From contig SHXT01000003.1 in NCBI GenBank assembly GCA_009693175.1, forward strand, positions 1 through 64,000: a DNA stretch of 64,000 nt, written 5' to 3'. Position 1 is the stretch's first letter. Every line of letters begins with the position of its first letter. This document shows positions 1-64,000 of this stretch, in pieces. This DNA comes from Candidatus Methylopumilus sp. Its GTDB lineage: Bacteria; Pseudomonadota; Gammaproteobacteria; Burkholderiales; Methylophilaceae. A program made the translations under genes and the position numbers. A model generated the notes under the pieces. The model did no database searches and was not told where the DNA came from. It was given only the letters and a program-made list of their open reading frames with translations.

Positions 1-900
<900 letters not shown>

Positions 901-931
901 TTTTCGTTTTTTTTTACTTCATTAATACTTA

Positions 932-1828
932 ATGATTAAATCTCATCATCGTCCATCTAAGCTTTTCAATAAAGGCCCATCTCTTTTATCTAAATTATTT
1001 TTGCTCATAGTCATATCAACTATAATCATGGGCATTGATTTTCGTTTTCATTATTTAAAAAGCATACGAGAAACTTATAGCTTTTTATCAAAGCCTTTTT
1101 ATCAGATTTTTAACTTACCCATGAATATTTATACATTTACTACTAACCACTTTTCTAACCAATCTAATCTTATTCAAGAAAATGAAAGTCTCAAATCAGA
1201 AATCGATCATCTCAAAATTGATTTGCAACGTTTAGATTTTTTAAATCAAGAAAATAATCATTTAAAAACTATACTTGAGATTAAAAAATCTCAAAAATAT
1301 AAAACAGAAGCCGTTAATATTATTTACTCTCGCTTCGATCCTTTTAATCAAAAAATTATTATTGATGGTGGTCAAAATAAAAATTTTCAAGCAGGCCAAC
1401 CCGTGATAGATGCATTAGGCCTTGTTGGACAAATTAGTAGTGTTTTCTCTGAAATAAGTGAAGTTACTCTTATCATTGACAAAAAAATGTCTGTACCTAT
1501 ACAGGTACAAAGGAATGGATTAAGAGCAATCACTAATGGTAATGGTCAAAATGAAACGCTTGCGCTTTCATATTTACCTAATGGTATAGATATTATCAAA
1601 GGAGATATTTTGGAAACATCGGGAATTGATATGATCTATCCTGGAGGTATTTCAGTCGCAGAAGTTATAGAGGTTAATCAAAATCCAAAAATTCCTTTTA
1701 CAAAAATTATTTGTAAGCCTATTGCAACTGTTCACAAACATAAGCATATGCTTGTCATCAAAGCAATTAACACAGATAACAGCGCCATCAGCATTCGAGA
1801 TCCTTTAAAAAATGATCAAAAAAAATAA
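932..1828 (+). CDS. mreC: Rod shape-determining protein MreC
   Basis: Bitopic inner-membrane scaffold of the elongasome that binds PBP2 in the periplasm. The 298 residues show a short basic N-terminus, one membrane segment at about residues 18-37, a Glu/Leu/Asn-rich coiled coil at about 85-115, and the two-lobed beta domain typical of MreC (GQPVIDALGLVGQI and LPNGIDIIKGDILETSG stretches). Length and order (between mreB and mreD) are standard. The mreD start lies inside its 3' end with a 17-base overlap, which suggests translational coupling. Confidence 0.96.
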   Translation: MIKSHHRPSKLFNKGPSLLSKLFLLIVISTIIMGIDFRFHYLKSIRETYSFLSKPFYQIFNLPMNIYTFTTNHFSNQSNLIQENESLKSEIDHLKIDLQRLDFLNQENNHLKTILEIKKSQKYKTEAVNIIYSRFDPFNQKIIIDGGQNKNFQAGQPVIDALGLVGQISSVFSEISEVTLIIDKKMSVPIQVQRNGLRAITNGNGQNETLALSYLPNGIDIIKGDILETSGIDMIYPGGISVAEVIEVNQNPKIPFTKIICKPIATVHKHKHMLVIKAINTDNSAISIRDPLKNDQKK

Positions 1829-2267
1829 ACAATTTATTTCTTCATTATTTTTAGCGGGTATATTTAATTTAATTCAAATCAATATATTCAATATTGATTT
1901 AACGCCTGATTTTATTTTATTAACACTCATTTTTTGGCTTTTTAAAACCCCCAATAACATTTCTATCTCAACTTTTTGGGTAGTCGGCCTAAGCACTGAT
2001 GTATTTATGGGTGATTTAATGGGGCAATATGCACTGACTTATGCATGCTGTTATTTTATTGCCGAATATTTTATGCGTAGGATATTAATAAACAATAAAA
2101 ACCAACAATTATTTTATGTTTTCTTAATTTTCTTAAGCGCACAAATCATACTTTTAATCATTAATCTTATTCATAATGTTCGCTACCCGGGTTTGAGTTA
2201 TTTTTTCCAAAGTATCTCAGCAGCACTTATATGGCATGCTTTCTCCAAATCTAAATTTTTTAAATGA
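1812..2267 (+). CDS. mreD: Rod shape-determining protein MreD
   Basis: Small polytopic inner-membrane partner of MreC in the cell-elongation complex. The 151 residues are almost entirely hydrophobic, with about five predicted membrane segments and few recognisable motifs, as usual for the family. Identification rests on size, hydrophobicity and its place between mreC (17-base overlap) and the PBP2 gene. The stop codon sits within an AATGA context whose ATG is in the PBP2 frame but meets a TAG six codons later (see the PBP2 entry). Confidence 0.92.
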   Translation: MIKKNKQFISSLFLAGIFNLIQINIFNIDLTPDFILLTLIFWLFKTPNNISISTFWVVGLSTDVFMGDLMGQYALTYACCYFIAEYFMRRILINNKNQQLFYVFLIFLSAQIILLIINLIHNVRYPGLSYFFQSISAALIWHAFSKSKFFK

Positions 2268-2302
2268 GATCACTAAAATTCTAGATAGCCCTGAGGTTTT
2301 AT

Positions 2303-4201
2303 ATTAAAAATAGTCAAAATATCTACAGGTCTCAATACCTTTTTAAAAAAAGACTGGCATTTTTAACTGCCATTATATTTATCGCTTTCCTAGCAATCAT
2401 TGGACGCTTTTTTTATTTACAAATTTTTAAATTCAATTTTTATAGTCAATTATCTGAAAATAATCGCATCGCTTTAATCCCTAATATCCCTAATCGAGGG
2501 CTCATTCTCGATCGCAATGGAATCGTTATGGCGGATAACTATTTTGCATATAGCTTAGAAATTACGCCCTCTAAAACAAATGATCTAAGCAAAACGATTG
2601 ATCATTTAAAATCTATTATTGAAATTGGCACGATTGATTTAAGACGTTTCAAAAAAATACTTCAAGAAAGCTCTTCTCTTAATAGCGTGCCGATTAAAAC
2701 AAACCTTTCTGAAACTGAAGCCGCTCGTTTTTCTGCCAACAAATTTCAATTCGAAGGTGTAGAGATCAAATCAAGATTGTTTAGACGTTATCCTAAAGGT
2801 GCTTTTGCTTCTCATCTTATCGGTCATGTCAATCGCATCAACGAAGAAGATAAAGAAGATATTAGAAAGTTAGGCTGGGGGCAAAATTACAAAGGTACAG
2901 ACTCTATAGGCAAAGTAGGTATCGAGAAATATTATGAAGCCAAACTTCACGGCACTACTGGTTTTCAAGAAGTTGAGGTCGATGCTAATGGAAATTCAAT
3001 ACGTATCCTAAAAAGCGTGCCCTCTATTGAAGGTGATACTATTTCGTTATCCATTGATTCAAATTTACAAGAAATTGCTGAGAATGCTTTCGATAAATAT
3101 CGAGGTGCGCTTGTTGCGCTCAATCCAAAAAACGGTGAGGTATTAGCATTTGTAAGTCGACCTAATTTTAATCCCAATCAATTTGTGAATGGCATTGATA
3201 CAGACGAATGGAAAATACTTAATGAATCACTCAATAAGCCCATGCTTAATAGAGCAATCAACGGACTCTATCCCCCGGGCTCAACCATCAAGCCTTTTGT
3301 AGCATTAGCTGCACTTGAAAATAATATTCGTAAACCTCCTTTTAATATTAAAGATCCAGGATTTTTTATCCTACCTAACTCGGGTCATACTTATAAAGAT
3401 TGGAAGCCTGGGGGGCATGGTGTTGTTGATATGATGTTGGCCATCACTATATCATGTGACACATTCTTTTATGGTTTGGGTCTTGAATTAGGTATTAATA
3501 AATTATCTGAATTTTTATCTCAATTTGGTTTTGGGCAACTGACTCATATCGATACATTTGGTGAAAATTCAGGTCTATTACCTACACCTGAATGGAAGCA
3601 AAAAAGATTTAAGCAACCTTGGTATTTGGGTGAAACAGTTATTACAAGTATTGGTCAAGGTTATACACTTGTCACACCTATGCAATTGGCTCAAGCCGTG
3701 TCAACTTTAGCAAATAATGGTTTATCCTTACAACCAAGATTTATTAGCTCTATTAAGCATAATCAAACTGGAGAATTAGAAGTTTTCCAAAGTAAACCTA
3801 TGCAACAATTAAATCTTAAGCCTGAAAATTTAGCGCTTGTAAAAGAAGGTATGATGAATGTAACACAACCAGGCGGCACAGCAGCGGCAATAGGGGCCGG
3901 AGCGCCTTATAACATTGCAGCCAAAACAGGTACAGCGCAAGTTGTTGAGATGAAATATAATCAAAAATATAATCCTAATCAAATGAATGAAAGACATCGT
4001 GATCACGCACTTTTTATTGCTTATGCTCCCGCAGAAGATCCAACAATAGCATTAGCCATCATTGTAGAAAATGGCGGTCATGGTGGTTCAACTGCAGGGC
4101 CTATCGCAAAAAAACTTATGGATTATTACCTTCTTAAAAAAATACCTATTAATAAAGAAGCTATTGAAACAATTTCACTTGAACCTCAGTTTCATGATTA
4201 A
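2303..4201 (+). CDS. mrdA: Penicillin-binding protein 2 (PBP2), probable ATT start
   Basis: Peptidoglycan DD-transpeptidase of the elongasome, anchored in the inner membrane and working with RodA. The first in-frame ATG is at 2528, but the frame is open back to a TAG at 2282, and that upstream part encodes the membrane anchor (about residues 17-40) and the dimerisation-domain start. No ATG, GTG or TTG lies in frame between 2285 and 2527. An ATT at 2303 follows GAGG at 2293-2296 with a 6-base spacer, and its reading (IKNSQN...) lines up with the E. coli PBP2 N-terminus (MKLQNS...). That gives 632 residues, against 633 in E. coli. Catalytic motifs are STIK (Ser about 327), SCD (about 384) and KTGT (about 541). 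Identity is certain; the start codon is inferred. Confidence 0.9.
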   Translation: MKNSQNIYRSQYLFKKRLAFLTAIIFIAFLAIIGRFFYLQIFKFNFYSQLSENNRIALIPNIPNRGLILDRNGIVMADNYFAYSLEITPSKTNDLSKTIDHLKSIIEIGTIDLRRFKKILQESSSLNSVPIKTNLSETEAARFSANKFQFEGVEIKSRLFRRYPKGAFASHLIGHVNRINEEDKEDIRKLGWGQNYKGTDSIGKVGIEKYYEAKLHGTTGFQEVEVDANGNSIRILKSVPSIEGDTISLSIDSNLQEIAENAFDKYRGALVALNPKNGEVLAFVSRPNFNPNQFVNGIDTDEWKILNESLNKPMLNRAINGLYPPGSTIKPFVALAALENNIRKPPFNIKDPGFFILPNSGHTYKDWKPGGHGVVDMMLAITISCDTFFYGLGLELGINKLSEFLSQFGFGQLTHIDTFGENSGLLPTPEWKQKRFKQPWYLGETVITSIGQGYTLVTPMQLAQAVSTLANNGLSLQPRFISSIKHNQTGELEVFQSKPMQQLNLKPENLALVKEGMMNVTQPGGTAAAIGAGAPYNIAAKTGTAQVVEMKYNQKYNPNQMNERHRDHALFIAYAPAEDPTIALAIIVENGGHGGSTAGPIAKKLMDYYLLKKIPINKEAIETISLEPQFHD

Positions 4202-4213
4202 ACCAAAGAAGCC

Positions 4214-5311
4214 ATGTTAGAACGTTTAATCTTTCGCTTACAAAAAAATCTCGACCCCCCGCTTATGCTTTTTATTAGCACCACTTTGCTTATTGGCCTA
4301 TTTACACTTTATAGCGCATCGGGGAGAAATATTACTCTAGTCTTCAATCAGTTTATTTATATTGGTCTTGGTTTAATATTGCTTTGGCTTACAGCTCAAA
4401 TTCATCCAAAATTTTACGAAACATTAGCACTGCCTATTTATCTATTAGGTTTATGCCTATTGCTATGTGTCATGTTTTTCGGCGAATCAAGTCATGGTGC
4501 AAAACGATGGTTAAGTTTTGGGGCTTTAAAAATACAACCTTCAGAAATTATGCGTTTAACTGTGCCCATTGCTATGGCTTGGTATCTTTCTAAAAGGGAA
4601 GATAAGCGACATGCCATCGATTATTTCATCGCATCATTCTTTTTTATCTTGCCTGTGATACTCATCATTAATCAACCTGATCTTGGCACAAGCCTTTTAA
4701 TTACTGCATCAGGTTTTTATATTCTTTTCTTAGCCGGTTTAAATTGGAAATTTATTGCAGGTGGATGTATCGTTCTCTTTTCATTAACACCTATCATTTG
4801 GACGCATTTACATGATTATCAAAAAAACCGATTATTGATTTTATTGGATCCAAATCAAGACCCCTTAGGCTCAGGCTACCATACCATTCAGTCAAGCATT
4901 GCTATGGGATCAGGTGGGCTGATCGGAAAAGGTTGGCTGCATGGCACACAGAGTCAACTTAATTTTTTGCCTGAACGCACTACCGATTTTATTTTCGCAG
5001 TCTTTAGTGAAGAGTTTGGGGTTTTAGGTAATCTATTGCTCTTAAGTCTTTTTGCGCTAATCATTGGACGAAGCCTTCTTATCGCTTCACAAGCAAAAAA
5101 TACATTTACCCGTCTTTTAGCCGCCAATATCGGATTCACTTTCTCTACTTATGTCTTTATTAATATCGCAATGGTCAGTGGCATCATGCCCGTTGTAGGC
5201 GTTCCCCTGCCTTTAATTAGCTTTGGTGGCACATCAATGACCATTATTTTAATTAGCTTTGGTATATTAATGAGCGTGCATTCACATAAAGAACTTATAG
5301 GGTTTTCTTGA
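4214..5311 (+). CDS. mrdB: Peptidoglycan glycosyltransferase RodA
   Basis: SEDS-family glycan polymerase that works with PBP2 during elongation. The 365 residues contain about ten membrane segments and the SEDS signatures: HGAKRW after the third segment, QPDLGTS in the middle, and the C-terminal GVPLPLISFGGTS. Length is normal for the family (370 in E. coli). It follows mrdA after 12 bases and its TGA overlaps the ATG of rlpA (TGATG). Confidence 0.97.
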   Translation: MLERLIFRLQKNLDPPLMLFISTTLLIGLFTLYSASGRNITLVFNQFIYIGLGLILLWLTAQIHPKFYETLALPIYLLGLCLLLCVMFFGESSHGAKRWLSFGALKIQPSEIMRLTVPIAMAWYLSKREDKRHAIDYFIASFFFILPVILIINQPDLGTSLLITASGFYILFLAGLNWKFIAGGCIVLFSLTPIIWTHLHDYQKNRLLILLDPNQDPLGSGYHTIQSSIAMGSGGLIGKGWLHGTQSQLNFLPERTTDFIFAVFSEEFGVLGNLLLLSLFALIIGRSLLIASQAKNTFTRLLAANIGFTFSTYVFINIAMVSGIMPVVGVPLPLISFGGTSMTIILISFGILMSVHSHKELIGFS

Positions 5312-6210
5312 TGTATAAAGTGCATTTCTTGATGTATTTATTTATTTCAATATTAAGTGGTTGTGCAAGCGTGCCTTCTTTTAAAAGCGATGGTGCGCAG
5401 ACACCATCAAAAAGAAGTGGGGGGTATTATCTTGACGATGGTCCAGGTGATCATCCACCTCAAGATATTGATGCAATTCCTGATGCGATACCTAAAATTG
5501 AACCTCTTAATGCACGTGCAAATCAGCCTTATATTGCACTCGACACAAAATATACGCCAATGACTTCCTTTTATCCTTACAAAGAAAAAGGTGTGGCATC
5601 TTGGTATGGAAAACGTTATCACGGCAAAAAAACATCTATCGGTGAATACTACGATATGTATGGTATGACTGGTGCACATACAACACTTCCTATCCCTTGT
5701 TATGTAAGAGTTACCAGCGTGGAAAATGGAAAAAGTATTATTGTCAAAGTCAATGATCGAGGTCCTTTTAAAAAGGATCGCATCATTGACTTATCTTTTG
5801 CTGCGGCTTTTAAATTAAGGCTATCTGATAAAGGAAGTGGTCCTGTAGAAGTTGAGTTGATTGATGCTCGACAATTTACTGCAGTTAAAAAAATGCCTGA
5901 TGTTAGTGGAGAGAAAGAAAAAAGCACAATTATTAGTCAATCAAAATCCACAGATGCCATTACACTTTCGGAGCCTATTTACATTCAAGCGGGTGCTTTC
6001 AAAAATGAAAAGAATGCCGACTATCTTTTAAAAAAACTGACACAAATGAAACTTGAAAATATTCCGCAATTAAAAAAACAATTTTCTCAGGATTTTTTTC
6101 ATGTGATGATAGGTCCTTTTAATTCTAAAGATGAAGCCAATACAATTGCTGATCTTATAAAAGCAAAAATAAAAATTAGTATTTTTATTATTAATAAAGA
6201 ACTCAATTAA
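5311..6210 (+). CDS. rlpA: Septal-ring lytic transglycosylase RlpA family lipoprotein
   Basis: Outer-membrane lipoprotein that binds, and in some species cleaves, peptidoglycan lacking stem peptides. There is a signal peptide with lipobox LSGC (Cys about 18), a linker, a double-psi beta-barrel domain at about residues 90-180 (GVASWYGKRYHGKKTS, then NDRGPF), and a C-terminal SPOR domain (YIQAGAFKNEKNADYL onward). I chose ATG 5311, which overlaps the rodA stop; a TTG directly in front is also possible, and a second in-frame ATG at 5332 lies inside a repeat of the start region. dacA, which often follows rlpA, is not here. Confidence 0.94.
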   Translation: MYKVHFLMYLFISILSGCASVPSFKSDGAQTPSKRSGGYYLDDGPGDHPPQDIDAIPDAIPKIEPLNARANQPYIALDTKYTPMTSFYPYKEKGVASWYGKRYHGKKTSIGEYYDMYGMTGAHTTLPIPCYVRVTSVENGKSIIVKVNDRGPFKKDRIIDLSFAAAFKLRLSDKGSGPVEVELIDARQFTAVKKMPDVSGEKEKSTIISQSKSTDAITLSEPIYIQAGAFKNEKNADYLLKKLTQMKLENIPQLKKQFSQDFFHVMIGPFNSKDEANTIADLIKAKIKISIFIINKELN

Positions 6211-6215
6211 TTCAC

Positions 6216-6494
6216 ATGTCAGATCAAAAGTCATCCGCTGATACGCTTATTGGATTTCCGTGTCATTTCCCTATTAAAGTCATGGGTGAAGTGCATGACG
6301 AATTTACATCTACAGTCATTCAAATTATACAAGCACAAAATAAAACTTTCGATCCGAGCACAGTCGAAATGAAGGGAAGTAGCGAAGGTCGATATATTAG
6401 TCTTACTTGTTTTGTATATGTATCAGATAAGATTGAATTAGATAATCTCTATCGGTCACTTTCATCACATCCGATGATTAAAGTTGTTCTTTAA
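6216..6494 (+). CDS. ybeD: YbeD/DUF493 family protein
   Basis: Small cytosolic ACT-like protein (92 residues, the normal size) widely conserved next to lipB. The N-terminal IGFPCHFPIKVMG and the C-terminal YRSLSSHPMIKVVL match the family pattern (E. coli YbeD ends in a similar HxxVKVVL). A regulatory role in lipoylation or wall metabolism is often guessed from its position but is not shown. It sits 5 bases after rlpA and 5 bases before lipB, so it is probably in the same transcript. Confidence 0.9.
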   Translation: MSDQKSSADTLIGFPCHFPIKVMGEVHDEFTSTVIQIIQAQNKTFDPSTVEMKGSSEGRYISLTCFVYVSDKIELDNLYRSLSSHPMIKVVL

Positions 6495-6499
6495 TTATT

Positions 6500-7117
6500 A
6501 TGCCTATAATAATTAAGCCTCTTGGGTTAATGCCTTATGAATCCACATGGAACAAAATGAAAATCTTTACCGCAAAAAGAAATCAATCAACTCAAGATGA
6601 AATTTGGATTACAGAACATGAATCTATTTATACACTTGGTTTAAATCGAAAAGATTTTAAACAGCCCACAAGAAAAGATATCCCAATAATCTATGTAGAT
6701 CGTGGCGGAAAAATTACTTACCATGGCAGAGGTCAACTTGTCATTTATCCGCTCATTGATCTTAATCGACATCATTTAACTATTAGAACGTGGGTATCAT
6801 TACTTGAAAATAGCATGATTGATTTTTTATCACGTCGAGACATTAAGGCCAATGCTAAAATAGATGCGCCTGGCGTTTATATTAATAACAAAAAAATTGC
6901 CTCTATAGGGCTACGTATTAAGAACCATGCTTGTTATCATGGTCTAAGCATAAATATTGACATGGATCTATCTCCTTTTGAAGCAATTGATCCTTGTGGC
7001 TACAAAGGTTTATTAATGACACAACTTAAAGAATTTACGCATGGGTCATCCATTGAAATATTAGGGTTAGAAATAGCTAACAACATTAAAGATAAATTAT
7101 TGAATTTAAAATCATGA
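6500..7117 (+). CDS. lipB: Octanoyltransferase LipB
   Basis: Transfers octanoate from octanoyl-ACP to lipoyl domains of 2-oxoacid dehydrogenases and GcvH, the first step of lipoic acid synthesis in the cytosol. The 205-residue protein shows [32 protein letters not shown] (catalytic Lys) and DPCGYKG with the acyl-accepting Cys about 166. Its stop overlaps the lipA ATG (ATGA type overlap), so the pair is translationally coupled. Confidence 0.97.
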
Positions 7118-8064
7118 AACTAAACTCTTCTAAACCCATTGGTATTAAAGAAACAAATTTTGAAAAAACATCCAAAATACCTATCAAAATTATTAAAACA
7201 CCAATGAAAGCTAAACCTCATTGGATCAAAATGCAATTACCTCAAAGTGCGAGATTCAATGAAATCAAATCTATCTTAAGAAAAAATAATCTCCACAGCG
7301 TTTGTGAAGAAGCTAGCTGTCCGAATATTAGCGAATGCTTTAGTCAAGGTACTGCAACCTTTATGATTTTAGGTGATCTTTGCACAAGACGTTGCCCTTT
7401 CTGTGATGTCGGACATGGTAGACCGCTTCCTCCAGATTCTGATGAACCCATAAAATTAGCGGAAACAATTAAAGAGCTTCATTTAAATTATGTTGTCATT
7501 ACAAGCGTCGATCGTGATGACTTAAGAGATGGTGGTGCACAACACTTTGTTGATTGCATTAAAGAGATTCGTTTACTCACGCCAGGTACTAAAATTGAAA
7601 TTTTAGTACCTGATTTTAGAGGTCGTCTTGATAAAGCGCTTGAAATTTTAAGTGGTATGCCGCCCGATGTGTTTAATCATAATCTTGAAACGACTCCAAG
7701 ACTCTATAAAAAAGCACGTCCTGGCTCAGATTACCTTCATTCACTTCAACTCCTTTCGCGCTTTAAATTAAGATTTCCTAATATTCCTACCAAATCGGGT
7801 TTAATGTTAGGTCTTGGAGAAACAACGAATGAAATTATTGAAGTCATGAAAGATTTAAGATCTCATCAAGTCGACATGCTAACACTTGGGCAATATTTAC
7901 AGCCAAGCCCTCACCATCTACCCGTCGATCGCTATGTTGATCCATTAGAATTTAATATGTTAAAAGACGAAGCTACGCGTATGAAATTTTCATCCATTGC
8001 AAGTGCTCCTATGGTAAGAAGTAGTTATCATGCAGATCTTCAGGCACATAAGGTTCATCAATAA
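7114..8064 (+). CDS. lipA: Lipoyl synthase LipA
   Basis: Radical-SAM enzyme that inserts two sulfurs into protein-bound octanoate. Both iron-sulfur sites are visible: the auxiliary cluster Cys at about 64, 69 and 75 (CEEASC...C) and the radical-SAM CxxxCxxC at about 90, 94 and 97 (CTRRCPFC). The C-terminal RSSYHAD contains the Ser that ligates the auxiliary cluster. Length (316) is normal. It overlaps lipB by 4 bases and abuts the next gene directly at 8065. Confidence 0.98.
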
Positions 8065-9360
8065 ATGACCCCTCATTTAAAAACTGCGCTCACAGGCCCT
8101 TTGCTCTCATTAGAAAAACATCTAATTGAGGAAATGGCAAATATTGAGCATTGGTTTAGAACGCAATGGCTTGAACATGCTTCACCTTTTTACGCATCCG
8201 TTGATCTTAGAAATGCTGGATTTAAATTAGCGCCTGTTGACACTAATCTTTTTCCAAGTGGGTTTAATAATTTAAATCCTGACTTTTTATCACTTTCAGT
8301 CCAGGCTACGACAGTAGCTATTGAAAAAATTTGTCCTGAAGCTCATCGTCTTTTGATTGTTCCTGAAAATCACACACGAAATATTTATTATATAAAAAAT
8401 TTATTTGAGTTAAAGAATATATTAAAAAAATCAGGTCTTGATGTTCGCATTGGTAGTTTAGATAAGACAATGCTTGAGCCTGTAGAGATTGCAGTTGAAA
8501 ATAATAAAACTTTACTTATCGAGCCTTTAAAACGTGTTAAAAACAGATTAGTACTTGAAAATAAAATATTAGGTAATTTTGATGCATGTGCAATATTACT
8601 TAATAATGATTTATCTAGTGGCATTCCTGATATTTTAAAAAATATTGAGCAGAATCTTATTCCACCCCTTCATGCAGGTTGGGCAATACGCAGAAAATCA
8701 CAACATTTTAAAGCTTATGATGAAATCGTTAAATCATTTTCTGAGTTTATTAAAGTTGATCCTTGGCTAATTAATCCTTATTTTGATCATGCAAATCATA
8801 TTGATTTTCATATGAAACAAGGCGAAGATGAGCTTTCATATAAAGTTGATCAGATACTCGATAAAATTAAATTAAAATACAAAGAATACAATATTAAACA
8901 TGAGCCTTTTGTCATTGTAAAAGCAGATGCTGGAACTTATGGTATGGGAATTATGACCGTTAAACAAGGGAATGAACTAAAGAATTTAAATCGTAAATCA
9001 AAAAATAAAATGTCTGTTATTAAGGAAGGTTTAGGGGTCTCCGAAGTCATTATTCAAGAAGGTGTTTACTCTGAAGAATGTATCAATGAAGCAGTTGCTG
9101 AACCTGTGATTTATTTGATCGATCATTTTGTGATCGGTGGCTTTTACCGTGTGCATACCACACGCGGTAAAAATGAAAATCTTAATGCACCTGGCATGCA
9201 CTTCGTCCCTCTTGCTTTTGAAACTTCATGTTCAACACCTGAAACTGATCAGTCGCCACTTTCAACGCCGAATCGATTTTATGCGTATGGTGTAATTGCA
9301 AGACTAGCACTTCTTGCAGCCTCTATTGAACTTGAAGCAAATGACCCCGCGAATACCTAA
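8065..9360 (+). CDS. gshA: Glutamate-cysteine ligase, betaproteobacterial/Acidithiobacillus type
   Basis: Probable first enzyme of glutathione synthesis (ATP-dependent gamma-glutamylcysteine formation). It is not similar to the enteric GshA; I recognise it as the separate family described from Acidithiobacillus and common in betaproteobacteria (usual length about 430; here 431). Recognisable stretches are GFNNLNPDFLSLS, FVIVKADAGTYGMGIMTV (ATP-grasp-like) and VGGFYRVH-type residues in the C-terminal third. The call is supported by gshB following in the same direction. The start ATG directly follows the lipA stop. Confidence 0.88.
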   Translation: MTPHLKTALTGPLLSLEKHLIEEMANIEHWFRTQWLEHASPFYASVDLRNAGFKLAPVDTNLFPSGFNNLNPDFLSLSVQATTVAIEKICPEAHRLLIVPENHTRNIYYIKNLFELKNILKKSGLDVRIGSLDKTMLEPVEIAVENNKTLLIEPLKRVKNRLVLENKILGNFDACAILLNNDLSSGIPDILKNIEQNLIPPLHAGWAIRRKSQHFKAYDEIVKSFSEFIKVDPWLINPYFDHANHIDFHMKQGEDELSYKVDQILDKIKLKYKEYNIKHEPFVIVKADAGTYGMGIMTVKQGNELKNLNRKSKNKMSVIKEGLGVSEVIIQEGVYSEECINEAVAEPVIYLIDHFVIGGFYRVHTTRGKNENLNAPGMHFVPLAFETSCSTPETDQSPLSTPNRFYAYGVIARLALLAASIELEANDPANT

Positions 9361-9364
9361 CATT

Positions 9365-10285
9365 ATGAATATTCTTTTTATTATCGATCCGCCTCGTGAA
9401 CTCATTTTAAAAAAAGATTCATCGTTCGCTATGATGAAAGAAGCTGTCAAACAAAAACATCAAGTTTATTTTTGTTTACAGCATGATTTATATATCGATT
9501 CTAATCAATTATTTTGTCGGGTAAATCGTTTTGAATTAGATCTTTTTCTAAATCATTCGAAAGCTTATGAGACGTTTTCTATTTCACATTTTAATGTACT
9601 ATTTATGAGAAAAGATCCTCCAGTGGATCAAGCCTATCTTCATACAACTTATTTGCTTGATATTGCTGAAAAATCAAATGTCAAAATTCTTAATAAGCCA
9701 TCATCGATTCGTAGTTGGAATGAAAAAATTTCAATTCTTCAGTTCGATACATTAATCCCTAAAACATTAGTGACAGCTAATCCAGATATTGTGAAGCAAT
9801 TTTTTAAGGCTCATGGTGATATTATTTTAAAACCATTGGATGGTATGGGTGGTAAGAATATTTTTCGTGTCAGTGAATTTGAAAAAAATCTTAATGTTAT
9901 TTTAGAAATTATGACAAAACATGGGCGTCAGATGATTATGGCGCAAAAATATATTCCCGAAATTAAATTAGGCGATAAGCGTATTATTATTATACATGGA
10001 AAACCTTTTCCTTATGCTCTAGCAAGAATTCCTATGGAAGGTGAAACGCGTGGAAACATTGCATCAGGTGGCCAAGGTTTAGCGCAGCTACTTTCTCAAC
10101 GTGATATTGAAATTGCAACCTTGGTAGGGGAAAAGCTACTTAAAGAAGGGCTTTATTTTGTAGGCATCGATGTCATCGGTGACTATCTCACTGAGATTAA
10201 TGTCACAAGCCCTACCGGCATCGTCGAACTTTTTGAACAAACTAAACATAACCCTGCTGAGCTTATTATTAATGCACTTCATTAA
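9365..10285 (+). CDS. gshB: Glutathione synthetase GshB
   Basis: Adds glycine to gamma-glutamylcysteine, completing glutathione. The 306-residue ATP-grasp protein has FIIDPPRELILKKDSSFAMM at the N-terminus, MRKDPPVDQAYLHTTYLLD, KPLDGMGGKNIFRV for nucleotide binding, and the C-terminal EINVTSPTG. The frame is open further upstream to an ATG at 9314 inside gshA, but ATG 9365, four bases past the gshA stop, gives the family N-terminus (MNILFIIDP). It overlaps apbE by 14 bases. Confidence 0.96.
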   Translation: MNILFIIDPPRELILKKDSSFAMMKEAVKQKHQVYFCLQHDLYIDSNQLFCRVNRFELDLFLNHSKAYETFSISHFNVLFMRKDPPVDQAYLHTTYLLDIAEKSNVKILNKPSSIRSWNEKISILQFDTLIPKTLVTANPDIVKQFFKAHGDIILKPLDGMGGKNIFRVSEFEKNLNVILEIMTKHGRQMIMAQKYIPEIKLGDKRIIIIHGKPFPYALARIPMEGETRGNIASGGQGLAQLLSQRDIEIATLVGEKLLKEGLYFVGIDVIGDYLTEINVTSPTGIVELFEQTKHNPAELIINALH

Positions 10286-11321
10286 GTTTTTTTTAACATC
10301 TATTCTTTTATGTTTAATTCAATCTTGCTCTAATTCATCTCTCTACCAATCTAAAAATTACGTGTTTGGAACGATTGTTGATATTTCTATTTACGGTGAA
10401 GATCAAAAAAAAGCTAAGGATGCTACAAATGATGTTTTAAATGAATTTACACGATTAAATAATTCACTTCATGCATGGAAAAAAAGTACTCTCACAGAGC
10501 TCAATGAAAACATACGTCAAGGCAAGCCTTCAACACATACCAATATAGAGCTTATTCATATCATTGAAGATGCTAAAAGCCTTGAAAAAAAATCACATCA
10601 TCTTTTTAATCCTGCAATTGGTGAATTGATTGATTACTGGGGATTTCATCAAGATGAATTTATTAGCATGCATCCTAATCCATCTAACATTCAAAAACTT
10701 GTAGAGACTCGACCATCATTAGATGCAATTCATATTTCAAGCTCTACGATTTCAAGCAATAATCGGCACGTTAAAATTGACTTAGGTGGATATGCTAAAG
10801 GTTATGCGCTTGATCAAGCCCGTAAAATTCTTGATCAACATCAGATTAAAAATGCTCTCATTAATATTGGAGGCAATATTACAGCAATCGGTCAACATGG
10901 TAAGCAGCCATGGCGTATTGGCATACAAGATCCTAGAGCGACTCATGCTATTGCCAAACTTGATTTACCTGATGGCTGGGCTATCGGTACATCAGGTGAT
11001 TATCAACGTTATTTTATAGATAATGGCATTCGTTACTGCCATATCATCAATCCTGAGACAGGCTATCCTGTGCAAGGTGTTTATTCTGTCACTGTACTTA
11101 TTGAGCCTGCTAAAAATGCGGGCGTCTTGTCCGATGTTTTATCCAAACCCCTTTTTATTGCTAGCCCCAATGATAGACAGGCAATTGCGAGGTCGCTTGA
11201 TATCAAACATTATTTCATTATCGAAGATAAACATATCTTAATGACAAAAACGATGTCAGATAAGATTCAATTCTTGCATCCTGATACGAAAAAAAATAAT
11301 CAAATTGAAATTACGCCCTAA
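10272..11321 (+). CDS. apbE: FAD:protein FMN transferase ApbE
   Basis: Periplasmic flavin transferase that uses FAD to attach FMN covalently to Ser/Thr of target proteins (Rnf/Nqr subunits and other FMN-binding-domain proteins). The frame opens at 10170, but ATG 10272 gives a signal peptide with a lipoprotein-type Cys at residue 19 (IQSC). The ApbE core shows VDIDLGGYAKGYALD-like residues (KIDLGGYAKGYALDQ), LINIGGNITAIG and the C-terminal YCHIINPETGYPV. No FMN-binding target is encoded within the window. The gene overlaps gshB by 14 bases and the NusG-II gene by 17. Confidence 0.93.
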   Translation: MHFIKFFLTSILLCLIQSCSNSSLYQSKNYVFGTIVDISIYGEDQKKAKDATNDVLNEFTRLNNSLHAWKKSTLTELNENIRQGKPSTHTNIELIHIIEDAKSLEKKSHHLFNPAIGELIDYWGFHQDEFISMHPNPSNIQKLVETRPSLDAIHISSSTISSNNRHVKIDLGGYAKGYALDQARKILDQHQIKNALINIGGNITAIGQHGKQPWRIGIQDPRATHAIAKLDLPDGWAIGTSGDYQRYFIDNGIRYCHIINPETGYPVQGVYSVTVLIEPAKNAGVLSDVLSKPLFIASPNDRQAIARSLDIKHYFIIEDKHILMTKTMSDKIQFLHPDTKKNNQIEITP

Positions 11322-11679
11322 ATTTTATATTGGTGATGTGCTTATTCTTTTAATAAGCATCCTGTTCATTCTTTTTACATTCAAAAGTTTTTGGCATTTT
11401 GAAGCGGGCAGTATTGTACAAGTTAATTTTCAGGGAAAAGTCTATGGCAACTTTAGTTTATTTCAAAATAAAAAAATTAATCTTACGGGTAAAGAAGGCG
11501 AAAGTGTTATTGAAATCAGAGAAGGTCGAGCTCGCTTCGTCACATCTCCTTGTAAAAATCAATACTGTGTTCAACAAGGCTGGATTCATTATGCTGGGCA
11601 AATGCTTATTTGTATTCCAAATGAAGTAAGTGTTGAAATATTAGATAAAACGAAAGCTTATGACTCGCTCAATTATTAA
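11305..11679 (+). CDS. NusG domain II-containing membrane-anchored protein
   Basis: Small single-pass protein of 124 residues: a hydrophobic N-terminal segment at about residues 9-27, then a periplasmic NusG-II-like beta domain with GREGRARFVTSPCKNQ-type residues (IREGRARFVTSPCKNQYC) and QMLICIPNEVSVEI. The paired Cys in PCKNQYC is characteristic. Such proteins recur beside apbE and Gx/HepT-type transporters in predicted extracytosolic flavin or electron-transfer loci; their biochemical role is unknown. The start is a TTG at 11305 inside apbE; the 3' end overlaps the next gene by 20 bases. Confidence 0.82.
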   Translation: MKLRPKFYIGDVLILLISILFILFTFKSFWHFEAGSIVQVNFQGKVYGNFSLFQNKKINLTGKEGESVIEIREGRARFVTSPCKNQYCVQQGWIHYAGQMLICIPNEVSVEILDKTKAYDSLNY

Positions 11680-12181
11680 AATTAAAACGACATTACTTGA
11701 TCATCAAGTAGCTCAATTAAGTGCTATTGCCATTGGATTAAGCTTGCTTGAATCAGTGCTACCGTCGCCTATACCAGGAGTTAAACCAGGCATTGCAAAT
11801 ATCATTTCGCTTTACGCGCTCTATCGATTTAATTTCTCAACTGCAATGTGGGTAAGTATTCTAAGGGTATTTGCAACCAGCCTTATTTTAGGTCAATTTT
11901 TAAGTCCAACTTTCATGTTGAGTTTTACAGGGTCACTTTTAAGTCTTATAACTTTATATATTTCATTTAGGCTCTCCAAGAGATTTTTTAGCCCCATAAG
12001 CCTTAGTATTCTTTCCTCGTTTGCACATATTGCAGGACAGCTTTTACTTGTTCGTTTTTGGCTTATCCCTCATGCAAGCATTTATTATTTAATTCCCATT
12101 TACAGTCTCTCAGCACTTCTATTTGGCTTAATCAATGGATGGATCACAGATCAGCTGCTTAAACATCACAATTCCTTATGA
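11660..12181 (+). CDS. Gx transporter family membrane protein (heptaprenyl diphosphate synthase component I-like)
   Basis: Polytopic inner-membrane protein of 173 residues with about five hydrophobic segments and the family stretch ESVLPSPIPGVKPGIANII. Databases name the family after heptaprenyl diphosphate synthase component I, but the fold resembles ECF-type substrate-binding (S) components and the name is probably misleading. Its constant companionship with NusG-II and ApbE proteins suggests a role in supplying or handling flavin, or in electron transfer. Overlaps the upstream gene by 20 bases. Confidence 0.8.
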   Translation: MTRSIIKIKTTLLDHQVAQLSAIAIGLSLLESVLPSPIPGVKPGIANIISLYALYRFNFSTAMWVSILRVFATSLILGQFLSPTFMLSFTGSLLSLITLYISFRLSKRFFSPISLSILSSFAHIAGQLLLVRFWLIPHASIYYLIPIYSLSALLFGLINGWITDQLLKHHNSL

Positions 12182-12230
12182 GTGATAAAGATAATGCTAA
12201 AATAAGTGAAGTTAAAAAAGGCATGCAATT

Positions 12231-12359
12231 ATGAAAAAATATTTATGTTTATATATAAGCGTCTTCTTGCTACTTAATCTCGTAGGATGTGGTACCAAAG
12301 GCCCCTTATACATTCCTGAAAAAAAATATCCTCAAGATACTTCGTCTGAGAAAAACTAA
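12231..12359 (+). CDS. lptM: LPS-assembly lipoprotein LptM (YifL-like)
   Basis: A 42-residue lipoprotein with a signal peptide ending in the lipobox LVGC (Cys 20) followed directly by GTKGPLY, the hallmark of LptM/YifL, which helps oxidative maturation of the LptD translocon in enterobacteria. Gene order supports it: like many proteobacterial homologues it lies immediately before lysA (3 bases). Function in this organism is inferred from the family. Confidence 0.9.
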   Translation: MKKYLCLYISVFLLLNLVGCGTKGPLYIPEKKYPQDTSSEKN

Positions 12360-12362
12360 ATA

Positions 12363-13619
12363 ATGGCTCAAACGTCATTTATTCATTTAAAAGAGGGGGG
12401 GCTCTTTGCCGAAAGTGTGTCACTTGAGACGATCGCAAATCAATTTGGAACGCCCACTTATGTGTATTCTAAAAATACACTGACACATACATTTGAATCT
12501 TTCAAAAAAGGTCTTATAGGTACTGATCATCTTATTTGTTTTGCAGTTAAAGCAAATTCTAATATCGCCATTCTCAATCTTTTTGCAAAGCTAGGTGCTG
12601 GTTTCGATATTGTTTCTGGCGGGGAACTTGAGCGCGTCATATATGCAGGCGGTGACCCAAAAAAAATTGTTTTTTCAGGCGTTGGCAAAACAAGCAAAGA
12701 AATTGAAGCGGGATTAAAAGCTAATATTTTATGTTTCAATATAGAATCTCGAAGTGAACTTCTTCGCATTAATCATATTGCAAAAAAACTTAAACAAAAA
12801 GCACCTATTTCGATTCGTGTAAATCCAGATGTTGATGCTAAAACACATCCTTATATTTCAACAGGACTAAAAGATAACAAATTTGGTGTAGATTTTAGTC
12901 ATGCACTCCCTCTTTATCTTGAAGCTTCAAACATGGATCATATTGATATTAAAGGTATTGATTGCCATATCGGCTCTCAAATTACAGAACTTAAGCCTTT
13001 TGTTGATGCGCTTGATCGTGTTCTATCACTTACAAATGAACTCAAAAAACATAAGATTCATTTAAGTCATATTGATATTGGTGGTGGCATTGGAATTTGT
13101 TATCAAAATGAATCCCCGCCTGATTTTGAAAAATATACAAAAGAAATTTTAAAAAAAATTAAAGATCTTAAAATCAAAATTATTTTTGAACCAGGCCGAG
13201 CGCTCGTAGGAAATTCAGGGGTACTTTTATCAAAAGTAGAGTACTTAAAACAAAATGGCGTGAAAAATTTTGCAATTATTGATGCCGCAATGAATGATTT
13301 GATGCGACCGGCTTTATATGATGCCTATCATGAAATTAAAGTTGTTCATGAAAGTGATGAAAAAGCCCAATCTTTTGATGTTGTTGGCCCTGTATGTGAA
13401 AGTGGTGATTTCATTGCAAAAAATCGTATGTTATCAATTAAGGAAAATGATCTTGTTTGTATTATGTCTGCCGGTGCCTACGGTATGAGTATGAGTTCAA
13501 ATTATAATTCACGAGGTCGTCCGTCCGAGATTATGGTTGATAACGATAAAATCTACGAAATACGGGCACGTGAAAAATCAAGTGATCTATTTAAACTTGA
13601 AAAAAAATTACCTGACTAA
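12363..13619 (+). CDS. lysA: Diaminopimelate decarboxylase LysA
   Basis: PLP enzyme converting meso-diaminopimelate to lysine. The 418-residue protein has the PLP lysine in FAVKANSN (Lys about 63), the glycine loop DIGGGIGI, the EPGRALVGNSG phosphate-binding segment and the CESGDFIAK active-site Cys. Length is normal. The stop overlaps the convergent purU stop by 4 bases. Confidence 0.97.
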   Translation: MAQTSFIHLKEGGLFAESVSLETIANQFGTPTYVYSKNTLTHTFESFKKGLIGTDHLICFAVKANSNIAILNLFAKLGAGFDIVSGGELERVIYAGGDPKKIVFSGVGKTSKEIEAGLKANILCFNIESRSELLRINHIAKKLKQKAPISIRVNPDVDAKTHPYISTGLKDNKFGVDFSHALPLYLEASNMDHIDIKGIDCHIGSQITELKPFVDALDRVLSLTNELKKHKIHLSHIDIGGGIGICYQNESPPDFEKYTKEILKKIKDLKIKIIFEPGRALVGNSGVLLSKVEYLKQNGVKNFAIIDAAMNDLMRPALYDAYHEIKVVHESDEKAQSFDVVGPVCESGDFIAKNRMLSIKENDLVCIMSAGAYGMSMSSNYNSRGRPSEIMVDNDKIYEIRAREKSSDLFKLEKKLPD

Positions 13620-14468
13620 TCAAAAATAACAGTTTTATTTGCATAAATGAGAATACGGCTCTCAATATGCCAACGCACTGCTCTTGATAAAACAATGCGC
13701 TCTAAATCCCTGCCTTTTTGAATTAAATCTTCTACTTGATCGCGATGTGAAATGCGATTGATATCTTGCTCAATAATAGGTCCTTCATCTAAAACTTCTG
13801 TCACATAGTGACTCGTTGCACTAATCAATTTAACACCTCGTTCAAATGCTCGATGATAAGGCTTTGCTCTAATAAAAGCAGGTAAAAAAGAATGGTGAAT
13901 GTTAATCACTTTATGTGGATAACGTTTAACAAAATTCTCACTTAAAATCTGCATATAACGAGCTAATACAATAAAGTCGACTTTATGCTCATCAAATAAT
14001 TTAAATTGTTTAGCTTTAGCTTCTCTTTTTTATCCTTTTCAACCAGAATATGAAAAAAAAGAATGCTGTAAAATTCTGCTAGTTTTTTGTATCTATGTGA
14101 TTGCTAATAATAAATGGGATATCACAGTGAAGCTCATTATTTTTATAACGATGAAGTAAGCCTGCTAAACAATGGTCATATTGGGAAACCATAATCGCCA
14201 TGCGAGGCTTGACTTTTGAAAGCTTAAGCTGCCATTCCATTTGATAAGTTTTAGCGATTGTTTCAAATGCTTTAGGGAAAGATGTTTCATCTACAGAAAA
14301 TTCTTGAAGATCCCATTCAACGCGCATAAGAAAAAGGCTATTTTCCGCGTCTTGATGTTGGTCTGCATGCAATATATTTGCATTATGTTTATATAAAAAA
14401 TCTGCGATTGATGCCACAATGCCTTTAGTATCTGGGCAAGTAATTAGTAATGTCGCTATATTTTTCAT
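13616..14468 (-). pseudogene. purU: Formyltetrahydrofolate deformylase PurU, two frameshifts
   Basis: PurU hydrolyses 10-formyl-THF to formate and THF. The N-terminal ACT domain and start of the catalytic domain (129 residues, 14468 to 14079) end at a TAG right after SNHIDTKN; the C-terminal part, with the intact NIHHSFLPAF catalytic motif, is open in another frame to 13616. Translating in three frames joins them: one base is missing in the A6 tract at 14083-14088 and one in the A6 tract at 14026-14031 (T6 on the + strand). Adding one A to each restores a continuous reading (SNHIDTKKLAEFYS, then KDKKREAKAKQFKLF) of about 284 residues, against 280 in E. coli. Either a young pseudogene or two homopolymer sequencing errors. 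Everything else about the gene looks normal. Confidence 0.88.
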
Positions 14469-14564
14469 AAAGATTGTTGATCTATCTTGAATAAAACGAA
14501 CTATACATGGACAATCAAGAATAAAATAATAAGTCGTGACGATCGAAAGTCAATTACATAATCT

Positions 14565-15506
14565 ATGAAAGAAAAAATTAATATACTTTTAGCTAATCCT
14601 CGAGGCTTTTGTGCGGGTGTTGATCGTGCTATTCAAATTGTTGAAGAAGCTCTTCAGCAATATGGAAAGCCAATTTATGTAAGACATGAAGTTGTTCATA
14701 ATCAATATGTCATCAATGATTTAAAAACCAAAGGCGCAGTCTTTATTGAGGATTTAAATGATGCTCCCAAGGGTGCACATGTTATTTTTAGCGCTCATGG
14801 CATCTCAAAAGCTATTCGTCAAGAAGCTGAAAGGCGAGAATTAATTCCTATTGATGCCACCTGTCCATTAGTTACAAAAGTACATGTTGAAGTAAATAAA
14901 ATGCTTAATCAAGGAATGGATATTATTATGATTGGTCATCAAGGTCATCCTGAAGTTGAAGGTACTATGGGCCAAATCGAAAAGCATCATACAAATCGGA
15001 AAATGTACCTCATCGAAACTCTCAATGATATTTCTCATTTAACCATTAATGAAACAGGCAAAATTGCTTATGTCACACAAACAACGCTCTCGATTGACGA
15101 TACGAAATCGATCATTGAAGCATTAAAAATAAAATATCCTAAAATTCAGGGTCCTAAAAGCGATAATATTTGTTATGCCACACAAAATCGGCAAGATGCA
15201 GTAAAACATATGAGCGGCTTTTGTGATCTCATTATTATTGTAGGATCTAGCAATAGTTCAAATTCAAATCGACTCAAAGAGCTTGCATCAAAAGAAGGTA
15301 TTGAAGCCTATATGATTGATCATGAAGAAGCACTTCAACCATCCTGGCTTATCAATAAAAAAAATATAGGCATCTCAGCAGGCGCTTCAGCACCAGAAGT
15401 TAGCGTTTCAAATATTATTCAAAAAATTGAAAGTTTAACGAAAGCGACTATCAAAGAGCTTCCAGGTATTAAAGAAAATGTCATCTTTAAATTGCCCAAA
15501 ATCTAA
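14565..15506 (+). CDS. ispH: 4-hydroxy-3-methylbut-2-enyl diphosphate reductase IspH
   Basis: Last step of the MEP isoprenoid pathway, giving IPP and DMAPP with a [4Fe-4S] cluster. The three cluster cysteines are seen in RGFCAGV (about 16), DATCPLV (about 100) and NICYATQ (about 203), and the substrate-binding SSNSSNS motif follows. At 313 residues it matches family length. It overlaps a possible upstream nudB start, but nudB most likely begins just past this stop. Confidence 0.98.
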   Translation: MKEKINILLANPRGFCAGVDRAIQIVEEALQQYGKPIYVRHEVVHNQYVINDLKTKGAVFIEDLNDAPKGAHVIFSAHGISKAIRQEAERRELIPIDATCPLVTKVHVEVNKMLNQGMDIIMIGHQGHPEVEGTMGQIEKHHTNRKMYLIETLNDISHLTINETGKIAYVTQTTLSIDDTKSIIEALKIKYPKIQGPKSDNICYATQNRQDAVKHMSGFCDLIIIVGSSNSSNSNRLKELASKEGIEAYMIDHEEALQPSWLINKKNIGISAGASAPEVSVSNIIQKIESLTKATIKELPGIKENVIFKLPKI

Positions 15507-15507
15507 T

Positions 15508-15957
15508 ATGGTTTTTAAAAAACCTATCTCATCTTTAGTATTAATTTATACAACAGATTTCAAAGTGTTATTAATGGAGCGCGCTGACAAAAAATGTTTT
15601 TGGCAATCTGTAACGGGTAGTTTAGAAAATAACGAAACTCCAAAAGATGCCGCAGCAAGAGAAGTATTTGAAGAAACTGGGATTGATACAAATAAATACA
15701 CATTAGAGGATTGGCATCTATCTCACGTTTATGAAATCTATTCTCATTGGCGTTATCGTTATGCCCCAGAAATTACACACAATACTGAACATATTTTTGG
15801 ACTTCAATTGTCATCTCCGCTACCCATTCAATTATCGATTAATGAACATATTCAATATATATGGGTAGATTGGAAAGAGGCGATGGATAAAGTTTTTTCT
15901 TGGACTAATTTAGAGGCTTTAAAAAAATTAGCCGAAATTCATCAACTAAAACTGTAA
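15508..15957 (+). CDS. nudB: Dihydroneopterin triphosphate diphosphatase NudB (Nudix)
   Basis: Nudix hydrolase that removes pyrophosphate from dihydroneopterin triphosphate in folate synthesis. The Nudix box G-x5-E-x7-REVFEETG is complete (GSLENNE...REVFEETGI). The frame is open to an ATG at 15478 within ispH, but ATG 15508, one base past the ispH stop, gives the usual NudB N-terminus (MVFKKPISSLV) and about 149 residues. nadA follows after 12 bases. Confidence 0.9.
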   Translation: MVFKKPISSLVLIYTTDFKVLLMERADKKCFWQSVTGSLENNETPKDAAAREVFEETGIDTNKYTLEDWHLSHVYEIYSHWRYRYAPEITHNTEHIFGLQLSSPLPIQLSINEHIQYIWVDWKEAMDKVFSWTNLEALKKLAEIHQLKL

Positions 15958-15969
15958 AATATAAACTCT

Positions 15970-17067
15970 ATGCAAGTAGCTCAAATCAAATTTAATGCTT
16001 ATGAAGCCATTAGTGATAATGATTGCCAAAAAAGAATTATTATGGCTAAAAACAAGCTTGGTAAAAACCTAGTTATTTTGGGTCATCACTATCAACATGA
16101 GTCTGTCTATCGACATGCAGATTTCACAGGTGACTCGCTCAAACTTTCGCGCGCTGTCGAAACGCTAGATGCTAAATATATTGTATTTTTGGGCGTACAC
16201 TTCATGGCGGAAGTTGCCAATATTTTATCAAGACCTGATCAAATTACAATTCTTCCAGATCTTGCAGCAGGCTGCTCAATGGCTGATATGGCAAATCTTA
16301 CAAAGGTAGAGCGTAGTTATCGAGAACTCTCGAAAGTGCTTTCTTTTGACGAAGTGGTCACCCCTGTGACCTATATTAATTCTGCTGCAGATCTTAAAGC
16401 ATTTTGTGGTGAACATGGTGGCATTGTATGCACCTCAACGAATGCCACAAAAATTATTGAATGGTCATTTAAACAGCGTGAAAAAGTTCTGTTTTTCCCT
16501 GATCAAAATTTAGGGCGCTGGAGTGGGCATAAAATGAATATCCCTTTAGACGAGATGCCTATATGGGACCCTGACTTACCGCTTGGAGGATTAACCGAAG
16601 CACAAATTAAAAAAGCCAAAATATTTTTATGGAAAGGCCATTGTGCAGTACATCAGATGTTTCGCTTACAAAATATTGAACGCTTTAGACAAGAGCACCC
16701 CGATGGAAAAGTGATTTCTCACCCAGAATGCCCTTTTGAGGTTTGTCTTCACTCTGATTATGTGGGGTCAACTGAATACATTTTAAAAACAGTGACTGAA
16801 TCTCCAGCGGGGACTAAATGGCTTGTAGGTACTGAACTTAATCTAGTGAATCGACTTGCAAATCATATGAAATTACAAAATAAACATGTGCAATTTATGT
16901 CACATGTGATTTGCGAATGTTCTACAATGGCTCGCATTGACCCACAACATCTTGCTTGGTGTTTAGAAAATATTATAAATGAAAATATTGTCAATATAAT
17001 TACAGTCCCTAAGAACGAAGCAGAGCTTGCAAAATTAGCACTTAATCGAATGCTAAAAGTTTCTTAA
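15970..17067 (+). CDS. nadA: Quinolinate synthase NadA
   Basis: [4Fe-4S] enzyme that condenses iminoaspartate with DHAP to quinolinate in NAD synthesis. Typical stretches are VILGHHYQHESV at about residue 37, AGCSMADMA, HPECPFEVC and the HVICECSTMARI region with Cys ligands. The 365-residue length is the longer, standard proteobacterial form. No nadB or nadC is in the window. Confidence 0.97.
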   Translation: MQVAQIKFNAYEAISDNDCQKRIIMAKNKLGKNLVILGHHYQHESVYRHADFTGDSLKLSRAVETLDAKYIVFLGVHFMAEVANILSRPDQITILPDLAAGCSMADMANLTKVERSYRELSKVLSFDEVVTPVTYINSAADLKAFCGEHGGIVCTSTNATKIIEWSFKQREKVLFFPDQNLGRWSGHKMNIPLDEMPIWDPDLPLGGLTEAQIKKAKIFLWKGHCAVHQMFRLQNIERFRQEHPDGKVISHPECPFEVCLHSDYVGSTEYILKTVTESPAGTKWLVGTELNLVNRLANHMKLQNKHVQFMSHVICECSTMARIDPQHLAWCLENIINENIVNIITVPKNEAELAKLALNRMLKVS

Positions 17068-17070
17068 CCG

Positions 17071-17484
17071 ATGTCTTGTACTATTTGTAATCTTAATGAA
17101 GGCGAAGTGATATGGAGCGATGTAGCACTTCGCGTCGTTTTAATACCTCATCTTGATTACAGAGGATACTGTCGCGTAGAGCTCATTGATCATAAAAAAG
17201 AAATGACTGATCTTGATGAGTCACTTCGCATGAGAATTATGAATTGTGTGTTTAAAGTAGAAAATGCACTAAGGATTATTTTTAAACCCGATAAAATTAA
17301 TTTAGCAAGTTTAGGCAACAAAACACCTCACGTGCATTGGCATGTCATCCCTAGATTTAAAGAAGATCCACATTTTCCAAACTCACATTGGGGCGAAAAA
17401 CTTCGAGAGGGCTCACATCAAATTATATCAAGCGATGAAAAAAAACAACTGATTGAATTACTAAAAAATTCTTTAAACAACTAG
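17071..17484 (+). CDS. HIT family hydrolase
   Basis: Histidine-triad nucleotide-binding hydrolase of 137 residues. The catalytic triad is in HVHWHVIPRF and a CTICNL pair lies at the N-terminus, which is typical of HIT proteins that bind zinc. It acts on nucleoside phosphoramidates or dinucleotides; the substrate cannot be told from sequence. It starts 3 bases after nadA and its 3' end overlaps the convergent ferredoxin gene by 12 bases. Confidence 0.92.
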   Translation: MSCTICNLNEGEVIWSDVALRVVLIPHLDYRGYCRVELIDHKKEMTDLDESLRMRIMNCVFKVENALRIIFKPDKINLASLGNKTPHVHWHVIPRFKEDPHFPNSHWGEKLREGSHQIISSDEKKQLIELLKNSLNN

Positions 17485-17781
17485 GCGTTCGACAATCCTT
17501 CCTTGTAAAATATGGCTTTCGATAATTTCATCAATATCTTGTTGATCAATAAATCGATACCAAGTCGCTTCGGGATAAATAACGAGTAAAGGTCCTTCTC
17601 CACAACGGTCAAAACAACCTGCACGGTTAATCCTCACCTGAGAGGCACCATTTAGATCAAGTGTTTTTATTTTAGATTTCATATATATAAACATCTCTTC
17701 AGATCCTGACCCTGTACAACACTGCTGTCCATCATCACGCTTATTTAAACAAAAGAAAATATGATGTTTGTAGTAATTCAT
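17473..17781 (-). CDS. Thioredoxin-like [2Fe-2S] ferredoxin
   Basis: 102-residue cytosolic protein of the (2Fe-2S) ferredoxin family with a thioredoxin-like fold. Candidate cluster ligands are Cys 11, the Cys-Cys pair near 21-22, and the two in GCFDRCGEG (about 56 and 60). The KHHIFFCLNKR start and GPLLVIYPE segment are typical. It directly follows (0-base gap) the TonB-like gene; partner proteins are unknown. Confidence 0.9.
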   Translation of the reverse strand: MNYYKHHIFFCLNKRDDGQQCCTGSGSEEMFIYMKSKIKTLDLNGASQVRINRAGCFDRCGEGPLLVIYPEATWYRFIDQQDIDEIIESHILQGRIVERLVV

Positions 17782-18651
17782 TTATTGTGAAGACAGGGTA
17801 TCATCTTTTGTAAAGGTCCATGTTCTTGTAATACTTAAAATATCCACTTCTTTTTTAATGTCTTCAGGAAAAGGTGCGTAAGGCGCCCCTAATTCTACAA
17901 TTTTTTTCGCTGCTTCATCTAATACTTTAAATCCTGAACTTTGATTAATTTCAATGTTATCAATTTTTCCATCTAGTTTTAAAGAAACTGTCATTCTTAA
18001 TTGGCCTGAAAATTTCTTTTCACGTGCTTCCTCTGGGTAATTCATATTACCTAAAGTTTCAACTTTTTGACGCCAGGCTTCTGCATAAAGTGCGTATTTA
18101 TACTCTTTAGTCCTGGCGCCAATATATTTTCGTCTAGGTTGCTTTTCAAAATCTGAAGACTGACTAGATAGTGCCGCATCGGATGCAATCATTGCACTAA
18201 CACTTGCCAAAATATCTTCTTTGCTAATCGACTTATTAACCACTATAGATTCTTTCGGCTGTTGAATAGCTTTGGGCTCTTTCATAATTACAGCATCATT
18301 TTTTTTAATTTTTTCTTGCCCGGGACTTGAGGCTTTGCCTAAAGAAGGTTGAGTTAAATTATTATTGATTTGAAATGCATTTTTACTTTCTGTAGATATA
18401 GGTACTGGTGTTTTTTTACGTAAATCTTTTTCTGTATTTCCGCCTTTGTTTGAATCTGTTTGGCCTAATATATTGGCATCTTCTTGATGACTATCTTTTG
18501 AATTCGTTAAGACAACTTCAATTTGAGAAAAATTATTTTTAAATGGCTTAGTAGGATTAAAGTGAATAAGCTGAATAGCAAGAAAATGTAATACAAAAGA
18601 CAAAAGAATAGAAAGCTTAAGAATATTATCTTTATATAAACTTTCATCCAT
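17782..18651 (-). CDS. TonB family C-terminal domain protein
   Basis: Periplasmic energy-transducer-like protein, 289 residues. One membrane anchor lies at about residues 11-27, followed by a long low-complexity Ser/Lys/Gln-rich linker, then a TonB C-terminal domain (YPEEAREKKFSGQLRMTV, GFKVLDEAAKKIVELGAP). No ExbB or ExbD and no TonB-dependent receptor lie in the window, so I cannot tell whether it is the main TonB or an orphan paralogue. It lies 5 bases after mpl, an arrangement that does not itself explain its role. Confidence 0.85.
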   Translation of the reverse strand: MDESLYKDNILKLSILLSFVLHFLAIQLIHFNPTKPFKNNFSQIEVVLTNSKDSHQEDANILGQTDSNKGGNTEKDLRKKTPVPISTESKNAFQINNNLTQPSLGKASSPGQEKIKKNDAVIMKEPKAIQQPKESIVVNKSISKEDILASVSAMIASDAALSSQSSDFEKQPRRKYIGARTKEYKYALYAEAWRQKVETLGNMNYPEEAREKKFSGQLRMTVSLKLDGKIDNIEINQSSGFKVLDEAAKKIVELGAPYAPFPEDIKKEVDILSITRTWTFTKDDTLSSQ

Positions 18652-18656
18652 AAATA

Positions 18657-20030
18657 TTATTTACCTATGCCGTTCAATAATGCGTGATGAATGTCATCAA
18701 AACTTCCGTTACTCATCACTAAAATATGATCACCTGATTTAGCTTCTTTTAAAATTGCACTTACAAATTCATTCATTTTGTGACCTACAAATGACTTATC
18801 TTGAATAGGGGCCAAAGCCTCTTCGGCATTCCAGGATAATTTTCCACCATAACAAAATACTTTATCTGCATCTTTTAAACTTTCAGGCAATGCATTTTTC
18901 ATCGTACCTAATTTCATTGTATTTGATCTCGGTTCTAAAACAGCGATAATTCTCGCTTTTCCTACTTTTGCTCGCAAACCCTCTAATGTCGTTAATATAG
19001 CTGCTGGATGATGCGCAAAATCATCATAAATCGTGATGTCATTTTTCTCCCCAATACATTCCATTCTACGTTTCACATTCTTAAATGTCTTAAGCGCTTC
19101 AATTGCATGTTCAAATTTAACACCCACATGATGTGATGCTGCAATTGCAGCTAAAGCATTCATACGATTATGATGACCTAAAAGATTCCAAGATAAAATA
19201 CCTACTAATTTACCAAGATATAACACTTCAAATGATTGGTCTTGATTTACTTTGCCAATTGAAAAGCCTTGCCTACTTCCAATATAAACTTTTTCACTCC
19301 AACAACCTTTGTCAATTACTCTTTTTAAGCTTGCCTCTTCATCATTAATAATCACACATCCAATACTTGGCACCATGCGAACCATATGATGAAATTGTGT
19401 TTCAATCGAACTTAGATCAGGAAAAATATCTGCGTGATCATATTCAAGATTATTCAATATGGCAGTCTTTGGATGGTAGTGAACAAACTTAGAACGTTTA
19501 TCAAAAAATGCTGTGTCATATTCGTCTGCTTCGATCACAAAGAAAACGGATGCTTCATTATTTGATTTATTTTTTTGTGGTAAACGTGCTGATTGTTGAA
19601 AATTCAGTGGTACTCCGCCAATTAAAAAACCAGGCGCATAGCCATTACATTCTAAAATCCAAGCAAGCATTGATGTTGTGGTAGTTTTGCCGTGTGTACC
19701 TGCAACAGCAAGCACCCACTTATCTTTAAGAATTGCTTCATATAACCATTGTGGTCCTGATATATAAGGTAACCCTCGATTAAGAATTTCTTCCATTAAA
19801 GGATTGTCTCGAGATACCACATTACCAATTACATAAAGATCTGGTTTTAATTCAACTTGTTTTTTATCAAACCCTTCGATAAGTTCAATACCAATTTTTT
19901 CTAGCTGTTTACTCATAGGCGGATAGACATTAGTATCGCAACCTGTGACACGGTAACCCGAAGCTTTTGCAAGCGATGCAAGACCACCCATGAATGTTCC
20001 GCAAATACCTAATATATGAATATGCATCAT
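18657..20030 (-). CDS. mpl: UDP-N-acetylmuramate:L-alanyl-gamma-D-glutamyl-meso-diaminopimelate ligase Mpl
   Basis: Peptidoglycan-recycling ligase that reuses the murein tripeptide. It is a Mur-ligase fold: N-terminal IHILGICGTFMGGLA, ATP-binding GTHGKTTTTSML, central FFVIEADEYDTAFF, and DDFAHHPAAI in the C-terminal part. The 457-residue length and the GICGTFMG start separate it from MurC. Two adjacent ATGs open the frame; the second gives MHIHILG. It lies 5 bases after metH. Confidence 0.96.
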   Translation of the reverse strand: MMHIHILGICGTFMGGLASLAKASGYRVTGCDTNVYPPMSKQLEKIGIELIEGFDKKQVELKPDLYVIGNVVSRDNPLMEEILNRGLPYISGPQWLYEAILKDKWVLAVAGTHGKTTTTSMLAWILECNGYAPGFLIGGVPLNFQQSARLPQKNKSNNEASVFFVIEADEYDTAFFDKRSKFVHYHPKTAILNNLEYDHADIFPDLSSIETQFHHMVRMVPSIGCVIINDEEASLKRVIDKGCWSEKVYIGSRQGFSIGKVNQDQSFEVLYLGKLVGILSWNLLGHHNRMNALAAIAASHHVGVKFEHAIEALKTFKNVKRRMECIGEKNDITIYDDFAHHPAAILTTLEGLRAKVGKARIIAVLEPRSNTMKLGTMKNALPESLKDADKVFCYGGKLSWNAEEALAPIQDKSFVGHKMNEFVSAILKEAKSGDHILVMSNGSFDDIHHALLNGIGK

Positions 20031-20035
20031 ATGTC

Positions 20036-23000
20036 TTATAAATTAGGTGCTAACCATTTTTTCAAAAAATCAATCGATACATTGCGACGTTTTGCTATAT
20101 CTTTTAATTGATCTTCACCAATCTTATCAACACTAAAATAATGTGCGTCAGCATGTGAGAAATAAAATCCTGAAACAGAAGATGCTGGAAACATGGCAAA
20201 TGAGTCAGTGAGATGCATATCAACCTCATTAAGATTTAAATGTTTAAATATATCTTCTTTAATGGTGTGGTCAGGGCAAGCTGGATATCCAGGTGCCGGT
20301 CTTATACCTTGATATGATTCTTTAATGAGGGCCTCTTTATTTAAGTCTTCTTTTGCTGCATAACCCCATAAATCTTTTCTAACACGCTCATGCATATATT
20401 CTGCAAATGCTTCTGCAAGTCGATCGGCTAAGGACTTAAACATGATGCTGCTGTAATCATCATTTTTATTTTTAAACTCTTGCTCATATTTCTCCATACC
20501 TAATCCACTCGTCACTGCAAAAATACCAATATAATCTTTAATGCCGGATAATTTGGGAGCAATAAAATCTGATAAACATTGATTAGGTTTTTGTACATTA
20601 TCAATTTTAGGTTTTTCAGATTGCTGCCTTAAACCAAAATATGTGAATAATATTTTCGTGCGAGTCTCATCTTGGTAAATTTCAATATCGTCTTCTATGC
20701 TATTTGCTGGGTAAAAAGACACAACACCATTCGCAACTAATGCACGATTGTTAATTATTTTAGAAAGCATAGCTTGTGCTTCACTAAATACTTGGGTCGC
20801 ACTTTGTCCTACAATTGGATCATTCAATATTGCTGGATAAAAGCCTACTAAATCCCATGTTTGAAAAAATGGACTCCAATCTATATAAGGTGCAATTAAA
20901 TGTAAATCAATATTTTTAAATACTCGTTTACCGATAAACTTAGGTGAAACAGGGGCATAATTTTTATCAAATTGAAGCGTTAGTTTATTCAAACGAGCTT
21001 CTTGAATGCTTAACAACTTAATGCCTTTTTTATTTGCGTGTTGATCGCGCGCGCGTTCATAATCTTTTTCAATATCGCTGATGTATTTATCTTTTTGTTC
21101 TGGTGTTAAAAGTGATTGCATCACGGCTACAGATCTTGATGCATCAGGTACATAAATTACAGGTCCATCGTAATGAGGTGCAATTTTGACTGCTGTATGG
21201 GCTCTGGAAGTGGTAGCACCACCAATAAGTAATGGCATTTTTAAACCTCTAAAATGCGGGTCACGTTGCATCTCTTTTGCAACATGTGTCATCTCTTCTA
21301 AAGATGGTGTAATAAGTCCTGACAAACCAATAATATCGACATTTTCTTTTTTAGCCATTTCTAATATTTCCGAGCACGGTACCATGACACCCATATTTAT
21401 GACTTCAAAGTTATTACATTGAAGTACCACTGATACAATATTTTTTCCAATATCATGTACATCGCCTTTTACAGTGGCAATCAACATTTTGCCTTTAGGT
21501 TTGGAAAAAATGCCTGTACGCTTTTCTTCTAATTTTTTTTCTTTTTCAATAAAGGGAATGAGATGTGCAACCGCTTGTTTCATGACACGAGCTGATTTAA
21601 CGACTTGCGGTAAAAACATTTTCCCTTGAGCAAAAAGGTCGCCCACCACATTCATGCCATCCATCAAAGGACCTTCGATCACATGAATTGGCCGACCTTT
21701 CTTTTTCATGGCTTCTAATCTCGCCTCTTCAGTATCCTCAACGATAAAATCCGTGATACCATGTACAAGAGAATATTCAAGTCTTTTATTTACATTTACC
21801 GGTGCGCTTTCTGAACCTCGCCAATTAATTGTCAGCACCTCTTTTTTGCTTCCTTTTAAAGTGCCCGCAATTTCAATCATTCTTTCTGTTGCATCAGATC
21901 TGCGATTAAGAACCACGTCTTCAGCACGCTCTTTAAGCTCAGGATCTAAGTCGTCATATACTGCCATCATTCCAGCATTAATAATCCCCATAGATAACCC
22001 AGCCTTAGTGGCATGATATAAAAATATAGTATGAATTGCTTCACGCGCTGTATCATTCCCTCTAAAACTGAAACTCACATTAGACACGCCACCTGAAATT
22101 TTTGCATAAGGAAGATTTTTTTTAATCCATTGTGTTGCATTAATAAAATCTACTGCGTAATTGTTGTGCTCTTCAATACCGGTCGCAATCGCAAAAATAT
22201 TAGGGTCGAAAATAATATCTTCGGGAGGAAAATTTATTTTAGAGATAAGTAAGTCGTATGCTCGCCTACAAATTTCTGTTTTTCTTGCAAATGTGTCAGC
22301 TTGCCCTTTTTCATCAAACGCCATCACAATAATGGCTGCACCATAACGTCGACATAATTTTGCTTGACGTATAAATTCAACTTCACCTTCTTTTAAAGAA
22401 ATTGAATTAACAATTGCTTTCCCTTGCACACACTGAAGGCCAGCTTCAATCACTTCCCATTTAGATGAATCGATCATAATGGGAATACGGGCAATATCAG
22501 GTTCAGAGGCTATTAGATTTAAGAAATGTTTCATTGCTTTGACGGCATCGAGCATGCCCTCATCCATATTAATATCGATGATTTGTGCACCACTTTCCAC
22601 TTGCTGTCTTGCAACAGAGAGTGCTTCATCATATTTTTCGTTGATGATTAAATTTGCAAATGCTTTTGATCCTGTTACATTTGTTCGTTCACCCACATTC
22701 ACAAATAGTGAGTTGTCTTGAATTAAAAATGATTCAAGACCTGAAAGTCTTGTCATAATTTCAACGTTTGGAATATGTCGAGGTGTAATATTTTTAATTT
22801 CATTCGCAATCGCTTTAATATGTTCCGGTGTCGTTCCACAACAACCACCTGCAATATTTACAAAACCACTTTCTGCGAATTCTTTAATTAACGAAGAAGT
22901 ATCTTTAGGTTTTTCATCAAACCCTGTATCTGACATTGGATTAGGTAATCCCGCATTAGGATAAATACAAATATAAGTGTCAGCAATATTCGATAACTCT

Positions 23001-23839
23001 TCTGCATAGGGTCTCATGAGAGCAGCACCTAACGCACAGTTAAGCCCAATTGTAATTGGTTTTGCATGACGTACAGAATTCCAAAATGCACTTACTGTTT
23101 GGCCTGATAAAATTCGACCCGATGCATCGGTCACTGTGCCTGATAACATAATTGGCAAACGTACTTGATACTCTTCAAAATAAGTTTCAATTGCAAAAAG
23201 AGCAGCTTTACAATTTAAAGTATCAAATACCGTTTCAACAAGAAGAATATCGACGCCACCTTCAACAAGCGCCTTTACTTGATTGAAATAACTATCTGCC
23301 AATTGTTTAAAGTTAATATTGCGTGCACCAGGATCATTCACATCAGGAGAAATTGATGCTGTCTTGGGTGTTGGGCCAACAGCGCCTGCTACAAATCTTG
23401 GTTTATTTTTTGTGGAAAATTTTTGAACAGCAGCCCGCGCCAATATAGCAGAAGCTAAATTCATTTCATAAGCTAAATCTGACATTGCATAATCTTCTTG
23501 TGCAATTTCAGTCGCGCCAAATGTATTGGTTTCAATAATATCGGAGCCAGCTTCTAAATATGCTTCGTGAATACTCTGAATAATTTGAGGCTGAGTTAAA
23601 CTCAATAATTCATTATTACCCTTAAGAAATAATTCACGTTTTCCTTGGGGTCCTGAAAATTTTGCAAAACGACCTTGAGTGCCACCGCGATAGTCTTCTT
23701 CAGTCAGCTTGTGTTGTTGGATCACGGTACCCATCGCACCATCCAACAATAAAATACGTTCAGCCAAAAGCTTTCTTAGTATTTTTTCCTGATCAGTCAT
23801 GAAATCCTGCGACATTGAGTTTTTAGATAAGTAAGGCAT
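20036..23839 (-). CDS. metH: Cobalamin-dependent methionine synthase MetH
   Basis: Methylates homocysteine from 5-methyl-THF through methylcobalamin. The 1267 residues show all four modules in order: homocysteine/zinc domain (to about 355, with [11 protein letters not shown]), pterin-binding domain (about 380-640), cobalamin cap and binding domain (about 665-930, with [10 protein letters not shown] holding the axial His), and the SAM reactivation domain (about 935-end, with [12 protein letters not shown]). Slightly longer than E. coli (1227), partly because of the N-terminus, where Met 9 or Met 14 are other possible starts. There is no room (37 bases to ubiK) for a cobalamin riboswitch. Confidence 0.98.
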
Positions 23840-23876
23840 GATTGAAGCCTAAAGTGTAACAAGAAACGAAAAGTAA

Positions 23877-24113
23877 TTATTTTTTACGCGCTTCAATCTC
23901 GACTAATTTCTTTTCTAGCTCTTCTAGTTTTTGACGTGTGCGTTTTAACACTTCTGTTTGCACATCGAATTCTTCACGAGTCACGAGCTCCATTTTAGTG
24001 AACATGCTCTTTAATAGTGCATCAATATTCTTTTCTACATCCTTGATAGGTGAATCCTTCACTATCTCTCTAATTTTATTAGATATTTCACTTAATTTTT
24101 CATTATTTAGCAT
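23877..24113 (-). CDS. ubiK: Ubiquinone biosynthesis accessory factor UbiK
   Basis: 78-residue coiled-coil protein of the BMFP/YqiC family, which helps the Ubi complex under aerobic conditions. The first part (NKIREIVKDSP, then IDALLKSMFTKMELVTREEFDVQ) and the C-terminal heptad-rich helix match the family. It is the first gene of the leftward group before metH; the divergent promoter region of the porin gene lies upstream. Confidence 0.92.
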   Translation of the reverse strand: MLNNEKLSEISNKIREIVKDSPIKDVEKNIDALLKSMFTKMELVTREEFDVQTEVLKRTRQKLEELEKKLVEIEARKK

Positions 24114-24232
24114 AATAAATTTCCTTTATTTTCAAGAGTTTATCAGATTTAACTTCACATTAAGTGCATATTAGTCCCATACTATTTATTCGAATATTCT
24201 ATAACTAATTTATTTTAATGATTTTTATAAAT

Positions 24233-24248
24233 TGGCACGGTAATTGCT
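24233..24248 (+). promoter_or_regulatory. Sigma-54 (RpoN) promoter
   Basis: The sequence TGGCACG, four bases, TTGCT matches the -24/-12 consensus exactly, with GG at 24234-24235 and GC at 24246-24247 (10 bases between). It lies 75 bases before the porin ATG and points at the porin-glnK-amtB genes, the kind of genes controlled by NtrC and RpoN. I found no clear NtrC site upstream; only a poor half-site near 24165. Confidence 0.88.
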
Positions 24249-24322
24249 TCTATAATTATGTGAACATAAAAATAACTAGTCACATTATTTTCAGAAGAAT
24301 TTTTACTTAAGGAGCTTTAAAA

Positions 24323-25174
24323 ATGCGTAAATTGCTTATTACAACAGCAGTATTAGGAGCCCTTGCAGCGCCTGCTTTCGTTTTTGCTGCAGATGAAGCC
24401 CCTGCGCCAAATTATACATTGGCATATAACGTTGGTGTTTACAGCCAATATATTTTCCGCGGCTTAACACAAACTAACCACAAGCCTGCATTCCAAGGTG
24501 GTGTTGATTTTACACACTCGAGTGGTCTTTATTTGGGCGCTTGGGGATCAAACATTAGCTGGTTAACTGATGGTACCGGCACTGGCGAAACAAAATATTA
24601 CAAATCTGGTGGTAGTTTAGAAATGGATCTTTACGGTGGTTATCGTTATTCATTTGCTAACGGTCTTGGTATTGATGTCGGAGCTCTCCAATATTACTAC
24701 CCTGGTACTAGGATGAATGGGGTTGCAAAAGCAAATACAACTGAAATCTATGGCGCCTTAAACTACGGCTGGGTGCAAGCAAAAATTTCTGATGTAGTTT
24801 CAAATGCTGCCTGGGGTTTTGGTAAGCTTTCTACAGACAGCAATACGAGCGATGCAAGCGGCACATATTATGCTGAACTTAATGCGACTATTCCAATTGG
24901 TGACTTAATTGGCAAAAATGCAGAATTTATGTCTGGCTTTACAGGTATAGCTCATATAGGTCGTCAAGACTTTGATGCTGGAAGAACAAATGATGATGCC
25001 TCATACACCGATTACAAACTAGGCTTGCAAAAAGCCTTTTCTAACGGCGTAAATTTTGGAGCTTATTGGACAGATACGAATAATAAATATACATCCACTT
25101 TTACGACTTGGAAATATGACGGAAAAAATATCGGCGAAAGTACCGGTACTGTATATCTTCAAAAAACGTTCTAA
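24323..25174 (+). CDS. TorF family outer-membrane porin
   Basis: Outer-membrane beta-barrel of the TorF/Gcw_chp type, 283 residues with a clear signal peptide ending FVFA-ADEA (about residue 22). The barrel alternates aromatic strands (VGVYSQYIFRGLTQTN, SGLYLGAWGSNISW) and ends in the OMP signature VYLQKTF with a terminal Phe. An AAGGAG-type ribosome site precedes the ATG. Driven by a sigma-54 promoter and followed by glnK-amtB, it is likely induced by nitrogen limitation; a role in passage of ammonium or small nitrogen compounds is my inference. Confidence 0.9.
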   Translation: MRKLLITTAVLGALAAPAFVFAADEAPAPNYTLAYNVGVYSQYIFRGLTQTNHKPAFQGGVDFTHSSGLYLGAWGSNISWLTDGTGTGETKYYKSGGSLEMDLYGGYRYSFANGLGIDVGALQYYYPGTRMNGVAKANTTEIYGALNYGWVQAKISDVVSNAAWGFGKLSTDSNTSDASGTYYAELNATIPIGDLIGKNAEFMSGFTGIAHIGRQDFDAGRTNDDASYTDYKLGLQKAFSNGVNFGAYWTDTNNKYTSTFTTWKYDGKNIGESTGTVYLQKTF

Positions 25175-25186
25175 GCACTATTGTTG

Positions 25187-25584
<398 letters not shown>

Positions 25585-25599
25585 TCAGAGGATACAATT

Positions 25600-27093
25600 A
25601 TGAAAAAATTATTATCAACTTTCGCATTAATTAGCTTTTTATGCCTAAACTTTTTAGGTCTAACAAGTGTAAGTTTTGCTAATGAAGTAACTTCAGTAGA
25701 AGCTGCTGATGCTGTAACTTTAGTTGCAGATGCAGCGCCAACTGAAAAACCTGCTGAAGCAAAAAAAGATGAACCACCAGCGCCTGTTCCTAACAAAGGT
25801 GATACTTCATGGATGATTGTTGCGACTGCATTAGTCACGCTCATGGCCATTCCTGGCTTAGCACTTTTTTACGGTGGCCTAGTTCGATCAAAAAATATGT
25901 TGTCGGTCTTAATGCAAACTTTTGTGGTCTTTTCACTCATGGGTGTTTTATGGGCTATCTATGGCTACACTGTTGCATTTACAGTTGGTAGCCCTTTCTT
26001 TGGTGGATTTAGTAAATTGTTCTTAAGTGGTATTACACCAGATTCGGTTGCAGCCACTTTCAGTAAAGGTGTTGTAATTCCTGAATATATTTTCGTGGCT
26101 TTCCAATTAACTTTTGCAGCAATTACTCCGGCATTAATTGTTGGTGCTTTTGCTGAACGCATGAAATTCTCGGCGGTACTTTTATTCTTAATCATCTGGT
26201 TCACATTTGCATATCTACCTATGGCACACATGGTGTGGTATTGGGATGGCCCAGACGCAATCACTGATGCTAAATCATTAGAAACCGTATTAGGTAATGC
26301 AGGTTGGTTGTGGGCTAAAGGTGCACTTGACTTTGCGGGTGGTACAGTTGTTCATATCAACGCAGGTATTGCAGCACTTGTAGCGGCATTAATGGTTGGT
26401 AAAAGAATTGGTTACGGCAAAGAAGCAATGCCTCCTCATAGCTTGTCCCTTACGATGGTGGGTGCAGCATTATTATGGGTGGGTTGGTTTGGCTTCAATG
26501 CAGGCTCAAATCTTGAAGCAACAGGTTTAGCGGCACTTGCATTCTTAAATACTATGCTTGCAACTGCGATGGCAACACTTTCTTGGATAGCATTTGAATG
26601 GCTCTTAAAATCAAAACCATCTATGTTAGGTGCGGTATCAGGTGCGGTCGCTGGTCTTGTAGCGATTACTCCAGCATGCGGATTTGTAGGTCCAGTAGGC
26701 GCACTTATCATCGGTGCAGGCGTATCTCCAATCTGCTTACTCTTTGTATCTAAAGTGAAGAGTGCTTTTGGTTATGACGACTCACTCGATGTATTTGGTG
26801 TGCATGGTATTGGCGGTATTTTTGGTGCCATTATGACCGGTGTATTTGTAAGCCCAGCTTTAGGTGGTACAGGGGTTTACGATTACGTTGCAAATAAAGT
26901 AGGTGAGTTTGATATGCATGCCCAACTGATCTCACAACTTTGGGCAGTAGCTACAGCAGTCGTATTGTCAGCAACAGTGTCATATATTGCATTAAAACTT
27001 ATTGATATGACAATCGGTTTACGTGTGAAAACTGATGCTGAACGTGAAGGTTTAGACATCGCTGAACACGGCGAACAGGCTTATCATAAATAA
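25600..27093 (+). CDS. amtB: Ammonium transporter AmtB
   Basis: Trimeric ammonium channel. The 497 residues start with a cleavable signal peptide (ending SVSFA, about residue 27) and an Ala/Pro/Glu-rich periplasmic linker, longer than in E. coli, then 11 membrane segments. Pore residues are visible: AHMVWYW (first pore His) and FGVHGIGGIFGA (second pore His), plus GGLVRSKN. It is the last gene of the sigma-54-driven group and a strong terminator follows. Confidence 0.97.
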   Translation: MKKLLSTFALISFLCLNFLGLTSVSFANEVTSVEAADAVTLVADAAPTEKPAEAKKDEPPAPVPNKGDTSWMIVATALVTLMAIPGLALFYGGLVRSKNMLSVLMQTFVVFSLMGVLWAIYGYTVAFTVGSPFFGGFSKLFLSGITPDSVAATFSKGVVIPEYIFVAFQLTFAAITPALIVGAFAERMKFSAVLLFLIIWFTFAYLPMAHMVWYWDGPDAITDAKSLETVLGNAGWLWAKGALDFAGGTVVHINAGIAALVAALMVGKRIGYGKEAMPPHSLSLTMVGAALLWVGWFGFNAGSNLEATGLAALAFLNTMLATAMATLSWIAFEWLLKSKPSMLGAVSGAVAGLVAITPACGFVGPVGALIIGAGVSPICLLFVSKVKSAFGYDDSLDVFGVHGIGGIFGAIMTGVFVSPALGGTGVYDYVANKVGEFDMHAQLISQLWAVATAVVLSATVSYIALKLIDMTIGLRVKTDAEREGLDIAEHGEQAYHK

Positions 27094-27118
27094 AATTTTC
27101 TGAAAGTAGTGACTTCTC

Positions 27119-27146
27119 AAGGGCACTTTTTAAGTGCCCTTTTTTA
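27119..27146 (+). terminator. Rho-independent terminator after amtB
   Basis: A perfect 10-base stem (27119-27128 with 27132-27141, loop TTT) runs into a T-rich tract. It closes the porin-glnK-amtB transcript. Confidence 0.9.
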
Positions 27147-27184
27147 TCTAAAAAATTTTAAAGCTTAAAGTTATAATAGAAATC

Positions 27185-28384
27185 ATGATAAAAATGCTTT
27201 CTTTTTTCAATCGCGCATTCTTTAAGAATACTTTTTTATTTATTTTAAGTGGCAAGCCTTTTTTTAGAAATGGCCATACCCCGCCAAGCTATCATAAAAT
27301 TCCAAATCATTTTTTTGGATTATCAGTCACTATCAAAGATTGTGAAGAAGACCCTGTCGGCATCGTTGAGACATGTCGTCAACATCATATTAAAGACGTT
27401 ACACTCATCATTCCTTCTAATCGTATCAATGAATTTAGTCCTACATTGATGGATGATTTAATAGGGCATGACATTAAGTTTAATATCAAACTTATATTGA
27501 TGAATGATGAAGATATTTATTTGCAATGGAGAGAGCTTCTAGATCTCACATTATTAGGTTATCAGCGTCATATTGATTCAATTGAAATTGAAATGACAAG
27601 CTATAACAATAAAGCATTGCAGTACTTTTTAAATATTTGGACGATGACATTTAATATTGCACGTTTAAAAAAAATTAAAACCGCTGGGCCATCTATCCAA
27701 TCATTTAACCCTTTCTTTAATGAAACACTTTTAATACTTTTAAAAGAGAAATATCAATTGCCTGATATTCACACCATAAATTTATCCAATGAAACAGATA
27801 AAGAACCTGAATCCATTTATCAAAATTTTATAATTCCTAAGTTAGGAAAAATTTTTAAATACAACTTATTAAAAAAACTTTCTCTTATGGAAAAAATTAC
27901 GGAAAGCTTTAATATCAAATCACTTTATGGATTTATTAGACCTACATATAAAAAAATCACATCTTATACTTTAAGAAGCATATGGCTATCCATAGCATCG
28001 GGAAGTCTTACCAAGCTCTATCTACCTTATCAAAATGTACCAAGCACTTTATTCTTAGTCGATCAAATACAAACCATGGTATATCAAACCTCTTTGTTTC
28101 ATGAAAATCTGTTTGAGATGCATCACTTTAAAAATGACAAAGATCAAATGCATATCTTATGGGCTCGCGACCAACATAAATTAGATCCGCATGCGTTTTA
28201 TCATATTGAAGATTTATACTCAGCTAAAATCTATGACAGCAATGGCCACATATTAGATCCAGATAATTTTGAAATCAGCGATACTCCAATCTATTTTATA
28301 TGGAAATCAATCGATCCCATTATCTTGATTAATGTGCCAAAAGTTTTAGATGAGAGAGTCAGTAATATTATGGCCCTATCATGA
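27185..28384 (+). CDS. Uncharacterised protein, possibly TIM-barrel glycosidase-like
   Basis: I do not recognise a named family. The 399 residues have a basic N-terminal region, then alternating beta strand and helix segments of the kind seen in glycoside-hydrolase TIM barrels: FFGLSVTIKD, DVTLIIPSN, FNIKLILMND, SIEIEMTS and KIKTAGPSIQSFNPFFNE. The last resembles a clan-A barrel strand end. The C-terminal third (about 310-390) looks like a small beta domain (KIYDSNGHILDPDNFEISDTP). No signal peptide is clear. A TATAAT element at about 27170 may be its promoter. It is followed by pqqA, but on separate-looking transcription units. Function unknown. Confidence 0.6.
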   Translation: MIKMLSFFNRAFFKNTFLFILSGKPFFRNGHTPPSYHKIPNHFFGLSVTIKDCEEDPVGIVETCRQHHIKDVTLIIPSNRINEFSPTLMDDLIGHDIKFNIKLILMNDEDIYLQWRELLDLTLLGYQRHIDSIEIEMTSYNNKALQYFLNIWTMTFNIARLKKIKTAGPSIQSFNPFFNETLLILLKEKYQLPDIHTINLSNETDKEPESIYQNFIIPKLGKIFKYNLLKKLSLMEKITESFNIKSLYGFIRPTYKKITSYTLRSIWLSIASGSLTKLYLPYQNVPSTLFLVDQIQTMVYQTSLFHENLFEMHHFKNDKDQMHILWARDQHKLDPHAFYHIEDLYSAKIYDSNGHILDPDNFEISDTPIYFIWKSIDPIILINVPKVLDERVSNIMALS

Positions 28385-28507
28385 AAATCATGAGGTTTAA
28401 TTCATAGTCGCTTCCGTGTGTCTTATGACTGGAATAGCTATAGTTCACTTACTGTATAAATGAAGTTTTTCATGAAGTGCAGTTTTATTAACTTTAGGAG
28501 AAATATT

Positions 28508-28579
28508 ATGTGGACAACTCCAGCAGCTACAGAAATGCGTTTTGGCTTTGAAGTGACTATGTACGTAATGAACAAGTAA
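28508..28579 (+). CDS. pqqA: Pyrroloquinoline quinone precursor peptide PqqA
   Basis: A 23-residue peptide ending FGFEVTMYVMNK. It carries the E-x3-Y pair (Glu 15 and Tyr 19) that PqqE crosslinks to build PQQ, the cofactor of methanol dehydrogenases. AGGAG at about 28495-28499 gives a strong ribosome site, and a terminator follows directly, so the peptide is on its own short transcript. pqqB, C, D and E are not in the window. Too short for ordinary gene finders. Confidence 0.95.
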   Translation: MWTTPAATEMRFGFEVTMYVMNK

Positions 28580-28600
28580 TTGTTCTTAATAAGTTACTTA

Positions 28601-28630
28601 AAAAGGAAGCTTTATGCTTCCTTTTTTATT
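28601..28630 (+). terminator. Rho-independent terminator after pqqA, overlapping mltA end
   Basis: An 8-base stem AAGGAAGC (28603-28610) pairs with GCTTCCTT (28616-28623), loop TTTAT, followed by TTTTATT; A-rich on the left, so it could work in both directions for pqqA and the converging mltA. Confidence 0.88.
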
Positions 28631-29879
28631 TAGAAGCTTCTTCTATCTTACTTCTCTTTAGTACAAATTCTTGCGTGTCCGTTGGAAATTGAAATTCTTT
28701 AGGTAGCAATGCCCAGACCTTACCTTGCTGCTTCATTGATCCCGCTTTGCTGCCTGCATCATCGCCTCGACCCCAATAAAAATCAGCCCTAACACCTCCA
28801 CGAATTGCACCCCCTGTATCTTGTGCCACCATAAGTCGATCAAGCGAGTCATTCGAATTAGGTTGTGTAGTAGATAAGAAAATAGGTGCGCCTAAAGGTA
28901 TGAATTTAGGATCAATTGCTACACTTCTTTCTGCTTCAATCGAAACGCCTAATGCGCCAATGGGGCCTGGTAAATCATTAGGAAGCTTTCTAAAAAAAAC
29001 ATAACTTGAATTTAAATTCAAAAATTCTCTAAGTTTTTTAACATTTCTCTTAGCCCAATTTTTAATGCCTTCCATCGAAGCTTCACTCATCGTAATTTCT
29101 TTTTTCTGAATAAGTGCTGAACCAATAGCTTTAAATGGGTAGCCATTTTGATCAGCATATCCAATTTGTATTTCATCTCCATTATCAAAATGAATAATGC
29201 CAGAACCTTGAATTTCTAAAAAGAAAGCTTCTACAGGATCTTCTACCCACGCAATTTCATTGCCTGCTAAAGGCGATTCTTGGCCATCAATCTCTGCACG
29301 AGATAAATAAGGGATTAATTTATTTCCAACTAATTTTCCACGTAAACGTTTTGATTTTAAGTCTGGATACACTTCGCTTAAATCAACAGTAATTAAATCT
29401 TTAGGAGGTGTATAAAGTGGAATTGGGTAATGTGGGGTTTTGACCTTGCTACCCTTCAAGATAGGCTGATAATAGCCTGTAATCATACCCGTCTCTGAGC
29501 CATCAATATTACTTGCAGCATAAACATTAAAATATTTTTTGAAATAAGTTTTAATAGTTTCTTGATTAGGCTCTTGTATATCGTCTGCAATATCACATAC
29601 TTTCCCCCATGCATTTTTTTCTTTTATTGCTGAGCAACTTCTTAACCAGGCAGTCCATGCAAAAATTAAATTATCATTTTCAAAATAAGGTTCAATCGCG
29701 CTCCAATCTGATTTTTTTAAAAGTCCATAATCTGGTACTTTTATAAGCTCTTCTTTTTCTGATTTGATTTTTGCACAATCGCAATTTGATTTTATATCTG
29801 AAGTGCGTTCGCCTTTATGCCCCACATTCGTGCATGAAACAAGAAAAAAAGTTAAGATTAATATCAATAAACTTCTCAT
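28626..29879 (-). CDS. mltA: Membrane-bound lytic murein transglycosylase A
   Basis: Outer-membrane lipoprotein that cleaves peptidoglycan between MurNAc and GlcNAc. Signal peptide with lipobox LVSC (Cys about 16), central MltA domain (GMITGYYQP, FLEIQGSG) and the C-terminal 3D domain with the catalytic Asp in VAQDTGGAIRGGVRADFYW. The 417-residue length is typical. It begins one base inside apaG, so it is the last gene of thiS-thiG-apaG-mltA. Confidence 0.95.
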   Translation of the reverse strand: MRSLLILILTFFLVSCTNVGHKGERTSDIKSNCDCAKIKSEKEELIKVPDYGLLKKSDWSAIEPYFENDNLIFAWTAWLRSCSAIKEKNAWGKVCDIADDIQEPNQETIKTYFKKYFNVYAASNIDGSETGMITGYYQPILKGSKVKTPHYPIPLYTPPKDLITVDLSEVYPDLKSKRLRGKLVGNKLIPYLSRAEIDGQESPLAGNEIAWVEDPVEAFFLEIQGSGIIHFDNGDEIQIGYADQNGYPFKAIGSALIQKKEITMSEASMEGIKNWAKRNVKKLREFLNLNSSYVFFRKLPNDLPGPIGALGVSIEAERSVAIDPKFIPLGAPIFLSTTQPNSNDSLDRLMVAQDTGGAIRGGVRADFYWGRGDDAGSKAGSMKQQGKVWALLPKEFQFPTDTQEFVLKRSKIEEASK

Positions 29880-30262
29880 TAATGAAGTGTCCTTGGCATC
29901 GATAAAATAAAAATAGGAATTTCTGCATCAAATGAAGTTCCGTCTTCGGCGACCATTTGATAACTTCCATGCATACTTCCTACTGGCGTATTAATCTCTG
30001 TACCGCTCGTATAAGTATAAGCTTCGTTTGGTTGAATCAAAGGCTGTTCACCTACAACACCCAAACCTTTTACTTCAAATGACTGTTCATTAGCATCTGT
30101 AATAATCCAATGCCGACTGACTAACTGGGCTGGTAACAATCCTTCATTTGCAATCGTAATTGTATAAGAAAAAAAATAACGATCATGTTCAATACTTGAT
30201 TTTTCATTAATAAAATTAGTTTCTACGCTGATACGAATCGCATGTAGTTTTGTGGCACTCAT
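29879..30262 (-). CDS. apaG: ApaG domain protein (Co2+/Mg2+ efflux protein ApaG)
   Basis: 127-residue fibronectin-III-like protein. Family signatures are YTITIANEG, RHWIITDANE, GVVGEQPLIQP and GTEINTPVGSMHGSYQMV. Known from E. coli between ksgA and apaH; here it lies between thiG and mltA. Precise role unproven in the family. 4 bases separate it from thiG. Confidence 0.95.
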   Translation of the reverse strand: MSATKLHAIRISVETNFINEKSSIEHDRYFFSYTITIANEGLLPAQLVSRHWIITDANEQSFEVKGLGVVGEQPLIQPNEAYTYTSGTEINTPVGSMHGSYQMVAEDGTSFDAEIPIFILSMPRTLH

Positions 30263-30266
30263 ATTT

Positions 30267-31070
30267 TTAAGAAATCATTCCTTGTGTCGGGGAGCTCGGT
30301 GATGCTGAATATAATTTTTTAACCATACGTCCTGCAAGATAAGCTTCGCGTCCAGCTTCAATAGCCTTCTTCATAGCTGCCGCCATAAGAATAGGATTAT
30401 GAGCATTCGCAATTGCTGTATTCATTAAAACCCCCGCACACCCTAATTCCATGGCGATCGTAGCATCAGATGCGGTGCCCACACCTGCATCAACGAGTAC
30501 AGGTACTTTTGTATGTTCAATAATGATTTGTAAATTCCATGGATTTAAAATTCCCATGCCCGAACCAATCAGTGACGCTAGAGGCATAATGGCACAGCAG
30601 CCTATATTTTCGAGTTCTTTCGCAATAATCGGGTCATCTGATGTATAGACCATGACATCAAAGCCTTCTTTCACTAAAGTTTCAGCAGCCTTCAATGTTT
30701 CGATTACATTAGGGTAAAGCGTTTTAGGGTCACCTAATACTTCCAACTTCACAAGCTTGTGTCCATCTAATAATTCACGCGCCAAACGAAGTGTTCTAAT
30801 CGCATCATCTGCTGAATAGCAACCTGCTGTATTGGGTAAATAAGTAAATCGATCAGGTGGAACAAAATCAAGTAGCGATGGCTCACCTTCATTCTGCCCA
30901 ATATTTGTTCGACGAATGGCAACTGTAATAATTTCAGCACCACTTGCATCAATTGCAAGTCTGGTTTGTTCAAAATCTTTATATTTGCCTGTACCTACCA
31001 AAAGTCTTGATTGATAAGTTCGTCCTGCAATAGTTAATATATCTTTTTTATTCGTCATTTTATCCGCCAC
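30267..31070 (-). CDS. thiG: Thiazole synthase ThiG
   Basis: Makes the thiazole phosphate of thiamine from DXP, dehydroglycine and ThiS thiocarboxylate. The 267-residue TIM barrel has [10 protein letters not shown], the Schiff-base Lys in [15 protein letters not shown], and [18 protein letters not shown]. It overlaps thiS by 11 bases, the usual coupling of carrier and enzyme. Confidence 0.97.
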
Positions 31071-31263
31071 CTACAGCACCTACAATTTCTAACTGATCAC
31101 CATCTTGAAGATGTGCTTGATGGAATTCACTTTTAGAAATAATCATGCCATTTTTTTCAATTGCAATACGCTTGCCTGTAAGATTAAGTCGCATGACCAA
31201 TCCTTCCACTGTCATCGAATTGTCATCAAAATATTTTATATTGCCGTTAATTTTAAGATTCAT
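31060..31263 (-). CDS. thiS: Sulfur carrier protein ThiS
   Basis: Ubiquitin-like sulfur carrier ending in the required Gly-Gly (GAVGGG), which is thiocarboxylated. Counting from the ATG at 31263 it is 67 residues, the family size, beginning MNLKING. The frame is also open to an ATG at 31281 and a TTG at 31284; none has a clear ribosome site, so the start is chosen by length and N-terminal match. Confidence 0.92.
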
Positions 31264-31369
31264 TGATGTTGCTTGATTCATCAAAAATTGAATTTATTTT
31301 AAAACTTTGAGTCTTATTACATGGAACACAATTCCATAGATTTAACTTTATTCCCAAAAGGAAAAGCTT

Positions 31370-31531
31370 ATGCAAAATTATAATACAGATTCGTTGAATA
31401 CTTTGCCAAAAGGTGAAGGCGGGGCAGGGTGTCCTGTCAAATTAGAAGACAAAATAGTGCCAATTGAATTAACAGCAGAAGAAAAACTCTGTCGTCATCG
31501 TTGGCTTGAATCTTTGTCTGACTGTGTTTAA
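31370..31531 (+). CDS. Small uncharacterised protein (53 residues)
   Basis: An open frame from ATG 31370 with AAAGGAAA-type ribosome site just upstream (about 31358-31365). The product has a Gly-rich segment with Cys (GEGGAGCPVKLED), an acidic middle and a C-terminal part with two more Cys (LCRHRWLESLSDCV). Its 3' end overlaps the convergent hydrolase by 4 bases, like other real genes here. I recognise no family. Coding is supported by the ribosome site, composition and tight packing, but not proven. Confidence 0.6.
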   Translation: MQNYNTDSLNTLPKGEGGAGCPVKLEDKIVPIELTAEEKLCRHRWLESLSDCV

Positions 31532-32265
31532 CTAAGTTTTCTTTGGAAAAGTTTGAGTGCTAACTCATAACCTAACATCGCAAGCTCAGGATCATAACGT
31601 TCGCCCTCATCACGCATAAACGCGTGTTGGCCATTAAATTCATGCCATGTAAATGCTAATTTCGTATCATGCATTTTTTCATAGACGAGTTTACGTCCAG
31701 CATCTGGAATATGATTGTCTTGTTTACCCCAAATCATAAGAAGTTCGCCACGAATATCTTTTAAGCGATCCATACTATGCTGGTTGGGTTTATTAGGAAT
31801 GACATTAGTATGTAAATCAGTCGCGTAAAAACAGACCGTTGCTTCTACTTCAGATTGTAAAGCTGCCCTAAATGCAAGATGGCCACCAATACAAAATCCC
31901 ATAGCTCCAATATGTCCTGAAAACCATGCTTGTTTTTTAACCCAAGCAATCATCGCCTGATTGTCTATATCGTAACCTTCAACATCTTTATTGGATTTGT
32001 CTGCATTACCTTTGTCACGACCTGCATCGTCATATGCAAGTATCGTTCCAATCGGATTTAACTCATGAAAAACTTCAGGTACCAAAACGGTAAATCCATG
32101 GCCTGCAATCATTTTAGCTGCACGCTCAATGGGACCTGTTTGCTGAAAAATTTCTGAATAAAAAAGAATTGCTGGCGTCTTTTTTTGAGTAACAGGTTTA
32201 TGTAAAAAAGTACGCATAATGCCGGTAGAAGTATTTAAATCAACGTATTCTGACTGAATTAACAT
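31528..32265 (-). CDS. Dienelactone hydrolase family protein
   Basis: Cytosolic alpha/beta hydrolase, 245 residues. The nucleophile elbow is GFCIGG, with Cys as in dienelactone hydrolase; a likely catalytic Asp lies in IWGKQDNHIPDAG and His in FNGQHAFMRDEG. The family is broad and substrate cannot be assigned; a degradative aromatic pathway is not seen nearby. Confidence 0.92.
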   Translation of the reverse strand: MLIQSEYVDLNTSTGIMRTFLHKPVTQKKTPAILFYSEIFQQTGPIERAAKMIAGHGFTVLVPEVFHELNPIGTILAYDDAGRDKGNADKSNKDVEGYDIDNQAMIAWVKKQAWFSGHIGAMGFCIGGHLAFRAALQSEVEATVCFYATDLHTNVIPNKPNQHSMDRLKDIRGELLMIWGKQDNHIPDAGRKLVYEKMHDTKLAFTWHEFNGQHAFMRDEGERYDPELAMLGYELALKLFQRKLS

Positions 32266-32362
32266 GCATCATCCTAGTAAATATAAGGTTTTAAAATAGA
32301 ACCTCTTATTTTACTAGAATCACAAAGGGTTTAAAGTGAATTCAAATATTTTTTATGGGGCT

Positions 32363-32566
32363 TTAGTAGTCTGAGCTGCGGCCTGTTGAATAATTCAAAG
32401 GTGCGTCATTTTGCCACTCGCCACAATCTTTGCACTGATGATCCTGCATTGTAGGACAATACTGTAAATTTGTTTTGTGACATTTCACACAAGTCATCGT
32501 CTTATGATGGCTATCATGAATTTCACTTGATACTTTGGTACTGCCAAGACCGTATTTATTATCCAT
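32363..32566 (-). CDS. Small zinc-ribbon-like protein
   Basis: 67-residue protein with two Cys pairs (TCVKCHK and HQCKDCGEW) plus another Cys between, as in zinc ribbons. The frame is open further upstream to 32629, but GGAGAG lies 5 bases before the ATG at 32566, which sets this start. It is unlike any family I can name. It lies 66 bases beyond the lipoprotein gene end, possibly in the same transcript. Confidence 0.75.
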   Translation of the reverse strand: MDNKYGLGSTKVSSEIHDSHHKTMTCVKCHKTNLQYCPTMQDHQCKDCGEWQNDAPLNYSTGRSSDY

Positions 32567-32632
32567 AAGACTCTCCAAAATCAAATGGTGATGAATCTTT
32601 AATGTACGCTTCGTTTTTAACGAAGGCAAACT

Positions 32633-33004
32633 CTATTTCAATTTTTTAGGCTGGCATTTTTGATAGGCTAACACGTCGCCTTCTTTGATAAAAGTTTCAG
32701 GGTCATTAATCTCTAGGGTTGTAGCATCATTTGTGTATACATTTTTTGAGCTTTCCACTTGTTTTAGGCCAAATTCACGATCAGAATAAATCAGCCACAT
32801 CTCTTTACCCCCCTCTAAGACTTTTACATAAAAATGTCGATTTTTCTCACATTGATATTCGATAGCATCTTTAGGGGCCAATGAAAGTTCTCTATAGTCG
32901 CCATTAAGCATCGGTAAATTAATATCCGGCACACTCATACTGCCACAGCCTATCAATAAAATTGATAGTGCCAAAACAGATTGTTTTTTTAACATGCTTT
33001 TCAT
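32633..33004 (-). CDS. Lipoprotein, MliC-like lysozyme-inhibitor fold possible
   Basis: 123-residue lipoprotein: signal peptide with lipobox LIGC (Cys about 20) followed by GSMSVPD. The rest is a small beta domain starting EYQCEKN and closing with AYQKCQ, so two Cys probably form a disulfide, and the pattern resembles MliC lysozyme inhibitors. That family call is tentative. It overlaps the protease gene by 4 bases. Confidence 0.7.
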   Translation of the reverse strand: MKSMLKKQSVLALSILLIGCGSMSVPDINLPMLNGDYRELSLAPKDAIEYQCEKNRHFYVKVLEGGKEMWLIYSDREFGLKQVESSKNVYTNDATTLEINDPETFIKEGDVLAYQKCQPKKLK

Positions 33005-33984
33005 TGAGACTCTTTCAATAAGGATTCGTCGAGTTGGCTTAAGACAATTTCAATTGCACTTACTTCATTTTTATCATAGTTTAATTTTGCTAACTTTAAC
33101 AAATAAAGTTGTGCTTGTGCGTGACGTGGATTTTTTTTAACTACCTCATTCAATTCTTTTTTAGCCAGCACGTAATCTTTAAGCTCAAAACTTGCTAATG
33201 CATCATAAAAAAGAGCTTCTTCGGATTCTGGTTCTATGTTGAGCCAAAGCACTGCAATATTTTTTAAACGACCCCACGACTCTTCTCTCGTTGCATCATA
33301 AGTTTGCATAAAGAAAGGTCTTTTTTCAAAAGGAGCATCCCAAAAAGGGGCTTCAGTTTGCGCTGTGAGCTGTATGTCTTTACCTTTGTTGAGCAAAGTC
33401 TTAATCCATTCCACCGGAATACTATAGTAATAAGCGTGTCGTCCAGGACTTTTAAAAGTAGTGAGTCCTAAAAGACGACCTTCATCATCAAATAAGCCTC
33501 CGCCAGAAGCTCCCATTGCAAAGCCTGCAGAAGATTGAATAATTTTTTCATGATCTAACGTATATAACGCTTTGATATTGCCAAAAGAAATAATTGGTTT
33601 AAGCGCATTTCCACCGAAGCTTTTTGAAAATACAGACTGCTGATAATTGAGCTTTTGAGTGTCACCCAACGAAACAGGTTTTATATCGAGATATTGAAAT
33701 TGAAGAATACATAAATCATGACGCCAATCAGCTTTCATTGAGGAGGGTGAAAAAGCCACACCAAATTTACTCACTTGAACGCCTTGTGCATTCGCCACCA
33801 CATGACAATTAGTCGCTACTTGATTATCAGCCACTACAATGCCAGAGCCTACCCCGTGATTACCTGTGTTATTGGCCACGTGTACTTTTACAATGGCATG
33901 ATTAACTGCAAATGTGACATCGTCGCTTGGGAATGCAAAAACAGATGAAGAAACAAAAATAAATAAAAAAACTAATCTATACAT
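33001..33984 (-). CDS. Periplasmic trypsin-like serine protease with C-terminal TPR
   Basis: 327 residues: signal peptide (about 1-17, ending FA), a trypsin-like domain with the triad His in TNCHVV, Asp in RHDLCILQ and Ser in GASGGGLF, then a helical region with a TPR-like repeat (EEALFYDALASFELKDY and following). Unlike DegP it has no PDZ domain. The following genes encode a lipoprotein and a zinc-ribbon protein; the substrate is unknown. Confidence 0.87.
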   Translation of the reverse strand: MYRLVFLFIFVSSSVFAFPSDDVTFAVNHAIVKVHVANNTGNHGVGSGIVVADNQVATNCHVVANAQGVQVSKFGVAFSPSSMKADWRHDLCILQFQYLDIKPVSLGDTQKLNYQQSVFSKSFGGNALKPIISFGNIKALYTLDHEKIIQSSAGFAMGASGGGLFDDEGRLLGLTTFKSPGRHAYYYSIPVEWIKTLLNKGKDIQLTAQTEAPFWDAPFEKRPFFMQTYDATREESWGRLKNIAVLWLNIEPESEEALFYDALASFELKDYVLAKKELNEVVKKNPRHAQAQLYLLKLAKLNYDKNEVSAIEIVLSQLDESLLKESQ

Positions 33985-34057
33985 AATAAAATTCTATTTG
34001 CTATTTCTTTTAGTATATATAAGGAGCTAATAAACTTAGTTCCTTAAAAAATAAATC

Positions 34058-34738
34058 TTAGCCACATTTACTATCGCCACAACTTAAGCATGTCAAACAT
34101 CCATCCATCATAATGACTGCCTTAGTTTGACATTTGCCGCAAAGTTGTGAGCCTTTTGGATAGCCTGTGCTGTCAACTTCTTCAGAATTTTTTTCCATGT
34201 ACTCAGCACACTTTTCTTCCATCAATTTTTTTTGATGTTCATCAGGCAAAGCTTTTTTAAGCATGCCAATATCAATTAAATGCTGCTCAACTACTTCACC
34301 AATTTCAGCTACTAAACTCGGTACGTATTTACCGCCTTTTTTAAAATAACCTCCATTAGGATCAAATACACTATGAAGCTCTTCAACTAAAAATGTTAGG
34401 TCGCCACCTTTTCTGAATACCGCTGACATCACACGTGTAAGAGCTACAATCCATTGAAAGTGATCCATATTTTTTGAATTAATAAAAATTTCAAATGGTC
34501 TGCGATGTTCTTGAGGTGTACCTTCATTCATGATGACATCATTGATCGTGATATAAAGCGCATGCTCTGTCACAGGTGTTTTTACTTTATAAGTAGATCC
34601 TGTAATTTTTTCAGGACGGCCTAAAGGGTCACCTAATTGCACAACATTTTGACTTTCTTTAGTCGACAAAGCATTAGCTTTATCTTCTTTACTCACAACG
34701 TTATACCCTATGATTTTTTTTTCAATTTTAATTACCAT
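34058..34738 (-). CDS. nrdJb: Class II ribonucleotide reductase, C-terminal subunit NrdJb
   Basis: 226-residue protein holding the parts that in single-chain NrdJ form the C-terminus: a TSCPD domain (AVFRKGGDLTFLVEELHSV region) and a C-terminal zinc-finger with LCGKCQ and CLTCLSCGDSKCG. The terminal cysteines probably re-reduce the active-site disulfide. The split into NrdJa and NrdJb is known from Pseudomonas and betaproteobacteria. It is encoded 21 bases after NrdJa. Confidence 0.93.
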   Translation of the reverse strand: MVIKIEKKIIGYNVVSKEDKANALSTKESQNVVQLGDPLGRPEKITGSTYKVKTPVTEHALYITINDVIMNEGTPQEHRRPFEIFINSKNMDHFQWIVALTRVMSAVFRKGGDLTFLVEELHSVFDPNGGYFKKGGKYVPSLVAEIGEVVEQHLIDIGMLKKALPDEHQKKLMEEKCAEYMEKNSEEVDSTGYPKGSQLCGKCQTKAVIMMDGCLTCLSCGDSKCG

Positions 34739-34759
34739 TATTTTCCCTTGATATTCTTT

Positions 34760-36922
34760 TTAGAACTTACCGTAATAACCTTCTTTAAGTGCGTCATAAA
34801 GATTCGCTGCTGAGTGAATCTCACCATCATATTCAATTTCTTCGTTACCTTTTGCTTCAATTTGAGAGCCATCATCCAATGTAAATTTATAAGTTGTATT
34901 TTCCAAATCTTTTTCTGTCACAAGGACGCCTTGGAAAGCTTCGGGATTGAATCTAAATGTAGTGCAGCCTTTAAGGCCTTTATCATATGCATACAAATAA
35001 ATATTTTTAAAATCTTCATAATCATAATTAGTAGGTACATTGATCGTTTTAGAAATAGAACTATCAATCCATTTTTGCGAAGCTGCTTGAATATCCACGT
35101 GCGCTTTTGCTTGAATCGTTGAAGAGTCTAAAAAATATTCAGGTAATTTTTTATCTTCATGTTCTGAAAATGGCATCGCTTTCCCATTGATTAATTCACG
35201 GTATGCTAATAACTCATACGAATAAACATCCACTTTTTCTTTTGATTTCTTACCTTCGCGAATAACATTGCGGCTATAGTGATGTGCAAAAGAAGGTTCA
35301 ATACCGTTACTTGCATTATTTGCAAGTGATAATGAAATAGTGCCAGTAGGAGCGATCGAACTATGATGTGTAAAACGTACGCCTTTCTTAGCGATCTTAT
35401 TACGCAAGCCTTCTGGGAATTGCTGCATGTAACGACTATATTTACCGAGCAATACTTTACCTTTGATTTTGCTCCCGACTTTAATGCCATCTGCAGCCAT
35501 TTCAGGACGCTTCGCTAGCATGTCAGCGGTTACCGCAAAATCTTCTTCCATAATCGGCGCAGATCCTTTTTCATCTGCTAAATCAATGCCCGTTTCCCAA
35601 CCTACCTCGGCCAAAATACGACTAACTTCTTCGGTAAATTTTAATGAATCATCATCACCGTATTTCATCTTAAGCATGGTGAGAGATGAGCCTAAGCCTA
35701 AGTACCCCATACCGTGGCGACGTTTACGTAAAATTTCTTTACGTTGCTCCTCTAACGGCAAGCCATTAATTTCAACCACGTTGTCAAGCATGCGTGTAAA
35801 AATGGCAATCACTTTTTTATATTCTGCCCAATCGAAGAACGCTTCATCAGTAAAAGGTTTTTTCACAAATTTTGTGAGATTCACAGAGCCTAATAAACAT
35901 GCTCCATAAGGTGGTAGCGGCTGTTCGCCACATGGATTGGTCGCACGAATATTTTCACAAAACCAGTTGTTGTTCATTTCATTCACGCGATCAATCAAAA
36001 TAAAACCAGGCTCTGCAAAATCATAAGTTGATGACATGATGATGTCCCACAAACGTCTCGCCTTAATTATTTTATATACGCGACATGCAACTTTACCTGC
36101 ATCAATACCTTCATTCTTGGTGAGATACTTCCCTTTTACAGGCCATTCTCTCCAAACCACTTGGCTTTCATCGTTGATATTTAATCCATCAACAATCGAC
36201 TCTTTCTCAGTGACAGGAAATGCTACTTTCCAATCGCTATCAGCTTTGACAGTTTCCATAAATTCTTTAGTAATTAAACATGAAAGGTTAAATTGTCGGA
36301 GTCGGCCATTTTCACGTTTTGCTTTAATAAAGTCAGTGACATCAGGATGGGCAATATCAAAAGTTGCCATTTGTGCACCACGACGACCTCCTGCTGAGGA
36401 TACGGTGAAACACATCTTGTCGTAGATATCCATAAATGAGAGTGGTCCGCTGGTATAAGCGCCGGCCCCGGCCACAAAGGCACCCTTAGGTCTTAACGTC
36501 GAAAACTCATAACCGATGCCACAGCCTGCCTTTAAAGTAAGGCCTGCTTCATGCACTTTATCCAAGATGCCCGACATACTGTCTTCGACAATACCTGAAA
36601 CCGTACAATTAATTGTGCTTGTGGCAGGCTTATGTTCAAGCGCACCTGCATTAGAAGTGATCCGGCCTGCTGGAATAGCACCATGTCTCAATGCCCATAA
36701 GAATTTTTCATACCATACTTCTCTTTTTTGAGGGGATTCCACGTCTGCCAATGCGCGTGCAACGCGCATAAAAGAATCATCTATATCTTTATCCACATAT
36801 TCGCCTTGTTTTGACTTCAAACGATATTTTTTATCCCAAATATCTAGCGAGACATCTTGAATCGGTATTTCGTGATCTTGATAGTCACTTTGAGTCGACT
36901 TTGGACGAACAGCTTTGAGCAT
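34760..36922 (-). CDS. nrdJa: Adenosylcobalamin-dependent ribonucleotide reductase, catalytic subunit NrdJa
   Basis: Reduces ribonucleotides to deoxyribonucleotides with a thiyl radical generated from adenosylcobalamin. The 720 residues show STINCTVSG (redox Cys), NPCGEQPLPPYGACLLGS with the NxCxE radical/catalytic triad, and the ten-stranded barrel pattern including SSIAPTGTISL. An ATP-cone-like N-terminus is not evident. Together with nrdJb it forms the complete enzyme. A NrdR-type box lies 79 bases upstream. Confidence 0.97.
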   Translation of the reverse strand: MLKAVRPKSTQSDYQDHEIPIQDVSLDIWDKKYRLKSKQGEYVDKDIDDSFMRVARALADVESPQKREVWYEKFLWALRHGAIPAGRITSNAGALEHKPATSTINCTVSGIVEDSMSGILDKVHEAGLTLKAGCGIGYEFSTLRPKGAFVAGAGAYTSGPLSFMDIYDKMCFTVSSAGGRRGAQMATFDIAHPDVTDFIKAKRENGRLRQFNLSCLITKEFMETVKADSDWKVAFPVTEKESIVDGLNINDESQVVWREWPVKGKYLTKNEGIDAGKVACRVYKIIKARRLWDIIMSSTYDFAEPGFILIDRVNEMNNNWFCENIRATNPCGEQPLPPYGACLLGSVNLTKFVKKPFTDEAFFDWAEYKKVIAIFTRMLDNVVEINGLPLEEQRKEILRKRRHGMGYLGLGSSLTMLKMKYGDDDSLKFTEEVSRILAEVGWETGIDLADEKGSAPIMEEDFAVTADMLAKRPEMAADGIKVGSKIKGKVLLGKYSRYMQQFPEGLRNKIAKKGVRFTHHSSIAPTGTISLSLANNASNGIEPSFAHHYSRNVIREGKKSKEKVDVYSYELLAYRELINGKAMPFSEHEDKKLPEYFLDSSTIQAKAHVDIQAASQKWIDSSISKTINVPTNYDYEDFKNIYLYAYDKGLKGCTTFRFNPEAFQGVLVTEKDLENTTYKFTLDDGSQIEAKGNEEIEYDGEIHSAANLYDALKEGYYGKF

Positions 36923-36997
36923 AGATTTCCCCTGAATTTACTCTTTATTATTAAGTTATTACTAATTTACTACCGAAAGATAGTTTTAACCTAAAAA

Positions 36998-37013
36998 CCA
37001 CAATATATAGTAG
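36998..37013 (-). promoter_or_regulatory. NrdR box upstream of nrdJab
   Basis: The core CAATATATAG (37001-37010) fits the palindromic NrdR consensus CWATATATWG fully, with flanks CCA and TAG close to it. It lies in the 265-base region between the divergent nrdJa and waaA genes, as expected for the NrdR repressor. NrdR sites normally come in pairs; I saw only a poor second copy around 36969-36984. Confidence 0.6.
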
Positions 37014-37187
37014 TTTTTTCAAACATATTATCATGCTCTAGTAGTCCGTCAAATGAAATATATGCACAAATTTAGAGCAAAAATTAACCCCTCATTTTCA
37101 AGAATAATTTTTTAAAATTAAGCAAGCTTTCTTTCAAAAATAAATTAAACACAAATTGATCAAGATGGTTTATGCGAAAATATCGGC

Positions 37188-38453
37188 ATGATTCGTTTTT
37201 TTTATAGTCTTTTAGTCTATTTTCTCCTCCCGTTCACGTGTATTAAGCTGATTTACCGGGCATTAAAGCAGCCTGAGTACTTAAACCATTGGGGCGAACG
37301 CTATGGTTTTTATACCCGTCATAGTAAAAAATCTTGGGAAGAACGTAAAACTTTATGGATTCATGCAGTATCGGTGGGGGAAACAAAGGCGGCCATACCT
37401 CTTATCAAAGTTTTTTTAAAAAAATATCCGCGTCATCATTTACTTCTAACCCATGGCACGCCAACCGGCAGAGCAACCTCCATCGACATTCAAAATCATC
37501 GTATTCATCGTATGTATCTGCCTTTTGATACGCCCGACGCAGTGCATCGTTTTTTATCCACACATCAACCTAGAGTCGGTCTTTTACTTGAAACCGAACT
37601 TTGGTTTAATTTAATTCATATAGCCGAACAAAAATCTATTCCACTTTTTTTAATAAACGCACGTTTATCTGAGAAGTCTTTTCAGCTCTATAGAAAAATT
37701 TCACCGTTGATAAAAACAAGTTTAAAAAAATTATCAGGTGTATTAGCGCAAACAAAAAGTGATGCGAGACGTTTTAAAGCGCTGGGTGCTAACAAAATAG
37801 AAGTGATGGGTAATTTAAAATTTGATGTGAGTCCGCCTCAAAATATTTTAGCGAAGAGCATCCAACTTAAAAAACATTTAGGTTTAAAAAATCAACCTGT
37901 ACTTTTAATTGCAAGTTCAAGGCAAGGTGAAGAAGCAATAATTATTCAAGCTTTATTAAAGCTTAATATCAAACATTTAATAACACTTATTGTGCCGCGT
38001 CATCCACAACGCTTTAAAGAAGTTGAACTTCTTTTTAAAAAAAATCGTCTTCATTTTATTAAACGTACTGATCGTCAACAAACAACAAAAAAATATAACT
38101 TTATATTAGGCGATTCGATGGGTGAGATGTATGAATATTATAGTCTCTCGAATATAGCGCTCATAGGCGGCACTCTGCTCTCTTATGGCGGACAAAATCT
38201 CATTGAGTCTATGGCAATGCATGTGCCCGTGATTTTAGGTCCACACACGTATAACTTTAATGATGTTTCCAAGTATGCCATTGAGACGGGTGCGGGATTA
38301 CGCATTCAAACGCTAGATGAACTTCAAATAGTTTTAACTAGAATGCTTCAATCATCAACGCAATTTAAAATGAAAAAAGCGTGCAATAAAATTATGAAGG
38401 AACATCGAGGAGGCACTTTAAAAATACTACAGCAAATTAAGTCAATCTTTTAA
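37188..38453 (+). CDS. waaA: 3-deoxy-D-manno-octulosonic acid transferase WaaA
   Basis: Transfers Kdo from CMP-Kdo to lipid IVA at the cytoplasmic side of the inner membrane. The 421-residue GT-B enzyme has an N-terminal membrane anchor, WIHAVSVGETKAAIPLI, LLLETELWFNLI and NLKFDVSPP, and the C-terminal GGTLLSYGGQNLIESMA. Its 3' end overlaps the convergent isochorismatase-like gene by 17 bases. Confidence 0.96.
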   Translation: MIRFFYSLLVYFLLPFTCIKLIYRALKQPEYLNHWGERYGFYTRHSKKSWEERKTLWIHAVSVGETKAAIPLIKVFLKKYPRHHLLLTHGTPTGRATSIDIQNHRIHRMYLPFDTPDAVHRFLSTHQPRVGLLLETELWFNLIHIAEQKSIPLFLINARLSEKSFQLYRKISPLIKTSLKKLSGVLAQTKSDARRFKALGANKIEVMGNLKFDVSPPQNILAKSIQLKKHLGLKNQPVLLIASSRQGEEAIIIQALLKLNIKHLITLIVPRHPQRFKEVELLFKKNRLHFIKRTDRQQTTKKYNFILGDSMGEMYEYYSLSNIALIGGTLLSYGGQNLIESMAMHVPVILGPHTYNFNDVSKYAIETGAGLRIQTLDELQIVLTRMLQSSTQFKMKKACNKIMKEHRGGTLKILQQIKSIF

Positions 38454-38988
38454 TTAATTGACTCACTGCTTTAAACATATCGCCTTCTGCAATTCTTAGC
38501 CATTCAAATATCACTGACTCTACATTTGTAATAACAATACTTTCGTGTCGTAATCGAGCGATTGCATTTTGATGATTTAGATTTGATCTTGAAAGTGTCG
38601 CGTCTTCTACCACAAAAACTTCTTTACCCATCGCTTTTAATGCAAGTGCAGTTTGTAATATACAAATATGTGTTTCCATACCAAATAAAACTATCTGCGA
38701 TCTTGTTTTTACAAGTGCGCTCTTAAATTGTGGCTCATCAACACATGAAAATACTTTCTTCTCAATGGCTTTTTTATGTAGTAACGATTGTAGATTTTTG
38801 ATCGTAGGGCCAAGACCTTTTGGATATTGCTCAGTATGAAGTAGTGGAATATCTAAAAGCTGAGTGGCTTCAATCAACACTTGAGAAGTATGAATAATTT
38901 TTTTTATCTCAGGTTTTGGCATGACATCTGCAAGTTTTTCTTGCATATCAATCATGACAACTTGACTTAAAGATTGATCATTGATCAT
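38437..38988 (-). CDS. Isochorismatase family hydrolase
   Basis: 183-residue cysteine hydrolase-like protein: catalytic Asp in VMIDMQEKL, Lys in GLGPTIKN-to-KVFSC region, and the nucleophile Cys in GMETHICILQTA. Same type as E. coli YcaC; true substrate unknown. It lies 5 bases after the methyltransferase gene. Confidence 0.92.
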   Translation of the reverse strand: MINDQSLSQVVMIDMQEKLADVMPKPEIKKIIHTSQVLIEATQLLDIPLLHTEQYPKGLGPTIKNLQSLLHKKAIEKKVFSCVDEPQFKSALVKTRSQIVLFGMETHICILQTALALKAMGKEVFVVEDATLSRSNLNHQNAIARLRHESIVITNVESVIFEWLRIAEGDMFKAVSQLIKRLT

Positions 38989-38993
38989 AGTGA

Positions 38994-39653
38994 TTAAAAA
39001 ATAAAACTATTCTCATGTTTAAAATAAAGTGGTGGCACAACAGTTTCAAATAAAATTTCTTGATTAAAATCTGTTTCGCCCATTTTGGTAATTAAAGTTG
39101 CATGCATCGCAGGTGCATGGCCTAAAACACATAAAAATCTTCCGCCTAATGCTAATTGATCGCGCACCCCTTCTGGCTCTTTAGGTAAAGAACCCGCAAA
39201 AAGAATAGCATCATAAGGCTTACTTTTAACCCACCCCAATGACCCATCGCCAGTGACAAATTGAATGTTATTAAATTTTAATGTCTGACAATTTTGTTTA
39301 GCAAGCCCTGTAAAATAGGGATTGATATCGAGCGACACTACATCTTTCGCTAAACTTGCCAGCAATGCTGTGAGATAACCGCTGCCTGAACCTACAACTA
39401 AGACATGATCTTTCTTTTGTAAAAATAAAGACTGAATAAGACGCGCTTCTAATTTAGGTGACAACATAAAAGCATCTTGACCCAAAGGAATTTCGGTATC
39501 TGCAAATGTGACCCCCTGATATTGAGTCGGCACAAATTTTTCACGGTGTACTTGATGAAGTAAATTAAGCACCTCGGGATCAAGGACCTCCCACGTGCGA
39601 ATTTGCTGTTCAATCATATTAAAACGATTTTGTTCAATGCCATATAGCGTCAT
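38994..39653 (-). CDS. Protein-L-isoaspartate O-methyltransferase family protein
   Basis: SAM-dependent methyltransferase of the Pcm family, 219 residues. It has the N-terminal MIEQQIRTWEVLD, the SAM-binding VLVVGSGSGYLTALLA and the DINP acidic end of the second strand. Repair of isoaspartyl residues is possible, but this Pcm-like branch (MIEQQIRTW type) in betaproteobacteria often lacks tested activity. Confidence 0.9.
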   Translation of the reverse strand: MTLYGIEQNRFNMIEQQIRTWEVLDPEVLNLLHQVHREKFVPTQYQGVTFADTEIPLGQDAFMLSPKLEARLIQSLFLQKKDHVLVVGSGSGYLTALLASLAKDVVSLDINPYFTGLAKQNCQTLKFNNIQFVTGDGSLGWVKSKPYDAILFAGSLPKEPEGVRDQLALGGRFLCVLGHAPAMHATLITKMGETDFNQEILFETVVPPLYFKHENSFIF

Positions 39654-39744
39654 AAGGCCATTATAACAAAGACAAGTTCACTAAATTTCATCATGATTAA
39701 ATATAAATCTAACTTGCATTTCATGGGTGTTTCGCGTAATTTTA

Positions 39745-41776
<2,032 letters not shown>

Positions 41777-42577
41777 ATGGATATCTCGCTTTATTTTTCA
41801 AGTCTTATCTTAGGTCTCATTGAAGGTGCAACTGAATTTTTACCAGTCAGTAGCACGGGGCATTTAATTATTGCAGGAGATATCCTACGCTTTAATCAAG
41901 CATCAGCAAATGTTTTTGAAATTTTTATTCAGCTAGGAGCCATTCTTGCGATCGTCGTCGAATATCGCACAATACTTTTTAAAATCGCGCTCAATTCATT
42001 ACATGACAAGAACTCACAAGCATTTATTTTACGTCTCTTCATTGCATTTTTACCAGCAGCCATTTTAGGACTTTTATTTCATAAAGCGATCAAAGCGTAT
42101 TTATTTTCACCCCTCTATGTATCGCTCGCACTCATCTTAGGTGGCGTGATAATGATGCTCATTGAAAAGCAATCTTTAAAAATCAACACGAAATCAACTG
42201 AGGCTATGAACATGCTACAAGCTTTTAAAATTGGTTGTGCGCAATGCTTAGCTTTTATTCCCGGCGTTTCACGAGCGGCGGCAACTATTATGAGCGGTAT
42301 GCTCTTAGGTTTAAATCGAAAAACAGCGACTGAATTTTCTTTTTTTCTTGCGATTCCTGTTATTACGGCTGCAGCACTTTTTGATTTACTTAAAAATTTC
42401 CACGATCTCACATTGCAAGATCTACCAATTTTTGTAATTGGTTTTATCACGGCTTTTTTAAGTGCTTATGCAGTGATTAAACTTTTTATTCGTTTTGTAG
42501 CTACACATACCTTCATCGCATTTGCTTGGTATCGCATTATCTTAGGTACCATCTTTTTTATTTATTTTAGTGTTTAA
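41777..42577 (+). CDS. uppP: Undecaprenyl-diphosphatase UppP (BacA)
   Basis: Inner-membrane phosphatase recycling undecaprenyl diphosphate. 266 residues with about eight membrane segments; the two catalytic regions are GLIEGATEFLPVSSTGHLII at the N-terminus and PGVSRAAATIMSG in the middle. Directly abuts thiC with no gap, so it is probably co-transcribed. Confidence 0.97.
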   Translation: MDISLYFSSLILGLIEGATEFLPVSSTGHLIIAGDILRFNQASANVFEIFIQLGAILAIVVEYRTILFKIALNSLHDKNSQAFILRLFIAFLPAAILGLLFHKAIKAYLFSPLYVSLALILGGVIMMLIEKQSLKINTKSTEAMNMLQAFKIGCAQCLAFIPGVSRAAATIMSGMLLGLNRKTATEFSFFLAIPVITAAALFDLLKNFHDLTLQDLPIFVIGFITAFLSAYAVIKLFIRFVATHTFIAFAWYRIILGTIFFIYFSV

Positions 42578-42579
42578 CG

Positions 42580-43227
42580 ATGTCAAATCATCGAGCGTTA
42601 ATTCAAACACTGCATGGTATCGTCAAAAAAGCTGAGCGTCATCCCGTGAGCATTAAGAAAGGTTTATCGCAGCTTAATCATTTTGGATTTTCATTTATTA
42701 GTTTTTTGTTGGTGTTGCCTTTTATGCAACCCTTCCCAGTCGGTCCTATCAGCGTATTAGGTGGCATTACATTTGTAGCCTTTGGTTGGCAAATTTTAAA
42801 AGGATATGCTGTGCCTCATTTGCCTAAAAAAATTGATAGCATTGTATTAAGTCTTGATAACTGGCGACGTATTACAAATGCTGCTATTAAGCTTATTCTA
42901 TGGACTGAAAAATTTACCAAGCCACGCTTACTTAGTCTTATTAAAGACTCTTTAGGTATTCAAATCCAAGCGATTTGTCTTATTTTTTCAGGCATGCTCA
43001 TGGCTATTCCTTTTGGTATACTGCCTTTAAATAATTTTTTTCCAGGACTCGCGATTTTATTTTGTGCACTTGGTCAACTTCACAAAGATGGTCTTTTTAT
43101 TTTAATTGCTTTCTTTTGGATTCTTTTTACCATAGCTTATTTCGCTGTATTTTTTGTAGGTCTTTATCTCTTAGGTTTCGAAGGTATAAATAACTTTAGC
43201 CACTGGCTTCACCAACTCTCTTCATGA
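42580..43227 (+). CDS. ExoD family membrane protein
   Basis: 215-residue ExoD-like protein with several hydrophobic segments and the family pattern GFSFISFLLVLPFMQPFPVGPIS near residue 33 and MAIPFGILPLNNFFPG near 145. First linked to exopolysaccharide synthesis and alkali tolerance in rhizobia; the biochemical role is unknown. It overlaps mutY by 4 bases. Confidence 0.9.
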   Translation: MSNHRALIQTLHGIVKKAERHPVSIKKGLSQLNHFGFSFISFLLVLPFMQPFPVGPISVLGGITFVAFGWQILKGYAVPHLPKKIDSIVLSLDNWRRITNAAIKLILWTEKFTKPRLLSLIKDSLGIQIQAICLIFSGMLMAIPFGILPLNNFFPGLAILFCALGQLHKDGLFILIAFFWILFTIAYFAVFFVGLYLLGFEGINNFSHWLHQLSS

Positions 43228-44249
43228 AATCACTTGCTAATCAGTTGATCACTTGGCATGCCAAGTCGGGTCGGCATCATTTGCCTTGGCAAAAATCTAA
43301 AGATCCTTATGCCGTATGGGTATCTGAAATTATGTTACAACAGACACAAGTTGCTACCGTCATTGATTATTACCAACGCTTTATGAAAAAATTCCCCACA
43401 ATTAAAGCATTGGCTAACGCTGACGAAGAGGAGGTAATGCGCTTATGGAGTGGTTTAGGTTATTACCGACGCGCACGTTTTCTTCATGAAGGCGCTCAAA
43501 TGATCATGCATGATATGCAAGGTATTTTCCCATCTGACTTTGAAATGATGATGAAGATACCGGGCATTGGACGATCAACTGCCGGTGCTATTGCCGCTTT
43601 TTCATTTAATCAAAGAAAAGCAATTCTTGATGGCAATGTGAAACGTATTTTTGCCCGCTATTTTTTAATCACAGAATGGACGGGGCTCCCTAATATCGAA
43701 AAAAAACTATGGGCCTATGCTGAATCCCTTTTGCCTAAAAAAGCGATTGCAATTTATACCCAAGCGCTGATGGATTTAGGGGCCACGGTATGTAATAAAA
43801 AACCGCTATGTCCTCTATGCCCGCTTAAAAAAACGTGTGTTGCATTTTTAAAAAACAAAGTACATGCCGTGCCATTGCCGCGACCTAAAAAGAATATTCC
43901 TACACAATCCATATATATGGTCATCATCAAAAATTATGAAGAAGTACTTTTAGAAAAACGTCCTCATCAAGGTATATGGGGAGGGCTTTGGTCTTTACCT
44001 CAGTATGAAAATAAAACCATCAACACTGGAAATTGGGTGAAAAAAAAATTTGGGTTTGATGCGGTGATGATCAAAAAAAATCTTCACATAACAACGACAT
44101 TCACACATTTCAAACTTAATATTACTTATAGCATTCTTGAGACTAAATCTCAGCGTTCAACCCAGCCGTATACATGGATTCCCCTAGAAGATTTAGAAGG
44201 TGCAGCACTTCCTGCAGTAATAAGAAAAATACTTTTAAAACTCAAATAA
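43224..44249 (+). CDS. mutY: Adenine DNA glycosylase MutY
   Basis: Removes adenine opposite 8-oxoguanine. The 341 residues hold the helix-hairpin-helix with IPGIGRSTAGA, the catalytic Glu in SEIMLQQTQV and Asp in LDGNVKR, the iron-sulfur cluster cysteines (CNKKPLCPLCPLKKTC) and a C-terminal Nudix-like domain with GIWGGLWSLPQ. The first Cys spacing here is C-x5-C instead of the usual C-x6-C of MutY. 3' end overlaps the convergent GNAT gene by 15 bases. Confidence 0.95.
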   Translation: MKSLANQLITWHAKSGRHHLPWQKSKDPYAVWVSEIMLQQTQVATVIDYYQRFMKKFPTIKALANADEEEVMRLWSGLGYYRRARFLHEGAQMIMHDMQGIFPSDFEMMMKIPGIGRSTAGAIAAFSFNQRKAILDGNVKRIFARYFLITEWTGLPNIEKKLWAYAESLLPKKAIAIYTQALMDLGATVCNKKPLCPLCPLKKTCVAFLKNKVHAVPLPRPKKNIPTQSIYMVIIKNYEEVLLEKRPHQGIWGGLWSLPQYENKTINTGNWVKKKFGFDAVMIKKNLHITTTFTHFKLNITYSILETKSQRSTQPYTWIPLEDLEGAALPAVIRKILLKLK

Positions 44250-44669
44250 CATATCGCGATGTGGAATATTTACGTCCAGATAAATTTCACTCATAATCTT
44301 AAATCCAAACTTCATATAAAAATTAATTGCGTGACATTGTGCGCTAATGGCAATCGACTTTAAATGATTAACTTTTGCTGTCAGCATTACTTTCTCGATT
44401 AATGCTCGACCTACGCCTTGATGACGCATTTCTTTTAATACAGCCATGCGTCCTAATTGCAAACTATCATTCGATACCATACCTCTTGCACAGCCAATCA
44501 CCTTTCCATCTTGATAAGCTAAAAAATGAATGGCTCTTTCATCTATGCCATCCCACTCTAAATCAATAGGAACTTTTTGTTCTTCAATAAACACTTTTTG
44601 ACGAATCATCTTGAGCGCATCATATGCATCAATCCAATTTGCAATATCAATTTGAAGGTTAGATTTCAT
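44235..44669 (-). CDS. GNAT family N-acetyltransferase (ElaA/YjcF-like)
   Basis: 144-residue acetyltransferase with the acetyl-CoA-binding motif RMAVLKEMRHQGVGRALIEKV. The N-terminal IRQKVFIEEQKVP is typical of the YjcF/ElaA group. Substrate unknown. Confidence 0.9.
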   Translation of the reverse strand: MKSNLQIDIANWIDAYDALKMIRQKVFIEEQKVPIDLEWDGIDERAIHFLAYQDGKVIGCARGMVSNDSLQLGRMAVLKEMRHQGVGRALIEKVMLTAKVNHLKSIAISAQCHAINFYMKFGFKIMSEIYLDVNIPHRDMLFEF

Positions 44670-44741
44670 AAGTGAAATACTTGCATCTTGATTGTGTTAA
44701 AGGCATGATATGCTTTCTTTCTATCTTTTTTTAAGGATTGT

Positions 44742-45170
44742 ATGAATAAATTTTTACCTGCTATCGCACGCGTATTCATTGCACAAATTTTTCTTATATC
44801 CATCATTCTTTCACTCACTGGCATTCTCAATATAGTTGGTGGTTATATGGCCTATCAAAATGGATTGATGAGCCATGGTCTTCCTGGTATTTTTGCACCA
44901 ATTTCAGTCGTAGTGCAACTCATCGTCGGATTTACCCTTTTAATAGGATTTAAAACAAGGATTTCAGCGATCATATTAACGATCTATACACTCATCAATG
45001 CTTTATCTTATTTATATACATTTACGATAGTGCCAGCACCTTTGAATCTTCTTCCTCTTCAGCAAGCTATGCAATACCTAGCAATTACCGGTGGCTTAAT
45101 TATGCTCATGCAAAATCCAGTGACCACTTTTGCATTTGATAATAGAGCAAAAACAAAAAAACAAAAATAA
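44742..45170 (+). CDS. DoxX family membrane protein
   Basis: 142-residue inner-membrane protein with four hydrophobic segments, the usual DoxX size and layout. The N-terminal ARVFIAQIFLISI and QLIVGFTLLIGFKTRI segments fit the family. The role is probably redox- or quinone-linked, but not known. A terminator follows 15 bases after its stop. Confidence 0.85.
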   Translation: MNKFLPAIARVFIAQIFLISIILSLTGILNIVGGYMAYQNGLMSHGLPGIFAPISVVVQLIVGFTLLIGFKTRISAIILTIYTLINALSYLYTFTIVPAPLNLLPLQQAMQYLAITGGLIMLMQNPVTTFAFDNRAKTKKQK

Positions 45171-45184
45171 TATTTAGTGCATTT

Positions 45185-45211
45185 AAAAAGCAGCCGATGG
45201 CTGCTTTTTTT
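45185..45211 (+). terminator. Rho-independent terminator after the DoxX gene
   Basis: AAAAAGCAGCC (45186-45196), loop GAT, and GGCTGCTTTTT form an 11-base stem ending in a T tract. A strong terminator that isolates the DoxX gene from cytochrome b561. Confidence 0.93.
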
Positions 45212-45341
45212 GTATTGATTTATATCAAGTACCGTCATGAATCATGGTAATCATTAAAATACCTTTTAAGTACCCTCACTTTTTTAGAGTAGGTTAAAAT
45301 ATGAGCATTCGGTGCATATGCATAACGATAAGGAATCAATT

Positions 45342-45941
45342 ATGGCAACTTTATCTACAAAATATACAAAGACCGCAATCATACTGCATTGGTTAATTGG
45401 ATTCGGTATTGTCTTCATGTTTTTATTGGGCTGGTATATGTGCGACCTACCAAAGGAAGCCGCTAAAGCTTCGAATTATGATTTATTTGATTTAGGCATT
45501 TATACATGGCAATTAAGTGAGGAAGTTTCGCCACGCACTTTTTATTTCAATCTTCATAAATCTATAGGAATTACGCTTCTCGGATTCATTGCATTTAGAG
45601 TTTTCTGGCGACTTACGCATCCCGCACCGGCCCTCATCAAAACAATGAAAGCATGGGAAAAGAAATTAGCGAATGCAACACATCATGCTTTATATCTTAT
45701 TATGGTCCTTTTGCCCTTATCAGGCTTAACCATGGCCTTATATAGTAAGTACGGTGTTAAATGGTTTGGTATTTCCTTAGCTGAAGGTTTAGGTAATAAA
45801 GGTGTCAGAGATTTTTTTAAAGAAACTCATGAAGCTATTGGCATTCTATTGCTTATATTACTTGTGCTTCATATATTAGCTGTCATTAAACATGCCTTTG
45901 TGAATAAAGATGGCACTTTAAAACGCATGATGTTTAAGTAA
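45342..45941 (+). CDS. Cytochrome b561 family protein
   Basis: Inner-membrane dihaem cytochrome that moves electrons between quinone and periplasm. The 199 residues have four membrane segments and likely haem His in ILHWLIG, NLHKSIGI, ATHHALYLI and ETHEAIGI. The frame is open to 45312, but AAGGAA 5-10 bases ahead of ATG 45342 sets this start. Confidence 0.92.
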   Translation: MATLSTKYTKTAIILHWLIGFGIVFMFLLGWYMCDLPKEAAKASNYDLFDLGIYTWQLSEEVSPRTFYFNLHKSIGITLLGFIAFRVFWRLTHPAPALIKTMKAWEKKLANATHHALYLIMVLLPLSGLTMALYSKYGVKWFGISLAEGLGNKGVRDFFKETHEAIGILLLILLVLHILAVIKHAFVNKDGTLKRMMFK

Positions 45942-45998
45942 TTATCATTTAAATTAAAAAGCCCTATTATGCGAGAGTTTTTTAATATCTAAAGTCAC

Positions 45999-47222
45999 TT
46001 ATTGATATCTTAGCGCTTCAATAGGATGAAGCTTCGCAGCCTTACTGGCGGGATAGTATCCAAAAAAAACACCTACACTTGCAGCTACTGAAAAAGCTAA
46101 AGCAATAGATTGCATAGAAATTAATATTTCTGCACCCGCCATTTTCTTTACCATTAACGCACCCCCTAATCCAAGGCCTACACCAATGATACAACCTACA
46201 ATAGAAATCACACATGCTTCCAATAAAAACTGAAGGAGAATATCTTTTTCTCGAGCACCGATTGCCATACGAATACCAATTTCACGTGTGCGCTCAGTGA
46301 CCGACACCAGCATAATATTCATAATACCAATACCTCCCACAAGTAGTGAGATAGATGCAATAGCCCCCAATAACATCGACATGGTTCTTGCGGTATCACT
46401 TGCTGTCTTTGCCATAGCCGTTAAATTTCTTATAGAAAAATCACTTTCAGTATTTTCACGAATATTATGTCGCTGACGTATAAGTTCATTAATCGCATTT
46501 TCTGCAGTCTCCATATATTTTTCTGATTTTGCTTGAGCCATAATCATACGAACACTACCTGGAATCTGATTACCAAATAATTTTCGTTGTGCGGTAGTAA
46601 TCGGCACAATGATCGTATCGTCTTGATCGCGCCCATCAAAACTTTGTCCTTTAGCTTCTAATACACCTAAAACCATGAAGGGGCTTTTTTTAATGCGAAT
46701 CGTTTTGCCAATAGGATCCACATCATCGCCAAATAAATTTTCAACCACTGTTTTCCCAATCAAAGCGACACGATTAGCCGAACGAATATCAGTCTCCGTA
46801 AACAAATTACCACTATCAACATTCCATCCACGAATAGAAAAATAAGAAGGTGCCGTACCAATAATGACTGTATTCCAATTATTTCCTGCATAAATAATTT
46901 GTGCATTACCTGTGCTAATAGGTGCAATCATTGCAATATCATCTAACTCACCAATTGCATTAGCGTCATTGATATTTAATGCTGAAGAGTTACCTGAGCC
47001 AGTTCTTGATCCTGATGTGCTTGAAGAGCCCGATAAAATCACAAATAAATTACTTCCCATCGAATCGATCGATTTTTTAATAGCCTGTTGTGCACCTTCA
47101 CCTATCGCCATCATGAGGACAACCGCACTTACACCAATTACCATACCTAACATCGTCAAAAATGTTCTTAAGCGGTTAGCGCCCATCGCATGCCAGGCTT
47201 CACTTAACATAGAAAAAAACAT
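45999..47222 (-). CDS. ABC transporter permease, MacB/FtsX type
   Basis: 407-residue permease with an N-terminal membrane segment, a periplasmic MacB core domain (about 50-260, with a Ser/Gly-rich loop) and three C-terminal segments (FtsX domain, IGIRMAIGAREKDIL and the final ASKAAKLHPIEALRYQ). In MacB of E. coli this part is fused to the ATPase; here the two are separate genes, as in YknYZ. It shares one base with the ATPase gene. Substrate cannot be told; see the neighbouring lipid-type cluster. Confidence 0.94.
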   Translation of the reverse strand: MFFSMLSEAWHAMGANRLRTFLTMLGMVIGVSAVVLMMAIGEGAQQAIKKSIDSMGSNLFVILSGSSSTSGSRTGSGNSSALNINDANAIGELDDIAMIAPISTGNAQIIYAGNNWNTVIIGTAPSYFSIRGWNVDSGNLFTETDIRSANRVALIGKTVVENLFGDDVDPIGKTIRIKKSPFMVLGVLEAKGQSFDGRDQDDTIIVPITTAQRKLFGNQIPGSVRMIMAQAKSEKYMETAENAINELIRQRHNIRENTESDFSIRNLTAMAKTASDTARTMSMLLGAIASISLLVGGIGIMNIMLVSVTERTREIGIRMAIGAREKDILLQFLLEACVISIVGCIIGVGLGLGGALMVKKMAGAEILISMQSIALAFSVAASVGVFFGYYPASKAAKLHPIEALRYQ

Positions 47223-47929
47223 TAATAGATTTCCTCAAATTTTTGATTGCGTCGATCATCTACAATTCTTCCATCTAAAAAACGTATTTGTCTACTTGCA
47301 TGATCTGCGATGTCATTTTCATGTGTCACGATAATAATCGTGATGCCTTCTTTATTTAAAGTATTAAATAAAGACATAATCTCTTCACTCGTTTTACTAT
47401 CTAAATTACCTGTTGGTTCATCTGCTAAGATAATACGTGGTTGATTAATGAGCGCACGTGCAATTGCAACACGCTGTTCTTGGCCACCTGAAATTTGATT
47501 AGGTTTCGAATTGAGGTATTGACCTAGGCCTACTTTTTCTAATAGTTTTTTTGATTTTTCATCTCTCAGCATTTTGCTATCATTTGCATAAACTAAAGGT
47601 AAAGATACATTGTCGAGAAGTGTTGATCTTGAAAGTAAATTAAATCCTTGAAATACAAAACCTATAGTTTTATTTCTAAGCTTTGCAAGTTCATTACCAT
47701 TGAGTGATTTAATCGATTGATGATCAAGTTTATATTCGCCTTGTGTTGGCCGATCTAAACATCCTAGAATATTCATAAATGTCGACTTGCCGGAACCTGA
47801 AGGTCCCATAATCGCAACGTAGTCACCTTCGGAAATCGTAAGATTAACATCTTTCAGTACGGGAAAAACGCCTGCGACGGTATCGTAGTCTTTATAAAGC
47901 CCGCTAATTTCAATGACATTATTAATCAT
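47222..47929 (-). CDS. ABC transporter ATP-binding protein, MacB/LolD type
   Basis: 235-residue ATPase with Walker A GPSGSGKST, Q-loop FVFQGFNLL, signature SGGQEQRVAIARAL, Walker B IILADEPTGNLDS and H-loop VTHEND. It pairs with the permease downstream (1-base overlap) and lies 3 bases after the adaptor gene, making a MacAB-like tripartite pump with TolC. Confidence 0.95.
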   Translation of the reverse strand: MINNVIEISGLYKDYDTVAGVFPVLKDVNLTISEGDYVAIMGPSGSGKSTFMNILGCLDRPTQGEYKLDHQSIKSLNGNELAKLRNKTIGFVFQGFNLLSRSTLLDNVSLPLVYANDSKMLRDEKSKKLLEKVGLGQYLNSKPNQISGGQEQRVAIARALINQPRIILADEPTGNLDSKTSEEIMSLFNTLNKEGITIIIVTHENDIADHASRQIRFLDGRIVDDRRNQKFEEIY

Positions 47930-47932
47930 GCA

Positions 47933-49129
47933 TTAAAATACTCGTGGTGGGCGATTGGGCCCTTGTGCACTTGAACCTGATTTGTTATCTCCCAGCGCAT
48001 CGCCGGTAATGATGAGATCATTTGCTTTAATCTCCGAACTTATAATTTCAGTAAATTTTCCATTGGTAATACTTGTTTTAACTTTCACCATTTCAGGTTT
48101 GTTATTTTTTAATATATAAACTTTACCAAAAGCCAAACCATCATCTACTGATTTAAGCTTGTCATTTTTGTTATTTTCTTTTTTGATCGCCGCAATCGTT
48201 TCATCATTTTTAGGACGATAACGAAGAGCCGCGTTAGGAACCAAAAGTACATTGTCATGTTTAGCAAAAGTAATATTCACATAAGCCGTCATACCAGGTA
48301 ACAACAATTGATCTGGATTATCAACTGAAATAACAATATTATATGTCACGACATTAGCAGTGTTAGTAGGATTTAATCGAATTTGTTTAACCACACCTTC
48401 AAAATTTTTATTCGGAAATGCATCAACATTAAATTTAGCGACTTGCCCTACTTTAATACGGCCAATATCTGCTTCTGCGAAGCTTGTATCAATCTGCATC
48501 TTGGATAAGTCTTGCGCAATTTTAAATAAGGTGGGTGTTTGTAAACTTGCAGCTACTGTCTGGCCCACATCAACCACACGATCCACCACCACACCTGACA
48601 CAGGAGAGCGAATAATTGAATAGCTGTAATTAGTTTGATCACGTTTAAGCTGTGCTTGAGTAGTTGTGAGTTGAGCTTGTGCTGATTTAAAGGCTTGAAT
48701 CGCTTCGTCAAGATCTTGCTTTGATACATATTCTTGTTGAAATAAATTACGCATTCTCGCTTCATTCGCTTTAGCTAATTCGAGAGAAGCTTCATTATTT
48801 TTTACATTACCCAGCGACTGGGCAATCTGCGCTTTAAATAGTTCATCTTCTAATTCTAAAAGCACCTGATCTTTTTTGACTTGAGCGTTATAGTCTGCAT
48901 AGATTTTTTTAACGCGCCCGGAAACTTGCGTACCCACATTCACGAGAATCACAGGATTAATAGTGCCATTGGCAGTGACATTTTGTTCAATGTCACCAAG
49001 CGTTACATTTTGAAGTCGATATAAATCTTCAGGTTTCTTTTTATGCGCTAATTGATAAACGTAGAGCGCTGAAAATATAAATACTAAAATTGAAACAATG
49101 CTTAACAGACGATTAGCTATTTTTTTCAT
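47933..49129 (-). CDS. MacA-like periplasmic adaptor (HlyD family)
   Basis: 398-residue membrane-fusion protein: N-terminal anchor at about 8-25, lipoyl half-motifs (GTQVSGRVKKIYADYN and IRSPVSGVVVDRVVDVGQ) flanking an alpha-hairpin coiled coil, then beta-barrel and MP domains. It connects the ABC pump with TolC across the periplasm. The tail after about 375 is a low-complexity Ser/Gly/Pro stretch. 6 bases after tolC. Confidence 0.94.
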   Translation of the reverse strand: MKKIANRLLSIVSILVFIFSALYVYQLAHKKKPEDLYRLQNVTLGDIEQNVTANGTINPVILVNVGTQVSGRVKKIYADYNAQVKKDQVLLELEDELFKAQIAQSLGNVKNNEASLELAKANEARMRNLFQQEYVSKQDLDEAIQAFKSAQAQLTTTQAQLKRDQTNYSYSIIRSPVSGVVVDRVVDVGQTVAASLQTPTLFKIAQDLSKMQIDTSFAEADIGRIKVGQVAKFNVDAFPNKNFEGVVKQIRLNPTNTANVVTYNIVISVDNPDQLLLPGMTAYVNITFAKHDNVLLVPNAALRYRPKNDETIAAIKKENNKNDKLKSVDDGLAFGKVYILKNNKPEMVKVKTSITNGKFTEIISSEIKANDLIITGDALGDNKSGSSAQGPNRPPRVF

Positions 49130-49135
49130 CTTAAG

Positions 49136-50584
49136 TCATTCTCTTAACGCTTCAGGTAATTTATGAATCATTGCATTATCAAGGACACCAATCGATTGGG
49201 CAAGGGTTGTTCTTGCAATATTCCAATTTAAAATAGATTGTATCTTTTGTTGTTTTGCATTAGCTAAAGCACTTTGTGCATTTAATGTATCAATCATATT
49301 GCCAACACCTTCCTTATATCTTCCAAGTGCCATACGTGAAGACTCTTCTGCGCTTGAAACTAGAACCATAGATGCCTTAATTGACTCGTTCGCTGTTTTT
49401 AAGTTTTGATAAGCAGTCCATACGTCAAGTGACACCTGTAATTTTAATTGGTCTCTTTGTGATGCATTAAGTTCCGCAGTCGCTTCAGCTGATCGAATAA
49501 GATAAGTTGGCTTGTAACCTCCAAAAAGGGGGATGCTTACATTAATACCAATCGCTGAATTATTGGTATAAGTTGCATTACTATCGTCCGAATGTGTATT
49601 CGATAAATTAAGTGCCACGGTAGGTTTTGAATCGGCTTTAGCGGCATCAATTTTAGCTAAGGAAGCTTTGACTTGCGCTTCACTTGCAATTAAATCTGGT
49701 CGTTGAAGTCGTGCTTGCTCAATCAGTGCTTGAATATCACCATCTACCATCTGTGGTATGACATTCACCTTACTCTCTTGTAGCTGAAAGGGCACATTTG
49801 CAGAAATGCCCATCACATTTGCAAGATTGCCATAAGCAATTTTAAGCGCCCCTTCATTTTTAAGTTTTGTTAAAGTCGCATTGGCAAATGAAGTCTGTGC
49901 TTGAAGTTTATCTGCGGGGGTTGAAACGCCTGCAATATATTTAGCCTCTGCAGATTTAAAGCTTTCTTGGTATAAATGTTCGGATTCAATCGATGCATCC
50001 ATTAATGCTTTATTCGCATGTACTTGATAAAAAGTATTGACGGCTGCCAATAAAACATTTTGTACCGTTGCATTTTGTGTTGCACTTGCTGCTTTTAAAA
50101 GTTGGTGCGCATTTTCTAAGTTTGCATCACGACTGCCAAAATCATACAAAAGATAAGATGCCACAATTTTATTGGTCACATTTGAATAATTTGTCGTTCG
50201 TGTTTTATTTTCACTAGCTGATGTTGTATTGGTGACCGATGGGAAAAAAAGTGATCGTGCAACACCTACTTGAGCTGATTGAACTTTAGCGCTCGCATAC
50301 ACTTCTTTTGTTTGAGGATTATGACAAAGAGCCGCCTCTGTCACTTCAACCAAAGACAAAGGTTTGTCATATGTTTTTGGGCTACACGCATCACCTACCG
50401 ATGGATCCATATAACCCTGGGGTATCAGTTGAATACGCTCTTCTTTTAAATCCTTATCTGAATACCAAATAGACTCAGCAGCATTAGCTGGTAATAAAAC
50501 ACTTAATAAAGAAAAAATGAGGAAAAAATGAGAATAATTCACATCTAGAAATCTTTTTAAAAAACAGATTATTAAGTACCCCAT
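49136..50584 (-). CDS. TolC family outer-membrane efflux protein
   Basis: 482-residue outer-membrane channel of the TolC type with two repeated OEP domains (KSAEAKYIAGVSTPADKLQ and RYKEGVGNMIDTLNAQSAL). Signal peptide ends near PANA-AES at about residue 35. The leader is longer than usual, so the start may lie slightly further in; no clear ribosome site was found. First of the pump genes tolC-macA-ATPase-permease. Confidence 0.92.
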   Translation of the reverse strand: MGYLIICFLKRFLDVNYSHFFLIFSLLSVLLPANAAESIWYSDKDLKEERIQLIPQGYMDPSVGDACSPKTYDKPLSLVEVTEAALCHNPQTKEVYASAKVQSAQVGVARSLFFPSVTNTTSASENKTRTTNYSNVTNKIVASYLLYDFGSRDANLENAHQLLKAASATQNATVQNVLLAAVNTFYQVHANKALMDASIESEHLYQESFKSAEAKYIAGVSTPADKLQAQTSFANATLTKLKNEGALKIAYGNLANVMGISANVPFQLQESKVNVIPQMVDGDIQALIEQARLQRPDLIASEAQVKASLAKIDAAKADSKPTVALNLSNTHSDDSNATYTNNSAIGINVSIPLFGGYKPTYLIRSAEATAELNASQRDQLKLQVSLDVWTAYQNLKTANESIKASMVLVSSAEESSRMALGRYKEGVGNMIDTLNAQSALANAKQQKIQSILNWNIARTTLAQSIGVLDNAMIHKLPEALRE

Positions 50585-50615
50585 ATGGACAAAATCTTAA
50601 CATGGGAATATGAAG

Positions 50616-50638
50616 AATAGACTAAGGTTAAGTCTATT
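50616..50638. repeat. Inverted repeat between DUF2147 and tolC genes
   Basis: AATAGACT and AGTCTATT form a perfect 8-base stem with loop AAGGTTA. It has no strong T tract on either side. It may be a weak terminator, a processing site between the upstream lipid-type genes and the pump genes, or an operator. Confidence 0.4.
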
Positions 50639-50660
50639 TAATTTAACAAATTCAATGAAT

Positions 50661-51095
50661 TTATTTGGCGCGACTTAAATAACGATCTTGAGAAATGATA
50701 CGATTAACAACCACATGTAATTCAATGCGATTGTCTGGCAGTGACTTTAATTGACACTTATAAATTTTGCCAGAATCAGGATCTAAGACTTTACCTTCTA
50801 ATTCTTTTTTACTATTCATTTTTAATTTTTTAAATACAACTAAGCCAATGATTGATTTATTTTTGTCTAATCCGGTACAAGGCTTACAAACGTCCACAGG
50901 ATCATCTTCTGGATCAGAAAATACTTCTATAATTTTCCCTTCAAAACCACCTGTCTTATTTTGAGAAATCTGAATAATAGCTTCAGGGCTGTCCGTAAAA
51001 TCATCCAACATATTCCAATTACCAATAGGCCATATTTCACCCGCCCAAAGCCCCGGGGTAATGAACATAAGACATATCAATAAATATTTATTCAT
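50661..51095 (-). CDS. DUF2147 domain protein (periplasmic)
   Basis: 144-residue exported protein: signal peptide (about 1-18, ending LWA) and the DUF2147 beta domain (IGNWNMLDD, GGFEGKIIEVFSDPEDDPVDVCKPCTG, GKVLDPDSGKIYKCQL). Function of the family is unknown. Last of eight closely spaced genes (HAD phosphatase to DUF2147), 6 bases after an SMR gene. Confidence 0.9.
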   Translation of the reverse strand: MNKYLLICLMFITPGLWAGEIWPIGNWNMLDDFTDSPEAIIQISQNKTGGFEGKIIEVFSDPEDDPVDVCKPCTGLDKNKSIIGLVVFKKLKMNSKKELEGKVLDPDSGKIYKCQLKSLPDNRIELHVVVNRIISQDRYLSRAK

Positions 51096-51101
51096 AAATT
51101 T

Positions 51102-51497
51102 TTAAACCGATGCGATAAAGGCGCCTAGGGTAATAAGTGCAATACCAAACATTTGTGCCACATGTATAGTCTCGCCCAGAAAAAAGATAGATGCAAGAGG
51201 CACTGTGACATACGCTAAACAATTTATCAGCTGTGCTTTTGATAAATCAATTTTAGACAAAATCGCTAACCATGAAAAAAATGCAATCAATACAAAAAAA
51301 ACGCCTGTCATAATATTAATATTAATCAAGAGACTTAAGATATAGGCCAATAAACTTTTTATTCCATCAAACGGCATATCACCTAAATTAGTCGCGCCTT
51401 TTTTTAAAAATATTTGGGTTGCTGTATCACATAAAATAAATAACCCAAATAAGAAAAGTATTTCTAGGTTTTCTTTAATTTTTAATTTTTGAACCAT
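51102..51497 (-). CDS. SMR/EamA-like half-size membrane transporter (second)
   Basis: 131 residues with four hydrophobic segments, like ArnE/ArnF and other small multidrug resistance proteins. Where canonical SMR proteins have the conserved Glu of helix 1, it has Asp (LCDTATQIFLKKG). It lies 3 bases after the ketoacyl synthase and probably pairs with the other SMR gene in the cluster (53859-54239). Confidence 0.85.
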   Translation of the reverse strand: MVQKLKIKENLEILFLFGLFILCDTATQIFLKKGATNLGDMPFDGIKSLLAYILSLLININIMTGVFFVLIAFFSWLAILSKIDLSKAQLINCLAYVTVPLASIFFLGETIHVAQMFGIALITLGAFIASV

Positions 51498-51500
51498 GAT

Positions 51501-52745
51501 TTAAATAGCACTCATAATAATGACGCCAGCTGTGCCCCCGAAAGCAAAGGAATTCGACATCACATGTTTAAGCTCTTTCACGACACGTTTTTGATTCGGC
51601 ACATAATCTAAATCACATTGCGGATCAGGTTCTTTTAAATTAATCGTAGGTGGTAATTCTTTTTTAACCAATGCCATGAGTGTGGCGGTAATTTCGACAG
51701 CGCCTGCAGCCCCCATCAAATGGCCATGCATGGATTTGGTTGAACTCACAGGAATATTGGCGGCGTAAGCACCAAATACTTGTTTGATCGCTGCTGTTTC
51801 TGTTGCGTCATTTAGTAGCGTGCCTGTGCCATGAGCATTGATGTAACCAATGTCGCCTGGATTTAATTTAGCATCAGTTAAGGCAGCCTTCATCGCACGC
51901 GATTGACCTTCGATAGAAGGTTGGGTGATATGATCGCCATCATTTGTTAAACCATAACCTGTAATTTCGCCATATATTTTAGCCCCTCGCGCTTTCGCCA
52001 TTTCCATTTCTTCTAAAATAAGGACGGCAGCACCTTCACCTAATACTAAGCCTGTGCGATTAAGAGAAAAGGGTTTACATGAAGTAGTTGGATCATTCGG
52101 ATCTTCTTCGGCTAATGTGCGTAAAGCTTCCCATGCTTTAATCGTTCCAAAAGTAAGTAGCGCTTCGGTACCGCCTGCAAAAGCGGTATCGGTATATCCG
52201 TGTTTAATTTGTCGGTAAGCTTCTCCAATGGCGACCGCTGAAGATGAGCATGCTGTGGTATAAGTGATGTTAGGACCTTTGAGTTTAAAGTGCATCGCAA
52301 TCTGTGATGCTGCAGCGCCATTCATCGCCATCAATACAGTAAAAGGTTTTAGACGTCTCGCTTTTTGATTAAATAAACGGTCGTAGCCTTCTTCAGTCGA
52401 CGTCGCACCCCCCATCCCTGTACCAATAAAAGAACCCACGCGATCTAACTGCATTGTACTTAAATCGAGCTTTGAATCTTTTAATGCTTCGCGCGCCGAA
52501 TATAAAGCAAATTGACTGACGCGATCAAGTAAAGCCAACTCTTGTTTTGTAAAATGCTGCGTACCATCGAATTTAGCTTGCGCTGCAAGCTTGGCATCTA
52601 ACTGATCTGTAAAGCCAGCATCTAAACGTTTAATCCCTGATTGGCCATTAAGGAGTGCATTAAAAAAAGTATCTGGTGTATTACCGACAGGGGATACAAC
52701 ACCTATGCCTGTCACGACCACTCTTCTTAATGAAATGTTGTTCAT
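51501..52745 (-). CDS. Beta-ketoacyl-ACP synthase II (FabF-like)
   Basis: Condensing enzyme with the Cys-His-His triad: TTACSSSAVAI, NAHGTGTLLNDATE and MHGHLMGAAGAVE. The 414 residues match FabF. It is paired with an acyl carrier protein but is not in the classical fabHDG-acpP-fabF cluster, so it is likely a dedicated or second elongation enzyme for the local product. ACP stop is 7 bases away. Confidence 0.93.
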   Translation of the reverse strand: MNNISLRRVVVTGIGVVSPVGNTPDTFFNALLNGQSGIKRLDAGFTDQLDAKLAAQAKFDGTQHFTKQELALLDRVSQFALYSAREALKDSKLDLSTMQLDRVGSFIGTGMGGATSTEEGYDRLFNQKARRLKPFTVLMAMNGAAASQIAMHFKLKGPNITYTTACSSSAVAIGEAYRQIKHGYTDTAFAGGTEALLTFGTIKAWEALRTLAEEDPNDPTTSCKPFSLNRTGLVLGEGAAVLILEEMEMAKARGAKIYGEITGYGLTNDGDHITQPSIEGQSRAMKAALTDAKLNPGDIGYINAHGTGTLLNDATETAAIKQVFGAYAANIPVSSTKSMHGHLMGAAGAVEITATLMALVKKELPPTINLKEPDPQCDLDYVPNQKRVVKELKHVMSNSFAFGGTAGVIIMSAI

Positions 52746-52752
52746 AAATAAT

Positions 52753-52995
52753 TTATTCTTTTTTAGCTAGCAATTGGTCGAGAAGATTTGTCATGTCTTG
52801 AATCGTTTTAACATCCACTTGGTCATTCGGTACTTTAATGCCTAACTTGTCTTCAGCTTCAAAAATAATGTCGAAGGTGTCGAGTGAATCGAGTCCAAGT
52901 TCTTCTAATGTGCTTTCCGGTTTAATGGTGGCCAGATCAATCTCTAATTTTTTTGCAATCGCGTTTGACACCATTTCAAATGAATTCATTGTCAT
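52753..52995 (-). CDS. Acyl carrier protein
   Basis: 80-residue carrier with the phosphopantetheine Ser in ELGLDSLDTFDIIFE and the expected helix layout and acidic character. It is coded with the FabF-like enzyme, and probably serves it rather than general fatty-acid synthesis, although it could be a general AcpP paralogue. Confidence 0.94.
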   Translation of the reverse strand: MTMNSFEMVSNAIAKKLEIDLATIKPESTLEELGLDSLDTFDIIFEAEDKLGIKVPNDQVDVKTIQDMTNLLDQLLAKKE

Positions 52996-53017
52996 ATCCT
53001 TGAATAATTTTTCTTAA

Positions 53018-53869
53018 TTATAAACCTTGAATCACATAACAAAATTCTGCCATACGCTTACCAATATCATCTTTTCTTTTATCTAATGTAACGACATGGT
53101 ATGTATCATCGATATACATCGTTTCAATATGTTTAGATGACACATGCTTCTCCACATAATGTGCATTTTTTAAACTTGCCATTTCATCTTCCGTTGAATG
53201 CACAATGAGTAATGGGCAAGTGACATCCTTCATAATTTTTTCTGTTGCTCGAATTAAATGGAAACTTTCCAAAATAACCGTGGCAGGCGTTTTAAAGTAG
53301 CCAATTTTATCCGATGTTCTTGCGTCTTTATTTTCTAGAATCGAGTGCACGAGTGCACGAGTTCTTTCACACTTAATACCATAAGGCGATTTTTCTTCCC
53401 ACTCTAAAAAATATTTTAAAGGTGAGTGAAGCACAATCGGTAAAAGTATTTTTTGTTGAAACTTAGAAATATTCCAACCATCATAAAAAAAAGTTGATGA
53501 TAAAGGAATCACCCCTGCCACTTGACCTGGTCTCTTAGCTGAAATCATGAGCGCCATAAGTGCCCCTATAGATAGACCTGTAATAAACACATGATCAAAT
53601 TCTTCTTTCAACGCGTCAAACATTTTTTCAGCCGAGTCATACCAATCATGCCAAGTTGTTTTTTTTAAGTCTTGAATAGATTTACAGTGCCCTGCAAGTT
53701 CAGGACATGCGACTGAAATTCCTTTTCTTGCAATAACACGACCTAAATGTTTCATTTCAGAAGGTGTGCCTGTGAGTCCATGAATTAAAAGTACGACTGT
53801 TGAACTTTTACGCTCAATAAAACCGTTAGGGCCTAAAAGTGAATCTACTTTATTCAATTTAAGCTCCAC
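53018..53869 (-). CDS. Alpha/beta hydrolase (Est30/monoacylglycerol lipase-like)
   Basis: 283-residue serine hydrolase: oxyanion region LLIHGLTGTPSEM, nucleophile elbow TGLSIGALM, catalytic Asp in HSTEDEMA and His in DDTYHVVTLDKRKD. This resembles carboxylesterase Est30 and bacterial monoacylglycerol lipases. Next to an ACP it could release an acyl product or process an ester. Overlaps the SMR gene by 11 bases. Confidence 0.92.
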   Translation of the reverse strand: MELKLNKVDSLLGPNGFIERKSSTVVLLIHGLTGTPSEMKHLGRVIARKGISVACPELAGHCKSIQDLKKTTWHDWYDSAEKMFDALKEEFDHVFITGLSIGALMALMISAKRPGQVAGVIPLSSTFFYDGWNISKFQQKILLPIVLHSPLKYFLEWEEKSPYGIKCERTRALVHSILENKDARTSDKIGYFKTPATVILESFHLIRATEKIMKDVTCPLLIVHSTEDEMASLKNAHYVEKHVSSKHIETMYIDDTYHVVTLDKRKDDIGKRMAEFCYVIQGL

Positions 53870-54239
53870 TCCCTACAAGATAAATACCAGTCATAATAAA
53901 TAAAGCGCCTAACCAGCGATATTGATTCACATGCTCGTTTAAGAAAAATTTAGACGCTAATAAAATAAGCACAATTTGAATGCTCGACAAAGGGAAGGCT
54001 TTGCTTATATCTACACTTGCTAAAAATGCAATCCATAACACATATTCAACAGCATAAAGCATGACCCCTAATACAATTTCTTTACGCTTTAATGCGTTCA
54101 CAATATTGTCAATATGCGATAACCACCCTTTATGCATAGATTTTGCAAGTCGATTCGTTCCTTGTTTAAATAAAACAGTCGCCACCACTTCTAAAGTAAT
54201 GGCCGAAATAAACAAAAGATACGATTTAGAATCCATCAA
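53859..54239 (-). CDS. SMR/EamA-like half-size membrane transporter (first)
   Basis: 126 residues and four hydrophobic segments; the conserved Glu of helix 1 is present (AITLEVVATVLFKQG). With the second SMR gene nearby it probably forms a heterodimer as in ArnE/ArnF or EmrE-type pairs, so flipping a lipid-linked or small cationic substrate is plausible. Function not known. Confidence 0.88.
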   Translation of the reverse strand: MMDSKSYLLFISAITLEVVATVLFKQGTNRLAKSMHKGWLSHIDNIVNALKRKEIVLGVMLYAVEYVLWIAFLASVDISKAFPLSSIQIVLILLASKFFLNEHVNQYRWLGALFIMTGIYLVGSGA

Positions 54240-54264
54240 TCTTATCTAAATCTTGATACAGAAA

Positions 54265-55638
54265 TTATTCCGCACCGCATCGTTTTAATAAGGCTTCAAA
54301 GAGTTGAATACCTAAATCAATTTCCTCTTCTGAAATAAGAAGTGAAGGTGCCAAGGTAATGACGTTCTTTTCATAACCACCAATGTCAAGCACTAAACCA
54401 TAAGTCTTGTCGCCAATTTTGATGTCACCTTTAAGGCCTTCATTAAACATACGATCAGCTAACTTTCGACTTGCCGTAAATCCATCTTTTTCACAGAGTT
54501 CAATACGAAGAGCTAACCCTAAACCACTCACGTCGCCGACCACTTTCCAACGCGATTTCAGTTCTTGAATACGTTTTAAGAAATAAGCACCTCGATCATT
54601 CACTTTCTTTCCAAAATTATCTTCTGAACTCATTTTTAAAACTTCAAGTGCTACTGAAGTTCCTAATGGATTAGAAGCAAAAGTTGAGTGAGTCGAACCT
54701 GGAGGAAATTTCTGAGGCGAGATTAATTCTTCTTTTGCCCAAATGCCTGATAAAGGATTTAAGCCATTGGTAATCGCTTTACCAAATACAAAAATATCAG
54801 GAATGATATCGAAGTTTTCCCATGACCATAATTTACCTGTACGGTACACACCCATTTGAATTTCATCAGCCACTAAAAGTACATTACGTTTCTTGAGTGA
54901 TTCTGCAAGTTTCTTCATATAACCTTTAGGTGGCACAATATAACCACCGGTACCTTGCACGGGTTCAATATAAAAAGCACCGAACTCACATTGACCAGCT
55001 TTTTCATCCCATACCGATTGATATTCGGTATCAAATAGTTTTTCAAATTCTTTATGACAGTACGTGTCACACGTTTCTACTTTCATACTGTAAGGGCAAC
55101 GAAAACAGTATGGGTAAGGCACAAAGTGTGCACGATCAGCAAAATTACCAAAGCGTCGACGGTAACGATAGCTTGAAGTAATAGCAGATGCACCGAGCGT
55201 CCTTCCATGGTAACCCCCCATAAATGCAAACTGATGTGTTTTACCTGTATGGTTTCGAACAACTTTCAATGAATCTTCAATCGCTTGTGCGCCGCCTACA
55301 TTAAAATGAACGCGACCTTTCACGCCATATTTATCTTCCATGTACTTACAAATGATTTCAGCTAAATCTACTTTTTCTTTGTGTAAATACTGGCTCGCCA
55401 ATTGAGGTAATGTATCAATTTGTTTTTTTAAAATGTCAGCAATGCGTTTATTTTTGTAGCCAAAGTTCACCGCTGAATACCACATCTGCCAATCAAGATA
55501 AGGTACACCTTTCTCATCAAATAAAAAGCTGCCGTCACAATTTTCAAATACTTTTGGAGGGTCTGCATAGTTCACAGTGTCTCCATGTGAGCAATACTTT
55601 TCATTTTTTTCTAAGATTTCAATGATTTTCTTATCCAT
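54265..55638 (-). CDS. Class III PLP-dependent aminotransferase
   Basis: 457-residue fold-type I aminotransferase of the ornithine/GABA group: the PLP-binding Lys in FGKAITNGL, ADEIQMGVYRTGK with the cofactor Asp, and HVGGAQAIEDS-like N-terminal residues (FNVGGAQAIEDSLK). A Cys-rich insert (YCFRCPYSMK and CDTYCHKEF) is like the archaeal GABA/alanine aminotransferases. Substrate unknown: an omega-amino or aldehyde-bearing intermediate would fit. 25 bases after the HAD gene. Confidence 0.92.
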   Translation of the reverse strand: MDKKIIEILEKNEKYCSHGDTVNYADPPKVFENCDGSFLFDEKGVPYLDWQMWYSAVNFGYKNKRIADILKKQIDTLPQLASQYLHKEKVDLAEIICKYMEDKYGVKGRVHFNVGGAQAIEDSLKVVRNHTGKTHQFAFMGGYHGRTLGASAITSSYRYRRRFGNFADRAHFVPYPYCFRCPYSMKVETCDTYCHKEFEKLFDTEYQSVWDEKAGQCEFGAFYIEPVQGTGGYIVPPKGYMKKLAESLKKRNVLLVADEIQMGVYRTGKLWSWENFDIIPDIFVFGKAITNGLNPLSGIWAKEELISPQKFPPGSTHSTFASNPLGTSVALEVLKMSSEDNFGKKVNDRGAYFLKRIQELKSRWKVVGDVSGLGLALRIELCEKDGFTASRKLADRMFNEGLKGDIKIGDKTYGLVLDIGGYEKNVITLAPSLLISEEEIDLGIQLFEALLKRCGAE

Positions 55639-55663
55639 CGTTTAAGACCTTTACTTTAAAAAA

Positions 55664-56335
55664 TTAATTAAATGCGTATCCAGGAATCAATTGCTTTTCG
55701 GGTTCCCAAGTTTTGACAATCTTTAATACATCATCAAACGTATTAAACGTATGATGTTTGACACCATGCTTTTCACAATGCTTAATGAGAGATGATTTAG
55801 CAAACACAATATCTGCATGGAGCGCCAAACAGGCATCAGACTTTCCATCCCCAATGAGTACTACCGGACCACCTACTTTTTTACTCACGTAATCTGCCAC
55901 CGCACATTTACACATCCCGTTCCCACCCTTACATTCCGGATCGCGCAAAGGAAAAGTGATTTCAATGCCACGCTCTTTATACTTTAGACCATTAGAATAG
56001 GTGGGTATTTCTGGCCATCCGGCTTGTCTTGTCGCAACTTTAATCGAATGATCCAGGCCATCACTTGCGATCACTAACTTGGCAAACTTTTTTACATGCT
56101 CATAAAACGGCAGAAAGCTATGGTCGAGCTGAACGCTGCGGAAGAAGTTTTCTAGGCTTAAAAGATCAGAATCTACCATATTAATCTGTTTAGACATGCA
56201 TTCAATCGCTGTCATCTTGCCATCTAACCAGTCTTTTTCAATGATTTCCCAGCTCGGATCAGCAAATTCCTCAAGAAGCTCATCGATCGTATCTCTTATT
56301 GAAATAGTACCATCAAAATCAACTACAAAAAGCAT
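55664..56335 (-). CDS. MtnX-like HAD-IB phosphatase
   Basis: 223-residue HAD phosphatase with motif I DFDGT, motif II ASDG and motif IV GDGKSD, plus an alpha-helical cap with a Cys-rich insert (CKGGNGMCKC) that could bind a metal. MtnX-like members act on phosphorylated small molecules; methionine salvage genes are not here. First gene of the biosynthetic group. Confidence 0.9.
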   Translation of the reverse strand: MLFVVDFDGTISIRDTIDELLEEFADPSWEIIEKDWLDGKMTAIECMSKQINMVDSDLLSLENFFRSVQLDHSFLPFYEHVKKFAKLVIASDGLDHSIKVATRQAGWPEIPTYSNGLKYKERGIEITFPLRDPECKGGNGMCKCAVADYVSKKVGGPVVLIGDGKSDACLALHADIVFAKSSLIKHCEKHGVKHHTFNTFDDVLKIVKTWEPEKQLIPGYAFN

Positions 56336-56483
56336 GCATTTTTCCTAACTGAAAGATATGATGATCTTAAATCTTTAGGCTTACAAAAAACTGACAAAAA
56401 TAACTTTGTTAAGACTTAAAAATTGAATCTAAACACTTTTAATTGACTTACAATTTCAATTCAATAAATGAAGAAAGTATGAA

Positions 56484-57155
56484 ATGAAGATTTTACTAAT
56501 TGAAGATGACGAAGTAATTGGTGACGCCGTTAAAACTTCACTTGAAAAAACTGACTACATTGTCGAATGGGCCAAGAACGGACTTGAAGGTGAGATTGCT
56601 CTCACTGATCAGCATTTTGAGGCGGTCATTCTTGATTTAGGTCTACCTAAAAAAGGTGGTCTCGAGATCTTAAAAAATTTACGCTTAAAAAAAATTAAAT
56701 TGCCAGTGCTAATCATTTCAGCCAACGAAAATTTTGATAACAAGATTTTAGGACTGGATTTGGGTGCGGATGATTATTTGGCTAAACCTTTTAATCTTGT
56801 CGAGCTGCATGCAAGACTTCGTGCCATTATAAGACGCACAAATCAATCTGCAGATAACATAATTGAGTTTGGTTCTTTAAGTTTTAATATCAAAGATCGT
56901 AGCTTTCTTATTCAAGGCAAAGAACTTAATTTATCTAAACGAGAACTGAATTTACTTGAAGTGTTTATTTTAAAAAATAACCGCTCTATCACAAAAGAAG
57001 CCCTTCTTGAAAAACTCTACAGCTGGGATGATGATATTTCACAGAATGCTATTGAAGTTTATATTCATCGTGTCAGAAATAAACTAAAACCCTACGGTAT
57101 TAAAATTGTTAATCGCCGTGGTTTAGGTTATAGCTTAAGCTTGATTTCAAATTGA
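56484..57155 (+). CDS. Two-component response regulator, OmpR/PhoB family
   Basis: 223 residues: receiver domain with the phosphoacceptor Asp in VILDLGLP (about 51) and Lys in LAKPF, then a winged-helix DNA-binding domain (LSKRELNLLEVF and IEVYIHRVRNKLKPYGI). Similar to QseB/TctD/CzcR regulators. The histidine kinase gene follows with a 4-base overlap, so they form a pair, most likely controlling the metal efflux genes downstream. Confidence 0.94.
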   Translation: MKILLIEDDEVIGDAVKTSLEKTDYIVEWAKNGLEGEIALTDQHFEAVILDLGLPKKGGLEILKNLRLKKIKLPVLIISANENFDNKILGLDLGADDYLAKPFNLVELHARLRAIIRRTNQSADNIIEFGSLSFNIKDRSFLIQGKELNLSKRELNLLEVFILKNNRSITKEALLEKLYSWDDDISQNAIEVYIHRVRNKLKPYGIKIVNRRGLGYSLSLISN

Positions 57156-58570
57156 AAAAAAATCTTTCTACTCAAAAAATAATCATTCAGTGGATTTTAA
57201 TCCCGATGATGATGATCATCATCCTGGATTCAACTTTTCTATTCTATCAGGGTGATACATTAAGACGAGAAACTTTCGATCAAGATTTAGCCGAAACTGC
57301 AAAAACACTTGCTCTCATTTTTAAAAAATCAAGCGGAAAAAAATTACACAATATTGATGAAAATTCAATCAAACTTCTTTTGAGTAACCCTCATGATGAA
57401 ATGTTTTATTCAATCCGTGATGATAAAGGTCAATTTTTATATGGTAATAAAGATGTGCAATATAAACCTTCCTCTGAAGATTTAGATCCAAATAACCCAA
57501 AAGACTTCAATGTTTACTTTGATACTGTCAATAACAAAGATGTAAGGGTTGTATCTATTCCAACAGAACATAGCATCAATAAAATCAATAAAAAATTCTT
57601 TGTTCAAGTTGCCGAAACTAGAAACCAAAGACAAGCTATTCAGTATCAAATCTTAATCATGATCGTCATTCCGCAAGTTATTTTACTTCTTTTTGCATTA
57701 ATTCTTGTTCGTTTTGCCGTAAAAAAAGGCTTAAGCCCTATTCTTTTCTTAAATGAGAAAATCATTGCACGCTCATATAAAGATTTAACACCGATTAATA
57801 TTCAAAATGTGCCCTTAGAAATTGAACGCCTTGTAACTTCGCTTAATAATTTGATAGCTGAATTAAATAATGCAATACAATCTGAAAATCGTTTTGTAAA
57901 TGATGCGGCCCATCAATTAAGAACGCCACTCGCAGGAATTTTGGCCCAAATTCAATTAGCACAAGACTCTCTTGATACAAAAGAAATTCATCGGCGTCTT
58001 GAGCAAATCAATCAGAGCTCAAAACGACTAATCCATATCATCAATCAACTTCTTTCTCTTTCCAAAACTCAACCCGAAGCGCTCCATCATTCAGAATTTC
58101 TTAAAATGGACTTGGTTAAACTTACCAAAAAAACTATGGAGGATTTATTTTCATTCGCTGATAAAAAACAAATTGATTTTGGCTACATAGGTGATCTCGA
58201 AAATATATTCATATTAGGAAACGAAGAAAAACTTTATGATCTCGTACATAATCTTCTTGAAAATGCGATCAAATATACGCCCAACTTAGGTCAGGTGAGT
58301 GTCTCTATTAAGCGCCAAGAAAATCAAGTCGTTTTAATGGTAGAGGACTCAGGCAAAGGCATTCCAAAAGATGATCAATCTATGATTTTTGATCGTTTTT
58401 TTCGGGGTAATAATGTCAATCAATCAGGCGATGATGCTGGCGCTGGTATTGGCCTTGCCATTGTTAAAGAAATTGCTGCCATGCATGAAGCTACAATCGA
58501 GATTGATAGTCGCAATGAAAAAGTAGGTACACGTTTTTACGTATATTTTAATCTCGCTGCACCAGAATAA
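57152..58570 (+). CDS. Sensor histidine kinase
   Basis: 472 residues: two membrane segments (about 14-32 and 172-192) around a periplasmic domain, a linker, the dimerisation/phosphoacceptor His in DAAHQLRTPLAG, N-box LLENAIKYTP, G1 VEDSGKGI and G2 AGIGLAIV. It belongs to the QseC/TctE-like group. A TTG overlapping the regulator stop is the start. Signal is probably an extracytosolic metal or similar, from the context. Confidence 0.93.
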   Translation: MKKNLSTQKIIIQWILIPMMMIIILDSTFLFYQGDTLRRETFDQDLAETAKTLALIFKKSSGKKLHNIDENSIKLLLSNPHDEMFYSIRDDKGQFLYGNKDVQYKPSSEDLDPNNPKDFNVYFDTVNNKDVRVVSIPTEHSINKINKKFFVQVAETRNQRQAIQYQILIMIVIPQVILLLFALILVRFAVKKGLSPILFLNEKIIARSYKDLTPINIQNVPLEIERLVTSLNNLIAELNNAIQSENRFVNDAAHQLRTPLAGILAQIQLAQDSLDTKEIHRRLEQINQSSKRLIHIINQLLSLSKTQPEALHHSEFLKMDLVKLTKKTMEDLFSFADKKQIDFGYIGDLENIFILGNEEKLYDLVHNLLENAIKYTPNLGQVSVSIKRQENQVVLMVEDSGKGIPKDDQSMIFDRFFRGNNVNQSGDDAGAGIGLAIVKEIAAMHEATIEIDSRNEKVGTRFYVYFNLAAPE

Positions 58571-58573
58571 ATC

Positions 58574-58587
58574 AGGAATAAATTCCT
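58574..58587. repeat. Inverted repeat before the czcC-like gene
   Basis: AGGAAT, two bases, ATTCCT is a perfect small palindrome, followed by TATTTTTAT. It could be a weak terminator of the two-component genes or an operator of the response regulator for the efflux genes. Confidence 0.35.
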
Positions 58588-58656
58588 TATTTTTATAATG
58601 ATTTTCCGTATTTTATTCTTTTAAAGATATTCGCTTTGTACATTATAATATCAAGT

Positions 58657-59904
58657 ATGCGCGTTTATTTTTTTTTAGTCATTTGGGGATTCATTTGCTT
58701 CAATTCCATTACCTCAGATGCGATTAGCGCACCTCAATTTTCTTTAGATCAATTGATGCACATAGCCACGCAAGAAAATCCCATCATGAATGTCTTAAAA
58801 GCCCAGGAAGATGCGGCACGTGCATCGATTAAAACCGCCGAATCTTTCTTAAACCCAGAAATTGAAGCGGGATCAGGTCCTACTAAAGACCGAAACACGT
58901 CTCAAGATAAAAAAGATAATTGGGGTGTTATGATTTCTCAGCCACTTGAATTTCCCCATGTCAGAAATGCAAGGCGAGCGATAGCGGAATCCAAATTGCA
59001 GTATACAGAATCAAATTCGCTCTCGACTAAAGTAAATTTAAATTTACAAATTAAAAAACGTTTTTACGGTGTCATTCAAAATCAAGAAATTTTAAAAATC
59101 GCTGAAAGTGACCGTAATTCATTACGTGACATTCGTGGTCGCGTAGCGCTTAAAGTCGATGTGGGTGAATCGCCTCGTTATGAACTCATTAAAGCCGACA
59201 CAGAGCTCATTGCTGCAGAACGCGATGCAGAAGCTGCTAAATTAAAAATTTTCGAAAGCAAACTTTATTTAAAAGGATTGATTGGCAAATCGATTCCAGA
59301 TGAATTTGATCTCATTGGAGCCATGCCCAATACGGATATCAAACTTGATATCACTCAAATACGAAATGAAATTAAAAATAGCCCTAAATTAAAACAAATT
59401 AAAGCTGCCTCTGAAGTGGCAGAAAATCGTTTACGCTTGGAAGAAAAATTAATTAATCCCGGGTTCACTTTAAAAGCGGGTGTTAATCAGGACCCTGATT
59501 TAACGCAATATCGTTTTGGGCTTAGCATACCTTTACCTTTATGGAATCAAAGACAAGGGCAAATTGGAGAGGCTGCCGCTAATTTTCAGGAAGTCCAAGC
59601 GCAATTGAGTGACCTAGAGTTGACACTCACACGCGATGTTGAGTCTGCCTATCAACGCTATCTCATTGCTCAACAGCAGGTGAATACATTTGAATCAAGC
59701 TTGCTTAATCAAGCCGAATCCGTTTTAAAAGTTGTAGAAGCTGCTTATCGATATGGTGAACGCGGCATTCTAGAATACTTAGATGCTCAGCGCACTTATC
59801 GGCTTGTCAAAAAAGATTATTTAACCGCGCGTCACGATTACGTTGTAGCTATTTTAGAAATTGAACAATTACTTGGCATTGAACTCATGAGGAATCAAAT
59901 CTAA
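58657..59904 (+). CDS. CzcC-like outer-membrane efflux protein (TolC family)
   Basis: Outer-membrane channel of the heavy-metal RND system. About 415 residues with signal peptide (ending near SDA) and OEP repeats (ENPIMNVLKAQEDAARASI and AAYRYGERGILEYLDAQRTY). ATG 58657 gives a normal signal peptide; a TTG seven codons earlier is also open. One-base overlap with the next gene (ATGA) shows coupling. Confidence 0.9.
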   Translation: MRVYFFLVIWGFICFNSITSDAISAPQFSLDQLMHIATQENPIMNVLKAQEDAARASIKTAESFLNPEIEAGSGPTKDRNTSQDKKDNWGVMISQPLEFPHVRNARRAIAESKLQYTESNSLSTKVNLNLQIKKRFYGVIQNQEILKIAESDRNSLRDIRGRVALKVDVGESPRYELIKADTELIAAERDAEAAKLKIFESKLYLKGLIGKSIPDEFDLIGAMPNTDIKLDITQIRNEIKNSPKLKQIKAASEVAENRLRLEEKLINPGFTLKAGVNQDPDLTQYRFGLSIPLPLWNQRQGQIGEAAANFQEVQAQLSDLELTLTRDVESAYQRYLIAQQQVNTFESSLLNQAESVLKVVEAAYRYGERGILEYLDAQRTYRLVKKDYLTARHDYVVAILEIEQLLGIELMRNQI

Positions 59905-61055
59905 TGAAAAAGTATTTATTTTACTTTCTGCTCATTTTATCTTTAGCGACAAGTGGGCTCGTCGGCTGCTCAAAAAAACAAGAAGTCGCGAAAGAGGGAA
60001 AAAAAGATCCACTTGAAATTTTTATTACGCCTATTATTCGCAGCCAAATCAAAATTGATAAAGCAGATAAAGCAGAGATTAGTGAAGCGGTAAACGTTCC
60101 TGGTCGCATTGAAGTACAGCAAAATCGTTTAGCTAAAATTGGCTCTCCTGTAACAGGACGCGTGAGTGATATTCAAGTATCCCTTGGTCAGATTGTTAAA
60201 TCAGGCCAAATTCTAGCAAAAGTGAATAGCGTTGAACTTACCCAAACACAATTGACCTTCATTAAAGCTAAGCAACAAATTGGCCTTAAAACAAAAGCGG
60301 TGGAACGTGCAAAACTTTTATTTGACGCAGATGTAATTAGTAAAGCTGAAATGCAACGTATTGAGGCCGAACTTGAATCAGTGAAAGCTGAATTCGATGC
60401 CACCGAAGATCAGCTAGAAATTTTAGGTATGACGAAAGCTGCCATTCAAAAGCTGTCGAACTCAAGCACTGTTAATTCTTATAGTGATGTCACAAGTCGC
60501 ATCGCGGGCATTGTCATTTCTAAACATGTCAATATCGGTCAAGTCGTTCAACCTGCGGATGAACTTTTTTCTGTGGCAGATTTAAAACATCTTTGGGCAG
60601 TAGCAGAAGTGCCTGAGCAACAAGTGGCTTTTATTCAAAAAGATCAAGAAGTGACCATAGATATTCCAGCACTTGATGATAAGCGTGTAAAAGGAAAAAT
60701 TATTTACGTAGGAGACATAGTGAATCCGGAAACTCGAACAGTATTAATCAGAACTGAGATTGATAACTCAAATCAAATGCTTAAACCAGATATGCTTATT
60801 TCGTTGACCGTACAATCAAAAAAGGTATCTAAGCTTGCTGTGCCAACCACCGCTGTAGTAAGAGAAAACGATCGTAGTTATGTATTTGCACAAACAGGCA
60901 CTAATAAATTCCGTCTAAGAGAAATTGAAGTGGGTTCTCGTGATGGCGATATGATCAGTATCTTAAGTGGCATTGCGATTGGAGAAACGGTTGTTGTGGA
61001 CGGTGCATTCCATCTTAATAATGAGCGTAGAAAGAACTTGAATAAAGATGATTGA
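59904..61055 (+). CDS. CzcB-like periplasmic adaptor (RND, HlyD family)
   Basis: 383-residue membrane-fusion lipoprotein: signal peptide with lipobox LVGC (Cys about 22), lipoyl halves (TGRVSDIQVSLGQIVKSGQI and SRIAGIVISKHVNIGQVV) around a coiled coil, then a beta-barrel. No His-rich metal-binding tail is seen. Bridges the RND pump to the outer-membrane channel. It overlaps the RND gene by 8 bases. Confidence 0.93.
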   Translation: MKKYLFYFLLILSLATSGLVGCSKKQEVAKEGKKDPLEIFITPIIRSQIKIDKADKAEISEAVNVPGRIEVQQNRLAKIGSPVTGRVSDIQVSLGQIVKSGQILAKVNSVELTQTQLTFIKAKQQIGLKTKAVERAKLLFDADVISKAEMQRIEAELESVKAEFDATEDQLEILGMTKAAIQKLSNSSTVNSYSDVTSRIAGIVISKHVNIGQVVQPADELFSVADLKHLWAVAEVPEQQVAFIQKDQEVTIDIPALDDKRVKGKIIYVGDIVNPETRTVLIRTEIDNSNQMLKPDMLISLTVQSKKVSKLAVPTTAVVRENDRSYVFAQTGTNKFRLREIEVGSRDGDMISILSGIAIGETVVVDGAFHLNNERRKNLNKDD

Positions 61056-64000
61056 ATCGCTTGTCCGTGGGTCCATCCAACAACGACTTGTTGTCGTTGT
61101 AATTGCACTATTTCTGATGCTTGCGGGCGTTTTTGCAGTTAAAAAACTTTCTGTCGATGCATTCCCAGATGTCACCAACGTCCAAGTCTTAATCGCAACG
61201 AATGCCTCAGGCAAATCACCCGAAGAGGTCGAACGCTTTATTACAGTGCCCATTGAAATTGGCATGACAGGATTGCCTGGCTTAACTGAGATGCGATCTC
61301 TCAATAAAAATGCACTCTCACTTATTACATTAGTATTCACTGATGACACAAGCGTCTATTTTGCAAGGCAGCTTGTCATGGAACGTTTGGCAGAAGTCAT
61401 GGGAAAAATGCCAAATGGGGTTACGCCTATCTTAGGGCCTGTATCCACAGGCTTAGGTGAAATTTATCAATACACATTAGATAAGCCTACTGACGGTACT
61501 AAAGACCTATCTCAAGAAGATTTAACTGAAAGACGCACCACACAAGATTGGGTCGTAAGGCCATTGCTTCGAAGTATTCCAGGGGTTGCTGAAATTAATT
61601 CACAAGGCGGTTATGTGAAACAATATCAAGCACTTGTCGACCCTGATCGCTTAAGTCATTACGGTTTAAAACTCAGCGATGTTTATTTAGCGCTCGCTAA
61701 AAATAATGCAAATAGTGGTGCAGGTGTGCTTCCTCAGTACGAAGAACAATATCTTATTCGAGGCGTAGGTCTCATTAAAAATCTTGATGACATTCGTGCC
61801 ATCGTTTTAAAAGAGCATAATGGCGTTCCTGTATATATGCGAAATGTTGCCGAAGTAAAGCTTGGTCATGAAGTGCGCGTTGGATCCCTTATTAAAAATG
61901 GTGATACTGAAGCCGTCGGTGGTGTTGTCATGATGATGCGCGGAGGCAATGCAAAAGAAGTGGTATCTCGTATCAAAGCTCGCGTTAAAGAAATCAATGA
62001 AAAGAAAATGTTGTCTAGTAATTTAGAAATTAAACCTTTCTATGACCGAAGTGAGCTTGTTGATGCTGCTCTTCACACTGTGATCAAAGTGCTTATCGAA
62101 GGCGTCATTTTAGTTATTGCAATTCTTTTTATATTCTTAGGTGATGTCCGCTCAAGCCTAATTGTTGTTATGACTTTATTACTGACACCCCTAATTACTT
62201 TTATGGCAATGAATTATTATGGCATTTCAGCTAATCTTATGTCGCTTGGGGGGCTCACTATTGCTATTGGTCTCATGGTCGACGGATCAGTCGTGGTTGT
62301 TGAAAATACTTTTCATAGGCTGGGTCATGATCACAATACAGGAAAACTTCGAATTGTTTTAGAGTCAGCCACTGAGGTGGGCAAACCCGTATTGTTTGGT
62401 GTAGGTATTATCATCCTAGTATTTTTACCACTCATGACCATGCAAGGTATGGAAGGTAAAATGTTTGCGCCACTTGCTATCACCATTGCCATAGCTTTAT
62501 TCATTTCGCTACTTTTATCTTTTACCTTAACGCCTGTTTTATGTTCTTACTTTTTAAAAGGTGGCAATGGTGAAGATACAAAAATTATTCAATGGATTAA
62601 AAAACCATATCTTACTTTATTGAACAAAAGTTTGAACAATGAACGTAAAACAATGATAATTGCCATAAGCATTTTTTTATCATCGATTCTTATCATCCCA
62701 TTTTTAGGAACATCATTTATTCCAGAAATGAAAGAAGGTTCGATTGTGCCTGGCATTAATCGTGTGCCTAATATTTCACTTGAAGAATCAAATGAAATGG
62801 AAAAAAAAGCTATGAAAGCTATCATGACAGTACCTGGTGTTAAATCAGCTATATCTTCTGTCGGTCGAGGTGAAAGTCCAGCGGATCCGCAAGCGCAAAA
62901 TGAATCAACCCCTATCGTAAGTTTAAAACCTAAAAGTGAATGGCCTAAAGGCTGGACACAAGATGATATTGCTAATGCTATCCAAGAAAAGCTTAAATTT
63001 TTACTTGGTGTTCAAGTCGTGATGATGCAACCGATTTCGGATCGTGTTGACGAACTTCTTACAGGGGTTAGAGCTGATGTGGCTGTTAAAATTTTTGGTG
63101 AGGATTTGCAAGTCCTCAAAAACAAAGCAGATGAAATTGCAAAGCGTGTCTCTAAAATTCCAGGCGCTACCGATATTAAAATAGAAAAAATTTCAGGTCA
63201 ACAATACCTTAATATCAATTTAGATCGCCAAGCTATTGCACGTTATGGCTTTAATGCTTCAGACATTAATGATTTTATTGAAACAGCGATTGGTGGAAAA
63301 ATTGCAACGCGTGTGTTTGAAGGGCAGAGAAGTTATAGTGCAGCAGTGAGGTTTCATGAAAATCGTCGTAACGATATTGAAACAATCAAAGATATGCTTA
63401 TGATATCTCCTAATGGATCAAAGATAGCTTTAAAAAATCTTGCTCAAATTGAATTGCGTGATGGTCCTGCACAAATTAGTCGCGAATTTGCAAAACGTAG
63501 AATTGTCGTAGGCATTAATGTTAAAGATCGTGACTTAGGTGGTTTTGTAGACGATCTCCAAAAAATGCTTAATGATGAAATCAAATTACCTGATGGTTAT
63601 TATTTTGAATATGGTGGTCAATTTGAAAATATGAAACGTGCTTTAAGCCATTTAGCCATGATCGTGCCTATTACCATAGGAGCTATCTTTTTCTTGCTTT
63701 TTTTACTTTTTAATTCTTTGCGCTATGCAGCGATGATTATTACAGTCCTTCCTTTTGCAGCGATTGGTGGTGTTTTCGGCTTGGCGCTCACAGGTGAATA
63801 TTTATCTGTACCTGCATCGGTTGGATTTATTGCGCTTTGTGGTATCGCTGTTTTAAACGGCGTGGTACTGATCACTTGCATTCAAAGCTTAAGAAAAGAA
63901 GGTATGGGCCAAATAGAAGCAATTACTGAAGGATGTAAACAACGCTTACGTCCAGTAATGATGACAGCGACTGTTGCTTTATTGGCACTGGTACCATTCT
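61048..64000 (+). CDS. CzcA/CusA-type heavy-metal RND pump (3' partial)
   Basis: Inner-membrane proton-driven exporter; the frame is open to the window end (about 984 residues present of about 1030-1050). HME-family signatures: PDVTNVQV at the N-terminus, PVEIGMTGLPG-like porter residues, and in the fourth membrane segment IAIGLMVDGSVVVVEN. That segment lacks the DFG triplet that precedes DGAVVIVEN in the Co/Zn/Cd pumps, so the metal cannot be assigned. The C-terminal end is outside the window. Confidence 0.94.
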   Translation, partial: MIESLVRGSIQQRLVVVVIALFLMLAGVFAVKKLSVDAFPDVTNVQVLIATNASGKSPEEVERFITVPIEIGMTGLPGLTEMRSLNKNALSLITLVFTDDTSVYFARQLVMERLAEVMGKMPNGVTPILGPVSTGLGEIYQYTLDKPTDGTKDLSQEDLTERRTTQDWVVRPLLRSIPGVAEINSQGGYVKQYQALVDPDRLSHYGLKLSDVYLALAKNNANSGAGVLPQYEEQYLIRGVGLIKNLDDIRAIVLKEHNGVPVYMRNVAEVKLGHEVRVGSLIKNGDTEAVGGVVMMMRGGNAKEVVSRIKARVKEINEKKMLSSNLEIKPFYDRSELVDAALHTVIKVLIEGVILVIAILFIFLGDVRSSLIVVMTLLLTPLITFMAMNYYGISANLMSLGGLTIAIGLMVDGSVVVVENTFHRLGHDHNTGKLRIVLESATEVGKPVLFGVGIIILVFLPLMTMQGMEGKMFAPLAITIAIALFISLLLSFTLTPVLCSYFLKGGNGEDTKIIQWIKKPYLTLLNKSLNNERKTMIIAISIFLSSILIIPFLGTSFIPEMKEGSIVPGINRVPNISLEESNEMEKKAMKAIMTVPGVKSAISSVGRGESPADPQAQNESTPIVSLKPKSEWPKGWTQDDIANAIQEKLKFLLGVQVVMMQPISDRVDELLTGVRADVAVKIFGEDLQVLKNKADEIAKRVSKIPGATDIKIEKISGQQYLNINLDRQAIARYGFNASDINDFIETAIGGKIATRVFEGQRSYSAAVRFHENRRNDIETIKDMLMISPNGSKIALKNLAQIELRDGPAQISREFAKRRIVVGINVKDRDLGGFVDDLQKMLNDEIKLPDGYYFEYGGQFENMKRALSHLAMIVPITIGAIFFLLFLLFNSLRYAAMIITVLPFAAIGGVFGLALTGEYLSVPASVGFIALCGIAVLNGVVLITCIQSLRKEGMGQIEAITEGCKQRLRPVMMTATVALLALVPF

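Follow-up and report, generated by a model that had tools for sequence, protein, structure and literature searches.

The infC gene, which encodes initiation factor IF3, starts with AUU, AUC or AUA (PMC9410913, PMC5472188). In Escherichia coli AUU starts are known for both infC and pcnB (PMC9410913), and the non-AUG start of E. coli infC is described as serving autoregulation (PMC9410913, PMC5472188). Two further examples come from Staphylococcus aureus, where cvfC1 (AUU) and ccpN (AUA) carry a strong Shine-Dalgarno (SD) sequence and give a yield below that of AUG in reporters (PMC13009471), and in Streptomyces the GTC start of sigR is reported to be repressed by IF3 (PMC5472188). A survey of closely related genomes recorded a switch from AUG to AUU in 1 of 61,358 ancestral AUG starts. 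In the same survey genes starting with GUG or UUG kept a stronger SD sequence, and switches in the SD sequence were not significantly linked to switches of the start codon (PMC5622118).

Here we analyse the mrdA gene, encoding the essential cell-wall enzyme penicillin-binding protein 2 (PBP2), in a stretch of 64,000 nucleotides, termed the window, from a species of Candidatus Methylopumilus. The best reading of our data is that this mrdA is a rare member of the known class of non-AUG starts. As in infC the start would be a near-cognate codon, but the non-AUG start of infC is common to the relatives whereas their mrdA starts with ATG. The E. coli pcnB gene has an AUU start, in contrast to pcnB in this genus, where the start is apparently ATG. 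With cvfC1 and ccpN of S. aureus mrdA shares the combination of a non-canonical start and a strong SD sequence; those starts are conserved and were mapped by ribosome profiling, whereas the AUU of mrdA is a predicted start, in a single one of the species examined (PMC13009471). Like sigR, mrdA would be an operon gene with a non-canonical start, although repression by IF3 is what has been shown for sigR (PMC5472188). The switches in the genome survey belong to the same evolutionary class of event as the change in mrdA, with the difference that there the codon itself becomes AUU, whereas in mrdA the old codon has become AGG and the start would move three codons downstream (PMC5622118).

Gene layout and identity of PBP2

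The genome is a 97% complete draft of 1.17 Mb in 35 contigs. The named genomes closest to it in our search belong to Candidatus Methylopumilus, Ca. M. universalis MMS-RIV-52 among them, and to other Methylophilaceae. The literature describes Ca. Methylopumilus as a lineage of fresh water with streamlined genomes (PMC10872708). The window opens inside mreB, identified by PF06723, and continues with mreC, mreD, mrdA and a rodA-family gene (Table 1).

Table 1. Features of the mreD-mrdA region and its neighbours, in window coordinates
Feature	Position	Strand	Basis or remark
mreC	932..1828	+	PF04085
mreD	1812..2267	+	TIGR03426, above cut-off
Mini-frame: ATG and five codons, then TAG	2264..2284	+	overlaps the mreD stop
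GAGGT ribosome-binding site, mutated start codon included (predicted)	2293..2297	+	match to the 16S tail
AGG at the site of the ancestral mrdA ATG	2294..2296	+	T>G at 2295
mrdA, penicillin-binding protein 2	2303..4201	+	632 aa if the start is ATT; TIGR03423
ATT, likeliest current start codon (inferred)	2303..2305	+	Shine-Dalgarno match CCUGAGGUU, -6.8 kcal/mol
First canonical in-frame ATG of mrdA, inside the protein	2528..2530	+	would give PBP2 without membrane anchor
rodA	4214..5311	+	PF01098 (FTSW_RODA_SPOVE); name rodA taken from adjoining mrdA

The mrdA product scores 754.6 bits with the model TIGR03423 (pbp2_mrdA), whose cut-off is 455, and contains the Pfam transpeptidase and dimerisation domains; the match to NF008061 (PRK10795) lies below its cut-off, at 593.9 of 962 bits. 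SxxK, SxD/N and KTG are the active-site motifs of penicillin-binding proteins, and all are intact here, as STIK at 327, SCD at 384 and KTG at 541. Identity to full-length homologues from the same genus is 74-83%. As model, motifs and neighbours all fit, we assign the protein to PBP2 (MrdA), encoded in a predicted mreBCD-mrdA-rodA operon. With its motifs intact, and with MreB, MreC, MreD and a RodA-family protein encoded by neighbouring genes, PBP2 should be needed. The codons of the membrane anchor (2303-2527) gave Ka values of 0.12-0.16 and Ks values from 1.4 to saturated against six relatives, which points to strong purifying selection; the branch is a long one, so these values do not date the loss of the ATG described below.

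Elsewhere in the window purU, the gene for formyltetrahydrofolate deformylase (13616-14549, minus strand), is split by two one-base deletions approximately 60 bases apart. A stop-free purU match above the model cut-off was present in 12 of the 15 other genomes of the genus; in G014 the gene is a fragment at the edge of a contig, and G007 and G001 gave a weak match only. We looked for a second intact purU in the window's own genome and saw none. The split gene is either a real pseudogene or the result of indel errors near A runs. The genes between 50661 and 58570 are matched in the corresponding stretch of G013 and have no counterpart in the syntenic regions of G005 and G004, and this block looks like a flexible island.

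A reading frame without a canonical start

Directly after a TAG at 2282-2284 the PBP2 frame opens at 2285 and runs to 4201 with the stop included, and the conservation of this open frame is a matter of direct observation. Its first ATG, GTG or TTG lies at 2528, and the membrane anchor is encoded upstream of that position. An earlier note on this DNA had claimed that the frame holds no canonical start between the TAG at 2282 and the ATG at 2528, and a codon scan of the frame confirmed it. Taking all frames together, the interval 2260-2560 contains only ATG 2264, TTG 2400, ATG 2517, ATG 2528 and TTG 2544. Three of these (TTG 2400, ATG 2517 and TTG 2544) are out of the PBP2 frame, and we can discount a canonical start in a different frame followed by a frameshift, as positions 2265-2399 hold no ATG, GTG or TTG in any frame.

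We then asked how common such an arrangement is. Among 108 mrdA loci, which are not all independent as some genomes are present in both collections, and from which L074 and L076 were left out because the N-terminus is not reached, a canonical in-frame codon is present upstream of the anchor in 107; the sole exception, L061, is cut by the edge of its contig and starts within the gene. The mrdA of the window truly lacks a canonical start, and this is unusual. A search of the literature available to us found no paper joining mrdA, PBP2, mreD and the start codon.

Apparent loss of the ancestral ATG

Fifteen other genomes of Candidatus Methylopumilus and kin were searched for mrdA. A homologue was found in 13, and the two genomes without a match are G001 (68% complete) and G006 (54% complete). 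All 13 homologues have ATG in one shared column, equivalent to window positions 2294-2296, where the window reads AGG; the loss of ATG from this column is directly visible in the alignment. Position 2295 is T in three complete, syntenic genomes and G in the window, and the start context is GATGTCT in the relatives versus GAGGTTT in the window. A C>T change at 2298 is a further difference near the lost start, and compared with the relatives the window has an upstream spacer reduced by a few bases, which appears as a gap.

The lost ATG lies nine bases, or three codons, upstream of ATT 2303. The ATT itself falls in the column of the fourth codon of the relatives, which reads ACT, ATA, TCT, ACC, ACA, AAA or ATT, and a conserved ATT start is ruled out by the ATG at the 2294 column. 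The earlier note had considered that related genomes might share either the ATT or a normal start; the ATT is not conserved, and a normal ATG nine bases upstream is, in 13 of 13 homologues. Its view of a settled, regulatory AUU start of the kind found in infC and pcnB is not supported, as the relatives start at the ATG in this column. Given ATG in the relatives and AGG in the window, the loss of AUG would appear to be confined, among the species examined, to this one, or else the base is wrong and the loss an assembly error.

A second T>G change is present 29 bases upstream, at 2266. Here TTA has become TGA (2265-2267), which ends mreD three codons early; the protein is three residues longer in relatives G013, G005 and G004. 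The same substitution creates ATG 2264, which is absent from this position in 13 of 13 relatives. It was correctly noted earlier that this ATG overlaps the mreD stop (ATGA) and is closed by a TAG after six codons. That it might be the true start of mrdA, with a false TAG behind it, is not supported, and we consider this candidate ruled out by the 13 relatives without ATG there. The mini-frame at 2264-2284 is probably coincidental.

Reliability of the assembly

This raised the question of whether the base at 2295 is right. It may have arisen as an error in sequencing or assembly, or reflect a minority variant of a metagenome bin, with PBP2 starting at ATG 2294 as in the relatives. A single base would suffice, the ATG is present in every one of the 13 genus homologues, and the genome is a draft assembly of 35 contigs. 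We compared 84 kb of one contig (C29), with the window inside these 84 kb, and all 78 kb of a second contig (C30) with stretches of three complete relatives. Reciprocal partners were found in the window's own genome for 151 of 160 reference frames of G013, a set that includes at least one likely spurious frame, opposite mreB (16-339, minus strand). The match covers at least 80% of the reference in 150 of the 151, the exception being purU.

Start codons could be compared for 141 genes. In 133 the start is canonical (ATG, TTG or GTG) at a column common to the three relatives, and in six another canonical codon lies within 25 codons of the conserved column. The remaining two are mrdA and the downstream fragment of the broken purU, so that mrdA alone, among the intact genes of the 141, has no canonical start close to the conserved column; this comparison places the mrdA column one codon off, at TTT, where the alignment of homologues gives AGG.

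Errors should leave a recognisable signature. In the 53 frames of the window there are 7473 single substitutions that would make a stop and 371 that would destroy a start; counting T>G changes only, these numbers fall to 1170 and 53. Random error would be expected to produce about 20 stops for each lost start, and few stops are seen; besides those in mreD and purU there are none in the 151 frames. A genome-wide error problem is unlikely on these grounds, and is not supported by frame coverage, substitution counts or gene ends. T>G accounts for 222 of the 4134 window-only changes across the window, with no excess, and the neighbourhood of the lost start also contains ordinary changes, namely the C>T at 2298 and the upstream gap, both of which argue against an error at 2295. 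No second copy of the species turned up when viral contigs were searched for exact matches.

A local error, for instance where coverage was poor, nevertheless competes seriously with a real loss, because mreD is the only frame of the 151 to stop three or more codons before its G013 counterpart, and it does so through another T>G, 29 bases from the one in mrdA. To this may be added purU, 11 kb away, with its two one-base deletions near A runs. Weighing both sides, we give an erroneous or minority base at 2295 a substantial probability, if one that falls well short of even.

The probable present start codon

If the base is taken as correct, which codon would start PBP2 now? SD energies were scored against the last ten bases of the 16S tail string matched in five relatives. 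The genus string, GGCTGGATCACCTCCTTT, was matched in five of the six genomes searched, and a tail ending CACCTCCTTT was likewise found in five of six; a search for the 16S tail in the window's own draft assembly did not find it. ATT 2303 has GAGGU five bases before the codon, a proper distance, and an SD duplex (Table 1) equalled in 2 of the 52 other window frames when these are scored from their first canonical start. By comparison the relatives' own mrdA ATG starts have SD energies between 0 and -3.7 kcal/mol. The third letter of GAGGU is the base that destroyed the old start (2295). In the predicted local RNA fold the SD sequence is mostly paired, which speaks against ready access by ribosomes, and the ATT itself is mostly open; no unusual fold was detected near the start (z -1.14).

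The match to the 16S tail is observed directly, and as an argument for ATT 2303 it is suggestive and not proof. An equally good site precedes 38 of 1351 (2.8%) in-frame ATT, ATC, ATA or CTG codons, and the chance of at least one such site among the four codons of these kinds at 2285-2330 is about 11%. ATA 2285, CTG 2291, AGG 2294 and ATC 2321 all scored zero, with no SD match. With the only ribosome site among them, ATT 2303 is the strongest of the near-cognate candidates around the ancestral start, and if the assembly base is right AUU 2303 is probably the codon now used. To this extent the start proposed in the earlier note stands, as do its count of 632 codons and the GAGG at 2293-2296, although not as a settled regulatory start. 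For E. coli PBP2 the note gives 633 residues.

We think it unlikely that another near-cognate codon (CTG 2291, ATA 2285 or AGG 2294) serves as the start, or that termination of mreD and re-initiation take the place of the SD sequence. CTG 2291 adjoins the old start and lies 23 bases from the mreD stop, compared with 35 for ATT 2303, yet none of the three codons has an SD match, and AGG departs from AUG in its second base, which makes for a poor near-cognate. It is slightly less probable again that mrdA is in a first step of decay, or that the protein is made only from ATG 2528 and lacks its anchor. The old start is indeed lost and ATG 2528 is the first canonical codon in frame, but this codon has a weak SD-like match (-3.3), its use would cost the protein the anchor, and among the 13 relatives the column reads ATG, TTG or TTA, with TTG or TTA in three. 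The 632 open codons, the 74-83% identity, the intact motifs and the presence of the rod operon partners also argue against decay.

A probable non-AUG start elsewhere in the genome

The E. coli precedents invoked in the earlier note, infC and pcnB, appear to hold in this genome for the first gene and not for the second. In infC (C30:77132-77338 region, L153) there is no ATG, GTG or TTG from the upstream stop to the conserved sequence. The codons here run AGG GGA TTT GTT ATC GCT CAA, the same in four other genus members that were read, and infC appears to start at the ATC behind AGGGGA. The start of pcnB is apparently ATG in the eight genus members viewed, the window's own genome included, and pcnB as a second non-AUG gene of this genome was not borne out.

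Discussion

We tentatively favour a real loss of AUG in this species, rescued by weak initiation at AUU, and put its probability at a little short of even. In this mechanism a T>G substitution would have turned the ancestral mrdA AUG into AGG, and the same substitution, together with a few neighbouring changes, would have created a GAGGU SD sequence five bases before an in-frame AUU. Ribosomes would start at this AUU with the ordinary initiator tRNA and with reduced efficiency, and the resulting PBP2 would be short of its first three cytoplasmic residues only. That the base is correct, that AUU is used and that expression is low are what we infer. In its favour is also the apparent ATC start of infC in the same genome. 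The coincidence of two T>G changes so close together counts against a real loss, since a local error would explain it; further points against are the great rarity of AUG-to-AUU switches in the genome survey and its lack of a significant link between SD and start switches (PMC5622118), the predicted pairing of the SD sequence, and the frameshifted purU on the same contig.

A more elaborate scheme, which we regard as the most improbable of those considered, would also explain the closeness of the two changes: ribosomes reaching the mreD UGA would re-initiate at AUG 2264, read six codons, terminate at UAG 2282, and be captured by GAGGU, and would in part supply an IF3-sensitive AUU of this essential gene of the elongasome, so that the dose of PBP2 would be tied to MreD translation and IF3, with the AUGA overlap and the AUU start both stemming from derived T>G changes of this species.

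Returning to a real loss with rescue at AUU, the implications depend on the base at 2295. If it is wrong, the locus is a caution about draft genomes. If it is right, gene finders limited to ATG, GTG and TTG would call a PBP2 that is missing the membrane anchor, and mrdA would be a natural example of an essential gene that survives the loss of its AUG through AUU, the altered start codon having been taken into the new ribosome site.
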